Positions 1 through 64,000 of a stretch of DNA of 64,000 bases are shown here, piece by piece. Position 1 is the first letter of the stretch, and every line of letters begins with the position of its first letter. Both the position numbers and the translations under genes were made by a program. The notes under the pieces are model-generated. The model saw only the letters and a program-made list of their open reading frames with translations, was not told the origin of the DNA and did not search any database. The DNA is from Thermococcus argininiproducens (lineage in GTDB: Archaea > Methanobacteriota_B > Thermococci > Thermococcales > Thermococcaceae), in assembly GCF_023746595.1 (NCBI RefSeq), contig NZ_CP080572.1, positions 1,596,530-1,660,529 on the forward strand, written 5' to 3'.

Positions 1-2
1 TT

Positions 3-748
<746 letters not shown>

Positions 749-757
749 AGAGAAAAC

Positions 758-812
758 GGGATGATGAAAATTTCGCTAGCGGATTTGTGAAGATCCCTGC
801 CGTTACTGACCC
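758..812 (+). ncRNA. C/D-box sRNA, predicted 23S rRNA guide
   Basis: Closing stem GGG (758-760) with CCC (810-812). C box ATGATGA 761-767, guide 768-779, D' box CGGA (degenerate) 780-783, C' box GTGAAGA 787-793, guide 794-805, D box CTGA 806-809, followed by a T-run. The D' guide is complementary to UAGCGAAAUU, which is part of the very conserved 23S stretch around E. coli 1939-1948. The N+5 rule then points to C1942. No target was recognised for the D guide. The last 10 bases overlap the 3' end of the opposite-strand HAD gene. Confidence 0.75.
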
Positions 813-1561
813 TTTTTTTCTTTTTTCAAGCCTTGTTCTTTAGGGCAGGAGAGGTCAGCGTTTAACTCTTCAATTATTACCAATACCTCCCTTAAATCAC
901 TGATTACAAACTCACATTCCCTCCATGCCTCTTTTCTTTCTCCTTTTTTATCAAGGAGAATACTCAGCATCTCAACTTGTCTAGCACCAACACAATCCTT
1001 TAATGGATTGTCCCCTACATATATGGCTTCTTCACCTCTAATCCCAGCCTTTTTCAATGCAACTTCAAATATCCTGGGATGAGGCTTATAGAATCCAGCT
1101 TCCTCACTTGTAGTTATGCCATCAAATAAATGAATGATCCCAAGGGATTCAAGCTGTGCTTTTAGATAATCGTTATCAGAATCTGTGATAATACCAATAT
1201 AATATCCCTCTCTCTTTAGCGTTTCAAGAGTTTCAACAACTTCATCATAAAGTTTTCCATACTTTTGGTGCATCCTTAAATGGATCTCCCAAAAATCAGG
1301 AGAAAATTCCAACCCATGTTTTTCTAGCAACGCTCTCAAAATTTCTTCTTCTATCATTCTGAGAGGTTTGTATGGCATCCCAGCATATTCTTTGAACTTC
1401 TCCCTTGTGCGTTCCTCATATTCCTCCCAAAACTTTAGAACATCTATATTTTCTGCTTTACTTTTATTAAGGACTTCCTTTATTATGTTTTGGTGAGTTA
1501 TGTCTTCGTATTCTTTGCTGAGCAAAGTCCCAACGAAATCAAAAAATACTGCTCGTATCAT
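803..1561 (-). CDS. HAD-superfamily hydrolase
   Basis: A 252-residue soluble HAD phosphohydrolase-like protein. The nucleophile motif is FFDFVGTL near residue 8: the first Asp is present but the usual second Asp (acid/base) is Val. The cap region follows, then the Thr/Ser motif in IITDSD and the metal-binding GDNPLKD late in the chain. I place the start at the ATG at 1561, which has GGTGAT five bases upstream, rather than at the in-frame GTG at 1570. The substrate is unknown. Because of the missing acid/base Asp it may act differently from classical phosphoglycolate-type phosphatases. Confidence 0.8.
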   Translation of the reverse strand: MIRAVFFDFVGTLLSKEYEDITHQNIIKEVLNKSKAENIDVLKFWEEYEERTREKFKEYAGMPYKPLRMIEEEILRALLEKHGLEFSPDFWEIHLRMHQKYGKLYDEVVETLETLKREGYYIGIITDSDNDYLKAQLESLGIIHLFDGITTSEEAGFYKPHPRIFEVALKKAGIRGEEAIYVGDNPLKDCVGARQVEMLSILLDKKGERKEAWRECEFVISDLREVLVIIEELNADLSCPKEQGLKKEKKGQ

Positions 1562-1715
1562 GTTTATCACCGGTATAAGTTAGTTCTTTAGTTTAAAAAT
1601 TCTCTAGTACAGAAGATACCAAGGCTCTGTCCCATCTATCAATAGATGTTGAAAAAATGACAGAATATCATCAACTTAATTATCAAATTCAGACATCTAA
1701 ACAAAGAATACTAAA

Positions 1716-1728
1716 AAATATTTTTATA
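1716..1728 (+). promoter_or_regulatory. TATA box for the small RAM-like gene
   Basis: An AT-rich TATA-like element (aaatatttttata) lies about 50 bases before the proposed ATC start at 1775. That would place transcription start near 1750, just ahead of the GGAGGGAT ribosome-binding site. It supports the following small gene being transcribed. Confidence 0.45.
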
Positions 1729-1774
1729 GAATCAAAAACCACTGAAAATATGACTTCATTGTGGAGGGATAGAC

Positions 1775-1993
1775 ATCAAGGCAATACTTCTCATCTGGAA
1801 TGTAAAAGCTGCCGTTTTGGAAAAATTACCATTTGAGGGAAGTTTAACCTATGGAGAATATGACTTCATAGTACCTCTAGAATTTCATAGCATAGCAGAG
1901 CTTGAGGAATTCAAGAAAAGTCTTTCTGAATTAATTGGAAATAAAAATTTTAAGGTATATGTTGTTAAATGTTTCAAGATTCAATCAAAATAA
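1775..1993 (+). CDS. small stand-alone RAM/Lrp effector-domain-like protein with apparent ATC start
   Basis: The frame closing at TAA 1991-1993 gives a 72-residue protein if translation begins at ATC 1775 (I/M-K-A-I-L-L-I-W...). It ends in a pattern typical of the C-terminal RAM/AsnC ligand-binding fold: TYGEYDFIV, then SIAELEEFKKSL. No ATG, GTG or TTG lies between the upstream in-frame TGA (1751) and a TTG 22 codons downstream of the last upstream codon. A perfect GGAGGGAT (1763-1770) sits four bases before ATC, exactly where a start is expected. It is either a gene with a rare ATC start, a gene disabled by a G-to-C change, or a sequencing error. There is no DNA-binding domain, so a metabolite-sensing or partner-binding role is inference. 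Confidence 0.5.
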   Translation: MKAILLIWNVKAAVLEKLPFEGSLTYGEYDFIVPLEFHSIAELEEFKKSLSELIGNKNFKVYVVKCFKIQSK

Positions 1994-1999
1994 GACAGG

Positions 2000-2572
2000 T
2001 CATAATTTTGAACTCATAAAACCTCTCTTTTTAAGCTCCTCATAAGCCTTTCGTAGAACCTCTCGGATTCTATATCTTTTATCAAGCCCACCAAGCTTAT
2101 AGGCTGCTTTTCTGAGACTTCCCGAATGAAGAAACAATTTTAACAATGCAATTTCTTCAAATGTTAGGTTATCAAGGTATCTTAGCGCGTTTTCTGCTAT
2201 CTCTATTGGGTTGTTCCCCTCATAAGGATAGTCTGCAGAAAGAATAGGTGTCTCCAAGACCTTAACAAGTTCAAATTCTACAACAGTTACTTCTGTCTCA
2301 GGCGTTATATTTTTATAATGGGTCTCAAGGGCACGTATAAGCTCTTCCCGAGTTTTAAATCCATCAATCTTAGCATCTTCATCCGTCAACTCACAAACTT
2401 TTTTTCTTTCAACTCGTTTTATTCTAGCCTTTCCAATGACATATCCTCCAGAATGAATAAGGACTTCATCTCCTGGAGCCAAGTTAATTTTCCGCCCTAT
2501 TCTTATTGTGCTCCTCTTTTTCCTATTGAGAATAAGATCTTTATATTTACCATCAAATTTTAAATTTCTCAC
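2000..2572 (-). CDS. ASCH-domain protein with C-terminal helical extension
   Basis: A 190-residue protein. The N-terminal ~100 residues form an ASCH (PUA-like) fold, with the basic KKRSTIRIGRK segment and LAPGDEVLIHSGG; the family is thought to bind RNA or modified nucleotides. The C-terminal ~80 residues are helical and may form a helix-turn-helix (LFLHSGSLRKAAYKLGG). I chose GTG at 2572 because GGAGGGAG lies a few bases upstream; the longer frame would begin at a TTG at 2593 inside the preceding gene. It directly follows another ASCH gene, so the two form a tandem operon. Confidence 0.75.
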   Translation of the reverse strand: MRNLKFDGKYKDLILNRKKRSTIRIGRKINLAPGDEVLIHSGGYVIGKARIKRVERKKVCELTDEDAKIDGFKTREELIRALETHYKNITPETEVTVVEFELVKVLETPILSADYPYEGNNPIEIAENALRYLDNLTFEEIALLKLFLHSGSLRKAAYKLGGLDKRYRIREVLRKAYEELKKRGFMSSKL

Positions 2573-2573
2573 T

Positions 2574-2915
2574 TTACTCCCTCCTCGGAGCAAGGAGACG
2601 GAATTTTATCGCAATCACTCCATAACGATTTTCTTTCCATTTTGGGTACATATTGTGGAGTCTTTTTAGAGCTTGTTCAAAGCTTGGTTTATCAGGAAAA
2701 ATTTTTTCCAAAGGTTCTTCTCTCAAAACTTGCCTAAAAGTTTCATATTTCTTAACAGAAACTACCTCCGCAGGAACTTCATTATTAAAAAGTATCTTAT
2801 CTCTGGGCTTGATATTTTTAAGTTGAGGATAGGCCACCCTAACCTCTATCTTCTTTGCTCCGTTTTTTATCACTTCTAGATATTCATCTCTTACATAAAG
2901 TTTGTAAACTTTCAT
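2574..2915 (-). CDS. ASCH-domain protein
   Basis: A 113-residue single-domain protein starting [16 protein letters not shown]. It contains the ASCH hallmarks: [16 protein letters not shown], then [12 protein letters not shown] and a C-terminal strand [13 protein letters not shown] proteins have a PUA-like beta-barrel, and some members are RNases or bind ac4C-type nucleosides; nothing here fixes the function. It is the first gene of a two-gene unit with the longer ASCH protein. The next start lies two bases beyond its stop, with the downstream ribosome-binding site inside its 3' end. A TATA-like tttttaaat lies upstream near 2950. Confidence 0.75.
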
Positions 2916-3014
2916 GGCACCTCGAATTTGATAGGAGAGAGCATTTAAAAAGGTTGCACAGAAAATGAAAAGCTTTAAATCATTTGATACCTAAATATAT
3001 TAGGTGGAAAAGAA

Positions 3015-3182
3015 ATGTTAAGAAAAGCCCAGAGCGCGCTTGAGTATCTCTTCATACTGGCTGCAGTTCTTATACTTGTTATGGTCACAATAAGAGTTAT
3101 CTTCAGTAGCGTCCGCGCCATAAATTCCTCAGTTAGCGAATATGTTGACACTATCAAAGACAAAATTCTCGAAACATTGTGA
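3015..3182 (+). CDS. type IV pilin-like protein with class III signal peptide
   Basis: A 55-residue protein missed by size filters. It begins MLRKAQSALEYLFILAAV: a short basic head, the class III signal motif QSALEY and a hydrophobic helix of about 20 residues. Cleavage is expected between A5 and Q6 by a prepilin peptidase, leaving a mature protein of 50 residues that is almost entirely the pilin helix plus a short tail. A TATA-like ctttaaat near 2973 and an AGGTGG ribosome-binding site at 3002-3007 precede it. The gene for a prepilin peptidase follows after 9 bases. The very short tail suggests a minor pilin or scaffold subunit rather than a main filament protein. Confidence 0.85.
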   Translation: MLRKAQSALEYLFILAAVLILVMVTIRVIFSSVRAINSSVSEYVDTIKDKILETL

Positions 3183-3191
3183 GGTGATTTA

Positions 3192-4319
3192 ATGGAGCTT
3201 CTTTTAGTAGCTCTGGGGGTTATTATGGGAATTCTCACTTCTTATACAGACGCCAAAACTGGATTTATCGATGACAAACATGTTTTTCCAATTGCAGGAT
3301 TTGGAATCCTTTACTATCTATATCAAGGGTTTTTAGTAGAACATGATACATTTTATGCACTCTCTGGCATAATAGGCCTGGGAAGTGGCTTTTTATTGGG
3401 TTATCTCCTATACCTTATGGGTGGATGGGCAAGCGGAGATGTTGTGATCTTAATGGGATATTCCGCTCTTTTTCCGTATGCATCACGATATGCAAAAATT
3501 GTCCCTCCTTACTCTATGGCTTATCCTCTCCATGCAGTGACTCTCTTGTTGAATAGTATTTTAGTCATATTCCCGTTCATCCTTGTGTATTCGCTAGCAA
3601 TGCTTGTAAAGAACAAAAAGACTTCTCAACTGAAAAAAATCTTTGTTGAGAAATGGTCTAGGTCATTTGAGTTCGCTCTTTGGGTTTCGGGAGCATTTGT
3701 TATACTTAGACTAACTCAAAATTTCGCAATCCTCAAAGACTCGATTTTTAGCCTTTTGATATGGGGAGCAACGATATTAGTACTGGCAAAACTTGAAAAA
3801 ATTGGCGATCTTATCGGAGCTGGCCTTTTAATCTATGAGATAGTGTTTAATACTCCAGAAGTTATTTATACCTACTTAAGGATCGCCTTAATGTTCTATT
3901 TATTTAAGATATTCTTCTCTCTTATAAGTACTCTTCGAATCGAAGTATTAACAAAGAAAGTTACTGTAGATGAACTCAAGGAATGGGACATTCTTGGAGA
4001 GTGGATATATGAAAAAAACGGAGAAATTCACAGGGATAGAGAAAGTTCCCTTGATAAAATCTTCAGGGCTTTAAAAACCATGAACATGAAGGCACTGAAA
4101 ATAGAATATAACAAATTAATTGCTTCTCCTACTGCTGAGGGACTCACCAAGGAAAATATCGAAACTCTAAGGAGACTTGTAGAAGAAGGAAAACTTGAAA
4201 ACGAGTTTTTAATCAGAAAAGCAATGCCCTTTGCACCTGCTCTCTTTCTGGGATTCCTAATTTCAATATTCTATGGAGATCTGTTTTGGTTGTTATTGCT
4301 GAAAACCAATGGTCTGTGA
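3192..4319 (+). CDS. A24-family prepilin peptidase (FlaK/EppA type)
   Basis: A 375-residue membrane protein. Its N-terminal half has the aspartic prepilin-peptidase core: the first catalytic Asp at D20 (SYTDAKTG) and the second at D82 in GGWASGD, close to the spacing known in FlaK. Two hydrophobic segments near 100-200 are followed by a soluble part of about 100 residues (roughly 250-345) and a final transmembrane helix. This C-terminal extension is longer than in the shortest members. GAGGTGAT lies four bases before ATG. Adjacency to the 55-residue class III pilin implies that it processes that pilin and probably others. Confidence 0.85.
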   Translation: MELLLVALGVIMGILTSYTDAKTGFIDDKHVFPIAGFGILYYLYQGFLVEHDTFYALSGIIGLGSGFLLGYLLYLMGGWASGDVVILMGYSALFPYASRYAKIVPPYSMAYPLHAVTLLLNSILVIFPFILVYSLAMLVKNKKTSQLKKIFVEKWSRSFEFALWVSGAFVILRLTQNFAILKDSIFSLLIWGATILVLAKLEKIGDLIGAGLLIYEIVFNTPEVIYTYLRIALMFYLFKIFFSLISTLRIEVLTKKVTVDELKEWDILGEWIYEKNGEIHRDRESSLDKIFRALKTMNMKALKIEYNKLIASPTAEGLTKENIETLRRLVEEGKLENEFLIRKAMPFAPALFLGFLISIFYGDLFWLLLLKTNGL

Positions 4320-4379
4320 GGATTAAAATTTTTAAGTCATGTCTAAGTACTGTTATTCAAGATAATTAATCCATTTGCA

Positions 4380-4436
4380 AAGGGATGATGAGCTTTTGCT
4401 TTGCTGACAATGATGAACACGCCCTTCTCTGACCTA
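4380..4436 (+). ncRNA. C/D-box sRNA
   Basis: A near-ideal dual-guide C/D sRNA. Closing stem AGG (4381-4383) with CCT (4433-4435), C box ATGATGA 4385-4391, 12-base guide 4392-4403, D' CTGA 4404-4407, two-base linker, C' ATGATGA 4410-4416, 12-base guide 4417-4428, D box CTGA 4429-4432. Targets would contain CAAAGCAAAAGC (D' guide) and AGAAGGGCGTGT (D guide); I could not place either on rRNA from memory. It sits between convergent genes and ends at the stop of the opposite-strand phosphatase. Confidence 0.85.
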
Positions 4437-5063
4437 TCTCCTGTCTTTTAGGATCTTCTCAATAATATCTTTCACTTCATAAAGATCTTTTGCCAAATAG
4501 TCCCCTTCAACACCTTCATGTGGATTTATAGCTATACTGACGTCAGCAACTTTAAACATAGCTATGTCGTTGTGTCCGTCTCCAACAGCTATTGTAAGAT
4601 CAGGTTTAAGTTTTTCTCTGAGTTCAAGCAGAATATCACCTTTATTTCTAAAATCTACCCAAGGAAGCACATCTCCCGTAACTTTCCCCTCATCATCAAA
4701 GACAAGTTCATTAGCATAAACAAAGTCTGCTTTAAGTTCTCTCCCAATTCTCTCTGCCAGACATTTAAGGCCCCCACTGATTATAGCTATTTTGAACCCA
4801 TTTTCCTTCAAAAACTTAAACAACTCTTCAACTCCATCAAAATACTCCACAGAATTGGCCCATTCCATAATTTCTTCCCTTGTTCGACCTTTCCACAGGG
4901 AAGCATCTAACTTTGCCCATGTGGCATAGTCAAATTCTCCCTTAAAAAACCGCTCTGCATATTCTGCACCCTTATCCCATGTGCCAAACCTCTTATGAAG
5001 CTCAACCCAACTGGATTTCGATTTCACTAATGTCCCTTCAAGATCGAATGCTATCAAATACAT
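4434..5063 (-). CDS. HAD phosphatase, phosphoserine-phosphatase-like
   Basis: A 209-residue HAD hydrolase. Motif I is FDLEGTL (D7, with Glu in place of the usual second Asp), the Ser motif is IISGG near the middle, and motif III/IV is VGDGHNDIAMF. The helical cap between motifs I and II fits the SerB/PSP group, so phosphoserine or a similar small phosphomonoester is the likely substrate; the D-x-E variant leaves this open. The start is ATG 5063 with GGAGGGGAT upstream, not the longer frame that overlaps pcm. It is the last gene of a unit with pcm, two bases apart. Confidence 0.75.
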   Translation of the reverse strand: MYLIAFDLEGTLVKSKSSWVELHKRFGTWDKGAEYAERFFKGEFDYATWAKLDASLWKGRTREEIMEWANSVEYFDGVEELFKFLKENGFKIAIISGGLKCLAERIGRELKADFVYANELVFDDEGKVTGDVLPWVDFRNKGDILLELREKLKPDLTIAVGDGHNDIAMFKVADVSIAINPHEGVEGDYLAKDLYEVKDIIEKILKDRR

Positions 5064-5064
5064 C

Positions 5065-6386
<1,322 letters not shown>

Positions 6387-6430
6387 TTTTCCACCTCGTT
6401 CCTTAAGGGTGTAACTCACTTTATAAAGGT

Positions 6431-7360
6431 TCACATTTCTTTTAGTTTAACAAGATAAGTTCTCCCTTCCTTAATTCTTTCTATCAGTCCTTTTTTCTCC
6501 ATATCTTTTAACAAAAGACTGACTTTTGCCTTTGAGAAGCCCAGTCTCTTAACAAGCTCACTCTGATACATCGGGCCCTCTCTGAGAATCCCAATCACCT
6601 TTTCTTCATCTGATCTTAGATCAACTGTACTCTTTTCCTTTCCTTTGTAGAGAATTCCTGCGAGAAAACCTCCAACAAACGCTATTAAGACAGGAACCAC
6701 AAAGTAGAGCAGTGGAAATTCATTACTTACCTCCCCGGAAAAGCCAGTGATAAAATAAAATTCCTCCCCTGGTCGAACTTCCTGTTTTTTCCACTCTAAT
6801 ACTAATGCATTCCCACTGCTTTCAACTTTGTCAGGAGATGGGACAATAGGAGAAAGAATTGCATACCCCTTAGGAATATACAACCTCGCATAAAAGTATC
6901 CTACGGGTTGATTGAATTTCACATAATATGAAAACTGTTTTTTACCATTGATCGTCTGAAGCATTCCTTCTGAATAAAAGCTTATTCGTATTTTTAACTG
7001 ATCGCCAGGGGAAACTTCTGGGAACTCAATATAAATTGCATTTATCTCTCCTACAATTTTGGACACACTAACATTTGCTATTTGAGTTTTTCCATTTATC
7101 TCAATTATAGCCTCAGGATTTTCAATTGAATACTCTGAATAAAATGTATATCTAGAAAGAGGAGCGTTTGGAGAGATGATGACTTCTATTGTCTCCTTAA
7201 CCTTTAATTCATCCACTATATCAAAATAAAGAAGATAACTATTTATTGTGTATTCATACTCAGATTGTGAAGTCACAAATTTCGAAAATAGGAAGATGAA
7301 CAAAATTAATATTAAAGCTGACTTCCTTCTTGTGGGTTTTTTATTTTTAATAATGGGCAT
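6431..7360 (-). CDS. membrane-anchored protein with C-terminal winged helix
   Basis: About 309 residues from ATG 7360. A signal-like hydrophobic helix follows a basic head (TRRKSALILILFIFLF), then an extracytoplasmic beta-rich domain of about 190 residues, a second transmembrane helix around 215-240 (YFVVPVLIAFVGGFLAGI) and a cytoplasmic winged helix in the last 65 residues (SELVKRLGFSKAKVSLLLKD, MarR/DUF7343-like). The architecture suggests a one-component surface sensor that binds DNA. The start is uncertain: GGAGGT abuts the ATG and the gene overlaps the end of the upstream gene by 49 bases, so a start a few codons downstream is possible. Confidence 0.7.
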   Translation of the reverse strand: MPIIKNKKPTRRKSALILILFIFLFSKFVTSQSEYEYTINSYLLYFDIVDELKVKETIEVIISPNAPLSRYTFYSEYSIENPEAIIEINGKTQIANVSVSKIVGEINAIYIEFPEVSPGDQLKIRISFYSEGMLQTINGKKQFSYYVKFNQPVGYFYARLYIPKGYAILSPIVPSPDKVESSGNALVLEWKKQEVRPGEEFYFITGFSGEVSNEFPLLYFVVPVLIAFVGGFLAGILYKGKEKSTVDLRSDEEKVIGILREGPMYQSELVKRLGFSKAKVSLLLKDMEKKGLIERIKEGRTYLVKLKEM

Positions 7361-9198
7361 ACCTCCATACACTCCCGACAGTGAATACATCTTTCCCAGT
7401 CGACTTCTATCTTTCTTGTATATGTATTTATGCTTAAAGCATTTTCTGGACATTTTCCAACACATACACCACAGCCAACACATTCATAAGCCCTCTTTAT
7501 TAGGTAGTACGCTTGTAGAGCCTCATTTTCATTCTTTACCTTAACCTCCCTCTCTGTAAAAACCATTTCATCAACTCTTATGCAGCCTTTTTCTTCAGTC
7601 ACTTCTCCAAGTATTGGCGCAACTTCCCTTATCCTACCAAGGAGAATCTTAGTGTTAATTTTAAGGATAACTGTCTCATTCTCTCGTTCTATACTATATC
7701 TTATTGGTTCCCAGCTCCTTTTTTCCGGGATCTTAACCCCAAGTTCTCTTGCAACAGCTTTTTGCCCCTTAGTAAGTTCTTTCCATCTCCAGAATCCATG
7801 TGTTATCCACTCTTCTGGCATTCCAAACCGTTCTTTCCATTTTTTCAATTCTTTTTCCCACTTTTCCCAGAGTTCCCGTTTTTCTTCTTTTAAAGTCTGA
7901 AATTCGGCCAGAGATGAACTTGGGCACATGAAGCAACCAATTCTATCCAGCCTGTTTTCATACAGTGGATTGTATTCTAAGTTACGTGAGAATATGTAAA
8001 GCCAGACCTCAAGAGCATTCCAGTGAAATATAGGGGATGCTCCAATTTCATTTGGTACCCACGGATTTCTCCAGACTCTAGGTTGTTTATAACGTTGCAT
8101 ACTCTCATATTTCCTCTGCCCTACAAACATCAGTACTCCATTAGGGTAATATCTCTTTATTGTAAGGGTTATTGGACCTAGTTTTGTAACCTTACAACAC
8201 CACCGATAATCCCTTCCAGGGGGCGAAAAAACACTCATAGCAGACCAAAAAGCATCCTTTGCATCTGCAACGATAAACTTTATTTTCTTTCCTTCTAACT
8301 TTCTCTTTATCTTTTCTATATACTCAATAGTTTCGGGGAATTCTATCCCAGTATTATTGAAGAAAATAGCGAAGTCTTCACCAAATTCTTCAAGCATGAG
8401 ACCCAGGACTGCCAAGCTGTCCTTACCGCCACTAAAAGCGACTGCTATTGGCCTATTTATATTCCTAACAGTCCTTCGCATAAATCGCCTAGCCTCATTG
8501 ACCTTGTTTTCCAAGGCAGATTTGTTGGCCACTATCACATTTTCCATTTCTGCCGTTTTGCCTTCTCTATAGTTAACGATCTTTTGATGCCTTGTTTTTA
8601 TTCCCGTACCCCTCTCTTCCTTATCGATCAGCTTTTCATAGGGTTTCTTTGCAATTCCTGTTGCGATTACCTCTCCATCCTCACTAACTACAATCACATC
8701 ATCTCCAATCTTAATACTGCTCTCTGCTTCAATAACCCCCACTGGAAGAACATTTGCACCTTTTTTTATTGGATTCTTCGCACCCTTATCCACAATAACC
8801 CATTTTTTCATTTTCTTTCCAAAATGTTTCCAGAGAGCCATTGCTCCTTCAACTTTAAGTCCAGGTTTCCACTTAAGCTCCAATGGATCAAATCGAAGCC
8901 ATCCAAAGATATATCCATCAAAAATTATCTCATACACATCATCTTCTCCCGGAGTTTTGTTAAGAAGAAGTATTTTTCCATCAATTATGTCACTTATATC
9001 CACACCATAGTGTTGCTTAAACTCTCGTTTAATGAACTCTATATCTTTTTTAAAAGCAAATCTAACGTCTGCCGGTGGTGTAAGATCTAACCTAAACCCT
9101 CTACCATGAATGTCACACTTCTCACTTATTAATGGGACATTACACTCTTCACACCAATGAATGTGAGCCTTACCCAAGAAGACTGGACCTTTTCTCAT
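7312..9198 (-). CDS. PAPS-reductase-like N-type PP-loop protein with zinc, PUA and ferredoxin domains
   Basis: A 628-residue multidomain protein. In order: an N-terminal zinc-type motif CEECNVPLISEKCDIHG, a region ending in a PUA-like barrel (VGVIEAESSIKIGDDVIVV), a PAPS-reductase/ATP-pyrophosphatase domain with SGGKDSLAVLGL and the Cys motifs WCCKVTK and GCFMCPSSS, and a C-terminal pair of 4Fe-4S motifs (CVGCGVCVGKCP and CIHCRECMEVCP). The start is ATG 9198 with GGAGGG upstream. The PUA domain suggests an RNA substrate, for instance a tRNA thiolation or reduction step, rather than assimilatory sulfate reduction. That is inference. It overlaps the next gene. Confidence 0.75.
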   Translation of the reverse strand: MRKGPVFLGKAHIHWCEECNVPLISEKCDIHGRGFRLDLTPPADVRFAFKKDIEFIKREFKQHYGVDISDIIDGKILLLNKTPGEDDVYEIIFDGYIFGWLRFDPLELKWKPGLKVEGAMALWKHFGKKMKKWVIVDKGAKNPIKKGANVLPVGVIEAESSIKIGDDVIVVSEDGEVIATGIAKKPYEKLIDKEERGTGIKTRHQKIVNYREGKTAEMENVIVANKSALENKVNEARRFMRRTVRNINRPIAVAFSGGKDSLAVLGLMLEEFGEDFAIFFNNTGIEFPETIEYIEKIKRKLEGKKIKFIVADAKDAFWSAMSVFSPPGRDYRWCCKVTKLGPITLTIKRYYPNGVLMFVGQRKYESMQRYKQPRVWRNPWVPNEIGASPIFHWNALEVWLYIFSRNLEYNPLYENRLDRIGCFMCPSSSLAEFQTLKEEKRELWEKWEKELKKWKERFGMPEEWITHGFWRWKELTKGQKAVARELGVKIPEKRSWEPIRYSIERENETVILKINTKILLGRIREVAPILGEVTEEKGCIRVDEMVFTEREVKVKNENEALQAYYLIKRAYECVGCGVCVGKCPENALSINTYTRKIEVDWERCIHCRECMEVCPLLKIKNPQEGSQL

Positions 9199-9333
9199 TC
9201 TTAACCCTCCCTTGGAAAAAGAAGGAGCATGGTTTATAACTTCTATGGTTTTAATATATGCAGGATTCCAGAACATGCGTATAGATGTTTTACCCAAAAA
9301 TCCTTCTCTTGATTTACTAAAAATTGACCAAAA

Positions 9334-9345
9334 ACTTTATAAGAG
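9334..9345 (+). promoter_or_regulatory. TATA box of tRNA-Lys
   Basis: The element actttataagag lies about 27 bases upstream of the mature tRNA 5' end (9369), with an A-rich BRE-like segment before it. This is a strong archaeal promoter geometry for a stand-alone tRNA. Confidence 0.7.
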
Positions 9346-9368
9346 CATCACAATCTCTAACTTATCGA

Positions 9369-9446
9369 GGGCCGGTAGCTCAGCCTGGTTAGAGCGCCGG
9401 GCTTTTAACCCGGCGGTCGCGGGTTCGAATCCCGTCCGGCCCGCCA
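9369..9446 (+). tRNA. tRNA-Lys (UUU)
   Basis: A 78-base intron-less tRNA with encoded CCA. The acceptor stem GGGCCGG pairs with CCGGCCC, the D arm contains AGCTCAGCCTGG, the anticodon arm is CCGGG-CTTTTAA-CCCGG giving anticodon UUU, and the T arm is GCGGG-TTCGAAT-CCCGT. GC-rich stems are as expected for a hyperthermophile. It reads lysine codons AAA and AAG. Confidence 0.97.
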
Positions 9447-9514
9447 CTTCATAACTTTTCTAGAAATCGAAAGAGCTTAAAGTCTTGAAGACTAATTACT
9501 CTTGGGGTGGTGAT

Positions 9515-9751
9515 ATGACAGATGTTTTTGAATTAGCTAAAAAGTATCATAGTGAATTAGGAATAAAAGAACCAAGTTTTGCCACGATGGCAGCTGAGCT
9601 TTTTGGAGAGCTAGGCCTCAGTGTAATGAACCATTTGCGAGAAGAGGGGTATACACTAAAAGGAACCCGATTTTTAGACTATGAAAAGAGCCTCGTGCTA
9701 GAAATAGTAAAAGAAAATAAAAACTACGAGATTCTTCTAAGGAAACTTTAA
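9515..9751 (+). CDS. small hypothetical protein
   Basis: A 78-residue acidic, helical protein (MTDVFELAKKYHSELG...) of no recognised family. A GGTGGTGAT ribosome-binding site immediately precedes ATG 9515, so the ten-residue longer frame is not used. It lies just downstream of tRNA-Lys and overlaps the stop of the convergent DUF4139 gene by four bases. Codon use and the compact ending look like a genuine gene. It probably folds alone, with no membrane or metal motifs. Confidence 0.6.
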   Translation: MTDVFELAKKYHSELGIKEPSFATMAAELFGELGLSVMNHLREEGYTLKGTRFLDYEKSLVLEIVKENKNYEILLRKL

Positions 9752-11070
9752 TAGTTAACCTCGTATTCAAAGATTATCTCCTTCTTTTCTCCTGGATTAA
9801 CTGTTATTTTGAACTCTACGTAGTTGGCTGTTTCACTTACTGGACTTACAGAGCTTTCAAGTATTTTTCCACGCCACTTGTAATGTCTCACAATTACCTC
9901 TTTACTCTCTTCTCCAAAGTTTTCCACTGTAACTCTGATCTTATAATATCCATAACGCTCTCCATGTCTTTCTTCTAGAACCTCTGTTTTACCTTTTAAG
10001 TCGATGTCTCTACCGAGTTTAAGTCTCAAAATATCGCCTTTTGGTGTGTGGTCTATCATCTGCTCCCCAATCAGAACGTTTTTGTCTTCCAGTTCTTTAT
10101 ATATTTCTACAATACCTCTAGGAAGGACTTCTTTAGTTTTTAGAGATACGATTTCGTAGATGTCTTGATTACCACCATAAGGATAGCTCTCATAAAGATA
10201 TTCCTTGGTATACTCGCTTTCCTGGTAAATATAAGGAATCATCTTTTTCTCAAAAGCCCCTATATCAACTGTACCTAGTTTGTAAAGATAGAAAGCTTCT
10301 ATTTTTGTCTGCTGGATTGGCTCTTGAGGTACTTCCTTTCCTATTGCTGCCTCTGCTACGTAGTACCTCTCAACAATCACCTGTGGAGGCTGATAAAACT
10401 GGACCTCTCCAGATACCAAAAGCACTTCGGTGTTTTCAAAACTTTTGTTTGTAGGATTGTCAATTAGAATATACCCATAGAGAACTGCCTTATCGCTTAG
10501 GTAAAGCTTATACCTTGAATTCCAACCAATTTCCCCCACTCTGTAAATGAGCTTGAAGAAGTATTTTCCTTCCTCTTCAGCGTTTATTATTGCATAGACG
10601 TTTGATTTGCTCTCTTCTCCGAGGGAGGCCATTTTCATATATGCCACTTCATCTGGTTCTACTAAATAGTATGCATTTCCTTGAATCGCTAGTTTACCAT
10701 CTTTATATCCCAAAAATTTTCCACTTATTGTTTCTCCACTTTTAAGCTTTATTGTTATCTCTTTTCCAATGTTGGCCTCAATCAGGTCTTTTCCTTTCAG
10801 TTCCTTACTTATAATCCCAAGAACTTTCACTTTCTCATCAAGAGGCTTTAAAGTAACCTCCTCAACGTTAAGTCCTTCCAAAACATCTAATGGGACTTCG
10901 TTTATCCCTTCCTTAAGTTCTACTTGAAGTGTTTTTTCTACAACCCCAATTCTTGCAGAATCATAAAGAGCAATGCTTGTCTGATCTTCCTCTGCACGTG
11001 TTTGGTGGAAAATCACCATGGCCAAAATGATAAAACTCAACAGAATTCCTCCAATAACTTTTCGTTTCAT
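9748..11070 (-). CDS. secreted DUF4139-type protein
   Basis: A 440-residue exported protein. An N-terminal signal peptide (KRKVIGGILLSFIILAMVIF) precedes a beta-rich body; the C-terminal third has alternating hydrophobic strands (RYGYYKIRVTVENFG, NPGEKKEIIFEYEV) typical of DUF4139, a family of surface or envelope proteins of unknown function. There is no C-terminal membrane anchor. The ATG at 11070 is preceded by GGTGAA. It converges with the 78-residue gene and diverges from acdB; their promoters share the 11071-11204 region. Confidence 0.7.
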   Translation of the reverse strand: MKRKVIGGILLSFIILAMVIFHQTRAEEDQTSIALYDSARIGVVEKTLQVELKEGINEVPLDVLEGLNVEEVTLKPLDEKVKVLGIISKELKGKDLIEANIGKEITIKLKSGETISGKFLGYKDGKLAIQGNAYYLVEPDEVAYMKMASLGEESKSNVYAIINAEEEGKYFFKLIYRVGEIGWNSRYKLYLSDKAVLYGYILIDNPTNKSFENTEVLLVSGEVQFYQPPQVIVERYYVAEAAIGKEVPQEPIQQTKIEAFYLYKLGTVDIGAFEKKMIPYIYQESEYTKEYLYESYPYGGNQDIYEIVSLKTKEVLPRGIVEIYKELEDKNVLIGEQMIDHTPKGDILRLKLGRDIDLKGKTEVLEERHGERYGYYKIRVTVENFGEESKEVIVRHYKWRGKILESSVSPVSETANYVEFKITVNPGEKKEIIFEYEVNY

Positions 11071-11146
11071 GTTCTTTCACCAGTTATATATAAGAGTCCC
11101 TTCTATTTATACCAATCGACAGCTTCAACCTGATTTGAAATGGAAA

Positions 11147-11157
11147 GACTTTTAATA
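11147..11157 (+). promoter_or_regulatory. TATA box of acdB
   Basis: The element gacttttaata lies about 55 bases before the ATG at 11205, so transcription should begin near 11180. No other promoter-like element is evident in the short space to the divergent gene. Confidence 0.55.
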
Positions 11158-11204
11158 TTGTCAACATAACTGAAACTGTCATCATTATAATCGAGGTGGT
11201 AGAT

Positions 11205-11903
11205 ATGGATAGAGTTGCAAAAGCTAGAGAAATAATCGAAAAGGCAAAGGCTGAGAATAGAGCACTAGTGGAACCAGAGGCAAAGGAGATTCTCCAACTA
11301 TATGGTGTTCCTGTTCCCGACTTTAAAGTCGCTACAAATGAAGAAGAGGCCGTGCAATTTGCAAGGGAAATTGGCTATCCTGTTGTTATGAAAATTGTCT
11401 CTCCTCAGATCATCCACAAGAGTGATGCTGGTGGTGTTAAAGTTAACATAAAGAATGATGATGAAGCCAGAGAGGCTTTCAGAACCATCATGGAAAATGC
11501 CAAGAACTACAAACCAGATGCAGACCTCTGGGGAGTAATTGTTTATAAGATGCTCCCACTTGGAAAAGAAGTCATTGTTGGTATGATACGAGATCCACAA
11601 TTTGGCCCCGCAATAATGTTTGGTCTTGGTGGAATCTTTGTCGAGATCCTCAAAGATGTCAGCTTTAGAGTTGCACCAATAAGTAAGGATGAAGCCCTTG
11701 AAATGATAAAAGAAATCAAAGCATACCCAATACTTGCTGGAGCAAGAGGTGAAAAACCAGTCAACATTGAAGGTCTTGCTGAAATTATTACAAAGGTTGG
11801 AGAACTTGCTCTCGAGCTTCCCGAGATCAAAGAGTTGGATATCAACCCAATATTTGCCTACGAGGACAGTGCAGTTGCAGTTGACGCAAGAATGCTTCTT
11901 TGA
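11205..11903 (+). CDS. acdB: acetyl-CoA synthetase (ADP-forming), beta subunit
   Basis: A 232-residue ATP-grasp subunit of the alpha2beta2 ACD enzyme, which converts acetyl-CoA (or branched/aryl acyl-CoA), ADP and phosphate to the acid, ATP and CoA. It is the main substrate-level phosphorylation step of peptide and sugar fermentation in Thermococcales. Conserved blocks visible are PVVMKIVSPQIIHKSDAGG, MFGLGGIFVEILKDVSFRV and the C-terminal ELDINPIFAYED. The start is ATG 11205 with GAGGTGGT upstream, not the GTG at 11196. No alpha-subunit gene is nearby, as is usual in this order where subunits are scattered. Which of the ACD isoenzymes it serves cannot be told here. Confidence 0.92.
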   Translation: MDRVAKAREIIEKAKAENRALVEPEAKEILQLYGVPVPDFKVATNEEEAVQFAREIGYPVVMKIVSPQIIHKSDAGGVKVNIKNDDEAREAFRTIMENAKNYKPDADLWGVIVYKMLPLGKEVIVGMIRDPQFGPAIMFGLGGIFVEILKDVSFRVAPISKDEALEMIKEIKAYPILAGARGEKPVNIEGLAEIITKVGELALELPEIKELDINPIFAYEDSAVAVDARMLL

Positions 11904-11937
11904 TTTTCTCTTCTTTTAATAATTTAAATGAGAGAAC

Positions 11938-12735
11938 TTAATACCAAGTTTCTGCAATTACATCATGTCGATGAATACTCTCGTGACTTACGACCTTTAC
12001 GTGGATCCTTCCTTTAAACTTTTGTTTTGCCTTGAAAATGATCTCTCTAGCCACATCTTCCACGAATTTTGGGTTAGAGTACATGTTCTGAACCACTGCA
12101 TTCTCATCGATTGTTTTTAACAATGTGTAAGTTGGGGAACTGAAAGAGCTCTCTACAAGGTCTATCATATCTTCCAGCGCTATCTCCTCTCCATAATTAG
12201 TTCTTATCTCTAAAGTTGCAATTGCTCTTTGGATATGTGTTTTTCCTTGGTTATTTGCCATGGCATGAGGACAAGCAGTATTACCAATTACTGTCACTTT
12301 TAAGACTTTTTCCACATTTTTGAGCTCCTTTATTACCCCCACTTCAACATCATAAGCTTCAAGACTCACCTTCTTACTCGCAGGAGTTTGTCTTTCCATG
12401 ATTAATTGAGTCTTAACCCATATCTCAGCCCTTTTGTGAGGATGTTTTTGTTCCAAACGGTGAATTATGGCAAGTCCAAGTTCCTCTAATGAAGTGTGTG
12501 CTTCTTTTACTTCTTCCTCTACCGCCTCACTCATTGTTTCGGTGATGCTTTCAACAAGGCGGCTCATATGGATACCCTTCTTCTCCTCAGGCACATCTAT
12601 AGTTATTTCAAACGTTGGGATGAATGTGTAAAGTTTTCCTTTCCAGTTTATCCTCGCAATTGTTCGCAAGTTAGTTATGCCCACCCTATGAAGTCTCTCC
12701 CTAATTTCAGGGATTTCTTCTTGAGTTTCGAACAT
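11938..12735 (-). CDS. mptA: GTP cyclohydrolase MptA (FolE2 family)
   Basis: A 265-residue enzyme of the type IB GTP cyclohydrolase family. It opens GTP to 7,8-dihydroneopterin 2',3'-cyclic phosphate, the first step of archaeal tetrahydropterin synthesis, with a metal such as Fe(II). Signatures are [11 protein letters not shown], the Cys-His block [11 protein letters not shown] and the C-terminal [13 protein letters not shown]. The length is normal. It stands alone on the minus strand, facing acdB, with a short intergenic gap to the DUF4129 gene upstream. Confidence 0.9.
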
Positions 12736-12777
12736 TTTCTCACCACCAGTAGGAGAACCTAAAGATTTCTTTTAAAC

Positions 12778-13542
12778 TTATCTCAAGAATCGCATCAGGT
12801 TTTCATAGCTCTCCTTAGCAATTTCGATTTCTTCTTTGCTAAGTTTGTAACCATACTTTGCTTTTTCAAATACTCTTGTGATCTTATCCAGATCCTCCAA
12901 ATCTTCAAAAATGTCCCTTAATTTATCCTCATGCTCCCAATGAGTCCAACTTTTCTGATAAGGGTACCCTCTTTTTATGAGGCCTGCAACAACATTTTTG
13001 TACATTTTAATTATTCTTTCCTCAGGACTTCCTTCAATTGATTCAAAAGTTACTTCAGGATCAAACTTAGCAATCTCCATTTTTTGCGGTTTTTTTCTTT
13101 GTTGTAAAAAAAGAAACATTATGATAACGATAAACACGAAAAGTGGAGCAAAATATGCATAATCTGGAAGAGGTTCATAAGTTACTGTAAATGTATCATT
13201 AAAGAAGTGGAATTTTGGGTACTTTATTACGGGGGCCCTCACTCCCCTATAAGCTTCTATCTTTTTGCTGAAAAGTGCTCTAAGAGCAATAACAATCGCA
13301 AGGATTATAAGGAGCTCTCTCAAGTAGTCTCCTTTAGTCTTTCTCTGCTTTTTTACTGGCATTATTGGAACTCCTTTTTCAAAGAGAAACCATACTGCAT
13401 ATCCGAGAATCCCAAAAAAGAAGGCGGCCCATGCAAGGTACAAAATCTCAATATTAAACGAGCTTTGTCCATGTTCCACAGTAGCCCTGAATAACACGGC
13501 AAAAAGAAGTAATATTAACACAAACGGCAGTATCCGTCTCAT
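12778..13542 (-). CDS. DUF4129-type membrane protein
   Basis: A 254-residue membrane protein with an N-terminal hydrophobic helix, a second helix near residues 30-52, a third near 75-92, an extracytoplasmic loop, a fourth helix (APLFVFIVIIMFLFLQQ) and a cytoplasmic C-terminal domain. The C-terminal domain carries the DUF4129 pattern RIIKMYKNVVAGLIKRGYP and KAKYGYKLS. In other archaea such proteins accompany MoxR/DUF58 transglutaminase-like clusters, but no such partners are here. It is the last gene of the top6 run; the gap to DUF1699 is three bases. Confidence 0.7.
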   Translation of the reverse strand: MRRILPFVLILLLFAVLFRATVEHGQSSFNIEILYLAWAAFFFGILGYAVWFLFEKGVPIMPVKKQRKTKGDYLRELLIILAIVIALRALFSKKIEAYRGVRAPVIKYPKFHFFNDTFTVTYEPLPDYAYFAPLFVFIVIIMFLFLQQRKKPQKMEIAKFDPEVTFESIEGSPEERIIKMYKNVVAGLIKRGYPYQKSWTHWEHEDKLRDIFEDLEDLDKITRVFEKAKYGYKLSKEEIEIAKESYENLMRFLR

Positions 13543-13545
13543 TTC

Positions 13546-13935
13546 TTATCGCCCATTAATTATGTAGTAAACTGTTCTTAACGGAATACCCAGCTCTTCA
13601 CTTATCTCTTTTGGAGTCTTTCCTTTTTTTATCAACTCTTCAATTAATTTCAAAGTACTAACATCATACTTTTTGGGTCGTCCTCGGGAATGATTTGCTG
13701 GAACTAACTCTATACCCATTTGGCTGAGAGCCTTTACAATCTTTTTAGAGACTTTTGGATAAAGACTTGGAGGGCACTTAATTACTTTCACGTTAGGGGC
13801 CTTTTCTAATATCTTCACTAGGATTATCTTGGTTGGTCTGAGATTTATGTAAACTTCAGTTGCATCTCTACTTAGCATCTCATCTATCTTTCTCAATAAC
13901 TCTTCATTATTTCTCGCTTTTATCTCTACCTTCAT
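13546..13935 (-). CDS. DUF1699-type protein with helix-turn-helix
   Basis: A 129-residue protein. The first half (VEIKARNNEELLRKID... ATEVYINLRPT) matches the archaeal DUF1699 family as I recall it. The last 45 residues contain GRPKKYD and a Sigma70-r4/Hin-like helix-turn-helix (TPKEISEELGIPLRTVYYI), so DNA binding is likely. The start is ATG 13935 with GGGTGAG upstream; a GTG at 13944 would overlap the DUF530 stop. Its place after topoisomerase VI hints at a regulatory or chromatin role, which is inference. Confidence 0.7.
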   Translation of the reverse strand: MKVEIKARNNEELLRKIDEMLSRDATEVYINLRPTKIILVKILEKAPNVKVIKCPPSLYPKVSKKIVKALSQMGIELVPANHSRGRPKKYDVSTLKLIEELIKKGKTPKEISEELGIPLRTVYYIINGR

Positions 13936-13940
13936 CCCAC

Positions 13941-15191
13941 TCACCCTTGGAGCAACTCCAAAAACTGTTTCGCCTTATCACTCTTAGGCATGAATCTCTC
14001 AAATTTACTTGTATCCTCAAAAAGGGACATATGAAGTCCAGAAAGTACAAACTTTTCTATAGCCTCTCTCAAGTCGTTTTCATCAATTCCAAGGAGGTTA
14101 CTGATTTTTTTCTCATCAAATGAACTAATACCGTAAAGTACAACTCCCCCCAGAAGATAATTCGGGATGTTTGATATTTCACTTCTTTTCCCACTTAAGA
14201 GCTTTTCAATCTCGCATTTTTTGATGATTAACATGCTTCCAAATCCTGTCCTAAATTCCGGTTCGTTCATGAAGGGAGCATCGAAAATTGAATAGTGACA
14301 GTCAATACATGGCTTCATCTGCGGATATATGCTAATAGCTTCTCTCTCTTTCTCGGATGTAATATAATAGTATCTGAAAAAGTCAAGAGCAAGAAATTCA
14401 ACTCCTTTGCTTGGATAACAAGAAGCATATGCTAATGCAATGTTATCAACAGTATAATGACTGTTAATTAAAACCCCTTTAGTCTTGACGTAACTTAAAA
14501 CTCTCCACCTATATTTCTTTCCAAATCTCTTTCTCAGTTCACTGTCTATGTCTGCATCTATGGGCAACTCTAAACGCTCTTTCTTCAGCCTGCCTCCTTG
14601 CCAATACTCTACTTCTATTCTTATTCCTTTTTTCCTAACTTGGCCCTTCTCTTTAAGTTTTGCCTTTATTTCTTTAAAAGTGTCTCTCACTTTGTTATCC
14701 TGTTGGCCAAGAATCTTAAGCACGTCTCCTGAATAAGCAAGATACGGTAGAATCTCAAGTCTCCCAAGCTTTATAGGCTTCTCAACCACCTTTAATTCTT
14801 CCAATTCTTTTTTGTTCGTGATATTTCTGACGTCCACCTCTTTTTTGCCCCTGTAAAAGGTATAATGAGAGGCTATTGTAGCAAGGGCAATTTTATGTCC
14901 GGTTATGGCAGTCCTGAGTCTTTCAAGAGTAAGCATCCGATAATGATTTCTTAGAAAGATCCTACGAATGTGTGGATCTCTTTCTCGCTTGCTTGGTGCT
15001 CCAGTGTAGGAGTGGGTATCACCTACTCTACGGGAAAGTTCGTCCTCAAAATCTTTGAGGATTGTTAGATTTCTATTTAAATTAAAAGCTAAATAGAGGG
15101 GATCGAAATTCTCAAATAACCTACTCATGTTTATCTTTATGTCATCCAAAGCCCTATTAATCTGAGCTATAAGTTCCTCCGTCGTAGTCAT
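13941..15191 (-). CDS. DUF530-type archaeal protein
   Basis: A 416-residue protein of unknown function that follows topoisomerase VI subunit A with a four-base overlap. It has a helical N-terminus, a basic region rich in [10 protein letters not shown], and a cysteine-bearing motif [16 protein letters not shown] that could hold a metal. The C-terminal ~80 residues look like a winged-helix segment ([21 protein letters not shown]). The link with DUF530 rests on its genomic position and overall appearance. Constant neighbourhood with Top6 in Thermococcales suggests a DNA-related function; no catalytic motif was found. Confidence 0.65.
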
Positions 15192-16333
15192 GGAAGTAAC
15201 TCCTCTTTATCAATTTTCTCTGGGAGGTATTCCCTAGCAACAAATTCTAAACTCTTATTGGCTAGAGCTTGTTGTTCAATTCTCACTCCCCAATTAAGGG
15301 CCAATTTAAGTTGCCTTTGCCATTCCTTGTTCTGGAACCAAGGATAATTCATTTCTTCTATGATACGTTTATAATCTCCAGTTGGTCCACCTTTCTTATT
15401 AGGTGGAATCCCTTTGAGCTTCTCTGTGACGTTTTCAAGACCATACTGCTTTATGTCATCCATAGTCATTCCTACAAATTTTGCTTCGGGAGTGGCAAGC
15501 TTTTCGCTAAGATAAGCAAGATTTATTGACCCTTGCTTTATTGTGGAGTAGATGTACCATCCGTAAGGGTCACCATCGGTGAAAACAATTATTGGAAGTC
15601 CTTCTTCGTAGTGAAGTCTATGAATTAAACGCCTGACACCACGAGAAGCCTGTCCTTGAGTTGCAACCACTAGGGCCTTCTCCTTCTTTGGATATTTTTC
15701 TTCAATTAGCCTATCTGCCATAGCTGCTGTCTCTACTACAAGTACATAATCAACATTAATCTCCGGAAATTCTATGTGCTCAACAGTCCCAGGGACTGCC
15801 CATCCACCCATACCAAGCTTCGAGGCATTAAACTCGTCTTCTCCGTCCCTAATAACTATGTCTCCATAAATGTAGCCTCTTCTATCTGCTGTTATGTGCA
15901 TTTCTTCTCTAAGAACTCCAAACATTCTCTCTAAATCTTCTATAACAGGATCACTTTCACTCTGATCTTCAAATGTATTTTCTTTAGTTCCAGGAATGGT
16001 GTGCTTGTTTGCATAATAGGCTTCTCTCAAGCTCGCGTGTTTACCCTCACTTACGAGTCTTTTTATGTAAGCTGCTATTAAAAGAGTCTGCATAAACTTT
16101 CTTGCATGTGCTACGTGAAAGAGATATCTTCTTGACGTTTTATTCCCCATTTTAATCAAACGATCTCTTTCATCAAAGTATACATTACTAAGTCCTCTAG
16201 TAGGAACGTCTATGAATGGATTCCTTCCTGCAACTATTTCTTCGAGTACTCTTTTTCCAAAATTCTCAAGCTGTTTGAGGACTTTCTTAGGATCATAGCT
16301 AAACCTCTCTTTTGGTTTCTCGCGTTTAAGCAT
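15188..16333 (-). CDS. top6A: DNA topoisomerase VI subunit A
   Basis: A 381-residue Spo11-related DNA cleavage subunit of the A2B2 type IIB topoisomerase that relaxes and decatenates DNA. The 5Y-CAP/WHD region holds the candidate active-site Tyr in [12 protein letters not shown]. The Toprim domain shows the Glu motif [12 protein letters not shown] and the metal motif [13 protein letters not shown]. The length is normal. It overlaps subunit B by eight bases and DUF530 by four, so the three are translated from one message. Confidence 0.96.
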
Positions 16334-18029
16334 TTCCCTCAGCCTCCACGGCTTGTTCTTCTATTGTTTCAAATTTTTTCTCAATCATCGTGATCAGCAT
16401 CTCTTTAATCTCTTCTTCAGACATGCCAGTAAGTACACTCAAGGCTTTTGAAACCTCCGGCACATACTTTTCAAAGGTCTTTCTTCTTTTAACTTGGTAG
16501 AGCTTACGGTGTTTTCCACCCAAGTACTTTGCAAGTCTCCTCGCTGCTTCCATTACTGCAAGTCTTATCTCTTCGTAGATTTCCTCTTCATTTGCAACAC
16601 TTTGTTTTCCAGTTGATGTATATGGGACATGAACACTGATCACGTTCACTAAAAGCACTAATGGAGTTCTATCTATATCATCTACCCTATAACGCTTCCA
16701 ATCAATACTCCTTGCTGCAGAAGTTATTACACACGAACCTGCATCAAATAATAAGGGAACTCTGTTTGCATACCTTAAGAGATCAAATCCACTGCTTAAC
16801 TCCCCACCAAAGGCAAGTCCAACTTCAACTTGGAATGGGATACCACCACGATAAACCTTTGGTGATCTACTCACAGCAGTCACAAATTCAGGCCTTAAAA
16901 TTCCGGTAAGTCCTTTTTCTATATTTTCCTCTCCAATTGGTCTAAGTCCATGAGTAGGAGGCGCCAAAAAGTTCATATATTTAAATGCTTCAACGATCTC
17001 CTCTGCTTCATGCCAAGTGAGTTTTTCTGGAGGTTTTTCCATGATCTTCCTGACATCTTTAAGAACCTTCTTCCCTTTCTTTCCAAAACTGGCTATTATC
17101 CTATCTACCTCTCCTTCAGTAAGTCTTTTTAGAAGTTGTTCTCTGACACTCTGCTCTTCTTCGCTCTTTATAAGCCTCAAAGCAGTTATATACCTCACTA
17201 ACTCATCGATTTTTTTGTCACTTATTCTTGAAAATCCTCCTATAAGGAGAGTCCTCACAGTAGTTCTCGTAGTCCTTTTAGCCATCCTGTATATGTCATC
17301 AGTCATGACACCTTTGGGATGTGGCTTCATTTCTTCCGGAGGTTCTGGAACCTTATCACTACTTCTTGGGAAAACTATCAGCTTCCCATCAGGTTCTATG
17401 AGTTCAATATGCGCGTGAGGATTAGCTATAGCAGTGAGCTTTAAATACCAGTAGGGGCCCTGCTTAGATCGAATATAACGAACATCTTTAACCTCCATCT
17501 CTATTCTTGTACCTCTCCAACCAGTTGGATTTGAGTGTTTTATTTTCTTGAAAATTTTCCCTTCATTCTTCTCTACATCAATACCTACCCAAGCCTCAAT
17601 GATATCTTCCCCACCTGTGGAAGTGATAACTCTAGTAGCTTTTCCACTTGTAATTTGAGCAAACATAACTGCTCCACTAATACCAATACCTTGCTGTCCC
17701 CTGCTTTGAATATTTCTATGAGCCTTTGTACCAGCTAGCATTTTACCAAAAACGTGTGCAATAAATTTCTCTGGAATCCCAGGTCCATTATCTTCTACAA
17801 TTATTTTGTAGTGTTCTGAAGCAAGTTCTTCTATCTCAACTCTAACGTATGGTAGTATTCCAGCCTCCTCACACGCATCCAAAGAATTTGTCACAGCCTC
17901 GTGGATTAAGGTCGTAAAAGAACGCACTTTTCCAGTGTAACCCAACATTGCAGCATTTCTTCTAAAGAACTCACTGACACTCTGTATTTTAAATTCCTTA
18001 AACAGCTTATTTGCCTCAGAATTCGCCAT
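16326..18029 (-). CDS. top6B: DNA topoisomerase VI subunit B
   Basis: A 567-residue ATPase subunit. The GHKL fold is marked by the N-box [19 protein letters not shown] and [11 protein letters not shown]; the transducer domain follows with the switch lysine in [13 protein letters not shown] binding dimerises B and drives strand passage by the A dimer. The length fits archaeal Top6B, with no extra domain apparent. Its start overlaps the end of the KH-domain gene by 14 bases and it overlaps top6A downstream. Confidence 0.96.
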
Positions 18030-18678
18030 AATACATACCTCCTTCGAGCTCTAAGTCTTTCTTTCTTCTTTCTAGGTACTTGTAAACGGTCCCATGGGGA
18101 GAACCTTTGACAAGTTTTTCAATCGCAGTTTTTGCTATCTGAACTTGGATTGGATTCCCAATAATTGCAACTGTCTTTCCATAAACACTTATATCTGTGC
18201 CACTCATTTCCTCTATGATCTCCCTAGTTCTCCCCTTTCTTCCAATGATCCTTCCCCTAACTCTTGGAAGGGCATTTTTCTCATTCCCTACAATGACATC
18301 GGTTAGATCAACTACCTCAAGCACTTCCCCCTCATTTAAAAGCCTAAAGGCTCGTTTTGGAGAAAATCCTCTTCCAATAGCAAGAACTATATCTCTAGCC
18401 TTCCATACCGCCAAGGGGTCATCCGTCTTTTCTGTAGATGTAATAAACACCTCTCCTGTGTTACTATCAATCTCTATTTTGGTCTTTGTAGCATCTTCAA
18501 TCTTTTTCTTTGTCTCACCTTTTTTACCAATAACTACTCCAATTCTCTCTTTGGGGATTCTCACAAACTCTTCTTGCTCACCAAATGCAACAAACTCCTC
18601 GATCTCGAAAGATTTTTCTTTATTTCCCTCTTTATCTACATACTCATATTTCTTGAGTTTTTCTTCAAATTCATCCAT
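18016..18678 (-). CDS. KH-domain protein, Dim2/Pno1/Krr1 homologue
   Basis: A 220-residue RNA-binding protein with two KH domains: the first around 30-105 (VRIPKERIGVVIGKKGETKK), the second around 125-200 (RVRGRIIGRKGRTREIIEE), each with a GxxG loop. The archaeal Dim2 homologue acts in 30S maturation near the 16S 3' end and has been linked to aIF2 alpha. I use ATG 18678, preceded by GGTGAT with a four-base spacer; the longer frame runs into the rio1 end. It sits between rio1 and top6B. Confidence 0.9.
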   Translation of the reverse strand: MDEFEEKLKKYEYVDKEGNKEKSFEIEEFVAFGEQEEFVRIPKERIGVVIGKKGETKKKIEDATKTKIEIDSNTGEVFITSTEKTDDPLAVWKARDIVLAIGRGFSPKRAFRLLNEGEVLEVVDLTDVIVGNEKNALPRVRGRIIGRKGRTREIIEEMSGTDISVYGKTVAIIGNPIQVQIAKTAIEKLVKGSPHGTVYKYLERRKKDLELEGGMYYGEF

Positions 18679-18679
18679 A

Positions 18680-19456
18680 CTAATCACCCGAAAGCTCTCT
18701 AAATTTTTCATCAGGATCCTCAACGTTAATTCCTTTTTTAGCGAAATAATTGATTATGTTTCTCAAATCTCTACGAAGCAGTGTTAAGGCCATTCTATTT
18801 CTTTTTACAGTTGCCTGAGACCAATCAATTATCACCGGTCTTTCCCAAATTAGTATATTATACTCACTCAGATCTCCGTGAACCATGTCTCCTCTCTTCC
18901 AAAGCTTTTCAATAGACCCCATTGCAAATTCATAAAGTTCTTCAAAGTCCTTTTTATCGAGCTCTCGTTCAATATCCTTTAATCTCGGAGCTGGATATTC
19001 ATCTCCTATATATTCCATAATCAGGACATTGTTACCAAATGCTATAGGCTCTGGAGCTCTTACTGCATATTTCATGGCCCTTTGTAAATTTTTAAACTCT
19101 CTTCTTGTCCATACAAATACTAATTTCCTTATGTCTTTCGGTAGATATCCTATTCTTGGATCTGCGGCTAGATATTCCCATATTCTTCTAAATTCTGTGG
19201 TATACGTCCGATAAACCTTAACTGCAACATAATTACCATCGCCGTCAATGGCCTTAAACACATTTGCCTCCTTCCCTGTGGAAATCACGCCTAATAGATG
19301 TTCTATTTTCCCCCTTCTATGGAAATACGCAAGCGTATCAATTGTTGTTTTGTCAAATACCTCACTAAATACTTTATAAAGCTCACTATCTTTTTCTCTA
19401 CGTTCATCTAGCCCTAAAATTTGGGAAATCTCTCTATCAATATCTTTATGTCTCAT
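18680..19456 (-). CDS. rio1: RIO1-type serine protein kinase
   Basis: A 258-residue atypical protein kinase for late small-subunit ribosome maturation. Motifs: the nucleotide loop STGKEANVF, the catalytic loop MVHGDLSEYN and the metal-binding IIDWSQA. The N-terminal ~45 residues are helical and precede the kinase core, as in Rio1 rather than Rio2, which has a winged helix. It lies between aIF1A and Dim2, partners in the same process, and its stop is two bases from the Dim2 start. Confidence 0.94.
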   Translation of the reverse strand: MRHKDIDREISQILGLDERREKDSELYKVFSEVFDKTTIDTLAYFHRRGKIEHLLGVISTGKEANVFKAIDGDGNYVAVKVYRTYTTEFRRIWEYLAADPRIGYLPKDIRKLVFVWTRREFKNLQRAMKYAVRAPEPIAFGNNVLIMEYIGDEYPAPRLKDIERELDKKDFEELYEFAMGSIEKLWKRGDMVHGDLSEYNILIWERPVIIDWSQATVKRNRMALTLLRRDLRNIINYFAKKGINVEDPDEKFRELSGD

Positions 19457-19462
19457 ACTTCA

Positions 19463-19804
19463 TCACAATGTCAGACCACCACTAAGAAATTCCTGGGTGA
19501 TCTTTTTCTTTCTGAGGAGCCAATCCACTTGGGTTCTTGTATAACGATAGACTATGTCTCCTCTCTCATCACTTTGAACTTCCCACGGCTCCACAACTAC
19601 TACATCACCGATCTTAATCCACATCCTTCTTCTGAACCTACCAGGAATTCTGCATCTTCTTATCTTTCCATCAGAACATCTAACATCCATCCATCCTGAA
19701 CCTAGGGCCTGTTCCACTATCCCAAATACCTGGTTATCCTTTGGAAGAGGGACTCTAATGACCTCTTCACCTTCAACACTCCTATTTTTATCCTTCCTTC
19801 GCAT
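19463..19804 (-). CDS. translation initiation factor aIF1A
   Basis: A 113-residue OB-fold factor that binds the 30S A site during initiation. The OB-fold core is visible in [23 protein letters not shown] and the basic strand [15 protein letters not shown]. The start is ATG 19804, which has GAGGTGAT with a four-base spacer; an ATG two codons earlier (19810) overlaps that site. A TATA-like ggcttataaagg (minus strand) near 19835-19846 makes this the first gene of the long aIF1A-rio1-dim2-top6 run. Confidence 0.95.
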
Positions 19805-19983
19805 GAACATCACCTCACGTAGTTTATTTAATACCTTTATAAGCCTACGCTTTTGCAAATATTTTCCACTATCAGTTACTAGTGCTACTTTAAAAATTTT
19901 TGCATGAGCACATCTAAACATCCAAAAAGTTGAAAAAGAAAGAAGTCTAAACTCTAATTACCAAAATCTGGAGGTAGTGAGTT

Positions 19984-21147
19984 ATGAAAGAAACAATACT
20001 TCTTACTGGACCTCCGTTAAATGGGCGAGACGAATACGCTGAAGAAGCTTTAAAATTAGCAAAAAGTGAGAACTTTCAATATTACCATGTTTTCGACTAC
20101 CTTCGAGAGATAGGACGAGAAAAAGGAGTCAAAATAACCAGAAAAAATGTTCTGGACTTTGCAATAAGCCATCCAGATCTAATGAACACCATAAGAGATG
20201 AAGCTTTTAAAAGAATAAGAGATGAAATTGAAAGAAGTGATAAGAGCTTTCATCTAGTATCTACTCCTGCTCTTTTTAGATGGGGAAGTGGAAGTGTTTT
20301 GGGCTTCACTCTAAGCAACTTGAAACTTCTAAAGCCTAGTAGAGTGATAATTGTTCTAGACGATATTCTGAGTGTAAGGAGAAGAATAATACATGACAAA
20401 GAGTGGTTTGAGCGCTTTGGAAGAAACAAGGAAAATATAAAGCTGGCAACCCTCGTAATGTGGCGTGAAGATGCCATAAATCATGTAAAAACTCTTGTAC
20501 ATGAGTTGAATAAAGAAGGAATCCAAGTTCGTTATGTCCTTCATTTTGGCATTAGGCATCCTTATCAAACTTTCATCGATTTAATTTTCCATGAAAATGA
20601 AAAGCCCCTCATTTATCTTAGCTACCCCATGACTGGCCATGAGGAAGAATACTACCATAGAGTTAGAGGATTCTACAAAAAGTTGAGCAAGCATTTCACT
20701 GTCTTGGACCCGGGAGCACTTGATGATTGGTGGATTGTTGCTGAGTATGATGCCCAAGTGGAGAAGAATCCAGAGATACAAAGGATAAAAATAAAGAATA
20801 TTTTTGATGGCGAGGAGATAGAAGAACTCGATAGAGACGACATTGAACAAGCAACCGATATTTTGAGGAGACAACTCGTTGAGAGAGATTTCAATTTGGT
20901 TGATGTAAGCAAGGCCATAGCAGTTTATCATTATGCTAAAGGAATGTCTGCTGGAGTCATAAGTGAAATGGCCGAGGCTTATAGAACTTTAGGTGCTATT
21001 TATTTGTACTACCCATTTAAAAAGAGACCAAGCCCCTTCATGGAGTTCTACGGCATGCAGAATCCATCAAGGAGAACGATGTTTAAAGATGAGGATGAGA
21101 TGATAAGAGCTATGGTGGAGGAGAAGGAATATTGGACAAAGGCTTAG
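19984..21147 (+). CDS. P-loop-like plus nucleoside deoxyribosyltransferase-like fusion protein
   Basis: A 387-residue protein. The first ~190 residues resemble an adenylate-kinase-like NTPase (ILLTGPPLNGRDEYAEEA), but the P-loop lacks the GK[ST] lysine, so ATP binding is doubtful. Residues from ~200 on resemble nucleoside 2-deoxyribosyltransferases: LIYLSYPMTGH at the start and GMSAGVISEMAEAY, with the Glu expected in that family's active site. The C-terminus is highly aromatic. It may act on nucleotides or a nucleotide-derived signal; this is inference. GGAGGT precedes ATG 19984. It is monocistronic, diverging from aIF1A. Confidence 0.65.
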   Translation: MKETILLTGPPLNGRDEYAEEALKLAKSENFQYYHVFDYLREIGREKGVKITRKNVLDFAISHPDLMNTIRDEAFKRIRDEIERSDKSFHLVSTPALFRWGSGSVLGFTLSNLKLLKPSRVIIVLDDILSVRRRIIHDKEWFERFGRNKENIKLATLVMWREDAINHVKTLVHELNKEGIQVRYVLHFGIRHPYQTFIDLIFHENEKPLIYLSYPMTGHEEEYYHRVRGFYKKLSKHFTVLDPGALDDWWIVAEYDAQVEKNPEIQRIKIKNIFDGEEIEELDRDDIEQATDILRRQLVERDFNLVDVSKAIAVYHYAKGMSAGVISEMAEAYRTLGAIYLYYPFKKRPSPFMEFYGMQNPSRRTMFKDEDEMIRAMVEEKEYWTKA

Positions 21148-21248
21148 AGCAAACTGTGCCCTTTAAGAACATCTGAAATCTCCTCAATAGTTCCTTTTGC
21201 TCTTATTTTCCTTCCGGAGAAAAAGACGACGAAATCTGCAAGTAGAAG
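21144..21248 (-). pseudogene. remnant of an ABC transporter ATPase C-terminus
   Basis: On the minus strand an open stretch of 34 codons ending at TAA 21144-21146 reads LLLADFVVFFSGRKIRAKG, continuing TIEEISDVLKGHSLL. This looks like the tail of an ABC ATPase (the segment after the H-loop, with G-x-x-x-x-x-G-T-x-E-E-I). Nothing of the Walker motifs remains; gdhA begins to end just beyond. Its stop overlaps the stop of the fusion gene. It is probably a deletion scar; chance similarity is possible in so short a piece. Confidence 0.4.
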
Positions 21249-21272
21249 TAATATAGAAAAAGAGAAGAGAAA

Positions 21273-22535
21273 TCACTTCTTAATCCATCCTCTGTCAAGC
21301 ATAGCTTGATAAACTCTTTGGACTGCAACAACGTATGCTGCATCTCTCATGTTGATGTTCTTCTCCTTGTGGGTGTTGTAAACATCCCAGAAAGCCTTGG
21401 TCATCTTCTTGTCAAGCTTTGCTCTTGTTTCTTCGACTGTCCAGTAGTCACCGGTTATGTTTTGTACCCACTCGAAGTAGCTGACTGTAACACCACCTGC
21501 GTTACAGAGGAAGTCTGGGATAACAAGTATGCCCTTCTCGTAGAGAATCTCATCGGCCTCTGGTGTGGTTGGACCGTTTGCAAGCTCGGCAACGATCTTA
21601 CCCTTTATGTTGTCGGCGTTCTTCTTTGTGATAACTTCTTCGATAGCTGATGGGGCAAGAACATCAACATCAAGCTCAAGAAGCTCTTCGTTGGTTATTG
21701 TGGTTGCGCCTGGGAAGTCTTTAACACTTCCGGTCTTCTTCTTCCAAGCAAGGACTTCATCAGCGTTGAGTCCATCTGGGTTGTAAATGCCACCTCTGCT
21801 GTCGCTTACTGCTACAACCTTCATTCCGTACTCTTCGCTCATGATCTTGGCCATGTAGTATCCGGCGTTACCGTAACCTTGGATTGCTATTGTTTTACCT
21901 TCAAGGGTATCCCATCCAAGGGCCTTTGCAGCCTCTCTAACTGCGAACGCAGCACCTCTTGCTGTAGCATCCATTCTTGCTACAATACCACCAACGCTTG
22001 GTGGCTTACCAGTTATGATACCAAAGGCAGGATCCTTTCTTCTTGAAATTGTTTCATACTCATCCATCATCCAAGCCATGATTTGTGGGTTAGTGTAAAC
22101 GTCTGGAGCTGGAACATCGGTGTATGGGCTTATAACATCATAAATAGCTCTTATATATCCTCTAGCGAGTCTCTCCTTTTCTCTGTCACTCATTTCTTTT
22201 GGATTACAGATGACACCACCTTTACCTCCACCGTATGGGAGGTCCATAACAGCTGTCTTCCAAGTCATCCAAGCAGCCAAAGCTTTAACGGTGCTAAGTG
22301 TTTCTTCTGGGTGCCATCTAATACCACCCTTTGTTGGACCACGGGCCCAGTTGTATTGGACTCTAAATCCTGTGAAAACCTTCACAGAACCGTCGTCCAT
22401 CTCAACTGGAATTGTTACCTCAACAATTTTTTGTGGCCTCTTTAAAAACTCAAGGGCCTCTTCACTTATGTCCATATATTGGGCAGCTCTCTCGAGCTGC
22501 TTAACAGCGATTTCAAATGGGTCTTGCTCAACCAT
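21273..22535 (-). CDS. gdhA: glutamate dehydrogenase
   Basis: A 420-residue hexameric NAD(P)-dependent glutamate dehydrogenase, one of the most abundant proteins in Thermococcales; it links peptide fermentation to 2-oxoglutarate and NADPH. The catalytic lysine motif is PYGGGKGGV, and the Rossmann motif is [16 protein letters not shown]. The sequence is very close to the T. litoralis enzyme as I remember it. The start is ATG 22535 (MVEQDPFEI); GGAGGG lies six bases upstream, while an ATG at 22541 abuts that site. It has a strong promoter 50 bases upstream and is monocistronic. Confidence 0.97.
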
Positions 22536-22583
22536 GTTCATCCCTCCAACTTAGGTGATTAGCGATACAAATTTGAGCAATAG

Positions 22584-22598
22584 CCTATATAAACTTTT
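22584..22598 (-). promoter_or_regulatory. TATA box of gdhA
   Basis: On the minus strand aaaagtttatatagg, an excellent BRE/TATA combination, lies about 50 bases from the ATG at 22535. That gives a leader of roughly 25 bases, consistent with a highly expressed gene. Confidence 0.75.
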
Positions 22599-22692
22599 CG
22601 CTGAAAGTGCCTAGAGAACCGATATTTTTAAACAAAAGGTTGTGTACATACATTTTCCTATAAATAAAAAACCTCTAAAAAAGTTTTTTAAT

Positions 22693-22717
22693 AAAAAAGG
22701 CCTCAAAAGCCTTTTTT
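22693..22717. terminator. perfect hairpin with A/T tracts
   Basis: AAAAAAGGC (22693-22701) pairs perfectly with GCCTTTTTT (22709-22717) around a 7-base loop. It lies 150 bases upstream of gdhA and far upstream of the transporter. It looks like a bidirectional terminator-like element, perhaps for the sRNA on the minus strand at 22794-22855, though other roles are possible. Confidence 0.4.
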
Positions 22718-22719
22718 AA

Positions 22720-22755
22720 CATACATCAATGCCTAAAAAAGGGTATTGATGTATG
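22720..22755. repeat. long inverted repeat between gdhA and the transporter
   Basis: CATACATCAATGCC (22720-22733) and GGTATTGATGTATG (22742-22755) pair over 14 positions with one G-T, separated by 8 bases. It is too regular to be chance. It could be a regulator operator, an RNA hairpin or a mobile-element end; it lies directly beside the terminator-like hairpin and downstream of the sRNA. Confidence 0.55.
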
Positions 22756-22793
22756 GAAAGTTTTAAATTTGTCAAATATTTTCAATGTGGCAA

Positions 22794-22855
22794 TACCCTC
22801 AGCGAGAAGTCGGTCATCACATCTCAGCTCACTCTTGTTCCAATCATCGGGTTAT
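22794..22855 (-). ncRNA. C/D-box sRNA
   Basis: Read on the minus strand: closing stem CCC (22849-22851), C-box core GATGA (22844-22848), guide 22828-22843, D' box CTGA (22824-22827), linker, C' box GTGATGA (22814-22820), 11-base guide (22803-22813), D box CTGA (22799-22802), then GGG. Predicted targets would contain CGAGAAGTCGG (D) and CTCACTCTTGTT (D'); I cannot place them. The C box is one or two bases off consensus. It sits in the gdhA-transporter intergenic region. Confidence 0.7.
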
Positions 22856-23050
22856 TGTATGTTTCCACTTTAGACTTTTTAAATTTAAAGCCGATTTAAA
22901 TACTTATGGATATATTTCAGAATATTGAAATTTTTTGACTATTATCCAGAAAATTATTTTACACTTATTTCTGCTATTATCACTTTGACAAACACAAAAA
23001 GCCTAGTTTTAAGTCCTTGTAAATCGTCTTTTGTCGAAATCAGGTGAGAG

Positions 23051-23114
23051 AAAAGTTTTTAATAGGCAAAAACATAGACAAAATTGCCGGTATTTGTACA
23101 TCGGCACAATTTTT
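23051..23114 (+). promoter_or_regulatory. promoter and leader hairpin of the NSS transporter
   Basis: The TATA-like aaaagtttttaatagg (23051-23066) would start transcription near 23090. Around that point AAAATTGCCG (23080-23089) and CGGCACAATTTT (23102-23113) form an imperfect inverted repeat with a two-base bulge. It could be an operator overlapping the start site or a leader hairpin that controls the amino-acid transporter. GAGGTGA precedes the ATG at 23142. Confidence 0.5.
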
Positions 23115-23141
23115 CATACAATGCTATACGAGGTGAAATAG

Positions 23142-24707
23142 ATGGAGCAAAGGGATAGGTGGGCAAGCAAGATTGGTTTGATCTTAGCTATGGCAGGAAA
23201 CGCAATAGGTCTTGGAAACTTCTGGAGATTCCCATACCAGGCTGCCAAGAACGGTGGCGGTGCATTCATGGTACCATACTTCGTGGCACTATTCCTCCTC
23301 GGAATTCCTATTATGTGGGTAGAATGGGTTCAAGGTAGATATGGAGGTAAGTATGGCCACGGTACACTTGGACCAACATTCTATCTAATGTCAAGAGAAA
23401 GCTTGAAGCCAAGAACTGCAGTTATCTTTGGTATAATTGGTGGTATGTTGGCCTTCTCAGTAACAACACTCTTGAACAGTTATTATCTCCATATAATTGG
23501 TTGGTCAGCAGCTTATACCTACTTCAGCGCAACTGGAGCGTACTTTGGGCAAGACACGATCCAGTTCTTGATTGGATACCTAACCAACACTACTCAAGTA
23601 TTGATATTCTGGGGCATTTCAGTTATATTGCTTGGAATTGCAGTTGGACAAGGTGTCAGTAAAGGTATTGAAAGATGGGTTAAAGTTATGATGCCCGTTT
23701 TATACATCGCAGCTATCTTATTAGTGCTCAGGTCATTGACTCTTGGATCTCCAGTTAAGCCAGAGTGGAGTTCAATCAAAGGTTTTGAATTCCTCTGGGA
23801 GCCAAGGTTTTCTGAAGTAACATGGGAATCAGCCCTAGCTGCTGCAGGACAGATATTCTTCACCCTAAGTTTAGGTATGGGTATCATACAGAACTACGCA
23901 TCATATCTCGGTCCAGAAGATGACGTGGCACTTTCAGGTTTAGCGACGGTTTCACTTAACGAGTTTGCTGAAGTTATTCTCGGTGGTTCAATTGCTATAC
24001 CAATAGCCTTCGCTTACCTTGGTGAAGAGGGAGTTGCAGGAGGAGTAGGTTTAGCATACATTGCATTGCCAAACGTATTCATGAACATGCCAGGTGGTCA
24101 ACTCTTCGGTGCAGTATGGTTCCTATTACTCTGGTTTGCTGGATTCACATCAGCCATAGCTATGTACAACTATTTGGTTGCATTACTTGAAGAAGACCTC
24201 AAGATAAACAGAAAGACCGGTGCAGTATTTGTATTCATCCTCTATTTGATCCTCGGACTTCCAGTTGCATTAGATCCAACAGCAGCAAGCTTAGACTTAT
24301 ACTACTTAACAGAACTCGACAATTGGGTAGGCTCATACCTATTGGTGGTACTTGGTCTCTTTGATATCATAGTTGCCGTATGGCTCTTCAAACCAGAAAA
24401 CTTCTGGGAAGAGCTTCACAAAGGTGCATACATTAAGGTTCCAGAGTGGGTTATGGTATTAATCAAGTACATAGCCCCAATATACACTCTCATATTGCTG
24501 GTCTTCACAACTAAAACCTACATAGCAAAGGGATACTTCAAGGCCGTGCCAAGCTATGTTGCTAACCCAGAATTTGCCAAGTGGGTCTGGGGAGCCAGAG
24601 GAATGATGCTATTGATACTCATTATTGGTGCAATAGAAGCATACATGGCCATTAAGAAGAAGTACGGCGAAGAGCTAGCAAAGAACGAGGTAATAATAAG
24701 GCTATGA
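23142..24707 (+). CDS. NSS-family sodium-dependent amino-acid transporter
   Basis: A 521-residue integral membrane protein with about 12 helices, of the neurotransmitter:sodium symporter family (LeuT fold). The TM1 signature NAIGLGNFWRFPYQAAKNGG is present and includes sodium and substrate contacts. The associated 34-residue small protein is like those of the bacterial methionine/alanine importers (MetP/MetS), so a small neutral amino acid is the likely cargo. It fits the peptide-fermenting life suggested by gdhA and acdB. The two genes form an operon. Confidence 0.92.
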   Translation: MEQRDRWASKIGLILAMAGNAIGLGNFWRFPYQAAKNGGGAFMVPYFVALFLLGIPIMWVEWVQGRYGGKYGHGTLGPTFYLMSRESLKPRTAVIFGIIGGMLAFSVTTLLNSYYLHIIGWSAAYTYFSATGAYFGQDTIQFLIGYLTNTTQVLIFWGISVILLGIAVGQGVSKGIERWVKVMMPVLYIAAILLVLRSLTLGSPVKPEWSSIKGFEFLWEPRFSEVTWESALAAAGQIFFTLSLGMGIIQNYASYLGPEDDVALSGLATVSLNEFAEVILGGSIAIPIAFAYLGEEGVAGGVGLAYIALPNVFMNMPGGQLFGAVWFLLLWFAGFTSAIAMYNYLVALLEEDLKINRKTGAVFVFILYLILGLPVALDPTAASLDLYYLTELDNWVGSYLLVVLGLFDIIVAVWLFKPENFWEELHKGAYIKVPEWVMVLIKYIAPIYTLILLVFTTKTYIAKGYFKAVPSYVANPEFAKWVWGARGMMLLILIIGAIEAYMAIKKKYGEELAKNEVIIRL

Positions 24708-24717
24708 GGTGAGGAAG

Positions 24718-24822
24718 ATGAAAGCTAGTGCTTTAGCATTTATGGGTTTTGCATGGGGCGTAATATTAATCTGGATGTACTTGGCAGTGGGCAAATTGCT
24801 CAAGGCTGAGAAAAAAGCTTAA
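24718..24822 (+). CDS. MetS-like small subunit of the NSS transporter
   Basis: A 34-residue single-helix membrane protein (MKASALAFMGFAWGVILIWM...) with a C-terminal lysine-rich tail, starting ten bases after the transporter stop behind GAGGTGAG. The layout (one transmembrane helix with small and aromatic residues, directly after an NSS gene) fits the MetS-type small subunits needed for transport in bacterial MetPS. It is below usual gene-size cutoffs. Confidence 0.8.
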   Translation: MKASALAFMGFAWGVILIWMYLAVGKLLKAEKKA

Positions 24823-24864
24823 ATCCCTTCTCTTTTCTTTTAATATTTAGAGGAGGTGTCCTTT

Positions 24865-25593
24865 ATGAAAAGTCCAGAACTTCTTAGAGAAACTGCAGAT
24901 GTTTTGGAAGAAACTGAAGAGAGGATAAAGAAGTTAACGTCACTCTCGCTTAGGAGAAAACAGAACGCATTGAATAAACTACGTGAAGCAAAAGAAAACT
25001 TTAGAAAAATGGCGAGTGAGGTTGTTATCGACAATGAAGAACTTGCGGAGTTTTTCTTAAAGCGTGCTGTGAGATTAAAGAACGCTACAAACAACAAAAG
25101 CATAGAAAAGTTGGGAGAAAAAGAATATATGAAAGATATAGATGCAATACTCAGGTATTCTAGAGCAATACCCTACGATTTTGCAGGTTATATGAAGTAT
25201 GTTAACAGGGCATATAAGGCGTATGTTTGGGGGATGATAAGTTTCTTCGTTGTCACGGCGTTTCTGCCTGTAGAATTCAAGATAACCTCTCTTATACTGC
25301 TCATCCCAATAATACTTTCCTTGCTGAGCCTAAGAAAGAGGGGTCATAGCGGTCTTATGCTTGCATTTGCTGCTATTCCAATACCATTGATAACGGGAGC
25401 ACTCGCGGTAAGAGCTTATTTGGATGTCTTCATAAGCCCCACGGGTTTACAAGAAGCTGCTCAAGGGTTAGGTGTTTCTCCAAGCACTGCCCAAGCTATA
25501 GCCGGAGCAATGGTGCTCTTTGGGATAGCTGAACTAGTACTCCTGAGTTATGCGCTCTATATGTTCTACAAGCACAGACACGCATTTCTCTAG
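24865..25593 (+). CDS. hypothetical membrane protein with N-terminal coiled coil
   Basis: A 242-residue protein. The first ~95 residues are charged and helical with heptad-like spacing (ETADVLEETEERIKKLTSL), followed by three or four transmembrane helices (near 125-145, 148-160, 165-185 and 215-235). GGAGGTG lies upstream of ATG 24865. No family was recognised; it may be a membrane scaffold. It lies 42 bases after the MetS-like gene and could be co-transcribed. Its stop overlaps the convergent P-II gene by four bases. Confidence 0.6.
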   Translation: MKSPELLRETADVLEETEERIKKLTSLSLRRKQNALNKLREAKENFRKMASEVVIDNEELAEFFLKRAVRLKNATNNKSIEKLGEKEYMKDIDAILRYSRAIPYDFAGYMKYVNRAYKAYVWGMISFFVVTAFLPVEFKITSLILLIPIILSLLSLRKRGHSGLMLAFAAIPIPLITGALAVRAYLDVFISPTGLQEAAQGLGVSPSTAQAIAGAMVLFGIAELVLLSYALYMFYKHRHAFL

Positions 25594-25907
25594 TAAAGTG
25601 CTTCGTTTCCTTTTTCTCCTGTTCTTACCCTTATTGCCTCATAAACAGGCAAAACGAATATTTTTCCATCTCCTGGGATTCCTCTTCTTGCATTTTGAAC
25701 TATTGTATCCACAACTCTCTCTACGTCTTCATCCTTAACAACTATTTCAATCTTCATTTTGGGCATCAATTCGTAGGGAGGAATTCCTCCCTGAACTCCC
25801 CTCCCCTTGACAGGATATGTGGTCATGGGTATTATACCCATCTGTTTCAGAGCTTTTTGCACTCTATCAAAATCCTCTTCCCTTACAATAGCCTCTATTT
25901 TTCTCAT
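25590..25907 (-). CDS. P-II family signal-transduction protein with short T-loop
   Basis: A 105-residue trimeric P-II-type sensor. Ends are conserved: MRKIEAIVREEDFDRV at the N-terminus, and GDGKIFVLPV and IRVRTGE at the C-terminus (the B- and C-loop nucleotide sites). The T-loop between VKG and PKMKIEIVV is 13 residues instead of the 21 in E. coli GlnB (my recollection), and lacks the Tyr51 region, so uridylylation is excluded. No amtB neighbours it; the GH57 branching enzyme follows. A partner cannot be named. The start is ATG 25907 with GGTGGA upstream. Confidence 0.85.
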   Translation of the reverse strand: MRKIEAIVREEDFDRVQKALKQMGIIPMTTYPVKGRGVQGGIPPYELMPKMKIEIVVKDEDVERVVDTIVQNARRGIPGDGKIFVLPVYEAIRVRTGEKGNEALY

Positions 25908-25994
25908 AACGTCCACCAAATATAATTAGAACAAAAAGAAAATAAACTTTTCCAAAAAAGATTAAAAAGACTCCAAATCCCCTCTAAGCATAGT

Positions 25995-27680
25995 TTAATT
26001 CCCGTTCTTGTGTGATTGTACGGAAGGCTGTGAGACCTCAACATATTCTGGAACTTCAGGGAAATCTTCGCTTACATAAACCTCGATATTTATTTGAGAA
26101 AATACATTGTCAATCTCCTCTATTTTCTTAAGAAAATCTTCTTCTGTAAATTCTTTTGTCTTGAAGTATTTTTCCAAAGCATTAGCCAAGCGGTGGAAAT
26201 ACTCGATATGTTCAAGGAGTCTTCTTTTTCCATATTCCCTAGCTTGTCCAGTAGTTACGAGGAAGGGCCAATCACTACTCTCAATGAGCAACAATTCTCT
26301 TGCAAGCTGCCTTAGGATTCTATCGCCTAATTTATCCTCATGTAAATATCTGCTCGCTAAAGACACCATCCGCCTCTCCGCTAAATGTATATGTGCCCAC
26401 ATCCATTCTACTTCAGGGTTCCACCATGTGTAATGAGTTCCATACATCCCCCAAGAACCTTCAGGAAGCTCAATCTCATGCTTTTCCCCATTGTACCTCT
26501 CAAGAAACTTTGAAATCGTTATGCTCTCTATGCCTTCTCCGAACATTAACTCAAGTACTTTCCCCAGCCATTTAACTCCCTCGAACCACCAGTGACCAAA
26601 TAGTTCTGTATCATAGGGAGCAACCACGATTCCCTTTTCCCCGTGTTCTTTTTCGTAACCTTCTAAAAGTGTTCTAACGAGACTAACAAAATGTTTGGCA
26701 TGTTCCTCAACTCTCTCCAAGGCTTTTTCAGGCACATAAGGTTCTTTGGCATCAAGTCCTACTTGCTTTGATGTTATCCTCCAATATTGTCCTCCACTTC
26801 TTGGAGCTTTTTTGTGAAACTCCCTATACCAAAAATCCCCAGGATAGCCTATCTCCGCACTCCATACTTGTAATCCAGTCTCTCTGTTTCTAGCAAATAC
26901 TGCAATATTCGTGCCTATTAGAAAGTAAGGCCTTAAAGTCGACTTTGGAGTCCTAGCAGGTAGAATCGTTCCATATCCAAAGCTTACTGGACCTTGATCT
27001 ATGAGGTGACTTTCAACAAAGAAAAATTCTAACTGATATTTTTCCAAAAACTTCTCAAGACCCTCTCTCCAAATTACTTGGCCTGTACTTGGACTCCGCC
27101 ATAGACCTCGGGGCCGATAAGCACATTCAGGGAGCCAAATGCCTTTTGGCCTTTTCCCGAAGTATTTCTCATAAGTAAGGATACCATTTGCAATTTGACC
27201 TTCAATAGCCTCATCTCTTTCAAGAAGTGGGAGATATCCATGCGTCGCGGCAGAGGTTATTATTTCTATATAGCCTTCATTCTGCAGTTTCTTGAGTTCA
27301 CCTAGGATATCTCCTTTTATATGCTCCCAATACTCATAAATCTTCATAAAGTAATCCAACGTGTAAGTTATGGACTTTTTGAGTTCTTCATCGGAATATC
27401 TCTCCAAATCCTCTTCCATGCTTTTGAGCTTTTTTTCCATATACTCCTCAAAACTTTTTTTCATATACTCATCTGCTAGCTGCTCAGCCAAAACTGGAGT
27501 AATCCCAATAACCAGGTTAAACTTCACTCCCTTCTTTTTAAGTCTCTCAAACTCCATAAGAAGGGGAAGATACGTTTCTGCAATTGCTTCAAAGATCCAT
27601 TCCTCACCAAATGGCCATTTACCGTGTTTTCTTACATAGGGAATATGAGTATGAAGTACAAAAGTAAAGTAACCTTTCAT
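25995..27680 (-). CDS. GH57 1,4-alpha-glucan branching enzyme
   Basis: A 561-residue GH57 enzyme that forms alpha-1,6 branches in glycogen-like polymer. It starts MKGYFTFVLHTHIPYVRKHG with the GH57 motif HTHIPY; GIWLPECAY is the region of the nucleophile Glu, and APYDTELFGHWWFEG contains the second catalytic Asp. The sequence follows the characterised T. kodakarensis branching enzyme (TK1436, from memory) closely but is about 110 residues shorter, lacking its C-terminal helix-hairpin-helix repeats. The start is ATG 27680 with GAGGTGAG upstream. Confidence 0.9.
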   Translation of the reverse strand: MKGYFTFVLHTHIPYVRKHGKWPFGEEWIFEAIAETYLPLLMEFERLKKKGVKFNLVIGITPVLAEQLADEYMKKSFEEYMEKKLKSMEEDLERYSDEELKKSITYTLDYFMKIYEYWEHIKGDILGELKKLQNEGYIEIITSAATHGYLPLLERDEAIEGQIANGILTYEKYFGKRPKGIWLPECAYRPRGLWRSPSTGQVIWREGLEKFLEKYQLEFFFVESHLIDQGPVSFGYGTILPARTPKSTLRPYFLIGTNIAVFARNRETGLQVWSAEIGYPGDFWYREFHKKAPRSGGQYWRITSKQVGLDAKEPYVPEKALERVEEHAKHFVSLVRTLLEGYEKEHGEKGIVVAPYDTELFGHWWFEGVKWLGKVLELMFGEGIESITISKFLERYNGEKHEIELPEGSWGMYGTHYTWWNPEVEWMWAHIHLAERRMVSLASRYLHEDKLGDRILRQLARELLLIESSDWPFLVTTGQAREYGKRRLLEHIEYFHRLANALEKYFKTKEFTEEDFLKKIEEIDNVFSQINIEVYVSEDFPEVPEYVEVSQPSVQSHKNGN

Positions 27681-27888
27681 CAATCTCACCTCTTTTTGAA
27701 TCTTAGTAAGCGTTAATTACAGCCGAATATTTAACATTTTTGGCCTTTTTGAAGGAGTTTTGAGTTGACAAAATGATTTACAATAATAAAATAGATTCCA
27801 ACGGAAAAGTCCTAACTTTTTGGACAATTGATATCTCATAGAAAAAGGGTTTAAAAAGTATCTCTCTAATTACTCCCGGTGAAAGAGA

Positions 27889-29841
27889 ATGAAACAAGAA
27901 ATGAGCAGTGTCGACATAAAGTACATAGTAGAGGAGTTAAAAACTTTGGAAGGTGCTAGAGTCGATAAAATATACCAAGACAAAGATCAAGTTAGAATTA
28001 AGCTGCATATGACAGGAGAGGGGAGAAAAGACTTAATCATAGAGGCAGGTAAAAGGATTCATTTAACTACTTACATAAAAGAGGCTCCTCAGCACCCATC
28101 CTCATTCACGATGCTGCTCAGAAAATATTTAAGCGGGTCACGAATGGAAAAGATAGAACAACATGATTTTGATAGAATTGTAAAGCTAAAAATTGGCAAC
28201 TACACTTTAATTGCAGAACTTTTCAGGAAAGGGAATATAATATTGGTTGATGAAAACAACATGATAATATCTGCCATGAGGTATGAAGAGTTTAAAGACA
28301 GAGCAATAAAACCAAAACACGTGTATATGCTCCCGCCCGCAAGAGAGAATCCAGTTGACATTTCATGGGAAAGTTTTAGAGACCTTATTTCTTCTCAAGA
28401 TGTGGAGATAGTAAGAGCACTAGCAAGAAAACTCAATATGGGAGGACTATATGCAGAAGAAATTCTCCTACGAGCTGGAATAGAGAAAACAAAAAGAGCT
28501 AATACTCTCGATGAAGGTGAGCTTAAAGTTATATTTGAAAAAATGAAAGAGGTCTTCAATGCTCCTAAAAAGGCCAATATCATATATGAAAATGACACTC
28601 CTGTAGATGTCTTACCTATCGAGCTTAAATGGTATGGAAGTTATAAGAAAAAATTCTTCACTACCTTTAGTGAGGCTCTTGACGAATATTTCGGAAAGAT
28701 TCTTCTTGAGAGTGCAAAGATAGAGAGAACAAAGAAGCTTCAGAATAAGAAAGGACAGCTAGAAGCTACCCTTAGAAAACAAGAAGAGATGATAGAGGGA
28801 TTTAAGAGGCAAATACAAGAAAATCAAGAGATTGGAGACTTGATATATGCTAACTTCACCTTTATTGAAAATTTGCTGGAAGAACTTTCAAAGGCCGTAG
28901 AAAAACTTGGATGGAAAGAATTCAAAGAGAGAATAGAAAGTGGCAAAAAATCTGGGAACAAAATCGCCCAGATGATAAAAAACATCGACGCTAAAGAGAA
29001 GACAGTTACAATCGAACTTGATGGAAAAAAAGTAAAACTCTATTTAAATAAAAGTGTGGGAGAAAACGCAGAAATCTACTATGAAAAAGCCAAAAAAGCA
29101 AAACATAAACTTGAAGGGGCTCAAAAAGCCCATGAAGAAACACTAAGAAAAATCAAAGAGATAGAGAAGCTAATAGAGGAGGAAGAAAAGAAAGAATTAA
29201 GTGTGAGAAAAATTAAGAAGAGAAAGAAAAAGTGGTTTGAGAAGTTTAGGTGGTTCCTAAGCAGTGAGGGATTCCTAATAATAGCGGGAAAAGATGCCAC
29301 AACAAATGAAATCGTAGTTAAAAAATATATGAGTGAAAACGACCTCTATTGTCATGCTAACATTTATGGAGCCCCCCATGTGGTGATAAAAGATGGTAAA
29401 AAAGCTGGGGAAAAGAGTTTATTCGAAGCCTGTCAATTTGCTGTTTCAATGTCAAGGGCTTGGAAAGAGGGACTATACTCCGGAGATGCTTACTGGACAG
29501 AACCAAACCAAGTCACAAAAAAAGCCCCAAGTGGAGAGTATCTAGGAAAAGGAGCATTTATGGTGTATGGGAAAAGAAACTGGATGCATGGCTTACCTGT
29601 AAAGCTCGCTGTTGGAATGGTGCAATACGAGGAAGAGAAACTGCCCATGTGTGGACCAGTGGAGGCTGTAAAAGCCCATACTAACAAATACATTATCATC
29701 CGCCCAGGGAGAATTAAAAAGAGCGAATTTGCAAAAAGATTAGCAAAAATTCTAGAGAGATGGGGATACAAAGTCGATCTTGATGAGCTCATGCAAATCC
29801 TCCCCCCAGGCAATGGCGAAATTGTGGAGGTGATTGAATGA
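27889..29841 (+). CDS. NFACT-family protein (archaeal NEMF/Rqc2 homologue)
   Basis: A 650-residue ribosome-associated quality-control factor. NFACT-N (~1-180, MSSVDIKYIVEELKTLEGARV) is followed by a helix-hairpin-helix region and a long coiled coil (~280-440), a linker rich in Lys/Glu, and the NFACT-R domain (ENDLYCHANIYGAPHVVIK). Homologues bind peptidyl-tRNA-blocked large subunits and in bacteria/eukaryotes add C-terminal tails. The ATG follows CGGTGA. It is first in a three-gene unit. Confidence 0.9.
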   Translation: MKQEMSSVDIKYIVEELKTLEGARVDKIYQDKDQVRIKLHMTGEGRKDLIIEAGKRIHLTTYIKEAPQHPSSFTMLLRKYLSGSRMEKIEQHDFDRIVKLKIGNYTLIAELFRKGNIILVDENNMIISAMRYEEFKDRAIKPKHVYMLPPARENPVDISWESFRDLISSQDVEIVRALARKLNMGGLYAEEILLRAGIEKTKRANTLDEGELKVIFEKMKEVFNAPKKANIIYENDTPVDVLPIELKWYGSYKKKFFTTFSEALDEYFGKILLESAKIERTKKLQNKKGQLEATLRKQEEMIEGFKRQIQENQEIGDLIYANFTFIENLLEELSKAVEKLGWKEFKERIESGKKSGNKIAQMIKNIDAKEKTVTIELDGKKVKLYLNKSVGENAEIYYEKAKKAKHKLEGAQKAHEETLRKIKEIEKLIEEEEKKELSVRKIKKRKKKWFEKFRWFLSSEGFLIIAGKDATTNEIVVKKYMSENDLYCHANIYGAPHVVIKDGKKAGEKSLFEACQFAVSMSRAWKEGLYSGDAYWTEPNQVTKKAPSGEYLGKGAFMVYGKRNWMHGLPVKLAVGMVQYEEEKLPMCGPVEAVKAHTNKYIIIRPGRIKKSEFAKRLAKILERWGYKVDLDELMQILPPGNGEIVEVIE

Positions 29842-30278
29842 TAACACTCTATGCCATAGCCCAAAGGGAACTTGCAAAAGATCTACTCTTTGAAATAGAT
29901 GATGAGGTTGTTACCCTATCCGTTAAGGGTATTATGATAGCCAAAAGTGCCTCAAAAACATATAACTTCTCTTTTGTGGAAGTTACAGATAATGAGTTTG
30001 TTCTGGCAGTTCAAATGAAAGGATATGTGATTTACTTAGGACTTGAAAGTGACGAGATAATAGATGAAGATGCATATCCTGAACTAGTAAGAGCCTTAAT
30101 AAATCATCTCTTGCCTAGCCTCCATAACTTGGCTAGAGAAGCTGAAAAAAGATATCAAGGGAAGGCCGACTTGCTTTTGGATGACAATATGAGTGCAGAA
30201 ATGAAGGAGTTCTTCTATGAGTTACTTCTCAAACATCAACGGGGTTTACCCATTCACGAACAAGTCGATGTGGCATGA
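29838..30278 (+). CDS. hypothetical protein in the NFACT operon
   Basis: A 146-residue mixed alpha/beta acidic protein overlapping the NFACT stop by four bases (ATGA). It contains a beta-rich first half and helical second half (SAEMKEFFYELLLKHQRG). No motifs were recognised. The tight coupling suggests that it works with the ribosome-quality-control factor or its product. The next gene, a radical SAM enzyme, follows after 38 bases. Confidence 0.65.
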   Translation: MITLYAIAQRELAKDLLFEIDDEVVTLSVKGIMIAKSASKTYNFSFVEVTDNEFVLAVQMKGYVIYLGLESDEIIDEDAYPELVRALINHLLPSLHNLAREAEKRYQGKADLLLDDNMSAEMKEFFYELLLKHQRGLPIHEQVDVA

Positions 30279-30316
30279 GCAAAGGATTTTAAACCCTAGG
30301 AGTGAGGAGAATAGAT

Positions 30317-31399
30317 ATGAAAGAGACAAAATACCATTCATACGTTGTTGGCGAGCTTCCAGAAGGGTGTAAACTCTGTGTTAACGGCGCAAAACTAGTA
30401 TTATTTACCACCGGAATATGCCCTAGAGAATGTTTTTATTGTCCTCTTAGCCCCTGGAGAAGAGAAGACGTCAGCTATGCAAATGAACGACCAATAAAAA
30501 ATGTTAATGACATTATAGAAGAAGCTAAAATCCAAGAAGCGTTGGGAGCTGGTGTTACTGGAGGAGATCCGCTTTCAAGAATAGATAGAACTGTCAAATA
30601 CATTAGAACACTGAAAGAAAACTTTGGAAAGAGATTTCATATTCACTTATATACAACCGGTCTTCTTGCAACAAAAGAGAACTTAGAAAAACTCTACAAC
30701 GCTGGTCTTGACGAAATTCGGTTTCATCCAGATATCTTTAATCCAAACTCTAATATCTTTCAAAAAGAAATTGAAAACATAAAAGGTGCCTTTGACTTTG
30801 AATGGGATATTGGAGGAGAAGTTCCTGCGGTTCCAGGACAAGAGGAGAGAATAAAGTGGTATGCCGAATTTTTAGATAAGCAGGGAGCAAAATTCCTAAA
30901 CATAAATGAGCTTGAATTTAGTGAAACTAACCTCGACGCCCTGCTCTCGAGAGGACTTAGAACAGTAAGTGATGAGAGTTCTGCAATAAAAGGAAGTCTC
31001 AAATCTGGGCTGACGATTCTGGAATGGGGCGAAAAGAATACGTCTTTAAATTATCACCTCTGTACGGCCAAACTTAAGGATGCAATACAACTCAAAAACC
31101 GACTTAAAAGAATGGCAAAAAACGTCGCCAGGCCCTATATGGAAATAACTCAAGATGGGACACTTAAATTTGCAGTGGCTGAGTATGAGAATCTCATGGA
31201 GCTCTATGATCTTCTTGTAAATGATGCAAAGGTCCCAGAAGAATGGCTCTATCTAAATCTGAAAAAAAGAAGGATTGAAATGCCCATAGAAGTTGCAGAA
31301 GAACTTGTTGATGCTATAGAGGGTGATGTAAAGTTTTATGTCGTTGAAGAATACCCCACATGGGATAGAATTGAAGTCGAGAGAATTCCACTACTCTAA
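30317..31399 (+). CDS. radical SAM protein
   Basis: A 360-residue enzyme with a CPRECFYC motif (Cx3Cx2C) for the SAM-binding 4Fe-4S cluster, a GVTGGDPL loop that corresponds to the GGE motif, and a TIM-barrel core up to ~residue 230. The C-terminal ~120 residues form an additional domain of unknown role. The start is ATG 30317 behind GAGGAG. No substrate could be inferred. It lies in the NFACT operon, so a link with translation or RNA modification is conceivable. Confidence 0.8.
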   Translation: MKETKYHSYVVGELPEGCKLCVNGAKLVLFTTGICPRECFYCPLSPWRREDVSYANERPIKNVNDIIEEAKIQEALGAGVTGGDPLSRIDRTVKYIRTLKENFGKRFHIHLYTTGLLATKENLEKLYNAGLDEIRFHPDIFNPNSNIFQKEIENIKGAFDFEWDIGGEVPAVPGQEERIKWYAEFLDKQGAKFLNINELEFSETNLDALLSRGLRTVSDESSAIKGSLKSGLTILEWGEKNTSLNYHLCTAKLKDAIQLKNRLKRMAKNVARPYMEITQDGTLKFAVAEYENLMELYDLLVNDAKVPEEWLYLNLKKRRIEMPIEVAEELVDAIEGDVKFYVVEEYPTWDRIEVERIPLL

Positions 31400-31467
31400 T
31401 CTTTTCTCCTTTTGCTTTGCTCAAATAAAAAGAGCAAAAATTAGAAATTATGGAAAAATGAAAGATT

Positions 31468-34400
31468 TCATTCGATCTTCTCTATACCTATTTTTGCCTC
31501 AACTTCAGGCCACTCCACAGTGTAACCTTGTGGCTTCTCAAACTTAACCTCAATAGCCCTTGTTTCACCCCTTATGTAATCGAGCATTTCTATAAGGAGT
31601 CCCTTGTTTTCATCACTTGTCTCTATGTAAACCATTATCCTATCATTTACGTCTAGATCCAGTTGCTTTCTCATCTCCTGAATTCTCCTTACAAACTCTC
31701 TTGCCAAGCCTTCCATCATTAACTCCCTAGTGAGGACTTTGTCAATAAAGACTTTTCCGTGATCAAATTCTTCTCCTATTAAGAACTCTGGAAGCTCTTC
31801 TTCCACGATTATGTGTTCCCGCTCGATCGTAAACTCTTTCTCTCCTATTTCCACCTTAAGCTTTCCTTGCATAAGTCTTTCATAAAGTTCTTTGGCATTC
31901 TGCTCGTTTATCCACTTTGCAACTATCTTTGCATCCCCCTTGAAATGAGGTCCAAGTTTAGCAAAGTTAGGCTTTACTTTTATTCCCCTCTCAACTTTTG
32001 CCACTTTGACTTCCTTAGCATTCAATTGATCCCTTAGAAGCCGGTTGAGTCTTTCTACAGCTTTCTTAGTTATTTCATCTTCAGTTTCTATTATTACTTG
32101 TTTCACAGGGTAACGAAGTTTTATTCTAGCTTTTTGTCTTGCTGCTGAGCCAGATTCCACTATCTTTCTAACTATTTCCATCTCTTTTTCAAGTTCTCTG
32201 TCCACCCAGTTTTCATCTTTTTTCGGCCAATCCTCTAGATGCACACTTTCTTTATTGCTAAATGGTCTTATTAGGTTTTGATAAATTTCTTCAGCTATAT
32301 ATGGTGTAAATGGCGCCATTAACCTGAGCAAGACATCAAATACCTTCCAAAGAGTCCAGTAAGCAGCTAATTTATCCGGATCGTCTCTTTCAACCCACAG
32401 TCTTTTTCTTATGAGTCTAACGTACCATCTACTGAGATCCTCTATAACGAAGTTCTCTATGCCTCTAGTCGCTCTTGTTAGATAGAAACTCTCTAGACCA
32501 TCTTCCACAGTGCTGATTAGGGTATTAACTCTCGAAAGTATCCACTTGTCTTCCTCTCTAAATGGAAGCTCCTCGGGATTAAGTTTGGTAGGATCAAAGT
32601 TATCCAGGCTCATATATGTCGAGGTCAGTATGTAGACGTTCCATAGTATGTTGAGCATTCTCTTAACTTGAGCCAAACCTTTCCAGCTGAATCTAAGATT
32701 CTCCCATGGAGTAGTTGCCCAAAGCATATAGAATCTAAACGGGTCTCTACCTTCTTTTTGAATAACTTCTTCTGGCCTTATTATATTCCCAAGGCTCTTG
32801 CTCATCTTGTCTCCTTTTTCATCTAATACATAGCCATGCATTGCTACTTTTCTGTAAGGAACTGTGTCAAAAGCCACAACTGAAGCAGCTTGCTGGGAGT
32901 AGAACCACTTTGTAACCTGATCTTCTCCTTCTACAATGAAGTCTGCTGGCCAGAGCCTCTCAAATAGATCTTTTTTCCTTGGGTAGTCTAAAGACGCCCA
33001 ACTTGCTATTCCACTATCAAACCATACATCGAGCACATCTTTGACACGTTTCATTTCTTTGTCGTTTACTTTTATAACAAAGGCATCAACGTATGGTCTG
33101 TGAAGATCCTCTGGCCCGAGTTTTTCTTCTATGACTCTAAGCTTTTCGTCATAACTCTCTGGAAGTTCTATCCTCTCACCATTAACTTCAATGGCTACTG
33201 AAAGCTCAACAAGTTCTTTAAAGCTACCTACTATGTAGATCTCTCCATCTTCACTACTCCATATTGGGAGAGGTATTCCCCAATATCTTTGCCTTGAGAT
33301 ACACCAATCACCTGAGTTCATGACACCATTGTCGTACCTTATCTTCACCCAATCGGGATACCAAGTGACGTTTTTGTCGTTCTCTTCTATTATTTTGTCC
33401 TTAACCTTGCTTATCTTGAGAAACCATTGGTCAGTGGCCCTGAATATCAAAGGTGTCTTACAGCGCCAACAGTGTGGATATTTGTGCTCTACAGTACCTG
33501 CCTTGAGAAGGAGGCCCTTTTCTCTTAAGTACTCTATTATCTCAGGGTCCGCATCTTTGACGAATTTACCTTTCCATTTGCCTTCGAAGTACCTTCCTTC
33601 ATCATCAAGCGGGGAGTATATTGGTAGCCCATATTGTTTTCCTATTTCAAAGTCCTCTTCACCATGCCCTGGGGCCGTGTGAACCAAGCCAGTACCCTCT
33701 CCAAGAGTCACGTGTTCACCTAAGATTACACAATGCGCCCATTCATATTTTTCTCTGAATTCCTTCTGTCTTGGATATTCTTCTAGGAAGGGATGAACAT
33801 AACGAAGTCCCTCAAGATCTATGCCTTTGTACTCCTCAACCACTTCTCCTTTTATTCCAACCTCTTCTAGAACTTTATCCACGAGGGCTTTTGCTATTAT
33901 CCAGTATTCCTCTCTATCCCCAAGATTTGCCCTTATTTTTACATAGTCATACTCAGGATGAACCGTAACGGCCAAGTTGGCTGGAAGAGTCCATGGCGTA
34001 GTTGTCCATATCAAAACATATTCACTCTCTCTTCCCTCTACTGGGAACTTTACATAGATACTAGGATCTTCTCTTATTTTGTACTCCCCTCTTACTTCAT
34101 GCTCTGCTAAAGCCGTTTCACATCTAGGACACCAGTGAAGAACCCTCTGGTCTTTTTCGAGAAGCCCTTTTTCCCATGCTCTCTTCAAAGTAAACCATGC
34201 GGATTCTATATACTCATTTTTGATTGTCATGTATGGATTATCCCAATCCATCCAAACGCCAAGCATTTTAAACTGCTCGGTCATGATTTTAAGATTAGTG
34301 AGAGCAAATTCTCTACACTTATTTATGAAGTTCTCAACTCCAACTTTTTCCTCTATATCTTTTTTGTAGCTTAATCCAAGAGCTTGTTCCACTTTAACCT

Positions 34401-34680
34401 CTATTGGAAGACCATGCATATCAAAACCTGGTTGTCTTCTCACATTGTAACCCTGCATGGTTCTAAAACGTATCACCATATCTTTGATTATCTTGTTCCA
34501 AGCAGTACCCAGGTGTATAGCCCCGCTTACATATGGGGGACCATCAAGGAAATAATACTCTGAACCGCTTTCTCTGGCCTTTTTCACTTTGTTATAGATG
34601 TCATTCTCTTCCCAAAACTTTTCTATTTTCCCTTCTAAGAGCTGTGGATTATACTCTTTCATCTCTGGCTCCTTTATCAT
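31468..34680 (-). CDS. ileS: isoleucyl-tRNA synthetase
   Basis: A 1070-residue class I synthetase. The HIGH-like motif is GAIHLGTAW near residue 55, KMSKSLGN is near 600, the CP1 editing domain sits between, and a C-terminal extended anticodon-binding part is present. The length matches archaeal/eukaryal-type IleRS. GGAGGT lies seven bases before ATG 34680; an ATG six codons on (34662) also has a GGAG and is an alternative. It is monocistronic, convergent with the radical SAM gene, with a small TTTGCTC/GAGCAAA hairpin (31416-31438) between them. Confidence 0.96.
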   Translation of the reverse strand: MIKEPEMKEYNPQLLEGKIEKFWEENDIYNKVKKARESGSEYYFLDGPPYVSGAIHLGTAWNKIIKDMVIRFRTMQGYNVRRQPGFDMHGLPIEVKVEQALGLSYKKDIEEKVGVENFINKCREFALTNLKIMTEQFKMLGVWMDWDNPYMTIKNEYIESAWFTLKRAWEKGLLEKDQRVLHWCPRCETALAEHEVRGEYKIREDPSIYVKFPVEGRESEYVLIWTTTPWTLPANLAVTVHPEYDYVKIRANLGDREEYWIIAKALVDKVLEEVGIKGEVVEEYKGIDLEGLRYVHPFLEEYPRQKEFREKYEWAHCVILGEHVTLGEGTGLVHTAPGHGEEDFEIGKQYGLPIYSPLDDEGRYFEGKWKGKFVKDADPEIIEYLREKGLLLKAGTVEHKYPHCWRCKTPLIFRATDQWFLKISKVKDKIIEENDKNVTWYPDWVKIRYDNGVMNSGDWCISRQRYWGIPLPIWSSEDGEIYIVGSFKELVELSVAIEVNGERIELPESYDEKLRVIEEKLGPEDLHRPYVDAFVIKVNDKEMKRVKDVLDVWFDSGIASWASLDYPRKKDLFERLWPADFIVEGEDQVTKWFYSQQAASVVAFDTVPYRKVAMHGYVLDEKGDKMSKSLGNIIRPEEVIQKEGRDPFRFYMLWATTPWENLRFSWKGLAQVKRMLNILWNVYILTSTYMSLDNFDPTKLNPEELPFREEDKWILSRVNTLISTVEDGLESFYLTRATRGIENFVIEDLSRWYVRLIRKRLWVERDDPDKLAAYWTLWKVFDVLLRLMAPFTPYIAEEIYQNLIRPFSNKESVHLEDWPKKDENWVDRELEKEMEIVRKIVESGSAARQKARIKLRYPVKQVIIETEDEITKKAVERLNRLLRDQLNAKEVKVAKVERGIKVKPNFAKLGPHFKGDAKIVAKWINEQNAKELYERLMQGKLKVEIGEKEFTIEREHIIVEEELPEFLIGEEFDHGKVFIDKVLTRELMMEGLAREFVRRIQEMRKQLDLDVNDRIMVYIETSDENKGLLIEMLDYIRGETRAIEVKFEKPQGYTVEWPEVEAKIGIEKIE

Positions 34681-34964
34681 GTCAAAAACCTCCTAAGATT
34701 TATAGAACAGACTAGGTTAACAGAATAGCCCAATGAATCACGGGCAAAATGCAAAGTGAAGGATAAAACACTCCCCCCTCATGGGCATCGGTCAAAATTG
34801 TTGAGTTCTCTTTATAAATCTTTTGCTGCTAATATATCAACTCATGCTGCTCATCCTTCTCCAACAGGGGAAGTTTTTCAAATGATAACATGTAGAGATA
34901 CCCTTATAAACAATCTATGCTCTATTGAGATACATATCTACACATTAATACCTTGGTGAAAAGG

Positions 34965-36155
34965 ATGATTGAACTTATTTACCTATTGCTCTCCTTTGGA
35001 GTTGTTATAGGATTTATTAGGCTAAAAATAAATATAGGTTTATCAATATTTCTAGGGTCTTTATTGTTAGGCACTTTTTTTGGTCTAAACCCAGGGGATC
35101 TTCTAGATGCTCTATACACATCTTCAACCGAGTGGACAAGCCTAAGATTAATCCTTATAATTATCTCAATAATGGCCTTAACAAGTGTTTTCTCCCAAAT
35201 TGGATATTTAAAAATGATGGAAAAAGCTGCAAAATGCCTATTTCCCAGTGAAAAATACTCCCTTGCTGCACTTCCAGCCCTAATAGGACTAATGCCAATG
35301 CCCGCCGGTGCGTTAGTCTCTGCTCCTATGATAGAAACAGTTGCAAACAAACTTAATCTACCTCCCGAGAAGAAGACACTCGTGAACTATTGGTTCCGGC
35401 ATGTATGGGAACATTCTTGGCCCATGTATCAAGCAATAATCATTACCTCAGCTATTTTAGGCATAACTGTCAGAGAATTCAGCGTCAAAATGTTCCCTCT
35501 GAGTATGATAATGATATTAATCGGGTACTTATTTTTCTTAAAACCCATAACGGCAGGAAAAGATGAAAAAGGAAATAAAAAAGAAGGCCTAAGACTTTTC
35601 CTCAAGAGCACATACCCTATCCTTGTAATAATTATAGTATCAATCGTTTTAGGCTATGATATTGTATATGGTGCCTTTATTGGATTTCTTTCTGCTTTGA
35701 TCCCACATTTTAAGCAGGTAAGCAAAAAAGAAATTGCAAGGTATGCATTCCAACCAAAAATACTCTTTCTCCTAATTTCTGTCATGTATTTCAATAAAAT
35801 CCTCGAGATTACCGGAGCTGTTGAAACTCTTCCTAAGGTAATTTTGGAATTAAATCTCCCAATTACTCTTGTCATAATATTAACACCATTTTTAGTTGGT
35901 CTGATGACTGGAATAAGCTTTGCTTATGTTGGAATGACATTCCCCTTATTACTCCCCTTTTTAACCGGATTTGACAAAATAGCTATTGCATACTTAAGCG
36001 GTTATATGGGAATGCTTTTTAGCCCTGTACATCTCTGTCTGGTTTTCTCTTCGGAGTATTATCAAGCAGAACTAGGTAAAGTCTACAAAAGAATGTTAAT
36101 ACCTGGCCTACTTCTTTTTGTCACCGGCATTATATACATCTATTTTTTCCTCTAG
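34965..36155 (+). CDS. DUF401-type membrane protein
   Basis: A 396-residue polytopic membrane protein with about 10 hydrophobic helices. It has the DUF401 look: a conserved LIGLMPMPAGALVSAPMIE motif near the middle of the first half, then NYWFRHVWEHSWPMYQ. It resembles anion/small-molecule permeases, but no substrate is known. The start is ATG 34965 after GGTGAAAAGG, with a TATA-like cccttataaac near 34900. No operon partner. Confidence 0.75.
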   Translation: MIELIYLLLSFGVVIGFIRLKINIGLSIFLGSLLLGTFFGLNPGDLLDALYTSSTEWTSLRLILIIISIMALTSVFSQIGYLKMMEKAAKCLFPSEKYSLAALPALIGLMPMPAGALVSAPMIETVANKLNLPPEKKTLVNYWFRHVWEHSWPMYQAIIITSAILGITVREFSVKMFPLSMIMILIGYLFFLKPITAGKDEKGNKKEGLRLFLKSTYPILVIIIVSIVLGYDIVYGAFIGFLSALIPHFKQVSKKEIARYAFQPKILFLLISVMYFNKILEITGAVETLPKVILELNLPITLVIILTPFLVGLMTGISFAYVGMTFPLLLPFLTGFDKIAIAYLSGYMGMLFSPVHLCLVFSSEYYQAELGKVYKRMLIPGLLLFVTGIIYIYFFL

Positions 36156-36371
36156 GAATCAACCACTATTCCTGATGATCTCTATTGAAATCAATATAAA
36201 CATCTCCTAAGCTAGGTTTTCTTTTGTAGACTTTAATTTTACTTCTTTAGACAATCAATCAAAGAGTAATCCTCTAATCAAAAAAAGAGTAAGATTCCCA
36301 AATAATAAGATCTATGATATAGTCAAAAGTGTTATATAAGAGAATGTCCTAATATAAAGCTAGGGAAAGAC

Positions 36372-37427
36372 ATGAATCCCACATTACTACTCCTCGGTCA
36401 ATCCTTTAGCCTAGCGGCAAAATTGACTGGGTTTGTTTTTCTAGCTTATGTATACTGGAAGTATCAACGAAAACCTGCCTTATTTTGGTCTATATCTTGG
36501 TTAAGTGCTGCTTTTTCAATAATATCTGATATAACTGAGAATTTATATATTTTAACACTTTCTGAGGCATTCTGGGCAGCTTTTCTATTTCATGGAGTTG
36601 CCGTGCTTTTGGAGGAAGAGAAATTCTCATCAAAGCACATTAAAGTTTTCTCAGTAGCTCCAGTCGTGATTGCGACCTATGGTATCATTCTCGGACTCTT
36701 AGAATATTCATCTGACTGGTTCGTAATTTTAGGTCTTCCATACGCCAGTTCTGCTCTGTTTATGGTATTATCAGGATTTTTAATGCTCTCTATAAGAAGA
36801 ACTTACAATCATAGAGCCCTCTACTTAGGGAGTATACTGGTAATTAATGGAATTCATGAAATGGATTATCCAATTTTAAGACTTGTTGACTGGTTTGCTC
36901 CAATAGGATTCACCTTGGGGGCTATTTTCGCTATATTGTCCGTCTATATAATGATAAACTTTGCATTTACAGAAGAATTCATAAAAATTGAAAAACCCCC
37001 AAGAGAAATACCCCTAAAGCCAAGATTAATGATTATTCCACCTTCAGAATATCCAAAGATAAAAGAAGAATTAAAAGACATACCTGTACTTGCCTTTGTA
37101 AGGGATCTCGATACTCCCAAAACCTGGAGAAAGTTTTTTGTGTCTGCTGCAGTAGAGCATGGATCCATCTTCCCAACGGACCTACCAAAAATCACTGAAA
37201 TAACAATAAGATACTTCAGAGAAGCACGAGAAAAGAACTTTGAAGGAGTTGCACTTATTGATTGTCCTGAATATTTGAGAACATATAATGGGTTTGATGC
37301 CATTGTGAAGTTCTTAGCATCCCTAAAAGATTACACCCTTTTGTACCAAGCCGTCCTTATCTTGGTAATAGACGAAAAAGCTTGGGATGAGAGAGAATTA
37401 ACTCTGTTGAAGAGACTTTTGACCTAA
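36372..37427 (+). CDS. membrane protein with C-terminal DUF835-like domain
   Basis: A 351-residue protein. The first ~200 residues have about seven transmembrane helices (AKLTGFVFLAYVYWKYQRKP to LSVYIMINFAF), resembling a membrane sensor; the last ~130 residues match DUF835 by the segment DCPEYLRTYNGFDAIVKFLA. DUF835 proteins are common in Thermococcales and of unknown function. A TATA-like gttatataag lies at 36329-36340. It may signal membrane state to a partner; no such partner is evident. Confidence 0.7.
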   Translation: MNPTLLLLGQSFSLAAKLTGFVFLAYVYWKYQRKPALFWSISWLSAAFSIISDITENLYILTLSEAFWAAFLFHGVAVLLEEEKFSSKHIKVFSVAPVVIATYGIILGLLEYSSDWFVILGLPYASSALFMVLSGFLMLSIRRTYNHRALYLGSILVINGIHEMDYPILRLVDWFAPIGFTLGAIFAILSVYIMINFAFTEEFIKIEKPPREIPLKPRLMIIPPSEYPKIKEELKDIPVLAFVRDLDTPKTWRKFFVSAAVEHGSIFPTDLPKITEITIRYFREAREKNFEGVALIDCPEYLRTYNGFDAIVKFLASLKDYTLLYQAVLILVIDEKAWDERELTLLKRLLT

Positions 37428-37476
37428 GTGCAAAAGTTTATAACCTCACTAGCTCTTTATCTGAAAAGGTGAGAAA

Positions 37477-38091
37477 ATGAGCATTGAAAACACCATAGCA
37501 AAATTAGCCTCAATTGGAGCTGATCTAAGCACAAGAAATGCAATCAGAATAGCCCTCTCATTAATAAGTGAAGATGAGGAACTTACAGATCAAATATATG
37601 TCGAGATAAAAAATAAAGCTCATAAAGAAGAGTTCATAAAAGTTCCGGTAGAAGAAAGGGCAATTTTTATTCCCCAGTGCCTAAGGAATGTGAAAGAATG
37701 TCCTGCAGAATTTGGAGAATATGGGTGGGAATGTACAAAATGCGGAAAATGCCCAATAGGAGAAATTATAGAACATGCTGAAAAAATTGGGTACAAACAC
37801 ATATATATCGTACCAGGTGGTAGCTTAGTTAAAAAGGTCTTAAAAGAAAAAGTACCGAGAGGAGAAATAAAAGCTGCATTGGGTATAGCATGTTGGCCTG
37901 AACTTGCTGAAGCTAATGAAAAGTTATCCATATTAAAAATTCCACTTCAAGCAGTTCCCCTCCTGCGAGCAGGATGTATAAACACACTAGTAGATGTAGA
38001 GCGAGTAAAAGAAGCCATGGAAATTGGACTTACGAAAAAGGACAAGGCCAAACTACCATCTTCAGATCCAAATCCAGCTCCAGTACCGTAG
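37477..38091 (+). CDS. DUF116-type protein with cysteine cluster
   Basis: A 204-residue cytosolic protein with the conserved FIPQCLRNVKECPAEFGEYG segment and CTKCGKCPIG, then an IPGGS-like loop (IVPGGSLVKK) and IACWPELAEA. The cysteines could hold an Fe-S cluster. DUF116 genes often lie beside radical SAM or lipoate/biotin-like genes in archaea and bacteria; here only EamA and a DUF835 protein are adjacent. Function unknown. GGTGAG precedes the ATG. It abuts the convergent EamA gene stop to stop. Confidence 0.75.
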   Translation: MSIENTIAKLASIGADLSTRNAIRIALSLISEDEELTDQIYVEIKNKAHKEEFIKVPVEERAIFIPQCLRNVKECPAEFGEYGWECTKCGKCPIGEIIEHAEKIGYKHIYIVPGGSLVKKVLKEKVPRGEIKAALGIACWPELAEANEKLSILKIPLQAVPLLRAGCINTLVDVERVKEAMEIGLTKKDKAKLPSSDPNPAPVP

Positions 38092-38925
38092 TTAACCTCT
38101 TTCGTTTCTTATCTCATTCCATATTGCTCCAAGGATTAAAAAAGCTCCTAAATATCCCTTTAAACTTAGAAGTTCCCCAATTATTAAAAATGATGAGATA
38201 TGCCCAAATATCGGTTCTGCTGAATATATTAGCGCTGCTTTGTGTGCTTTTGTCTCTTTCTGATATCTTACCTGAAGAGTAAACCCCACCACAGTAGCAA
38301 ATACTCCTGTGTAAATTATCCCCAACCAGGGAGTTACCCCTCTTGGAAACGCAAATCCTTCGATATTCAATGCATACACAGTAGAAAACACAAAATTCCA
38401 GAATATTTGCCAAAACGCTAAACTTAAGAAGTCTTTTTTCCCAAATTTTTGTACTAAAACTATCTGAAATGCAAATGAAACTGCACAAAGAATTGTTAGT
38501 AAATCACCGTAGTTGAAATGTAATGTAGCTCCAGAGATCAAGTAAAGCCCAGTTACCGCTATCCCTAAAGAGAAAAAGTCCCTTCTTCTCAATCTATCAT
38601 TAAGAACAAAATATGCTATGAATGGTGTAAAAACAACGTAAAGTGATGTTATAAACGCGGAGTTAGAAGCAGACGTATAATTTAACCCAATAATTTGGGA
38701 ACCATGACCAATAAACAATGTCATCCCGAGAATAAAACCTTCCTTCATTGTACTCGTTTTAAGAACCCTTGAATGAAAGATAAGAAGCATGAAAAAAGAA
38801 GCCAGTCCAAATCGATATACAAGAAAAAGAATTGGAGATACATAGTCAAGACTAACTTTCATTGCAGGAAATGTAAAACCCCATATAGCAGTAATTCCCA
38901 AGAGAATCAATTCTGCTTTTTTCAT
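38092..38925 (-). CDS. EamA/DMT-superfamily transporter
   Basis: A 277-residue membrane protein with ten hydrophobic helices in two homologous EamA halves. The first starts LLGITAIWGFTFPAMKVSL, the second LLTILCAVSFAFQIVLVQ, each with the small-residue pattern of the family. DMT exporters move amino acids or metabolites; the substrate cannot be predicted. Normal length. It is convergent with the DUF116 gene with no spacer and transcribed away from the ferredoxin gene, with which it shares 38926-39024. Confidence 0.85.
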   Translation of the reverse strand: MKKAELILLGITAIWGFTFPAMKVSLDYVSPILFLVYRFGLASFFMLLIFHSRVLKTSTMKEGFILGMTLFIGHGSQIIGLNYTSASNSAFITSLYVVFTPFIAYFVLNDRLRRRDFFSLGIAVTGLYLISGATLHFNYGDLLTILCAVSFAFQIVLVQKFGKKDFLSLAFWQIFWNFVFSTVYALNIEGFAFPRGVTPWLGIIYTGVFATVVGFTLQVRYQKETKAHKAALIYSAEPIFGHISSFLIIGELLSLKGYLGAFLILGAIWNEIRNERG

Positions 38926-39024
38926 GCATCCTTTTAATTCCTTTTACATTTATAAACATTTGTCTTAAGACAATAGTTTAAACGTTCTAATTCCCATAAT
39001 TATTATAAAGCTAGAGGTATCTAA

Positions 39025-39594
39025 ATGATTCTTGGTGATTATATGGGCGAGGAAGGTAACGAAATCACTCAAAAAGAGAACTTTGAGAGAATATGGATCC
39101 TAGTGACTCCAGATAAATGTAGCGGATGTAGGTTATGTGAAATAGCATGCTCACTTGAACATGAAGGGATTATTTGGCCAGAAGCTTCTCGCATAAGAGT
39201 TTTTGAACTTTTGCCAGGAATAAATGTGCCGCACCTTTGTACTCAATGTCCAGATTATCCTTGTGTCGAGGCATGTCCAACAAAAGCCCTAAGTGTAGAC
39301 GAAAAAACTGGAGCAGTCCTTGTGAATGAAGAGAGCTGTATAGAATGTGGAGCCTGTATCATAGCTTGCCCTGGAGATGTACCTAGAATTCCTACAAACA
39401 AAGGAAGTGTGGTCATATGTAACCTTTGTAACGGAACTCCCAAGTGCGTAGAGGTTTGTCATGAAGCGGGGCATGGTGCTCTAAAGATTGTTAAAGGAAA
39501 CTATAGACCAATATTTAGGACGTTTGCCAAAAACCCCATTGAGAAAGGATCCCAAATAGCAAGAAAAGTTTTTGGAGAGGAGTTTCTGAGGTGA
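39025..39594 (+). CDS. ferredoxin-like subunit with four 4Fe-4S clusters
   Basis: A 189-residue polyferredoxin of the HycB/DMSO-reductase-B type with four cysteine motifs: CSGCRLCEIAC, CTQCPDYPCVEAC, CIECGACIIAC and CNLCNGTPKCVEVC. It should pass electrons from the tungsten enzyme encoded next to ferredoxin or another acceptor. Two starts are reasonable: ATG 39025 behind GAGGT and ATG 39043 behind GGTGAT, a shorter form by six residues. The stop lies just before the next start. A TATA-like ttattataaag lies near 38998-39009. Confidence 0.88.
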   Translation: MILGDYMGEEGNEITQKENFERIWILVTPDKCSGCRLCEIACSLEHEGIIWPEASRIRVFELLPGINVPHLCTQCPDYPCVEACPTKALSVDEKTGAVLVNEESCIECGACIIACPGDVPRIPTNKGSVVICNLCNGTPKCVEVCHEAGHGALKIVKGNYRPIFRTFAKNPIEKGSQIARKVFGEEFLR

Positions 39595-39599
39595 GGAGT

Positions 39600-41474
39600 A
39601 TGTATGCTTATACGGGAAAACTTCTGGATGTGGACCTCACGAGAGAAAAAATAACGACTGTAGAGATCGAAGAAGAAATTTTAAGAAAGTTCTATGGTGG
39701 AAGAGGACTTGGAGTCTACCTCTTATGGAAAGAGCTTGGAGATAAATGGGAAAAAATCGACCCTCTTGGAGAAGAAAACCTACTACTAATTCTTACTGGA
39801 CCTCTAACAGGATATTATCCCGGAATTAAAACCTCAGTTGTTTCAAAATCTCCCGAAAGTAATGGAGTTATTGGAAGTGTATTAAGTAGTGAAGTAGGAC
39901 TTGAACTCAAAACATCAGACTATGATGGAATAATTATAAGAGGAAGAGCCAAAACTCCAGTTTATCTCTTTGTTCACAATGACAACGTGGAGATAAGGGA
40001 TGCAACCAAATACTGGGGAATGGGAGGAGTGGAACTTCACAAGAGTCTACTTAAAGAAGTTCATGAAGAAATCCGAAAGAAGGAAACGCTAAGAGGCATA
40101 CCAAAAGAACCTGCAATGATGTATATCAGCAAGGGAGGTGAAAATAAGATCCGCTTTGCAGCAATAATGACCAAGCTCATGCATGCAGCAGGTTATGGGG
40201 GTTATGGAGCAGTAATGGGAAGTAAGAAGTTAAAAGCAATAATTGTAAAAGGCAGTAAAGCCCTACCTGAAGTTCACGATAAAGAGAAGATGAAATCTAT
40301 GATCCAAGAATTCTGGAAAGAACTCTTCACGATGACAACTTTTAGAGAATGGGGAACTGGAGCTGGAGGTTACAGTGTTGGTCATGACCGCTCAAGTGAA
40401 CCCATGAAAAACTGGCAGGAAGAATACCATGACAATGAGGAAATAAGTGTAGTGAATTTTGAAAATAGGACTTGGATTAAGAAATACTGGGCCGACTATG
40501 GTTGCCCAGTGAATTGTATGAAAATTTCTTATCTCCGCTATGGGCCCTATAAAGGTTCAATCACCGATGCTCCAGACTACGAGCTTATGGCATATATGGG
40601 AACAAACCTTGGAATATTTGAGCCAGAAAAAATAGTTTATCTTTCCTACTTAGTAGATGAAGTGGGTTTAGATGGGATAAATGCGGGAAATACTCTTGGA
40701 TTTGCAGCAGAACTTTACCAAAGAGGAATTCTTACAAAGGAAGATCTTGGGTTTGAACTCAATTGGGGAGACGAAAAGGCTTTTGCAAAGCTTTTACAGT
40801 TGATAGTAAACAGAAAAGGAATAGGAGATATATTGGCAGAAGGGACTTATAGGGCCGCTTTAAAGATTAGCGAAATGAAAGAGGTAGATGCACTACAATA
40901 TGCAGTTCATGTAAAAGGTGTTGGAGTTGGAGCTCATGGAGTAAGAAGTGACCTGGATTACACAAGAGATATAAGTTACGCAGTTTCTGTCCAAGGTGGC
41001 GATCACACTTCTACTGCAGGTCTTCCAGCAAAGAGTTATGAAGGAGAGATGGTGAATGCCTTCTACGATTCGGCTGTTGTATGTATGTTCGTCACAAGAC
41101 CTGGATTTGAAAGAATTTTAGAATTTGGAAATGTCCTAACAGGTTTTAACATAACCCCAGAACAATGGTTCAATGAAATCGGTCTAAGGATAATTCATCT
41201 CCAAAGAATTCTACTACTCCTGGGAGGCCCAGATGTTTATTGGGATCCAAGAAGAGATGACGATAATCCTCCAAGGTTCTATGAACCTCTTCCAAATGGC
41301 CCAGCGAAAGGGAAAACACTGAACAAGGAAGAGATCATGAACAAAGTAAAACAATACTATGCTGAGATAGGGTATGACGAAAATGGCATTCCTAAAGAAG
41401 ATGTTCTTGAGAAACTAGGATTAAGCGAGGCAAAGAGAGAAATAAAGCGCATTAAAAGACGTTTAAATATCTAA
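39600..41474 (+). CDS. AOR-family tungsten oxidoreductase (WOR4-like)
   Basis: A 624-residue aldehyde:ferredoxin oxidoreductase family enzyme with a tungstopterin cofactor. The N-terminal domain (YTGKLLDVDLTREKI, FYGGRGLGVYLL) binds the pterin dithiolenes. The cluster motif reads WADYGCPVNCM: the usual C-x2-C-x3-C is D-x2-C-x3-C, with the fourth ligand later (AVVCMFVTRP). The P. furiosus enzyme called WOR4 shows this Asp change and a 3-iron cluster, as I recall, and has about this length, so I call it WOR4-like. The start is ATG 39600 behind GAGGTGAGG. It is in an operon with the ferredoxin. Confidence 0.85.
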   Translation: MYAYTGKLLDVDLTREKITTVEIEEEILRKFYGGRGLGVYLLWKELGDKWEKIDPLGEENLLLILTGPLTGYYPGIKTSVVSKSPESNGVIGSVLSSEVGLELKTSDYDGIIIRGRAKTPVYLFVHNDNVEIRDATKYWGMGGVELHKSLLKEVHEEIRKKETLRGIPKEPAMMYISKGGENKIRFAAIMTKLMHAAGYGGYGAVMGSKKLKAIIVKGSKALPEVHDKEKMKSMIQEFWKELFTMTTFREWGTGAGGYSVGHDRSSEPMKNWQEEYHDNEEISVVNFENRTWIKKYWADYGCPVNCMKISYLRYGPYKGSITDAPDYELMAYMGTNLGIFEPEKIVYLSYLVDEVGLDGINAGNTLGFAAELYQRGILTKEDLGFELNWGDEKAFAKLLQLIVNRKGIGDILAEGTYRAALKISEMKEVDALQYAVHVKGVGVGAHGVRSDLDYTRDISYAVSVQGGDHTSTAGLPAKSYEGEMVNAFYDSAVVCMFVTRPGFERILEFGNVLTGFNITPEQWFNEIGLRIIHLQRILLLLGGPDVYWDPRRDDDNPPRFYEPLPNGPAKGKTLNKEEIMNKVKQYYAEIGYDENGIPKEDVLEKLGLSEAKREIKRIKRRLNI

Positions 41475-41546
41475 CTTTCTCTTTTAAACTTTAGGTTTTG
41501 ATGATCTTTTTAAGGCTTTATAGCTAAAAAATATACGGTGATGTCC

Positions 41547-41978
41547 ATGGTCGAATATAAAGACATGACAATTAAAGTTGTTGGAAAGAGAATTTCTCCA
41601 ACCAAAATGATGGTGAAAGCTGGAGAATTCGAAATAATGATAGACAAGGTGGGGGGAGAGTCCCCAAGTCCCCTAGATTATACTCTAGCATCCCTTGCAG
41701 GATGCATTAATATAGTTGGAACCCTTGTAGCTAAGGACATGGGGATAAACATAGAAGATATAGAAATTGAGGCTGAAGGAGTATTTAATCCTGGAAAGCT
41801 TTATGGAAAAGGTACTCAACGAGCAGGATATAAGGAAATTAAAGTAAAAGTCAAGGTAAAAAGTGACGCTAATGAAGAAACTCTTGAGGAGTGGCTTAAA
41901 CAAGTTGAAGAGCGTTGCCCTATAAGTGATAATCTTGCAACCCCAACTCCTACAAAAGTTGAATTTGAAAAGTTCTGA
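41547..41978 (+). CDS. OsmC-family protein
   Basis: A 143-residue OsmC/Ohr-fold protein. The usual helix with a peroxidatic Cys is ASLAGCINIVGTLVAKD; the second Cys motif is VEERCPISDNLA. OsmC proteins reduce organic hydroperoxides or protect thiols. The start is ATG 41547 behind GGTGAT; a TATA-like ggctttatagc at 41513-41523 indicates its own promoter. It follows the tungsten enzyme by 72 bases. A protective role for an oxygen-sensitive enzyme is inference. Confidence 0.8.
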   Translation: MVEYKDMTIKVVGKRISPTKMMVKAGEFEIMIDKVGGESPSPLDYTLASLAGCINIVGTLVAKDMGINIEDIEIEAEGVFNPGKLYGKGTQRAGYKEIKVKVKVKSDANEETLEEWLKQVEERCPISDNLATPTPTKVEFEKF

Positions 41979-42020
41979 AGATTTTTAAACCCTTTTCTCT
42001 ACCTTCTTTCGGTGAAGTTA

Positions 42021-42347
42021 ATGTGGCGTGAAAAACTTAAACAGGGGTTTCTAGAGAACGAGGAGATAATGATTGAACTCAGTATAGGGGGAGAATGTGG
42101 AGAATGGTTTCCTAGCCTAGCTTTATATGACAAAAAGAATGATAGCTGGTACTATTTCGATAATGATATTCCCCCAGGAACAGATCAGGAGGAAGGTCTC
42201 CGAAATGCTATTGAGTTTTTTGAGAAACTTGTAATTGGACTTGAAAAACCTGTGCTTAAACTTTCTCCCCTCAAAGAAGCCCCCCAAGAAGTTTACCAAA
42301 AATTAACAAGATTTCTGGAGGAGTTGAGAAATGAAGATAAAAGTTAA
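42021..42347 (+). CDS. hypothetical protein between OsmC and MoaD
   Basis: A 108-residue protein of no recognised family, starting MWREKLKQGFLENEE with GGTGAA upstream. It is rich in aromatic and acidic residues (GECGEWFPSLALYD, SWYYFDNDIPPGT) with a helical C-terminus, and has one isolated Cys-pair-free motif. The overlap of 17 bases with the MoaD-like gene suggests coupled expression, so a role in pterin-cofactor supply or in the tungsten enzyme is possible but unproven. Confidence 0.6.
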   Translation: MWREKLKQGFLENEEIMIELSIGGECGEWFPSLALYDKKNDSWYYFDNDIPPGTDQEEGLRNAIEFFEKLVIGLEKPVLKLSPLKEAPQEVYQKLTRFLEELRNEDKS

Positions 42348-42552
42348 ACTCTATGGAGAACTTGCTTTAAAGTATAAACCCGAGATAGAAATAGAGGTTA
42401 GAGAGAATGCTCTTGTTAATGATGTTCTTACGGTATTAAAAATTAGTGAAAATGAACATCATCTACTCATAAACGAAAAGAAAGTTTCGAAAGATTATCC
42501 TTTACAAGAGGGGGACATTTTGAAGATTCTCCCTGTGGTATATGGAGGTTAA
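42331..42552 (+). CDS. MoaD/ThiS-like sulfur carrier protein
   Basis: A 73-residue beta-grasp protein ending in VVYGG, the C-terminal di-glycine that is adenylated and thiocarboxylated. In archaea such proteins feed sulfur to molybdopterin/tungstopterin synthesis or tRNA thiolation. The neighbouring tungsten enzyme favours the pterin route. The start overlaps the hypothetical gene by 17 bases (GGAGG upstream). It overlaps the convergent gene by four bases. Confidence 0.85.
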   Translation: MKIKVKLYGELALKYKPEIEIEVRENALVNDVLTVLKISENEHHLLINEKKVSKDYPLQEGDILKILPVVYGG

Positions 42553-42833
42553 CCCTCTCCCAACCCGACGTCCTCCCCAAAAGTCATTGTTAAATAAAGT
42601 TCAATGACTCCTTTTTCGATGTTCTCAATTATTTTTCTTTCAAGATTCTTAATTTCTTCCTCAGAGAGATACCTGTTTTCTTCAATAATTTTCAACTTTC
42701 CCTTTTTTCTATCTAATACTACAGTGGTCCCTTCTATTATAAGCGGAAGGTAATTTATTTTAAACCCATAGAGCTCCTCTACATAACTTACTTTTTGATT
42801 CAGAATCTCAAGGTAGGTTTTTAATTTACTCAT
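42549..42833 (-). CDS. small hypothetical protein
   Basis: A 94-residue protein starting at ATG 42833 (MSKLKTYLEILNQKV) with GGTGAG just upstream. The longer frame would overlap the divergent GH57 gene and is rejected. It has a beta-rich middle (NYLPLIIEGTTVVLDRKKGK) and a helical end. No family was recognised. It is convergent with the MoaD-like gene with a four-base overlap and diverges from the GH57 protein by about 60 bases. Confidence 0.6.
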   Translation of the reverse strand: MSKLKTYLEILNQKVSYVEELYGFKINYLPLIIEGTTVVLDRKKGKLKIIEENRYLSEEEIKNLERKIIENIEKGVIELYLTMTFGEDVGLGEG

Positions 42834-42891
42834 TCTACTCACCGTAACCCTTAATACTTCCAAACAACTTAAAAGTCTTGGTGTGAACGAC

Positions 42892-44691
42892 ATGTACCAA
42901 AAGTTTGGTTATCATTTTCATGCATACCAACCAGGAGATATTATCTATATCCATGATGGCTCTGGATGGGATCCAATAAAGTATTCAGAGCGATTAAGCC
43001 CAGTTTCTTTAAGAATAAGAGAAATAGAAGTAAAGTCCAGAAACTGGACACGAACAGTTATTAAGGCCTACGAATACACAAGTGACACTCTGGGTTCTTT
43101 AAAATCTGGATGTGCAAGTGTCGACTTTGAACCCTTTACACTCTATATGATTCTACGATATAAACCAAGGATTTACGGAGAGATAGTTGAACTGCTCCTA
43201 AACAAGGTAGAAGCAGTACCAACAACTCCTTTTCATCCAATAATGCCACACTTAAGTATCTTTGAGCAGGAAATACTGGCAAAAGTTTCTTTTGACTTTT
43301 ATGAACCATTTATTAAGAATAAAGATGTCGTAGGTTATTGGCTTCCAGAAAACGTCATAACAAGAGAAACTGCCAAAATTGTTGCTGAATCTACTATCAA
43401 AGATATCGTATTCTTGCTTGACGAAAGGCAGTTTGTAGGATTAAACTTTCCTCAGGCCAAGTTTTCCTGTAACACATATAAATGCAATGAGAAAGTGGCA
43501 TATGTCTTTGGAAGAGACCATCAATTAAGTGATGCATTTGCTTTTAATACACTTGATATCAACGGTCTAGTTAGAGGAGTTGTTGAAGGAAGGATAGACG
43601 TCTTCAAGGAGAATGCAAAAATTCCATACTTGGTTTACCTGGCAAGCGATCTTGAGGCCCTTCTTGCCAATCCACAACAGTTGGATAGATTTCTTAATTG
43701 GGTTACGAAGCTTGAAGAAAGGAATGTCGAAACAATAAACACAGTAGAATTTGTCAGGAAGAAGAAAAATGGGCAATTCAAGTGTTTAGAAGGAGAGTGC
43801 AGTGAGCACTTTAGAATAAATGTAAAAGATTATTCAAGCTGGAGTGATTATTACGACTTAAGTATAGATGGGAGAACAGGAGATATAAGATGGCTAGGTA
43901 TGAGAAGAGAAGACGGCAAGGTTATTTATAGGTTCTACAAAAAACAAAAAGTATCCCAACTCTGGAAATATGCATTCACAAAGCTATTTAGAGAACTCAA
44001 TAGAAGTATACGCTTCGGTGTAATTGACATGATTCACAAATATCTTCCTGAGGCCAGTATAGAGGAAATAAAAGAGTTCTTGATAAGGTATTCGAGGATA
44101 TTCTTCAGAGAACATTATGAATACTTTGAAATGGACACTACTGTGGAGTATGTCATAGAACCTCTAAAAGATCTTGATCCGACTCTTGCCCTAAAGCTCG
44201 GAAGAATATATTACCTAATGCTCCTTGCAAATCACTCGGATCCAAGATTTTGGGAAAACTTAGATACAAGAGTCACTTTTGAAAACGTGGCTGCAATAAG
44301 TAAAGCTCTCATAGAACTCATGAAGGTCTACATCGATGAGAACATGCACGAAAGAGCAAATTACATTCTTCTAGAGTATATGAAACTTCTGGCATTCGCA
44401 CAGCTTTATTATGATTATGAACTTTTCAAAATGCCCGGTCTAGAGGGTTGGGAAACTAGTGAAAAAGCATGGTTTGACAGCCTTAAGAGCGAAGTTCCAA
44501 ACTGTAATTACAATGTGATTACACGAGCTGCTCTATATGTTGGAAGGGAAGACCTTCCCAAAGACATAAGAAATGCTTTGGAGGCGCTCTATGATATGAA
44601 AAAGGCTGTTGCTGATACAGGCCATATTTCCGGAGAAATGCATGGAGATTGGGAAAACAAGGAATGGTGTGAGCATAGAGCAAAAGTTTAA
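42892..44691 (+). CDS. GH57-like glycoside hydrolase family protein
   Basis: A 599-residue protein. The N-terminus has FGYHFHAYQPGDI, the GH57 first motif (HQP-like), and VVGYWLPENVITRE is the expected Glu nucleophile block (WLPEN). The C-terminal ~250 residues are helical (HHH-type bundle). It lacks the Asp/His block GHWW found in amylases and branching enzymes, so the second catalytic residue is not obvious and the substrate unknown. The start is ATG 42892; the GTG at 42883 is less likely. It is distinct from the branching enzyme at 26-27.7 kb. Confidence 0.75.
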   Translation: MYQKFGYHFHAYQPGDIIYIHDGSGWDPIKYSERLSPVSLRIREIEVKSRNWTRTVIKAYEYTSDTLGSLKSGCASVDFEPFTLYMILRYKPRIYGEIVELLLNKVEAVPTTPFHPIMPHLSIFEQEILAKVSFDFYEPFIKNKDVVGYWLPENVITRETAKIVAESTIKDIVFLLDERQFVGLNFPQAKFSCNTYKCNEKVAYVFGRDHQLSDAFAFNTLDINGLVRGVVEGRIDVFKENAKIPYLVYLASDLEALLANPQQLDRFLNWVTKLEERNVETINTVEFVRKKKNGQFKCLEGECSEHFRINVKDYSSWSDYYDLSIDGRTGDIRWLGMRREDGKVIYRFYKKQKVSQLWKYAFTKLFRELNRSIRFGVIDMIHKYLPEASIEEIKEFLIRYSRIFFREHYEYFEMDTTVEYVIEPLKDLDPTLALKLGRIYYLMLLANHSDPRFWENLDTRVTFENVAAISKALIELMKVYIDENMHERANYILLEYMKLLAFAQLYYDYELFKMPGLEGWETSEKAWFDSLKSEVPNCNYNVITRAALYVGREDLPKDIRNALEALYDMKKAVADTGHISGEMHGDWENKEWCEHRAKV

Positions 44692-46037
44692 CCTTTTACA
44701 TTCCACTTTTCTTTACTTAAAAAGAGATATGCCTCTTTTTCGAGCTTAGGGGGAACAAAATTAACAAGAATATCACTGTTAGTTATCTCCTTTTTAATGG
44801 TCCTTCCTAAAGCAACCTGATTTTTTATAAAAAGTTCTTTAATAACATCCACAATGTTTTCAGTGACCTCTTTTTCAGAATAGAGTCTTTTCCCTCTTAT
44901 CCATACTTTTTTATTCTTTTTATAGAATTCAGCTCCACTTTCAGTAAGAAACTCCGGGCCTATCTTTAGAGACATCTTAGGTCTGTGAACTTTATCAACC
45001 TCGAGCATTATAAATGCTTTCTCCATGTAGCCCCAGTTAATATCAACAACATCAAATCCTTTCTTTTTTAATACCTTTTCAAGTCCTCTTGCACTTTTCT
45101 CTAGTTGAGGCAACAAAATATCATCAACAAGATCTGGCTTTTGGAAAAGAATAGTCACCAAGTTTGTTCCTTTTTCTCTAAGCAGACGTCTATAATTACC
45201 AGTTTTTTTCTCTGGAGGGAAGAAGAATTCAAGCCTCGGATCCTCTCTAAATTCTCTAGCCTTAAAGTAAAATACCCCAAATTTTTCCCAACTCAAGGCT
45301 GATGCCACATTCCTTCTGGGATCCACAGGATCTATAACTATAAGGGGACTCTCACTCTCTCTTTCTATAGTTTTGTATGCTATTTCAGGCTCCTTTCTAA
45401 TCCACCCCCCGAGGTCAACTATTTTGCTTTTTCCTAGAAATTCAATATCTTCAATCAACTTCATAAATGAACCGTACTTAATAATCAGGAGTTCTGTTAG
45501 ATACCCTGAGAACCCTCTAACATACACTTCACTCCCATAAACATTTATTCCTTTAAGAAATCTCTTAAGGAGTCTCACCTCATCATTTTTTCCATTCAAA
45601 TGCTCAATTATCCACTTTGTATGTAGAATAGATCTGTCAACTGCTGTTCTAACTTCTTTCCAGTTCTCAACATTATAACATGGTACCAAATCAACTTCAA
45701 ATCCTTTATAAGTGGCCTTTACATAGGGATGTTCTGCGTAGGCGATTTCATAAGTATCAAGTTTCCCTCCAATTGCCTTAGCAAGCTCCAGCCCTGTTTT
45801 TTTCAACTCTTCGAGGGGAGTATTAGAGGGGAATGCCAAGAAAAGATCAATGTCATGATCCCCTGAAAGGTAAGTATTTTTTGCGATTGACCCCACAAGA
45901 TATGGGACTATGTCAAGGTTGTAGTTATCAATTTCCTCTTTCGCGATTTGAAAAACTGCCTCAGTTACAGCACTAACTACCTTCTTCTCTTCCTCAGAGG
46001 GTTTTATCATACTCAAAACTTCTTTCAGTAACTCCAT
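44688..46037 (-). CDS. cca: CCA-adding enzyme (class I, archaeal)
   Basis: A 449-residue class I tRNA nucleotidyltransferase. The nucleotidyltransferase head domain shows YLVGSIAKNTYLSGDHDIDLF with the two catalytic Asp residues (DID). A helical neck, body and tail follow. It adds or repairs the CCA ends of tRNA; note that tRNA-Lys in this window encodes its own CCA. The start ATG 46037 follows AGGTGT. It forms an operon with thpR, whose stop is nine bases upstream. The end overlaps the GH57-like gene by four bases. Confidence 0.94.
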   Translation of the reverse strand: MELLKEVLSMIKPSEEEKKVVSAVTEAVFQIAKEEIDNYNLDIVPYLVGSIAKNTYLSGDHDIDLFLAFPSNTPLEELKKTGLELAKAIGGKLDTYEIAYAEHPYVKATYKGFEVDLVPCYNVENWKEVRTAVDRSILHTKWIIEHLNGKNDEVRLLKRFLKGINVYGSEVYVRGFSGYLTELLIIKYGSFMKLIEDIEFLGKSKIVDLGGWIRKEPEIAYKTIERESESPLIVIDPVDPRRNVASALSWEKFGVFYFKAREFREDPRLEFFFPPEKKTGNYRRLLREKGTNLVTILFQKPDLVDDILLPQLEKSARGLEKVLKKKGFDVVDINWGYMEKAFIMLEVDKVHRPKMSLKIGPEFLTESGAEFYKKNKKVWIRGKRLYSEKEVTENIVDVIKELFIKNQVALGRTIKKEITNSDILVNFVPPKLEKEAYLFLSKEKWNVKG

Positions 46038-46046
46038 CAAAGACAC

Positions 46047-46604
46047 CTAATCTTGAAGCTCAAATCTTGCAAGAGTTTCATATATTGGGCCTTTAGGGGT
46101 TAAAGTACTCTTTTTAAGTTCTATTGCCTCAACATTAAAACGACCAAATTCCTGAGCAGCAAGCTCTTTTAAGACTAGCATAAGCTCTACTTTGTCTTTT
46201 ACAAATTTTACTCTTCCTATTGTAACGTGAGAGACAAAATTTTTCTCTCTTTTAAATCCAAGGTTAAAAAGAGCATTGTCTATTTTCTGAGCAATCTTTT
46301 TTATAATTTCATCTCCCTCAATCCCTGCCCAGATAACTCGTACATAATTGTAACTAGGAAAGACCCCTATCCCTTTTACATTAACCTCATGTTTTGGATG
46401 TTCCTTTGCAATGGATCCAAGAATCCTTTTAATATCTTCTGCTTGTTCCTCTGTTATTTCTCCTAAGAATTTTAAAGTAAGATGGAGGTTTTCTGGCTCA
46501 ACGAACTTAATTTTTGCAGCCTTAGTTTTTTCTATCCTTTCTTGAACCTCAACTAACTTTTGTCTGACTTCATCATTTATCTCAATGGCTATAAAAGCCC
46601 TCAT
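46047..46604 (-). CDS. thpR: RNA 2',3'-cyclic phosphodiesterase
   Basis: A 185-residue 2H-phosphoesterase (LigT). It carries the two catalytic His motifs HLTLKF and HVTIGR in the N- and C-terminal halves. The enzyme opens 2',3'-cyclic phosphate termini of RNA and was first known as a 2'-5' tRNA ligase in vitro. It follows the phosphoribosyltransferase with a four-base overlap and precedes the CCA enzyme, an RNA-end-processing pairing that makes functional sense. Confidence 0.92.
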
Positions 46605-47062
46605 TCCCTAGCCACCACCGGGAATTCCTCCCAGGGAAACACAATCCATTTATCTGTCCTAAACACATAAAAGTCCGGTACAACTGAAGTCCATGGCTTC
46701 ATGGCCAAACACGCTATCTTAATGTCCTTTGCCCCTCTCTTTTTAACTTCCTCAATGACTACTTGAAGCGTTTTTCCTGTATCGCTAACATCATCCACTA
46801 TTATTACTTTTTTCCCTTCTATATCCCCATGAATAGGGATTGTTATTGTAGGTCTTTCAGCTCTTTCATCGATCCCCTTATAGAATTTCACGTCAATTAC
46901 TTTGAGCTCCACTTCCCCTAGGATATGGCTAAGTCTTACTGCAGGGATCAATCCACCTCTCGCTATTCCTATAATAACATCTGGTTTATAATCCCGTAGA
47001 ACATCAGCCAGTGAGAATATAGCTCTATCAACTTGCCACCATGTGAGATAAACTTTATCCAT
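46601..47062 (-). CDS. xanthine/hypoxanthine phosphoribosyltransferase-like protein
   Basis: A 153-residue type I phosphoribosyltransferase. The PRPP-binding motif is [15 protein letters not shown] and the PPi loop IARGG. It probably salvages a purine base (xanthine, guanine or hypoxanthine) to the mononucleotide. The length and the WWQVDRAIF start fit the Thermococcales Gpt-like group. It is the first gene of the operon with thpR and cca, with TATA ggtttttaaacc near 47113. Confidence 0.85.
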
Positions 47063-47183
47063 TTTCTCACCCTCCTATGATATATGGTAAAGTAAAAGAG
47101 TCATGGTTTAAAAACCCAGCGTTCAGTGACCCACCCATCCTGAAAGCCAATGTTTCATCCTCTATAAATAGTTAAAAGAAAAG

Positions 47184-49895
<2,712 letters not shown>

Positions 49896-49908
49896 TTATT
49901 TTACCATT

Positions 49909-49932
49909 TGTGATACCTTAGTAAAAGTATCA
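49909..49932. repeat. short inverted repeat upstream of nrdJ
   Basis: TGATAC (49910-49915) and GTATCA (49926-49931) form a 6-base inverted repeat about 35 bases upstream of the nrdJ start. It could be an operator for the reductase gene. The repeat is short, so chance is possible. Confidence 0.3.
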
Positions 49933-50089
49933 GTATAGGATAATGAGTATCTATGGTACATATATCTTACTCTGGTGGGGATTGCCAACATGACAAATAC
50001 TATTGATTACCTCTGTCGGAATAATAAAAAGTAAGAAACAAGTAAGTCGGATATTTTATCCAACCTATCTGCTCAATCCTTCATATGTG

Positions 50090-50235
50090 ACCTACCTGCC
50101 CCTTGTGGGCAGGTTTTGTGAGGGTTCATCTAGCATCCCGTTGCCGATAGCTTCACCCTCACCGGCCGGGTCACGCGGCCACTACCGGCTATCCCCCCAA
50201 CGAGGGAATCGCCAGCTACTTTTCAAATTGTCAAA
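50090..50235 (-). ncRNA. GC-rich structured RNA island, possible TnpB-type element RNA relic
   Basis: A GC-rich block in AT-rich surroundings with several pairings: CCTGCCC/GGGCAGG (50095-50101 with 50107-50113), GTGAGGGT/ACCCTCAC (50118-50125 with 50155-50162), GATAGC/GCTATC (50146-50151 with 50188-50193) and GGCCG/CGGCC (50164-50168 with 50176-50180). The second and third cross (a pseudoknot). An AT-rich TATA-like box tttaaata lies at 50258-50267, which would place a minus-strand transcript start near 50235. A short open stretch (minus strand, ending TAG near 50130) reads AGDSLVGGIAGSGRVTRPV. Together these resemble the 3' RNA end of IS605-type TnpB elements, but a stand-alone ncRNA is equally possible. 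Confidence 0.45.
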
Positions 50236-50312
50236 CCACTTATTACTATTAGGAATAGTATTTAAATTTTTCGACACCCACCTTGAAGTGCTTGCATCCC
50301 CACCGTGAAAGG

Positions 50313-50747
50313 CTAGAGCTTCAAAAAGATAATTTTCAATCTATAACCATGTCTCAGTTCTTCTTGGCTCATCATTTGAAATATATCCCTCAAACCCCCT
50401 TCCACTATCTCACTAAGCTTCTTGTAAAGTTCATAACTATGTTTTTCCCTTATTAATGCTTCTAAGACCAGATTTTCAAGAGTTTTTGGTTCCGCTCGAG
50501 TATCTTGAAAATAAGGTTCTAGGCTTAATACATCTAAATAATCTATGATTGCTGTTCTCTCTAAAGCATTTCCTTCGAGAAACCTCTCTATCGTATGTCT
50601 ATGCCTTAATTCTTCACTTGCAAGCCATTGGAAGTGGTCAACTAAAGAGGGATTTTCATAGGTTGCAAAAGTTTCTCCAAGCTTGTACAAGTTATAAAGT
50701 TCATTTTCCTGATGAATTATATTTTTCAATAGATCCTTAATCTTCAT
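50313..50747 (-). CDS. ferritin-like diiron protein
   Basis: A 144-residue four-helix bundle protein with metal-binding repeats: an early Glu (HQENELY), SEELRHRHTIERF, REKHSYELYKKL and SQEELRHGYRL. These E-x2-H repeats fit the rubrerythrin/ferritin-like superfamily. There is no rubredoxin domain, so it may be an iron-binding or peroxide-scavenging protein. It ends beside the structured RNA island. It is eight bases downstream of the CDF transporter gene and probably co-transcribed. Confidence 0.8.
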   Translation of the reverse strand: MKIKDLLKNIIHQENELYNLYKLGETFATYENPSLVDHFQWLASEELRHRHTIERFLEGNALERTAIIDYLDVLSLEPYFQDTRAEPKTLENLVLEALIREKHSYELYKKLSEIVEGGLRDIFQMMSQEELRHGYRLKIIFLKL

Positions 50748-50754
50748 CCTTCTC

Positions 50755-51615
50755 CTACTCCGTTACACCTTTAATATCTATATGAATAAAGGCAGTCTCA
50801 ACTTCTTCTACTTCTTCAATCCTTTTTTTAACCTCTTCACTTATATCATGAGCTTCTTTAAGGGTGAGTTCTGGCAGTACTTCTATATGTACCTCCACGT
50901 GCAATCTTGGACCTACATAATGTGCCCTTAAATCGTGCATTCCTTTAACTCCCTTAACACTCATTACTTTCTCTTCTATCCTCTTGTAAATATCTTCTGG
51001 CGGAGAAACTCCAGTTAGGTGATTTATATTTTTGACAACTATATCGAAAGCAACTTTTGCAATAAAAAATGCTACGATAATGCCTGCTAAAGAATCCCCA
51101 TAAGAAATCCCAAACTTTTGAAGGAAAAGACCAACTAAAACAACTACGCTACTTAGAGCATCGCTTCGGTGGTGATATGCATCAGCAATAACTATCTGAT
51201 TCCCAAGTTTCTTTCCAATTCTCAGAGAATACTGAGTCATCATTTCTTTGGAAATTATGGAAACTATTGTAATCCCAATCATAAGAGCGTTTACCTCAAT
51301 TGTATATCTTTCAATAATTCTTCCCAAAGCGTCTCTCCCTATCTCATAGGCCACCAAGAATAGCAACACGCCCATGAAAAATGCAAAAAGAGACTCAAAT
51401 CTCGAATGCCCAAATGGATGGCTCTGATCTGCCGGTTTTGAAGCAATTTTAACTCCAAGATATCCTATAACACTAGTCACCACATCTGAGAGAGAATGAA
51501 TTCCATCTGATATTAAAGCCAAACTTGAATGAAGGATACCCACAATAATCTTCACAATACCCAGAACAACGTTTCCTACAATGCTCACTATTAGAGGCTT
51601 ATAAATTGTTTCCAT
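50755..51615 (-). CDS. cation diffusion facilitator transporter
   Basis: A 286-residue CDF protein with six transmembrane helices and a cytoplasmic C-terminal domain. Metal-site residues are in ALISDGIHSLSDV (TM2) and ADAYHHRSDALSSV (TM5). The Asp/His pattern fits Zn/Fe/Mn-type exporters. The pairing with a ferritin-like protein hints at iron; that is inference. The ATG at 51615 is preceded by GGTGAT. A C/D-box sRNA on the same strand lies 19 bases upstream of its start. Confidence 0.88.
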   Translation of the reverse strand: METIYKPLIVSIVGNVVLGIVKIIVGILHSSLALISDGIHSLSDVVTSVIGYLGVKIASKPADQSHPFGHSRFESLFAFFMGVLLFLVAYEIGRDALGRIIERYTIEVNALMIGITIVSIISKEMMTQYSLRIGKKLGNQIVIADAYHHRSDALSSVVVLVGLFLQKFGISYGDSLAGIIVAFFIAKVAFDIVVKNINHLTGVSPPEDIYKRIEEKVMSVKGVKGMHDLRAHYVGPRLHVEVHIEVLPELTLKEAHDISEEVKKRIEEVEEVETAFIHIDIKGVTE

Positions 51616-51633
51616 AATATCACCACAATTGGA

Positions 51634-51692
51634 CCCCTCAGTCCGTCACTCCTTCATCACGAATCAGGTAAGGCTGAACTCTTCATTGGGTG
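51634..51692 (-). ncRNA. C/D-box sRNA, predicted dual 16S rRNA guide
   Basis: Read on the minus strand: closing stem CCC (51688-51690), C box AATGAAG (51681-51687), 13-base guide (51668-51680), D' CTGA (51664-51667), linker, C' GTGATGA (51654-51660), guide (51642-51653), D box CTGA (51638-51641), GGGG. The D guide fits CCGUCACUCC of archaeal 16S h44 (N+5 gives U1406, E. coli numbering) over ten bases. The D' guide fits AAGGCUGAA of h27 (near 902). Both lie at the decoding centre. The rRNA sequences are from memory. Confidence 0.8.
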
Positions 51693-51773
51693 TTATAGAA
51701 TTCTTCACATATTTTTAAAGGTTTTTTCAAAAGACTTTTATTATCAGGTCTCCAGTATCTGATGGTGAAAAAG

Positions 51774-52130
51774 ATGGCAAACAAGCCAAGATACACTATA
51801 AGAGTCTACATGGGAGCAAAAGATAAGTATATTGCTCTAAGCTTGTGGGAAGCCCGCACTGATGAACACGGGAAGTTTAGACCGGCCAACATAAGCATGA
51901 TTATTCATAATGGAGATATTGAAGCAAAAGCCTCCATGAGAACTGAAACCGCTGCCAGATTAGCTGCGGTTCTTTTAAGTATGGTAGCCGAAGCCGAGAA
52001 ATTAACTATGAAAGAAAGGAGGAGAATTAGCATTGAAGAAAGATTTGAAGAACAATTCCTTCTTGAAGATGAGGAGGAAGAAATTCTAGAAAATGTGGAA
52101 GAAATAAAAGCAACTGTTAATGAGGAGTGA
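51774..52130 (+). CDS. hypothetical protein coupled to radical SAM gene
   Basis: A 118-residue protein from ATG 51774 (MANKPRYTIRVYMGAKDKYI) with a GGTGA upstream. It has a beta-rich first half and a helical, very acidic C-terminus with a run of Glu residues (EDEEEEILENVEEIK). It is of unknown family; it might bind a nucleic acid or the neighbouring enzyme. Its end overlaps the radical SAM frame (GAGTGATTC), so the two are translationally coupled. Confidence 0.65.
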   Translation: MANKPRYTIRVYMGAKDKYIALSLWEARTDEHGKFRPANISMIIHNGDIEAKASMRTETAARLAAVLLSMVAEAEKLTMKERRRISIEERFEEQFLLEDEEEEILENVEEIKATVNEE

Positions 52131-52135
52131 TTCAT

Positions 52136-52963
52136 GTGAAAAAGCTTAAAGTTTATATTCCTGGAATCTCCTTTCCCTCTCTTTCACTTACGGGAAATTA
52201 CTGCACACTAAACTGTGCTCATTGTGGAAAGCACTATCTTGAGAGTATGAAAAAAGTTGAAAAATCAAACCTTGTAGAGTACTGTAAGAACCTAGAAAAA
52301 GAAGGATACAAAGGGTGTCTCTTAAGCGGGGGAATGGATTCAAGACTAAAAGTACCTTTAGACATGTACGCCAATGAGATAAAGAAAATAAAAAAAGAAA
52401 CAAAGCTCAAGCTCAATGCTCATGTGGGGTTCATCGATGAAAGTGACTTAGAGTGGTTAAAATACGTTGATGTGGTTTCTCTAGATTTTGTTGGGGAAGA
52501 TGATGTCATCAAAAGAGTGTACAAAATCAAGAAACGAGTTGAAGATTACCTTGGAATAATTGAGCTATTGACATCAAATGGAATTAAAGTTGCCCCCCAT
52601 ATAACAGTGGGTCTTGATTTTGGGAAAATTTGGTGGGAGTACAAAGCTATTGAATTACTTGCCCACTATCCTGTTGATGTTCTTGTTCTTGATGTTCTAA
52701 TCCCTACTAGAGGTACTGAAATGGAAAACACAATCCCCCCTTCTGTAGATAAATCCTTAGAAGTTGTTAAATATGCACGGGACACGTTCAATGGAGAGCT
52801 AAGCATTGGATGCATGAGGCCCCTTGGGAAATGGCGTTTAGAATTCGACAGGGGAGCCATATTAATAGGGGTTGACCGAATAACAAATCCACCAAGAAAA
52901 ATTATTGAATGGGCAAAGAAAATAAGGGATATTGAAATTATCTATGAATGTTGTGTCATGTAA
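52136..52963 (+). CDS. radical SAM protein of the BioB/LipS-like type
   Basis: About 275 residues if translation begins at GTG 52136 behind GAGTGAT (a GTG at 52127 would add three). The cluster motif is CTLNCAHC (Cx3Cx2C), with a GG motif LLSGGMDSR and a TIM-barrel with MRPLGKWRLEFDRGAIL. The C-terminus ends in ECCVM, an unusual vicinal Cys pair. The organisation recalls biotin-synthase-like enzymes, including the archaeal lipoyl synthase LipS2 group, but I am not sure. It is paired with the preceding small gene. Confidence 0.75.
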   Translation: MKKLKVYIPGISFPSLSLTGNYCTLNCAHCGKHYLESMKKVEKSNLVEYCKNLEKEGYKGCLLSGGMDSRLKVPLDMYANEIKKIKKETKLKLNAHVGFIDESDLEWLKYVDVVSLDFVGEDDVIKRVYKIKKRVEDYLGIIELLTSNGIKVAPHITVGLDFGKIWWEYKAIELLAHYPVDVLVLDVLIPTRGTEMENTIPPSVDKSLEVVKYARDTFNGELSIGCMRPLGKWRLEFDRGAILIGVDRITNPPRKIIEWAKKIRDIEIIYECCVM

Positions 52964-52964
52964 G

Positions 52965-53891
52965 CTAGAAATAGAGAGCATAGACAAAGTATGCATAAAG
53001 AATTAAAAGCACGACACTTGTCTTTCGTCCTACCCTATTGTTAAGCCTTAGAGAAATAGCGAGTATCCCCATTACGAACAAAGTTAATGGTGCAATAAAT
53101 GTATAAATCGTGTGATCTACCTTTATAGGTCTGATTAATGCTGCAATACCAATTACCATTAAGATATCTAATATGTTTGCTCCAACGACATTTCCAACAC
53201 TTATATTGGGGATTTTCTTTAACGTAGCAGTTAATGAATTTGCGAATTCCGGAAGGGAAGTTCCTATAGAAACTAGTGTTAATCCAATGACTACCTCTGG
53301 AACCCCCAAAGCCGTGGCAATCTTTACAGCGCTGTCTACCACAAGTCTAGCTCCAATAACTACGATTAATCCACTCGCAAACAAGATTGCAATCTCTTTT
53401 TTGGGGTTTCCTTTCCCTTCTTTGGCTTCTTCGAAGGTTATATGCTTTTTATAGAGGTAATAGAGAAATCCAACATAGATCAAGATCAGAGAAAACCCTT
53501 CAACTCTTGAAATCAATAGATCCCTCATCAAAAACCACGCGTAAATCGTGACGCCAATCATGAAAAGAGAGTTTTTCCATGCTATTTCATCCACATCAAG
53601 GGGCATTATAAGAGATGAAACTCCTAAAATCAAGGCAATATTCGCTAAGGCACTCCCAATAGCATTCCCAAGTGCTATGTCGCCAAGTCCCTTATAAGCC
53701 GCTATTGCAGAGGTTGTAACCTCTGGAAGCGTTGTGGCAATACTAGCCAACACTAAGGCTATTAAAAACTCGCTAACCCCAAATCCTTTGGCCACTCTTG
53801 TTGCAGCTTCTACAAATAAATCACTTCCCTTGATCAACATTGCCAAACCTAGGACGAAGAGACCAAAAGTTACGATGTACTCTATCGCCAT
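52965..53891 (-). CDS. CaCA-family sodium/calcium exchanger
   Basis: A 308-residue ten-helix antiporter. The two alpha-repeats are visible: ALVLASIATTLPEVTTSA and IGLTLVSIGTSLPEFANS, with the acidic ion-coordinating residues. The halves face opposite ways. It resembles the structurally known NCX_Mj of Methanocaldococcus. It moves Na+ in exchange for Ca2+. No partner; convergent with the radical SAM gene with one base between. Confidence 0.9.
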   Translation of the reverse strand: MAIEYIVTFGLFVLGLAMLIKGSDLFVEAATRVAKGFGVSEFLIALVLASIATTLPEVTTSAIAAYKGLGDIALGNAIGSALANIALILGVSSLIMPLDVDEIAWKNSLFMIGVTIYAWFLMRDLLISRVEGFSLILIYVGFLYYLYKKHITFEEAKEGKGNPKKEIAILFASGLIVVIGARLVVDSAVKIATALGVPEVVIGLTLVSIGTSLPEFANSLTATLKKIPNISVGNVVGANILDILMVIGIAALIRPIKVDHTIYTFIAPLTLFVMGILAISLRLNNRVGRKTSVVLLILYAYFVYALYF

Positions 53892-53988
53892 TTTGCCCTC
53901 CCGAGGGAATTAAAGGATAGGGATTTTAAAGCCTTTGGGTGAAAAGCCTAAAAGAGATTAGTACCAAAATCCAGCAGAGGTGACGAAG

Positions 53989-54648
53989 ATGAACATTGCC
54001 AAATATATCGACCATACAAACCTAAAATCTTATGCAACTAAGGAAGATATAATAAAACTATGTGAAGAAGCGAAGAAGTATGGATTTTATGCAGTCTGTG
54101 TAAATCCATATAGAGTAAAACTAGCAAAAGAGCACCTCAAGGGCACAGATATTAAGGTAGCAAGTGTAATAGGGTTCCCTCTAGGAGCAACACCCACAGA
54201 AGTAAAGGTTTTTGAAGCAAAAAAAGCTCTCGAAAATGGAGCAGATGAGCTTGACATGGTAATCAACATTGGAGCATTAAAGGATAAAGACTACGAATAT
54301 GTCAAGAAGGATATAGAGGACGTTGTTAAAGTAGCACATGAAAATGGAGCAATAGTCAAAGTAATTATTGAGACATGCTATTTAACTGAGGAAGAAAAGG
54401 AGATTGCATGCAAACTTGCCGTGGAAGCTGGAGCTGATTTTGTTAAGACTTCAACCGGTTTTGGAACTGGTGGAGCTACTATTGAAGATGTAAAACTAAT
54501 GCGCAAAATAGTTGGAGAAAAAGTAGGTGTCAAAGCAGCAGGGGGCATAAGAACTTACAAACAGGCCATAGAAATGATACGAGCAGGGGCAAATAGAATA
54601 GGTACTTCAAGTGGTGTAAAAATTGTCGAAGGGGCAAGAAATGAGTGA
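53989..54648 (+). CDS. deoC: deoxyribose-phosphate aldolase
   Basis: A 219-residue class I aldolase (TIM barrel) that cleaves 2-deoxyribose-5-phosphate to acetaldehyde and glyceraldehyde-3-phosphate. Motifs: YIDHTNLK at the N-terminus, [11 protein letters not shown], the Schiff-base lysine in [10 protein letters not shown] and KAAGGIRT. The start is ATG 53989 behind GAGGTGA. Its stop overlaps the start of the following A-domain gene (ATGA type), so the enzyme and the small shell-like protein are translationally coupled. DeoC is a known candidate cargo of family 4 encapsulins. Confidence 0.95.
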
Positions 54649-54928
54649 ACTTTTAAGACTTTTAACAACTGTTATAAGAGAAATAGAAGAGGATGGTTTT
54701 CAGCCAAAAATCGCATTAGTTGGCCCTAAGTTTGCAGAAAAGGGTATGAAAGAGCTAAAAAATCTCAACTTAAAAGTATATATTGTAGAAGAATTAAACT
54801 GTGATGCAATAATTGGAGACCCACGGTTTATAGGACATCTCCGAAAGGCCTCAAGACGGGTGTCATTGGAACCATTAATGGAAGAAAGAGAGTTCTGGGA
54901 AGAAATGGAAGAAATACAAAAGCTCTAA
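54641..54928 (+). CDS. family 4 (A-domain) encapsulin-like shell protein
   Basis: A 95-residue protein starting [15 protein letters not shown]. It is mixed alpha/beta and resembles the isolated A-domain of HK97-fold shell proteins, as known for family 4 encapsulins of hyperthermophilic archaea: [15 protein letters not shown], a central [16 protein letters not shown] and a closing RRVSLEPL. I recall that surveys place these small genes next to deoC; the gene starts inside the deoC stop. The assignment is from memory plus context. If right, it would form an open or partial shell around the aldolase. Four-base overlap with the convergent gene. Confidence 0.65.
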
Positions 54929-55527
54929 ATTTGGAGAGATACTAATACGTCCTTTATTCTTCTTTTTATAACATGTCCCAAGCCACCGCCAACCACAATA
55001 CCAGTGACTGCTTGGAGAGTATTTCCAGGAATCTCTGCTATGGCTCCGCCCCATCCATAAACGTAGACTTCTACAAAAAAGTAGCCCAGAACCATTAAAC
55101 CTCCACCAAGGATCGTTGCAAGGAGTATTGCGGTAAAATCATCTTTCTTGGAGGTAATATATCCTATAACGAATCCTTCTACACCTTTTATTATCAAAGT
55201 AAATGGTGCCCAGTGAGCATAGCCAGTTATAATGTCTGCCATTGCTGATCCAAAACCGCCGGCAAAGGCTCCTATGGTGGGCCCAAAAAGAACGGCTACC
55301 AACATTACCATGGTATCTCCAATGTTAATGTATCCACTGGTCAAAGGAGTAGGTACTTGAATTGCCATTGTAACCACTGCAACAAGAGCCGCCATTACTC
55401 CAGAAAGTGCCACTCCAACTGCAACCTCAAATACTCTTTTTTTAAGTATGAACAAGTAAGCAAAATAAAGCACTGCCACCGCAATTATAATCCATTTGGC
55501 GTATGGGGCTACTGCCTCAATCGCCAT
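54925..55527 (-). CDS. ECF transporter S component
   Basis: A 200-residue membrane protein with six helices and the ECF S-component look: the early VGVALSGVMAALVAV helix, then GYINIGDTMVMLVAVLFGP and AGGFGSAMADIITGYA, typical of QueT/vitamin S components. The ligand cannot be named with confidence; queuosine-like, thiamine or pantothenate are possible. The start is ATG 55527 behind GAGGTGAT. A palindrome CAAGTTAAAACTTG at 55554-55567 lies in the promoter area. Confidence 0.8.
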   Translation of the reverse strand: MAIEAVAPYAKWIIIAVAVLYFAYLFILKKRVFEVAVGVALSGVMAALVAVVTMAIQVPTPLTSGYINIGDTMVMLVAVLFGPTIGAFAGGFGSAMADIITGYAHWAPFTLIIKGVEGFVIGYITSKKDDFTAILLATILGGGLMVLGYFFVEVYVYGWGGAIAEIPGNTLQAVTGIVVGGGLGHVIKRRIKDVLVSLQI

Positions 55528-55637
55528 TCTCATCACCTCACTTTATTTATTTTTCAAGTTAAAACTTGAGATAAAGGTTTAAAAATTTTTCTCTCAAAAA
55601 CGCAAGAACAGAAAAGCAAAAGAAAAACAAATAGAAA

Positions 55638-56987
<1,350 letters not shown>

Positions 56988-57139
56988 TCACCGTTGTATA
57001 GAATATTTTCCACCTATATAATTTTATGTTCACTAAAAGCTACTTTTAGTCGAAAAAGTTTCGGGATTCGTGAAAAAGAAGAAGTAGTTTTGCAATAAAA
57101 CTAAAAGAAAAAGTTGCAAAATAAATTCACAAAAAGAAT

Positions 57140-58135
57140 TTATTCTTCTTGTACCTGAGATTTCCAATTTTCCAAGAGCTCCTTTACAGAGTTTGCTGCA
57201 ACGGCTCCCTGACCAACTGCGACTGCAATTTGCTTAAATACATTTGTTATATCACCTGCAGCAAAAAGCCCTTTTATCTTTGTTCTCATGTACATGTCAA
57301 CAGGTATATACCCCTGCTCGTCTGTAATACCCAAATGCTTAACAAAATCAGTTTTTGGCTCGTAACCTATGAAAACGAATACTCCATCAATTTTTTTCTC
57401 AGATATCTCACCAGTCTTAACGTTCTTCAAGACAACGCTTTCAACTTTTTTGTCTCCCTTGATTTCTACAACGACAGTGTTCAACAATGTAGGAATTCCT
57501 TTCTGCTTGAATCTATCTTGAAGTATTTTATCCGCTCTAAACTGCTCTCTTCTGTGTACTAGGGTTACATTAACCCCGATTTCATTAAGATATAAGGCCT
57601 CCTGAAGTGCAGTATTTCCCCCACCTACAACTATAACATCCTTGCCCTTAAATAAGGGGCCATCACAGGTTGCACAGTAACTAACGCCTCTTCCATAGAA
57701 TTTATCTTCCCCTGGAACCCTAAGCTTTCTAGGTTCGGCTCCCACCGTTATTATAACACTCCTAGCTTTGTAGACCTTCCCATTCTTTGTTTTTACTTCA
57801 AATTTACATGGGCCCTCGTAGTAAGCACACTCTGCCGGATCTATCCTCTCTACTTCATCAAAAATTATTGGCACATCAAGCTTTTTTACTTGTTCATGCA
57901 TCCTATTAGCTAGTTCAGAGCCTTTCACTCCATCTGGAAATCCAGGATAATTTTCAATGATGTCTGTGAGAGCAACATTTCCCCCTATGTCTTTTGAGAT
58001 TATCAATGTATCAAATCCATAACGAGCTGAATATATAGCTGCTGTAAATCCTGCAGGGCCTGCTCCAATTATTAGAACGTCCCAAGTTTTTGTCTCGTCA
58101 ATGCCGCCTTGTGATAAACCTCCCAAACTGAACAT
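57140..58135 (-). CDS. trxB: thioredoxin reductase
   Basis: A 331-residue FAD- and NAD(P)H-dependent disulfide reductase. The FAD motif is VLIIGAGPAGFTAAIY, the redox-active site is SYCATCDGPLF (CATC), and the NADPH domain has VIVVGGGNTALQEA. It reduces thioredoxin or glutaredoxin-like protein disulfide oxidoreductase in this order. The start is ATG 58135 behind GGAGGTGG; the extra 19 residues of the longer frame precede the ribosome-binding site. Confidence 0.94.
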   Translation of the reverse strand: MFSLGGLSQGGIDETKTWDVLIIGAGPAGFTAAIYSARYGFDTLIISKDIGGNVALTDIIENYPGFPDGVKGSELANRMHEQVKKLDVPIIFDEVERIDPAECAYYEGPCKFEVKTKNGKVYKARSVIITVGAEPRKLRVPGEDKFYGRGVSYCATCDGPLFKGKDVIVVGGGNTALQEALYLNEIGVNVTLVHRREQFRADKILQDRFKQKGIPTLLNTVVVEIKGDKKVESVVLKNVKTGEISEKKIDGVFVFIGYEPKTDFVKHLGITDEQGYIPVDMYMRTKIKGLFAAGDITNVFKQIAVAVGQGAVAANSVKELLENWKSQVQEE

Positions 58136-58201
58136 CTTCCCCACCTCCAGTTTGCAACTTTTGGTTGAATACTTAAAAACATTATGGAACAACTTTGGGA
58201 A

Positions 58202-58735
58202 CTAAATTAATTTCACCTCTTTATCCACTATTAAATGAAGAACATACCCTAGAAAGGCTACAAACCCCATAAATAAAGCCTCTCCAAATTTAAAAACGAG
58301 CCCATGTCTACATAAGGCAAAGATGGATAAACCGTAAATTGTGGCAAAGGTAATAGAGTGTACTATCCCTCTATGTTTTGGGAGCATGGCAGAAAATGCA
58401 TACCACGCCCCTACTGCAAAAAAAGCTCCTACTGCCCATGCAACACTTTCATCCATCCAGGTCTCATTTCCGAACGAAAGATAACCTCTAACCCTAACGA
58501 ATACCGCACTGCCTACGAATACTGAAACTATAGGTTTTATTCCTCTATGTATTAGTGCCTCTGGATGATCAAGATCAGGTAAATCAGCTCCAAGAACATA
58601 AACGCCATACCCAAAAATCATTGCCATCAAACTCAATTCAAACGGAATATTTGCATATTGTTTTAGAAAAGATGCAAAAAAAACTGCTAAGGGATAAGTT
58701 AGAAGGCCACTGAGAACATGGCCATTATAATTCAT
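58202..58735 (-). CDS. metal-dependent membrane hydrolase (YdjM/DUF457 type)
   Basis: A 177-residue membrane protein with about four helices and the DUF457 pattern: NGHVLSG at the N-terminus, GADLPDLDHPEAL and LPKHRGIVHSIT. These His/Asp clusters suggest metal binding at the membrane interface. Possible phospholipase-like or lipid-related function; unproven. It overlaps the preceding ATPase gene by four bases, so the two are translated as a pair. Confidence 0.75.
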   Translation of the reverse strand: MNYNGHVLSGLLTYPLAVFFASFLKQYANIPFELSLMAMIFGYGVYVLGADLPDLDHPEALIHRGIKPIVSVFVGSAVFVRVRGYLSFGNETWMDESVAWAVGAFFAVGAWYAFSAMLPKHRGIVHSITFATIYGLSIFALCRHGLVFKFGEALFMGFVAFLGYVLHLIVDKEVKLI

Positions 58736-59937
58736 TGCTTTTCCTCCACCTCTTGCTCCTCAAGGAATTTTCTAACATAGTCTGGAACTTTGTAATTCCC
58801 CTTTGGATCTCCTACTAAAAAGCCCAATCTTATTAGTTCTTCTAAGTGGTCATAAACCTGAACTCCTGGCTTTTTCACTTCTTTAGCTATCTGAATATAA
58901 CTCGCCGGTCCTCCATTGAACTGGTATACTATAGTTTCTACTAAATCCCTGTAATCTTTTGGTATTCTCATCAAATATTCTTCCAAGTTTTTGGGCTCTT
59001 CCAGTATGGTTGTAACCACATAGTCATCTATTGGGTCAAATTTATGCTTACTGGCTTCACTTAATACATAATGGAGAAGCCTTAAGATTTGTCTCGGATT
59101 GCCCTTTGCAAGTTGGTGAATAAGTCTTATCGCCTCATCAGTAAATGGATACACCGGATCATCGGTATCTCTAATCCTAACTTTATTAAGCCTCTTCTTA
59201 ACGAGTTCAAAAGTTTCATCAAGACTCATTGGTCTTAACTTAAATTCATAATGCAATCTCATAAAAAAGGCGGGGAAAATTTTTGAGTACTCCTCATAGG
59301 CGTTAGGTATACAGGCAAAACCAACGATACACCCAGGGGGCATGTTGCTTATAAAGTGCCTTAACATTTCAAAAAAGAGAATCTTTTCTTCTTCACTTGC
59401 CGTTTGCATATTTTCCAACTCATCAAGAAGCACTGTAGAATAAGGATACTTACTCAATTCTTTTGTCAGCATTTCAGCAATATCTCTCGATTTATACTCT
59501 TTAGTTGAAGATAGCATCTTTTCAAGACGATCTATAAAACCTAACTTTCGGGAAAGGTTTTCAAGAAAGATATTGGTCCTGGTTTTTGGTGGCTTTAAGC
59601 CATTAAACATGTCTCGCGTGAGTTTTAAGATATCATTTGTATCGACTTTAATATAAATTGCCTTTCCTCCTTGCTCTGATATAGTCTTATGAATACTTTT
59701 AAGTCTCTGGGTTTTTCCCATTCCTAAAGGACCCACTAAAGAAAATGCTATTGAACTTTTATTCCCAATTACCTCTGAGATTATCATGGATAAGCGCATA
59801 TCCACCTCTTGGTAAACGTGTATACTCTCTACGTCTTCTATTCCTTCACTTGCCAATTGTTCAAAAGGATTTTTTGCTAGACCATATACTTCATAAGATG
59901 GAGGGGAATAAACTTTAAGTGTGCTAGGCCTTTCCAT
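58732..59937 (-). CDS. AAA+ ATPase of the ORC1/Cdc6-like type
   Basis: A 401-residue ATPase. Walker A is VGPLGMGKTQRL, Walker B is TVLLDELEN, sensor 2 is GNPRQILRLL. A winged-helix domain closes the protein (LVETIVYQFNGGPASYIQIA... DHLEELIRLGFL). It is not the genome's canonical origin-binding Cdc6, as far as can be told, because the IGFTLK-type initiator-specific motif and length are lacking. The start is ATG 59937 behind GGTGGAT. It pairs with the membrane hydrolase. Confidence 0.75.
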   Translation of the reverse strand: MERPSTLKVYSPPSYEVYGLAKNPFEQLASEGIEDVESIHVYQEVDMRLSMIISEVIGNKSSIAFSLVGPLGMGKTQRLKSIHKTISEQGGKAIYIKVDTNDILKLTRDMFNGLKPPKTRTNIFLENLSRKLGFIDRLEKMLSSTKEYKSRDIAEMLTKELSKYPYSTVLLDELENMQTASEEEKILFFEMLRHFISNMPPGCIVGFACIPNAYEEYSKIFPAFFMRLHYEFKLRPMSLDETFELVKKRLNKVRIRDTDDPVYPFTDEAIRLIHQLAKGNPRQILRLLHYVLSEASKHKFDPIDDYVVTTILEEPKNLEEYLMRIPKDYRDLVETIVYQFNGGPASYIQIAKEVKKPGVQVYDHLEELIRLGFLVGDPKGNYKVPDYVRKFLEEQEVEEKQ

Positions 59938-60001
59938 TTTATCCACCAAGTTTAAATTTTAAGTAAGAGGATATATAAACTTGTCCATAGAGGTGAAGAA
60001 A

Positions 60002-60496
60002 ATGACCACACTGCTTGTAACAGTACCTGGTGGAAGAGAGGGTGATGCTGCTCTCGAGCTTGAATGGGCTCTTGGAGATGCAAGAGTTAGACGTGCAAAG
60101 TGGAGAGGAGTGCTAATAGTCAAAACACGTCTCGAAAAAGATGAGGCATTGGAAAGGATAAAGGAGTTTGACACTACGGCCATTTTTAAAGTTTTACCTC
60201 TAGAGAAATTAGTCATGAGTAAAAAGGAAGTAATAATGGAAGAGGCCTTCGAAATGGCTAAAGAACGTATTAAAGAAACCGAGAGTTTTGCGGTTAGATG
60301 TAAAAGAAGGGGCAACTGGATATCCTCCGGGAAAGAAATAGAAATTGAACTTGGGGCAAAAATAAAGGAGACCCTAAACGCCAAAGTTAATCTCACTAAT
60401 CCTGATTGGTACGTTTGGATAGAAGTTCTCGGAAAGCGGACTGGTATAAGCATTATTAGACCGGAGGAGATAATAAAGAAGAGGGTGGAGTTTTAA
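60002..60496 (+). CDS. THUMP-domain RNA-binding protein
   Basis: A 164-residue protein with a ferredoxin-like first part (TLLVTVPGGREGDAALELEW) and a THUMP domain in the last ~110 residues: AVRCKRRGNW, EIEIELGAKI and WYVWIEVLGKRTGISI. THUMP binds the acceptor/CCA end of tRNA. A lone THUMP protein resembles the Tan1/THUMPD1 adaptor for tRNA cytidine acetylation (ac4C). The start is ATG 60002 behind GAGGTGA. Confidence 0.85.
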   Translation: MTTLLVTVPGGREGDAALELEWALGDARVRRAKWRGVLIVKTRLEKDEALERIKEFDTTAIFKVLPLEKLVMSKKEVIMEEAFEMAKERIKETESFAVRCKRRGNWISSGKEIEIELGAKIKETLNAKVNLTNPDWYVWIEVLGKRTGISIIRPEEIIKKRVEF

Positions 60497-60666
60497 AAAG
60501 CCCTCTGAAGATCTACTGACCTCCCTCTTACCCTAGGAGGAAAAAATTTCAAGTAGTAGAACGGTTAACTGCATAAGTTATGAGTTATAAGTTATAACTT
60601 TTCATTGCACTTTTAGTTTTTAGAAAATTTAAAAGCTAAAGGAGATCCAAATATGTTGCTAAACTT

Positions 60667-61386
60667 TTAGATTCTTGGTTGCACTCTATAAACTGTCCTA
60701 TCTTCCCCTATACTATCAATAAGACCGCGATGTCTCCTCACACAGCTCTCACATGTACCACAGTGAATCGGCTTTCCTTCCTCTGTGAAGCCTTTGGGCA
60801 TGTAACATGAGTTAGAGTATTCATACTTCGCACCAAATTCTTTCAGAAGTTTTGCTATTCCTCTTTTGTCCAACTCTATTAGCGGTGCAACAACTTTTAC
60901 CTCGCTCATTGCTCCATATTTTAACATATTGTTCATTTTTTCAACGAATTCAGGAGTATTATCAGGAAATGTCATGCCTTCTTCAGCATTGAAACCCACA
61001 ATTATATCCCCACCACCAAGAGCATCCAAGAGAGATGCTGCTACTGCTATAAGTACAACGTTTCTAGCAGGCACCCAAACGCTTTTTGCCGTTTCTTGTG
61101 CTATGTCTAAATTTTCAAGCTTCTGAGCAGTCACTTTTGGTGTTTCTCCGCCTACTAATGTGGTTCCACGAAGCTTTGAAAACTCTTCGAGAAACTCAAG
61201 CCTGACGATTTTTAACGGAACATTAAGTTCTTTAGAGAAAAACTCTGCAACTTTATTTGTAACTCTTTCCTCATTGCTACCATAGTTTATGGTGAGCATA
61301 ATAACCTCATCATAATTCTTTTTTGCCCAATAGAGGCAAGCAGTACTATCAAGACCTCCACTAAATAATACTACAGCCCTTTTCAT
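60667..61386 (-). CDS. queC: 7-cyano-7-deazaguanine synthase QueC
   Basis: A 239-residue PP-loop ATPase that converts 7-carboxy-7-deazaguanine to preQ0, the precursor of archaeosine at G15 of archaeal tRNA. The PP-loop is [14 protein letters not shown] and the zinc site is CYMPKG plus HCGTCESC. The start is ATG 61386 behind GGAGGGATGAAG. No other queuosine/archaeosine gene is adjacent. The 170 bases to the next gene hold only AT-rich sequence with a short duplicated gttataagttata. Confidence 0.93.
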
Positions 61387-61421
61387 CTTCATCCCTCCGA
61401 CTCTTTGATAGTGCTTGTAGG

Positions 61422-61838
61422 TTATGAACTTTTCCAAAGAGAAAGTAGGGCGACGAGACTTGCAAAAAACAAGATTTCATACAATAGAGCAAAAAGAGTA
61501 AAAATGGCAAAGTCAAAGTTTCCAAAAAGTGCATCAAATAAGCTCAACGTTACAATAACACCCCAGAAAGCTGGAATCAACAACACAAATGAGGCAACAA
61601 TTTTTATTTTGCTAACTTCAGCAAATGATAACAACAACGTTAAAAGCCCCCAGAATGTCCAGAACACTCCATCATCTCCTCCTACATCATCCCAGTCATA
61701 GAGAAACTCATTGTACTGCCAAGTAAGCTTCTCATAACAGGCATAAGTTAAGTGAGATAGTCCAATGAATATCTCGAGTAGTGCAACAGCTAGAACCTGC
61801 TTTTGAATTTTTGAATTTTTGGAGAGGCCAAACATCAT
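61422..61838 (-). CDS. hypothetical membrane protein
   Basis: A 138-residue protein with four predicted transmembrane helices, starting [18 protein letters not shown]. Helices at roughly 14-30, 60-75, 80-100 and 108-133 alternate with short loops (one acidic: [13 protein letters not shown]). No family was recognised. The start is ATG 61838, with GAGGGG just upstream, rather than the TTG-like beginning of the longer frame. Probably transcribed with queC, 35 bases downstream. Confidence 0.6.
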
Positions 61839-61908
61839 GCCCCTCAATACAATACTCCGTGTAATATAAAAAATTTTGCTAAGAATTGGTATTTGAAATT
61901 ATTTTTAC

Positions 61909-62225
61909 GGCGGCGGACGCACCCGAGGGTGGGAACCCTCCTCCAGCGGCTTCCACCGAGACTTGCTCGCCCCCGCTACCCCACGAGCGCCGAACGTCCC
62001 GCCTACCGCTGCTCCCTTCCGGGCCTCGCGGGGTTCAGCGGACAAAGGGAGTTAGCGGAGCCCTTCAGCTCCGCCTCTCCCACCGCCGGCCCCGTGGGAC
62101 AAGGGCTCATGGCTCCTCTCGGCTTCCGCCGCTGAATTCAGGAACCGCCCCTCGGGCTTCGGCCCCCGCATATCGACGGTTTCGGGTCCCAGGGGACGCC
62201 GAGCCCCCCAGCCTAGTCCGCCGCC
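61909..62225 (-). ncRNA. signal recognition particle 7S RNA
   Basis: A GC-rich RNA of about 317 bases. The ends GGCGGCGGAC (62216-62225) and GTCCGCCGCC (61909-61918) pair to form helix 1. Helix 8 is recognised by GGCCCGGAAGGGAGCAGCGG, the binding site for SRP54. The S-domain GNAR-type loop and the long helix 5 pairing are also apparent in the arms. It is the RNA scaffold of SRP, which targets ribosomes to the membrane. Promoter at 62246-62258, T-run after the 3' end. Confidence 0.95.
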
Positions 62226-62245
62226 ATTTAGAATTATAATGTGAA

Positions 62246-62258
62246 GGTTATATAAAGG
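62246..62258 (-). promoter_or_regulatory. TATA box of 7S RNA
   Basis: On the minus strand cctttatataacc sits centred about 27 bases upstream of the 5' end of the RNA (62225). This is textbook archaeal promoter spacing for a stable RNA gene. Confidence 0.8.
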
Positions 62259-62323
62259 TTTGGTATTTCAATAATCAGAGAAGAACATACATTTGATTTA
62301 TGCCGTCTTGTCAAAAAAGAGCC

Positions 62324-62911
62324 CTATTCCTTTTTGGATTCTCCGCTCATAACCGCAGACGCTATCATGTGGGCTAATCTCAAAGGTTCAGGAATTAAGG
62401 AACTTTTTTGAGCTAACCTTATTATTTCTTCGGCTTGTTCATAAGAAATTCCAACAGCCTGATAGTACAACTTCCCAGGGATTAACTCTTTTATTTTGCC
62501 TGCTTTGTGTAAGAGGCTTGTTCTCTCCTCAGCATCGGAAAAATGTTTCTTTAAAGCTTTTTCCATAGCCTGCAAGTCAGGCTTTTTTCTTATCACCACT
62601 ATAACTGGCAGACCAGTCTCCTTGCTGAGTCTTACAACATCCACTACATTAAAACCTGCATAGGTGACTCCCTTTAGCATTATGACTCTCAAATCCTTAA
62701 AACGGGAATTGACTATAGCCTCAATCATTTTTTCAGTTGCATCTTTCCCATCAACCTCAATCCATCGCGTTACAACTCCCATGACATCCTGAGAACCTTT
62801 CATAATGACACCAACCAGAATAGTCCTATCTCGGTTAAGTTTAGATTTAAAAGAAAAAGTACCATCATCAAATCCAATGATCCTTATCTGAGATTTGACT
62901 TTTCTTATCAT
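62324..62911 (-). CDS. DUF99-family protein
   Basis: A 195-residue protein with [11 protein letters not shown] near the N-terminus and [16 protein letters not shown]-like segments, typical of DUF99, distantly related to endonuclease V (RNase H-like fold). The Asp pair in IGFDDG could bind metal. Role unknown; RNA or DNA repair is possible. The start is ATG 62911, four bases into the cutA end, so the two are coupled. It ends 98 bases before the 7S RNA promoter. Confidence 0.8.
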
Positions 62912-63222
62912 TCTGTAACCTCTATCAACCAATCTAAATACTCCCTATTCACATGATCAACATCTATTCTTATTATTGCTGGTATAGTGTAAGGATGAAG
63001 CTCCCTAAGAGTCTTTTTAAGTTCACTCCAGAGATCAACTTTCGTTTTTAAGACCGCTCCAACTTCAGTATCTTCCTCAACTTTTCCTTGCCACCAGTAG
63101 AAAGCCTTATGCTCCCTGAGATTTGCACATGCAATTAGTCTCCTCTCCAAAAGCTCTTTTGTGATTCTCTCAGCACTCTCCCAATTAGGAAAAGTTGTAT
63201 AAACAAGTATCATTTCACTCAT
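62908..63222 (-). CDS. cutA: CutA1 divalent-cation tolerance protein
   Basis: A 104-residue trimeric ferredoxin-like-fold protein: [39 protein letters not shown] and [13 protein letters not shown] are family blocks. CutA1 from Pyrococcus is extremely heat stable. The physiological role is unclear despite its name. The start is ATG 63222 behind GGTGGGGAT. It forms an operon with the DUF99 gene. Confidence 0.94.
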
Positions 63223-63295
63223 GTTTATCCCCACCTAGAGGTATAAGTAAGATAAACTTAAATTTTGTGCTGGTTATTCTTAATGGGGGGAACGA

Positions 63296-63571
63296 ATGGA
63301 GATAGTAAGAGCACATCTAAAGATATATGGAAGGGTTCAGGGTGTAGGATTTAGATGGAGCATGCAAAGAGAGGCCAGGAAACTTGGAGTCAGTGGCTGG
63401 GTAAGGAACCTTCCTAACGGTAGTGTTGAGGCTGTGATCGAAGGAGAAAGAGAAAGAGTAGAAGCCCTCATTGGATGGGCCCATCAAGGCCCTTCATGGG
63501 CAAGAGTTACGAGAGTTGAAATCAGCTGGGAAACTCCAAAAGGAGAAAAGGGATTTAGAGTTGTGGGTTAA
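63296..63571 (+). CDS. acyP: acylphosphatase
   Basis: A 91-residue alpha/beta sandwich enzyme that hydrolyses acyl phosphates. Catalytic residues: the Arg in the loop [11 protein letters not shown] and the Asn in GWVRNLPNG. The length is standard. ATG 63296 has a GGGGGG run upstream. It overlaps the stop of the convergent gene by four bases and diverges from cutA, sharing a short promoter region with it. Confidence 0.94.
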
Positions 63572-64000
63572 TTTTTCACATTTAACCCTTCAACAGCAAC
63601 TTTCTTCGGACAATACTTTACTTCACAATAGCTACAAACTACCCGTTCCTTGCTTTTCTCGGGAGTGTGAAGGACCAGTTTCTTAAACCCAGGTATATCT
63701 TTTATTTTTACAAATACGTCCACAGGTAAGGTCCCATCTATGACTATATATGCTTTGGCGTCTTCTTGTCTCAAATTTCTACTAAAGATCTCCATAATCG
63801 GCACATCACTCTCGTGAAGGTACCTCAAGAGTTCGGAGAGAGCAAATGAGTAATCTGCCTTTTCAAGCTCTATTTCTAATACTTCCCACCCCATAATTGG
63901 TGCCATGGTTATTAAACTTGGGAGGGGATTTAATTTTTCAAATATCATCTTTAATGGATAGGTCTTTTCTATGTACTCAATAGTATGATAGATTATTTTT
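63568..64000 (-). CDS. ACT-like domain protein, 5' part outside window
   Basis: The frame continues upstream past an ATG at 63948 without stop up to the right edge (residues [17 protein letters not shown] before the ATG), so the gene probably begins beyond the window; at least 143 codons are visible. The body has an ACT-like beta-alpha-beta pattern ([17 protein letters not shown]) and ends in a cysteine cluster CSYCEVKYC. It recalls archaeal predicted regulators of amino acid metabolism (COG2150-like); uncertain. It converges with acyP. Confidence 0.55.

What the first reader, a model, noticed from the sequence alone, without database searches (positions are those of the whole stretch)
53989..54928. 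DeoC aldolase coupled to a small A-domain encapsulin-like shell protein
The aldolase stop overlaps the start of a 95-residue gene that looks like the isolated A-domain of HK97-type shells (GDP and SLEPL segments, VGPKFAEKG). Family 4 encapsulins in hyperthermophilic archaea are small A-domain proteins, reported with cargo enzymes such as DeoC. If so, this is a minimal two-gene nanocompartment concentrating deoxyribose-phosphate turnover. The evidence is similarity from memory plus tight coupling. No targeting peptide is obvious at the DeoC C-terminus (GARNE).
Basis: partly seen in the sequence, partly recalled or inferred. Interest (0 to 1): 0.85.

Follow-up and report, generated by a model that had tools for sequence, protein, structure and literature searches.

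The report
Known DeoC-linked capsid-fragment protein (Family 4B)
In this heat-loving archaeon a sugar-phosphate enzyme gene overlaps a small gene for a piece of virus-capsid fold; the pair was described in 2021, no shell has been shown, and some relatives keep one partner without the other.

Summary
Window 53989-54648 is deoC. It overlaps by 8 nt a 95-residue gene (54641-54928) that NCBIfam calls 'family 4B encapsulin' (130.7 bits, cut-off 90) and Pfam ENCP4. An AlphaFold model matches only the A-domain of HK97 capsids and encapsulins (2pk8 Z 10.7, encapsulins up to Z 8.5). Andreas & Giessen 2021 (PMC8346489) already described such DeoC operons in Thermococcales, so the system is known. No shell has been shown; a 2025 paper says Family 4 lacks experimental validation.

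New here is how loose the pairing is. In 74 measured pairs the genes are adjacent, 71 overlapping. But of 74 good genomes, 5 keep deoC without 4B and 8 (genus g3) keep 4B without deoC. In g3, 7 of 8 have GAPDH directly upstream, and all 8 the same convergent transporter gene downstream. On the stem of the window's genus 4B changed by about 1.1 substitutions per site, DeoC by under 0.01; yet the window copy is under purifying selection (dN/dS 0.04). I favour a small accessory protein over a DeoC-specific closed compartment.

The parts
53977..53983 (+). Shine-Dalgarno sequence GAGGTGA of deoC (contains the GTG that the ORF listing took as start)
   Evidence: read directly; archaeal SD consensus from general knowledge
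53989..54648 (+). deoC, deoxyribose-phosphate aldolase, 219 aa
   Evidence: TIGR00126 300.5 bits, cut-off 117.3; PF01791 80.5 bits, cut-off 23.8
54641..54648 (+). 8-nt overlap (ATGAGTGA) of the deoC end and the 4B start; translational coupling inferred
   Evidence: 71 of 74 measured related pairs overlap
54641..54928 (+). Family 4B A-domain encapsulin-like protein, 95 aa
   Evidence: NF041191.2 130.7 bits, cut-off 90; PF08967.16 71.6 bits, cut-off 31.4; AF2 model pLDDT 88.8 matching HK97 A-domains
54869..54925 (+). 4B-specific C-terminal tail (residues 77-95), predicted helix of low confidence, beyond the PF08967 match, which ends at residue 78
   Evidence: H77-94, block pLDDT 64 and 62; PF08967 stretch 1-78; E82 74 of 75 and W86 74 of 75 rows outside the window's genus
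54925..55536 (-). convergent downstream neighbour, ECF riboflavin-type S component; its stop overlaps the 4B stop by 4 nt; positional marker shared with the GAPDH-linked 4B of genus g3
   Evidence: PF07155 128 bits, cut-off 26.7; synteny

Best explanation
The window holds a deoC gene and, overlapping its end, a Family 4B A-domain encapsulin-like gene: an HK97 capsid A-domain with the rest of the capsid protein missing, plus a 4B-specific C-terminal helix. Shown: family membership, the A-domain fold (by model), the overlap, purifying selection, and the pattern of losses and partner exchange. Inferred: the two are translated from one mRNA by coupling. Inferred, and my commitment on mechanism: 4B works as a small accessory protein, probably oligomeric, that docks on a co-expressed enzyme through its body and/or the conserved tail (E77, P78, E82, W86), and stabilises or tunes it. 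It is not a closed, DeoC-dedicated shell. It is optional for DeoC and can be coupled to another enzyme (GAPDH in genus g3); both enzymes handle glyceraldehyde-3-phosphate.
For: Membership. Fold: AF2 pLDDT 88.8, pTM 0.75; 2pk8 Z 10.7 over 76 residues, encapsulins up to Z 8.5, HK97 1ohg Z 7.6. Only the A-domain is present: the protein is 95 aa and nearly all rows align residues 1 to about 80. Adjacency in 74 of 74 measured pairs. Purifying selection: dN/dS 0.04 for the window against G079 and G084. Dispensable to DeoC: 5 of 74 good genomes have deoC without a 4B match (G074, G076, G078, G087, G093), with clear remains in G078 and G087. The tree needs 6 changes for 7 deoC-bearing genomes without intact 4B. 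DeoC of those 7 stays close to the rest (0-6 departures at 146 conserved columns). 4B without deoC: g3, 8 of 8 good genomes, GAPDH immediately upstream in 7 of 8. Stem of the window's genus: 4B 1.06-1.10 substitutions per site, DeoC 0.000-0.007, GAPDH 0.024. A stable complex of GAPDH with its 4B in P. furiosus is reported in PMC8346489 citing Menon 2009, which I could not read.
Against: My searches found no experiment on a 4B/DeoC pair. The near-constant overlap of deoC and 4B outside g3 argues for co-production in step, which a real DeoC complex would explain. 4B and DeoC rates covary weakly and positively (relative-rate Spearman 0.36, p 0.023), though 4B covaries more with the ECF-S neighbour (0.67). 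DeoCs without 4B depart slightly more often from columns conserved in DeoCs with 4B (mean 2.7 against 1.1; the columns were chosen on the latter set, which biases this), and G074 and G085 share L45F at a column that is L in 72 of 72. The tail's docking role rests on conservation and low pLDDT alone.
Confidence: 0.5

Rival explanations
1. 4B self-assembles from pentamers into a closed shell that encapsulates DeoC (one possibility raised in PMC8346489, and the first reader's).
For: HK97 A-domain fold; the two main A-domain helices form the contacts within pentameric facets (stated in PMC8346489, section 10); tight deoC coupling.
Against: P-domain and E-loop, which make inter-capsomer contacts in HK97 shells (general knowledge), are absent. 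2PK8 crystallised as a dimer (PMC8346489; its authors suspect the tag). No conserved C-terminal peptide on DeoC. DeoC persists after repeated 4B loss. Families 3 and 4 'currently lack experimental validation' (PMC12140327).
Confidence: 0.2
2. 4B acts on a target other than its operon neighbour (for example GAPDH in all Thermococcaceae); deoC merely lends its promoter and coupling.
For: 4B persists without deoC in g3, and in G012 with a permease gene between it and GAPDH; a GAPDH match is found in 88 of 94 genomes; a GAPDH complex is reported for P. furiosus (PMC8346489).
Against: deoC adjacency is kept in 74 of 74 measured pairs over four genera. GAPDH hardly changes on the window genus's stem, where 4B changed most (0.024). 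4B and GAPDH rates do not covary (0.07, p 0.66).
Confidence: 0.24
3. In the window's genus 4B is a decaying gene without function.
For: In g1, 5 of 12 genomes with deoC lack an intact 4B (G074, G076, G078, and the drafts G083 and G085); residues conserved elsewhere are replaced.
Against: dN/dS 0.04 between the window and G079 or G084; four replacements at otherwise conserved columns are shared by all 7 intact g1 copies; the reading frame is intact.
Confidence: 0.04

Closest known systems
Family 4B A-domain encapsulin, DeoC operon type (Andreas & Giessen 2021, PMC8346489)
   Same: An A-domain protein of about 95 residues directly downstream of deoC in Thermococcales; scored over the cut-off of the NCBI 4B model.
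   Different: The window's genus carries a divergent subclade: L15I, D23K/R, S61P and Q66H in 7 of 7, at columns at least 95% conserved in 75 other rows. The genus also shows repeated loss of the gene.
Family 4B, GAPDH operon type (genus g3)
   Same: Homologous 4B (45-48% identity to the window) with the same convergent ECF-S neighbour downstream.
   Different: The upstream enzyme is GAPDH, with a 64-68 nt gap in L091-L093 by subtraction from the ORF ends, instead of an overlapping deoC. In G012 a permease gene lies between.
Family 4A, PF0899 / PDB 2PK8
   Same: Same A-domain fold (Z 10.7, 28% identity over 76 residues).
   Different: The window scores only 28.8 bits on encap_f4a, cut-off 90. 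The genome's OsmC-linked 4A copy ends with the A-domain (PF08967 match 6-97 of 98 aa), without the 4B tail.
Classical (Family 1) encapsulins, e.g. T. maritima 3DKT, M. xanthus EncA
   Same: A-domain fold, residues 1 to about 75 (Z 7.0-8.5).
   Different: No P-domain, E-loop or N-terminal cargo-binding helix; no C-terminal targeting peptide seen on the enzyme.

Membership tests
Family 4B A-domain encapsulin (PF08967 / NF041191) | Scores over the curated family cut-off | tested here: met
   NF041191.2 130.7 vs 90; PF08967.16 71.6 vs 31.4
Family 4B A-domain encapsulin (PF08967 / NF041191) | HK97 A-domain fold without the other HK97 domains, about 100 aa | tested here: met
   AF2 model and VIA-align: residues 1 to about 78 match A-domains; 95 aa in all
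Family 4B A-domain encapsulin (PF08967 / NF041191) | Located downstream of DeoC or GAPDH | tested here: met
   8-nt overlap with deoC; 74 of 74 measured pairs adjacent
Encapsulin nanocompartment (functional sense) | Self-assembly into a closed icosahedral shell | not testable with these tools
   No assembly prediction available; papers state no experimental characterisation of Family 4 (passages)
Encapsulin nanocompartment (functional sense) | Dedicated cargo-loading peptide on the enzyme | tested here: inconclusive
   C-terminal tails of 72 DeoCs are short and variable and look alike with and without 4B; N-termini were not compared systematically, and a docking surface inside the fold is not excluded
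Encapsulin nanocompartment (functional sense) | Full HK97 protomer (A-domain, P-domain, E-loop) | tested here: not met
   95 aa, A-domain only
DeoC (TIGR00126) | Equivalog model over cut-off | tested here: met
   300.5 bits vs 117.3

The most novel reading that the evidence does not exclude
4B is a domesticated capsid fragment that works without any shell, as an exchangeable accessory subunit of glyceraldehyde-3-phosphate-handling enzymes: DeoC in most genera, GAPDH in the Pyrococcus-like genus g3 after deoC was lost and an intervening permease gene was deleted. In the window's genus it was rebuilt in a burst of substitution with almost no matching change in DeoC, and is being discarded in sister species.
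Probability: 0.35. Interest if true: 0.62.

Novelty: already known. Interest (0 to 1): 0.33.

Why it matters
Pfam ('putative') and NCBIfam name Family 4 proteins as encapsulin shell proteins, while the papers I saw say there is no experiment behind the name. The comparison here gives a cheap natural experiment: close relatives with deoC and 4B, with deoC and a lost or broken 4B, and Pyrococcus-like species with 4B and no deoC. It predicts that DeoC works normally without 4B, and it says which residues (tail E77, P78, E82, W86; window-genus changes D23K, S61P, Q66H) to test for binding. If 4B proves shell-less, it is a clear case of a capsid domain turned into an enzyme subunit, and the family name should change.

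Tried and rejected
1) Internal stops in 4B of seven genomes (G019, G021, G033, G042, G051, G056, G068), flagged, are an artefact: the alignment ran upstream of the true start; all seven frames read through.

2) A TrmBL1-type link between the deoC and GAPDH contexts: the consensus I recalled (TATCAC-N5-GTGATA) gives 30 sites in the window at up to 3 mismatches against 26.1 expected. The one nearest the deoC start (53819) has 3 mismatches; not pursued. In P. furiosus TrmBL1 binds upstream of gapdh PF1874, listed as a singleton (PMC4706686, passages).

3) Viral or plasmid kin: no relative in IMG/VR (3 pattern matches, none confirmed), in phages or plasmids. PHROG 20192 'tail assembly chaperone', E 0.00056, was left as weak. 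In BFVD many of the 50 rows shown are major capsid proteins, but 0 of 282 matches reach E 0.001. In PDB Foldseek gives only 2pk8 at E 0.001 or better; HK97-type rows start at E 0.017, and non-HK97 rows (7vai_J at rank 2, 5b0o, 3v6i, 8om1) lie among them. The HK97 reading therefore leans on VIA-align, the family models and the published 2PK8 comparison.

4) A DeoC-4B complex model: I read the window as one fused chain with a four-letter code word, but MAFFT laid the 4B rows on the DeoC part, so I did not fold it. The second prediction job was not used.

5) Rate covariation as a partner test is ambiguous: 4B with ECF-S 0.67, with DeoC 0.36, with GAPDH 0.07; DeoC with GAPDH 0.61. Branches are few, and inner and tip branches behave differently, so I give it little weight. 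In the 4B tree the branch between genus g2 and the rest is also long (0.22 + 0.22).

6) Rows dropped: G078 and G083 (broken) were left out of the 4B alignment. The trees use hand-picked rows with all genes (22 and 21); G003 and G064, without a GAPDH match, were dropped and G001 added. Two partial DeoCs (G057, G062) were dropped. G035 was never extracted. The drafts G010, G046, G053 and G081 lack a 4B match, and G010, G046 and G081 a deoC match too; none counts as a loss. G053 has only part of deoC.

Full report
WHAT IS THERE. Window 53989-54648 (+) encodes DeoC (219 aa; TIGR00126 300.5 bits). Its last eight bases are also the start of a 95-aa gene, 54641-54928 (+). deoC has a clear Shine-Dalgarno sequence (GAGGTGA, 53977-53983). 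The second gene has none as good by eye, so translational coupling is likely (inference). Downstream a convergent gene for an ECF riboflavin-type S component (54925-55536, -; PF07155 128 bits) overlaps the end of the second gene by 4 nt.

MEMBERSHIP. The 95-mer is a Family 4B encapsulin by the NCBI model (130.7 bits, cut-off 90) and not 4A (28.8 bits); Pfam agrees (ENCP4, 71.6 bits, cut-off 31.4). By sequence the only PDB chain under E 0.001 is 2PK8 (E 0.00066). An AlphaFold2 model from 22 related sequences has mean pLDDT 88.8 and pTM 0.75, with order H-E-H-E-E-E-H. VIA-align gives 2pk8 Z 10.7 (1.8 A, 76 residues), then encapsulins up to Z 8.5 and HK97 capsid 1ohg Z 7.6. Nearly all of the 50 rows align residues 1 to about 80; two phage capsids align to residue 95 at rmsd 4.8-5.8. 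The tool warns that Z under 8 may mean only a common arrangement; here the 50 rows shown are 2pk8, encapsulins, HK97-type capsids and phage-related proteins, and two curated sequence models agree. By Foldseek alone only 2pk8 passes E 0.001. Residues 77-94 form an extra helix of low confidence (block pLDDT 64 and 62) outside the A-domain.

ALREADY PUBLISHED. Andreas & Giessen 2021 (PMC8346489; I read the outline, part 1 of section 10 and passages found by term) define Family 4 as truncated A-domain proteins, say that Pyrococcus and Thermococcus species generally have one 4A and one 4B operon, and place DeoC and GAPDH operons in 4B, hydrogenase and OsmC operons in 4A. They call assembly a hypothesis. 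A 2024 review (PMC11202242, passages) and a 2025 paper (PMC12140327, passages) say Families 3 and 4 lack experimental characterisation or validation; a 2025 review calls the function of Family 4 a subject of speculation (PMC12360286, passage). My paper searches listed no experimental paper on 4B; the library holds open-licence PMC papers only.

DISTRIBUTION. ENCP4 matches 92 of 94 genomes of the family and 0 of 21 other genomes of the class. All 23 loci found in genome contigs are metagenome assemblies named Thermococcus, Thermococcaceae or Thermococci. The window's genome has two copies: this one, and a 4A-like copy directly downstream of osmC (L101).

IS DEOC REALLY THE PARTNER? Among 74 genomes at least 90% complete and at most 5% contaminated, 69 have a 4B match and 66 have deoC. 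By subtraction 61 have both, 5 deoC only (G074, G076, G078, G087, G093), 8 4B only (g3). All 74 extracted pairs are adjacent, 71 with overlap (overlap depends on the start codon chosen). So the linkage is strong where both exist, yet each survives without the other.

LOSS IN PLACE. In the deoC-only genomes deoC runs straight into the same ECF-S gene. G078 (one contig) keeps a scar: an early stop, a missing middle and a readable C-terminal part. G087 keeps the last codons (KRKEVWEEI, then stop). G074, G076 and the draft G085 show only short end-like traces, read by eye, and G093 none. The draft G083 has an internal deletion, which could be an assembly fault. On a DeoC+ECF-S tree of 89 rows the fewest changes for the 7 genomes without intact 4B is 6; one fork there is open, so 5 is possible. 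The losses lie in genera g1, g5 and g6; none of the 58 g4 rows in that tree lacks 4B. DeoC stays close to the rest: at 146 columns conserved in 72 DeoCs with 4B, the seven depart at 0-6 places (mean 2.7), the 72 at mean 1.1, maximum 6. Since the columns were chosen on the 72, I read no clear shift; the shared L45F of G074 and G085 is the one to watch.

PARTNER EXCHANGE. In genus g3, Pyrococcus-like (organism name inferred, not looked up), no deoC is found in 9 of 9 genomes. 4B is found in 8 of 9 (the ninth, G010, is a draft). All 8 keep a convergent ECF-S gene downstream of 4B (49-54% identity to the window's), and in 7 of 8 GAPDH is the next gene upstream. In the eighth, G012, the first branch of g3 (support 100 for g3, 98 for the rest), an amino-acid-permease gene on the other strand lies between GAPDH and 4B. 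The same permease (68% identity), convergent with GAPDH and with no 4B nearby, is found at 3 of 3 inspected GAPDH loci of genus g5 (G086, G087, G091), and at 0 of 5 inspected loci of other non-g3 genomes (G000, G002, G017, G075, G077). The simplest history, inferred: deoC was lost, the 4B/ECF-S block came to lie beside permease and GAPDH, then the permease was deleted. So the GAPDH-4B operon is probably derived and may be partly accidental.

A BURST OF CHANGE IN THE WINDOW'S GENUS. With branch lengths fitted on one fixed topology, the stem of genus g1 is the longest 4B branch (1.10 substitutions per site, next 0.46; 1.06, next 0.87), while DeoC has 0.007 and 0.000, GAPDH 0.024 (only) and ECF-S 0.31-0.33. 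Of 23 4B columns at least 95% conserved in 75 other rows, 4 are changed in all 7 g1 copies (L15I, D23K/R, S61P, Q66H); the same test gives 1 of 19 for g2, 0 of 19 for g3 and 0 of 20 for g5, and for DeoC of g1 0 of 147. Afterwards the gene settled: dN/dS 0.04 for the window against G079 and G084. If 4B were locked to a DeoC surface, some answering change in DeoC would be expected; there is almost none. This does not exclude docking on an invariant DeoC surface.

MECHANISM. I favour an exchangeable accessory protein over a shell (confidence 0.5). For it: only the A-domain is present; no C-terminal loading peptide is visible; dispensability and partner exchange; a reported stable GAPDH-4B complex in P. 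furiosus (PMC8346489 citing Menon 2009, not held). The best docking candidate is the 4B-specific tail: of 75 rows outside g1 (67 DeoC-linked, 8 g3), E77 is kept in 69, P78 in 71, E82 in 74 and W86 in 74. Against it: the near-constant overlap with deoC, the weak positive DeoC rate covariation (0.36), and the lack of any experiment that I could find.

VERDICT. Observation confirmed; interpretation partly supported; system already known. The added value is the decoupling evidence and a set of natural 4B-less and deoC-less relatives that make the open shell question testable.

Noticed in passing
L101:5052-5769 (G000:C1, about 1,291,050-1,291,770): The genome's second Family 4 gene is a 4A-like copy directly downstream of osmC (PF02566 64.4 bits; ENCP4 106.7 bits).
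   Followed up: partly
L095 (G012), L155 (G091), L156 (G086), L168 (G087): A Trp/Tyr-permease-family gene convergent with GAPDH is shared by G012 and three genus-g5 genomes; it suggests how the GAPDH-4B operon of genus g3 arose by deletion.
   Followed up: yes
window 51762-52130 (+): A 122-aa ORF without a Pfam match at E 0.001 overlaps by 4 nt the start of a radical SAM gene (52127-52963); possibly a coupled pair.
   Followed up: no
L073 (G074), deoC from 1501: After loss of 4B, DeoC of G074 reads on about 10 residues further (229 aa, ending SQKEIESSKEN), a possible trace of the former overlap.
   Followed up: no
L087, L053, L099, L100, L102 (G033, G020, G051, G056, G073); L098, L103, L096, L097 (G021, G030, G042, G068): In some g4 genomes the gene downstream of 4B gives no ECF-S match, or a distant one (23-29% identity), so the downstream neighbour has been replaced or has diverged there.
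   Followed up: no
BFVD entry A0A6J7VQR9: A 95-residue uncharacterised Caudovirales phage protein matches the model over 93 alignment columns (TM 0.58 both ways, E 0.086): perhaps a free-standing A-domain-like protein in a phage.
   Followed up: no
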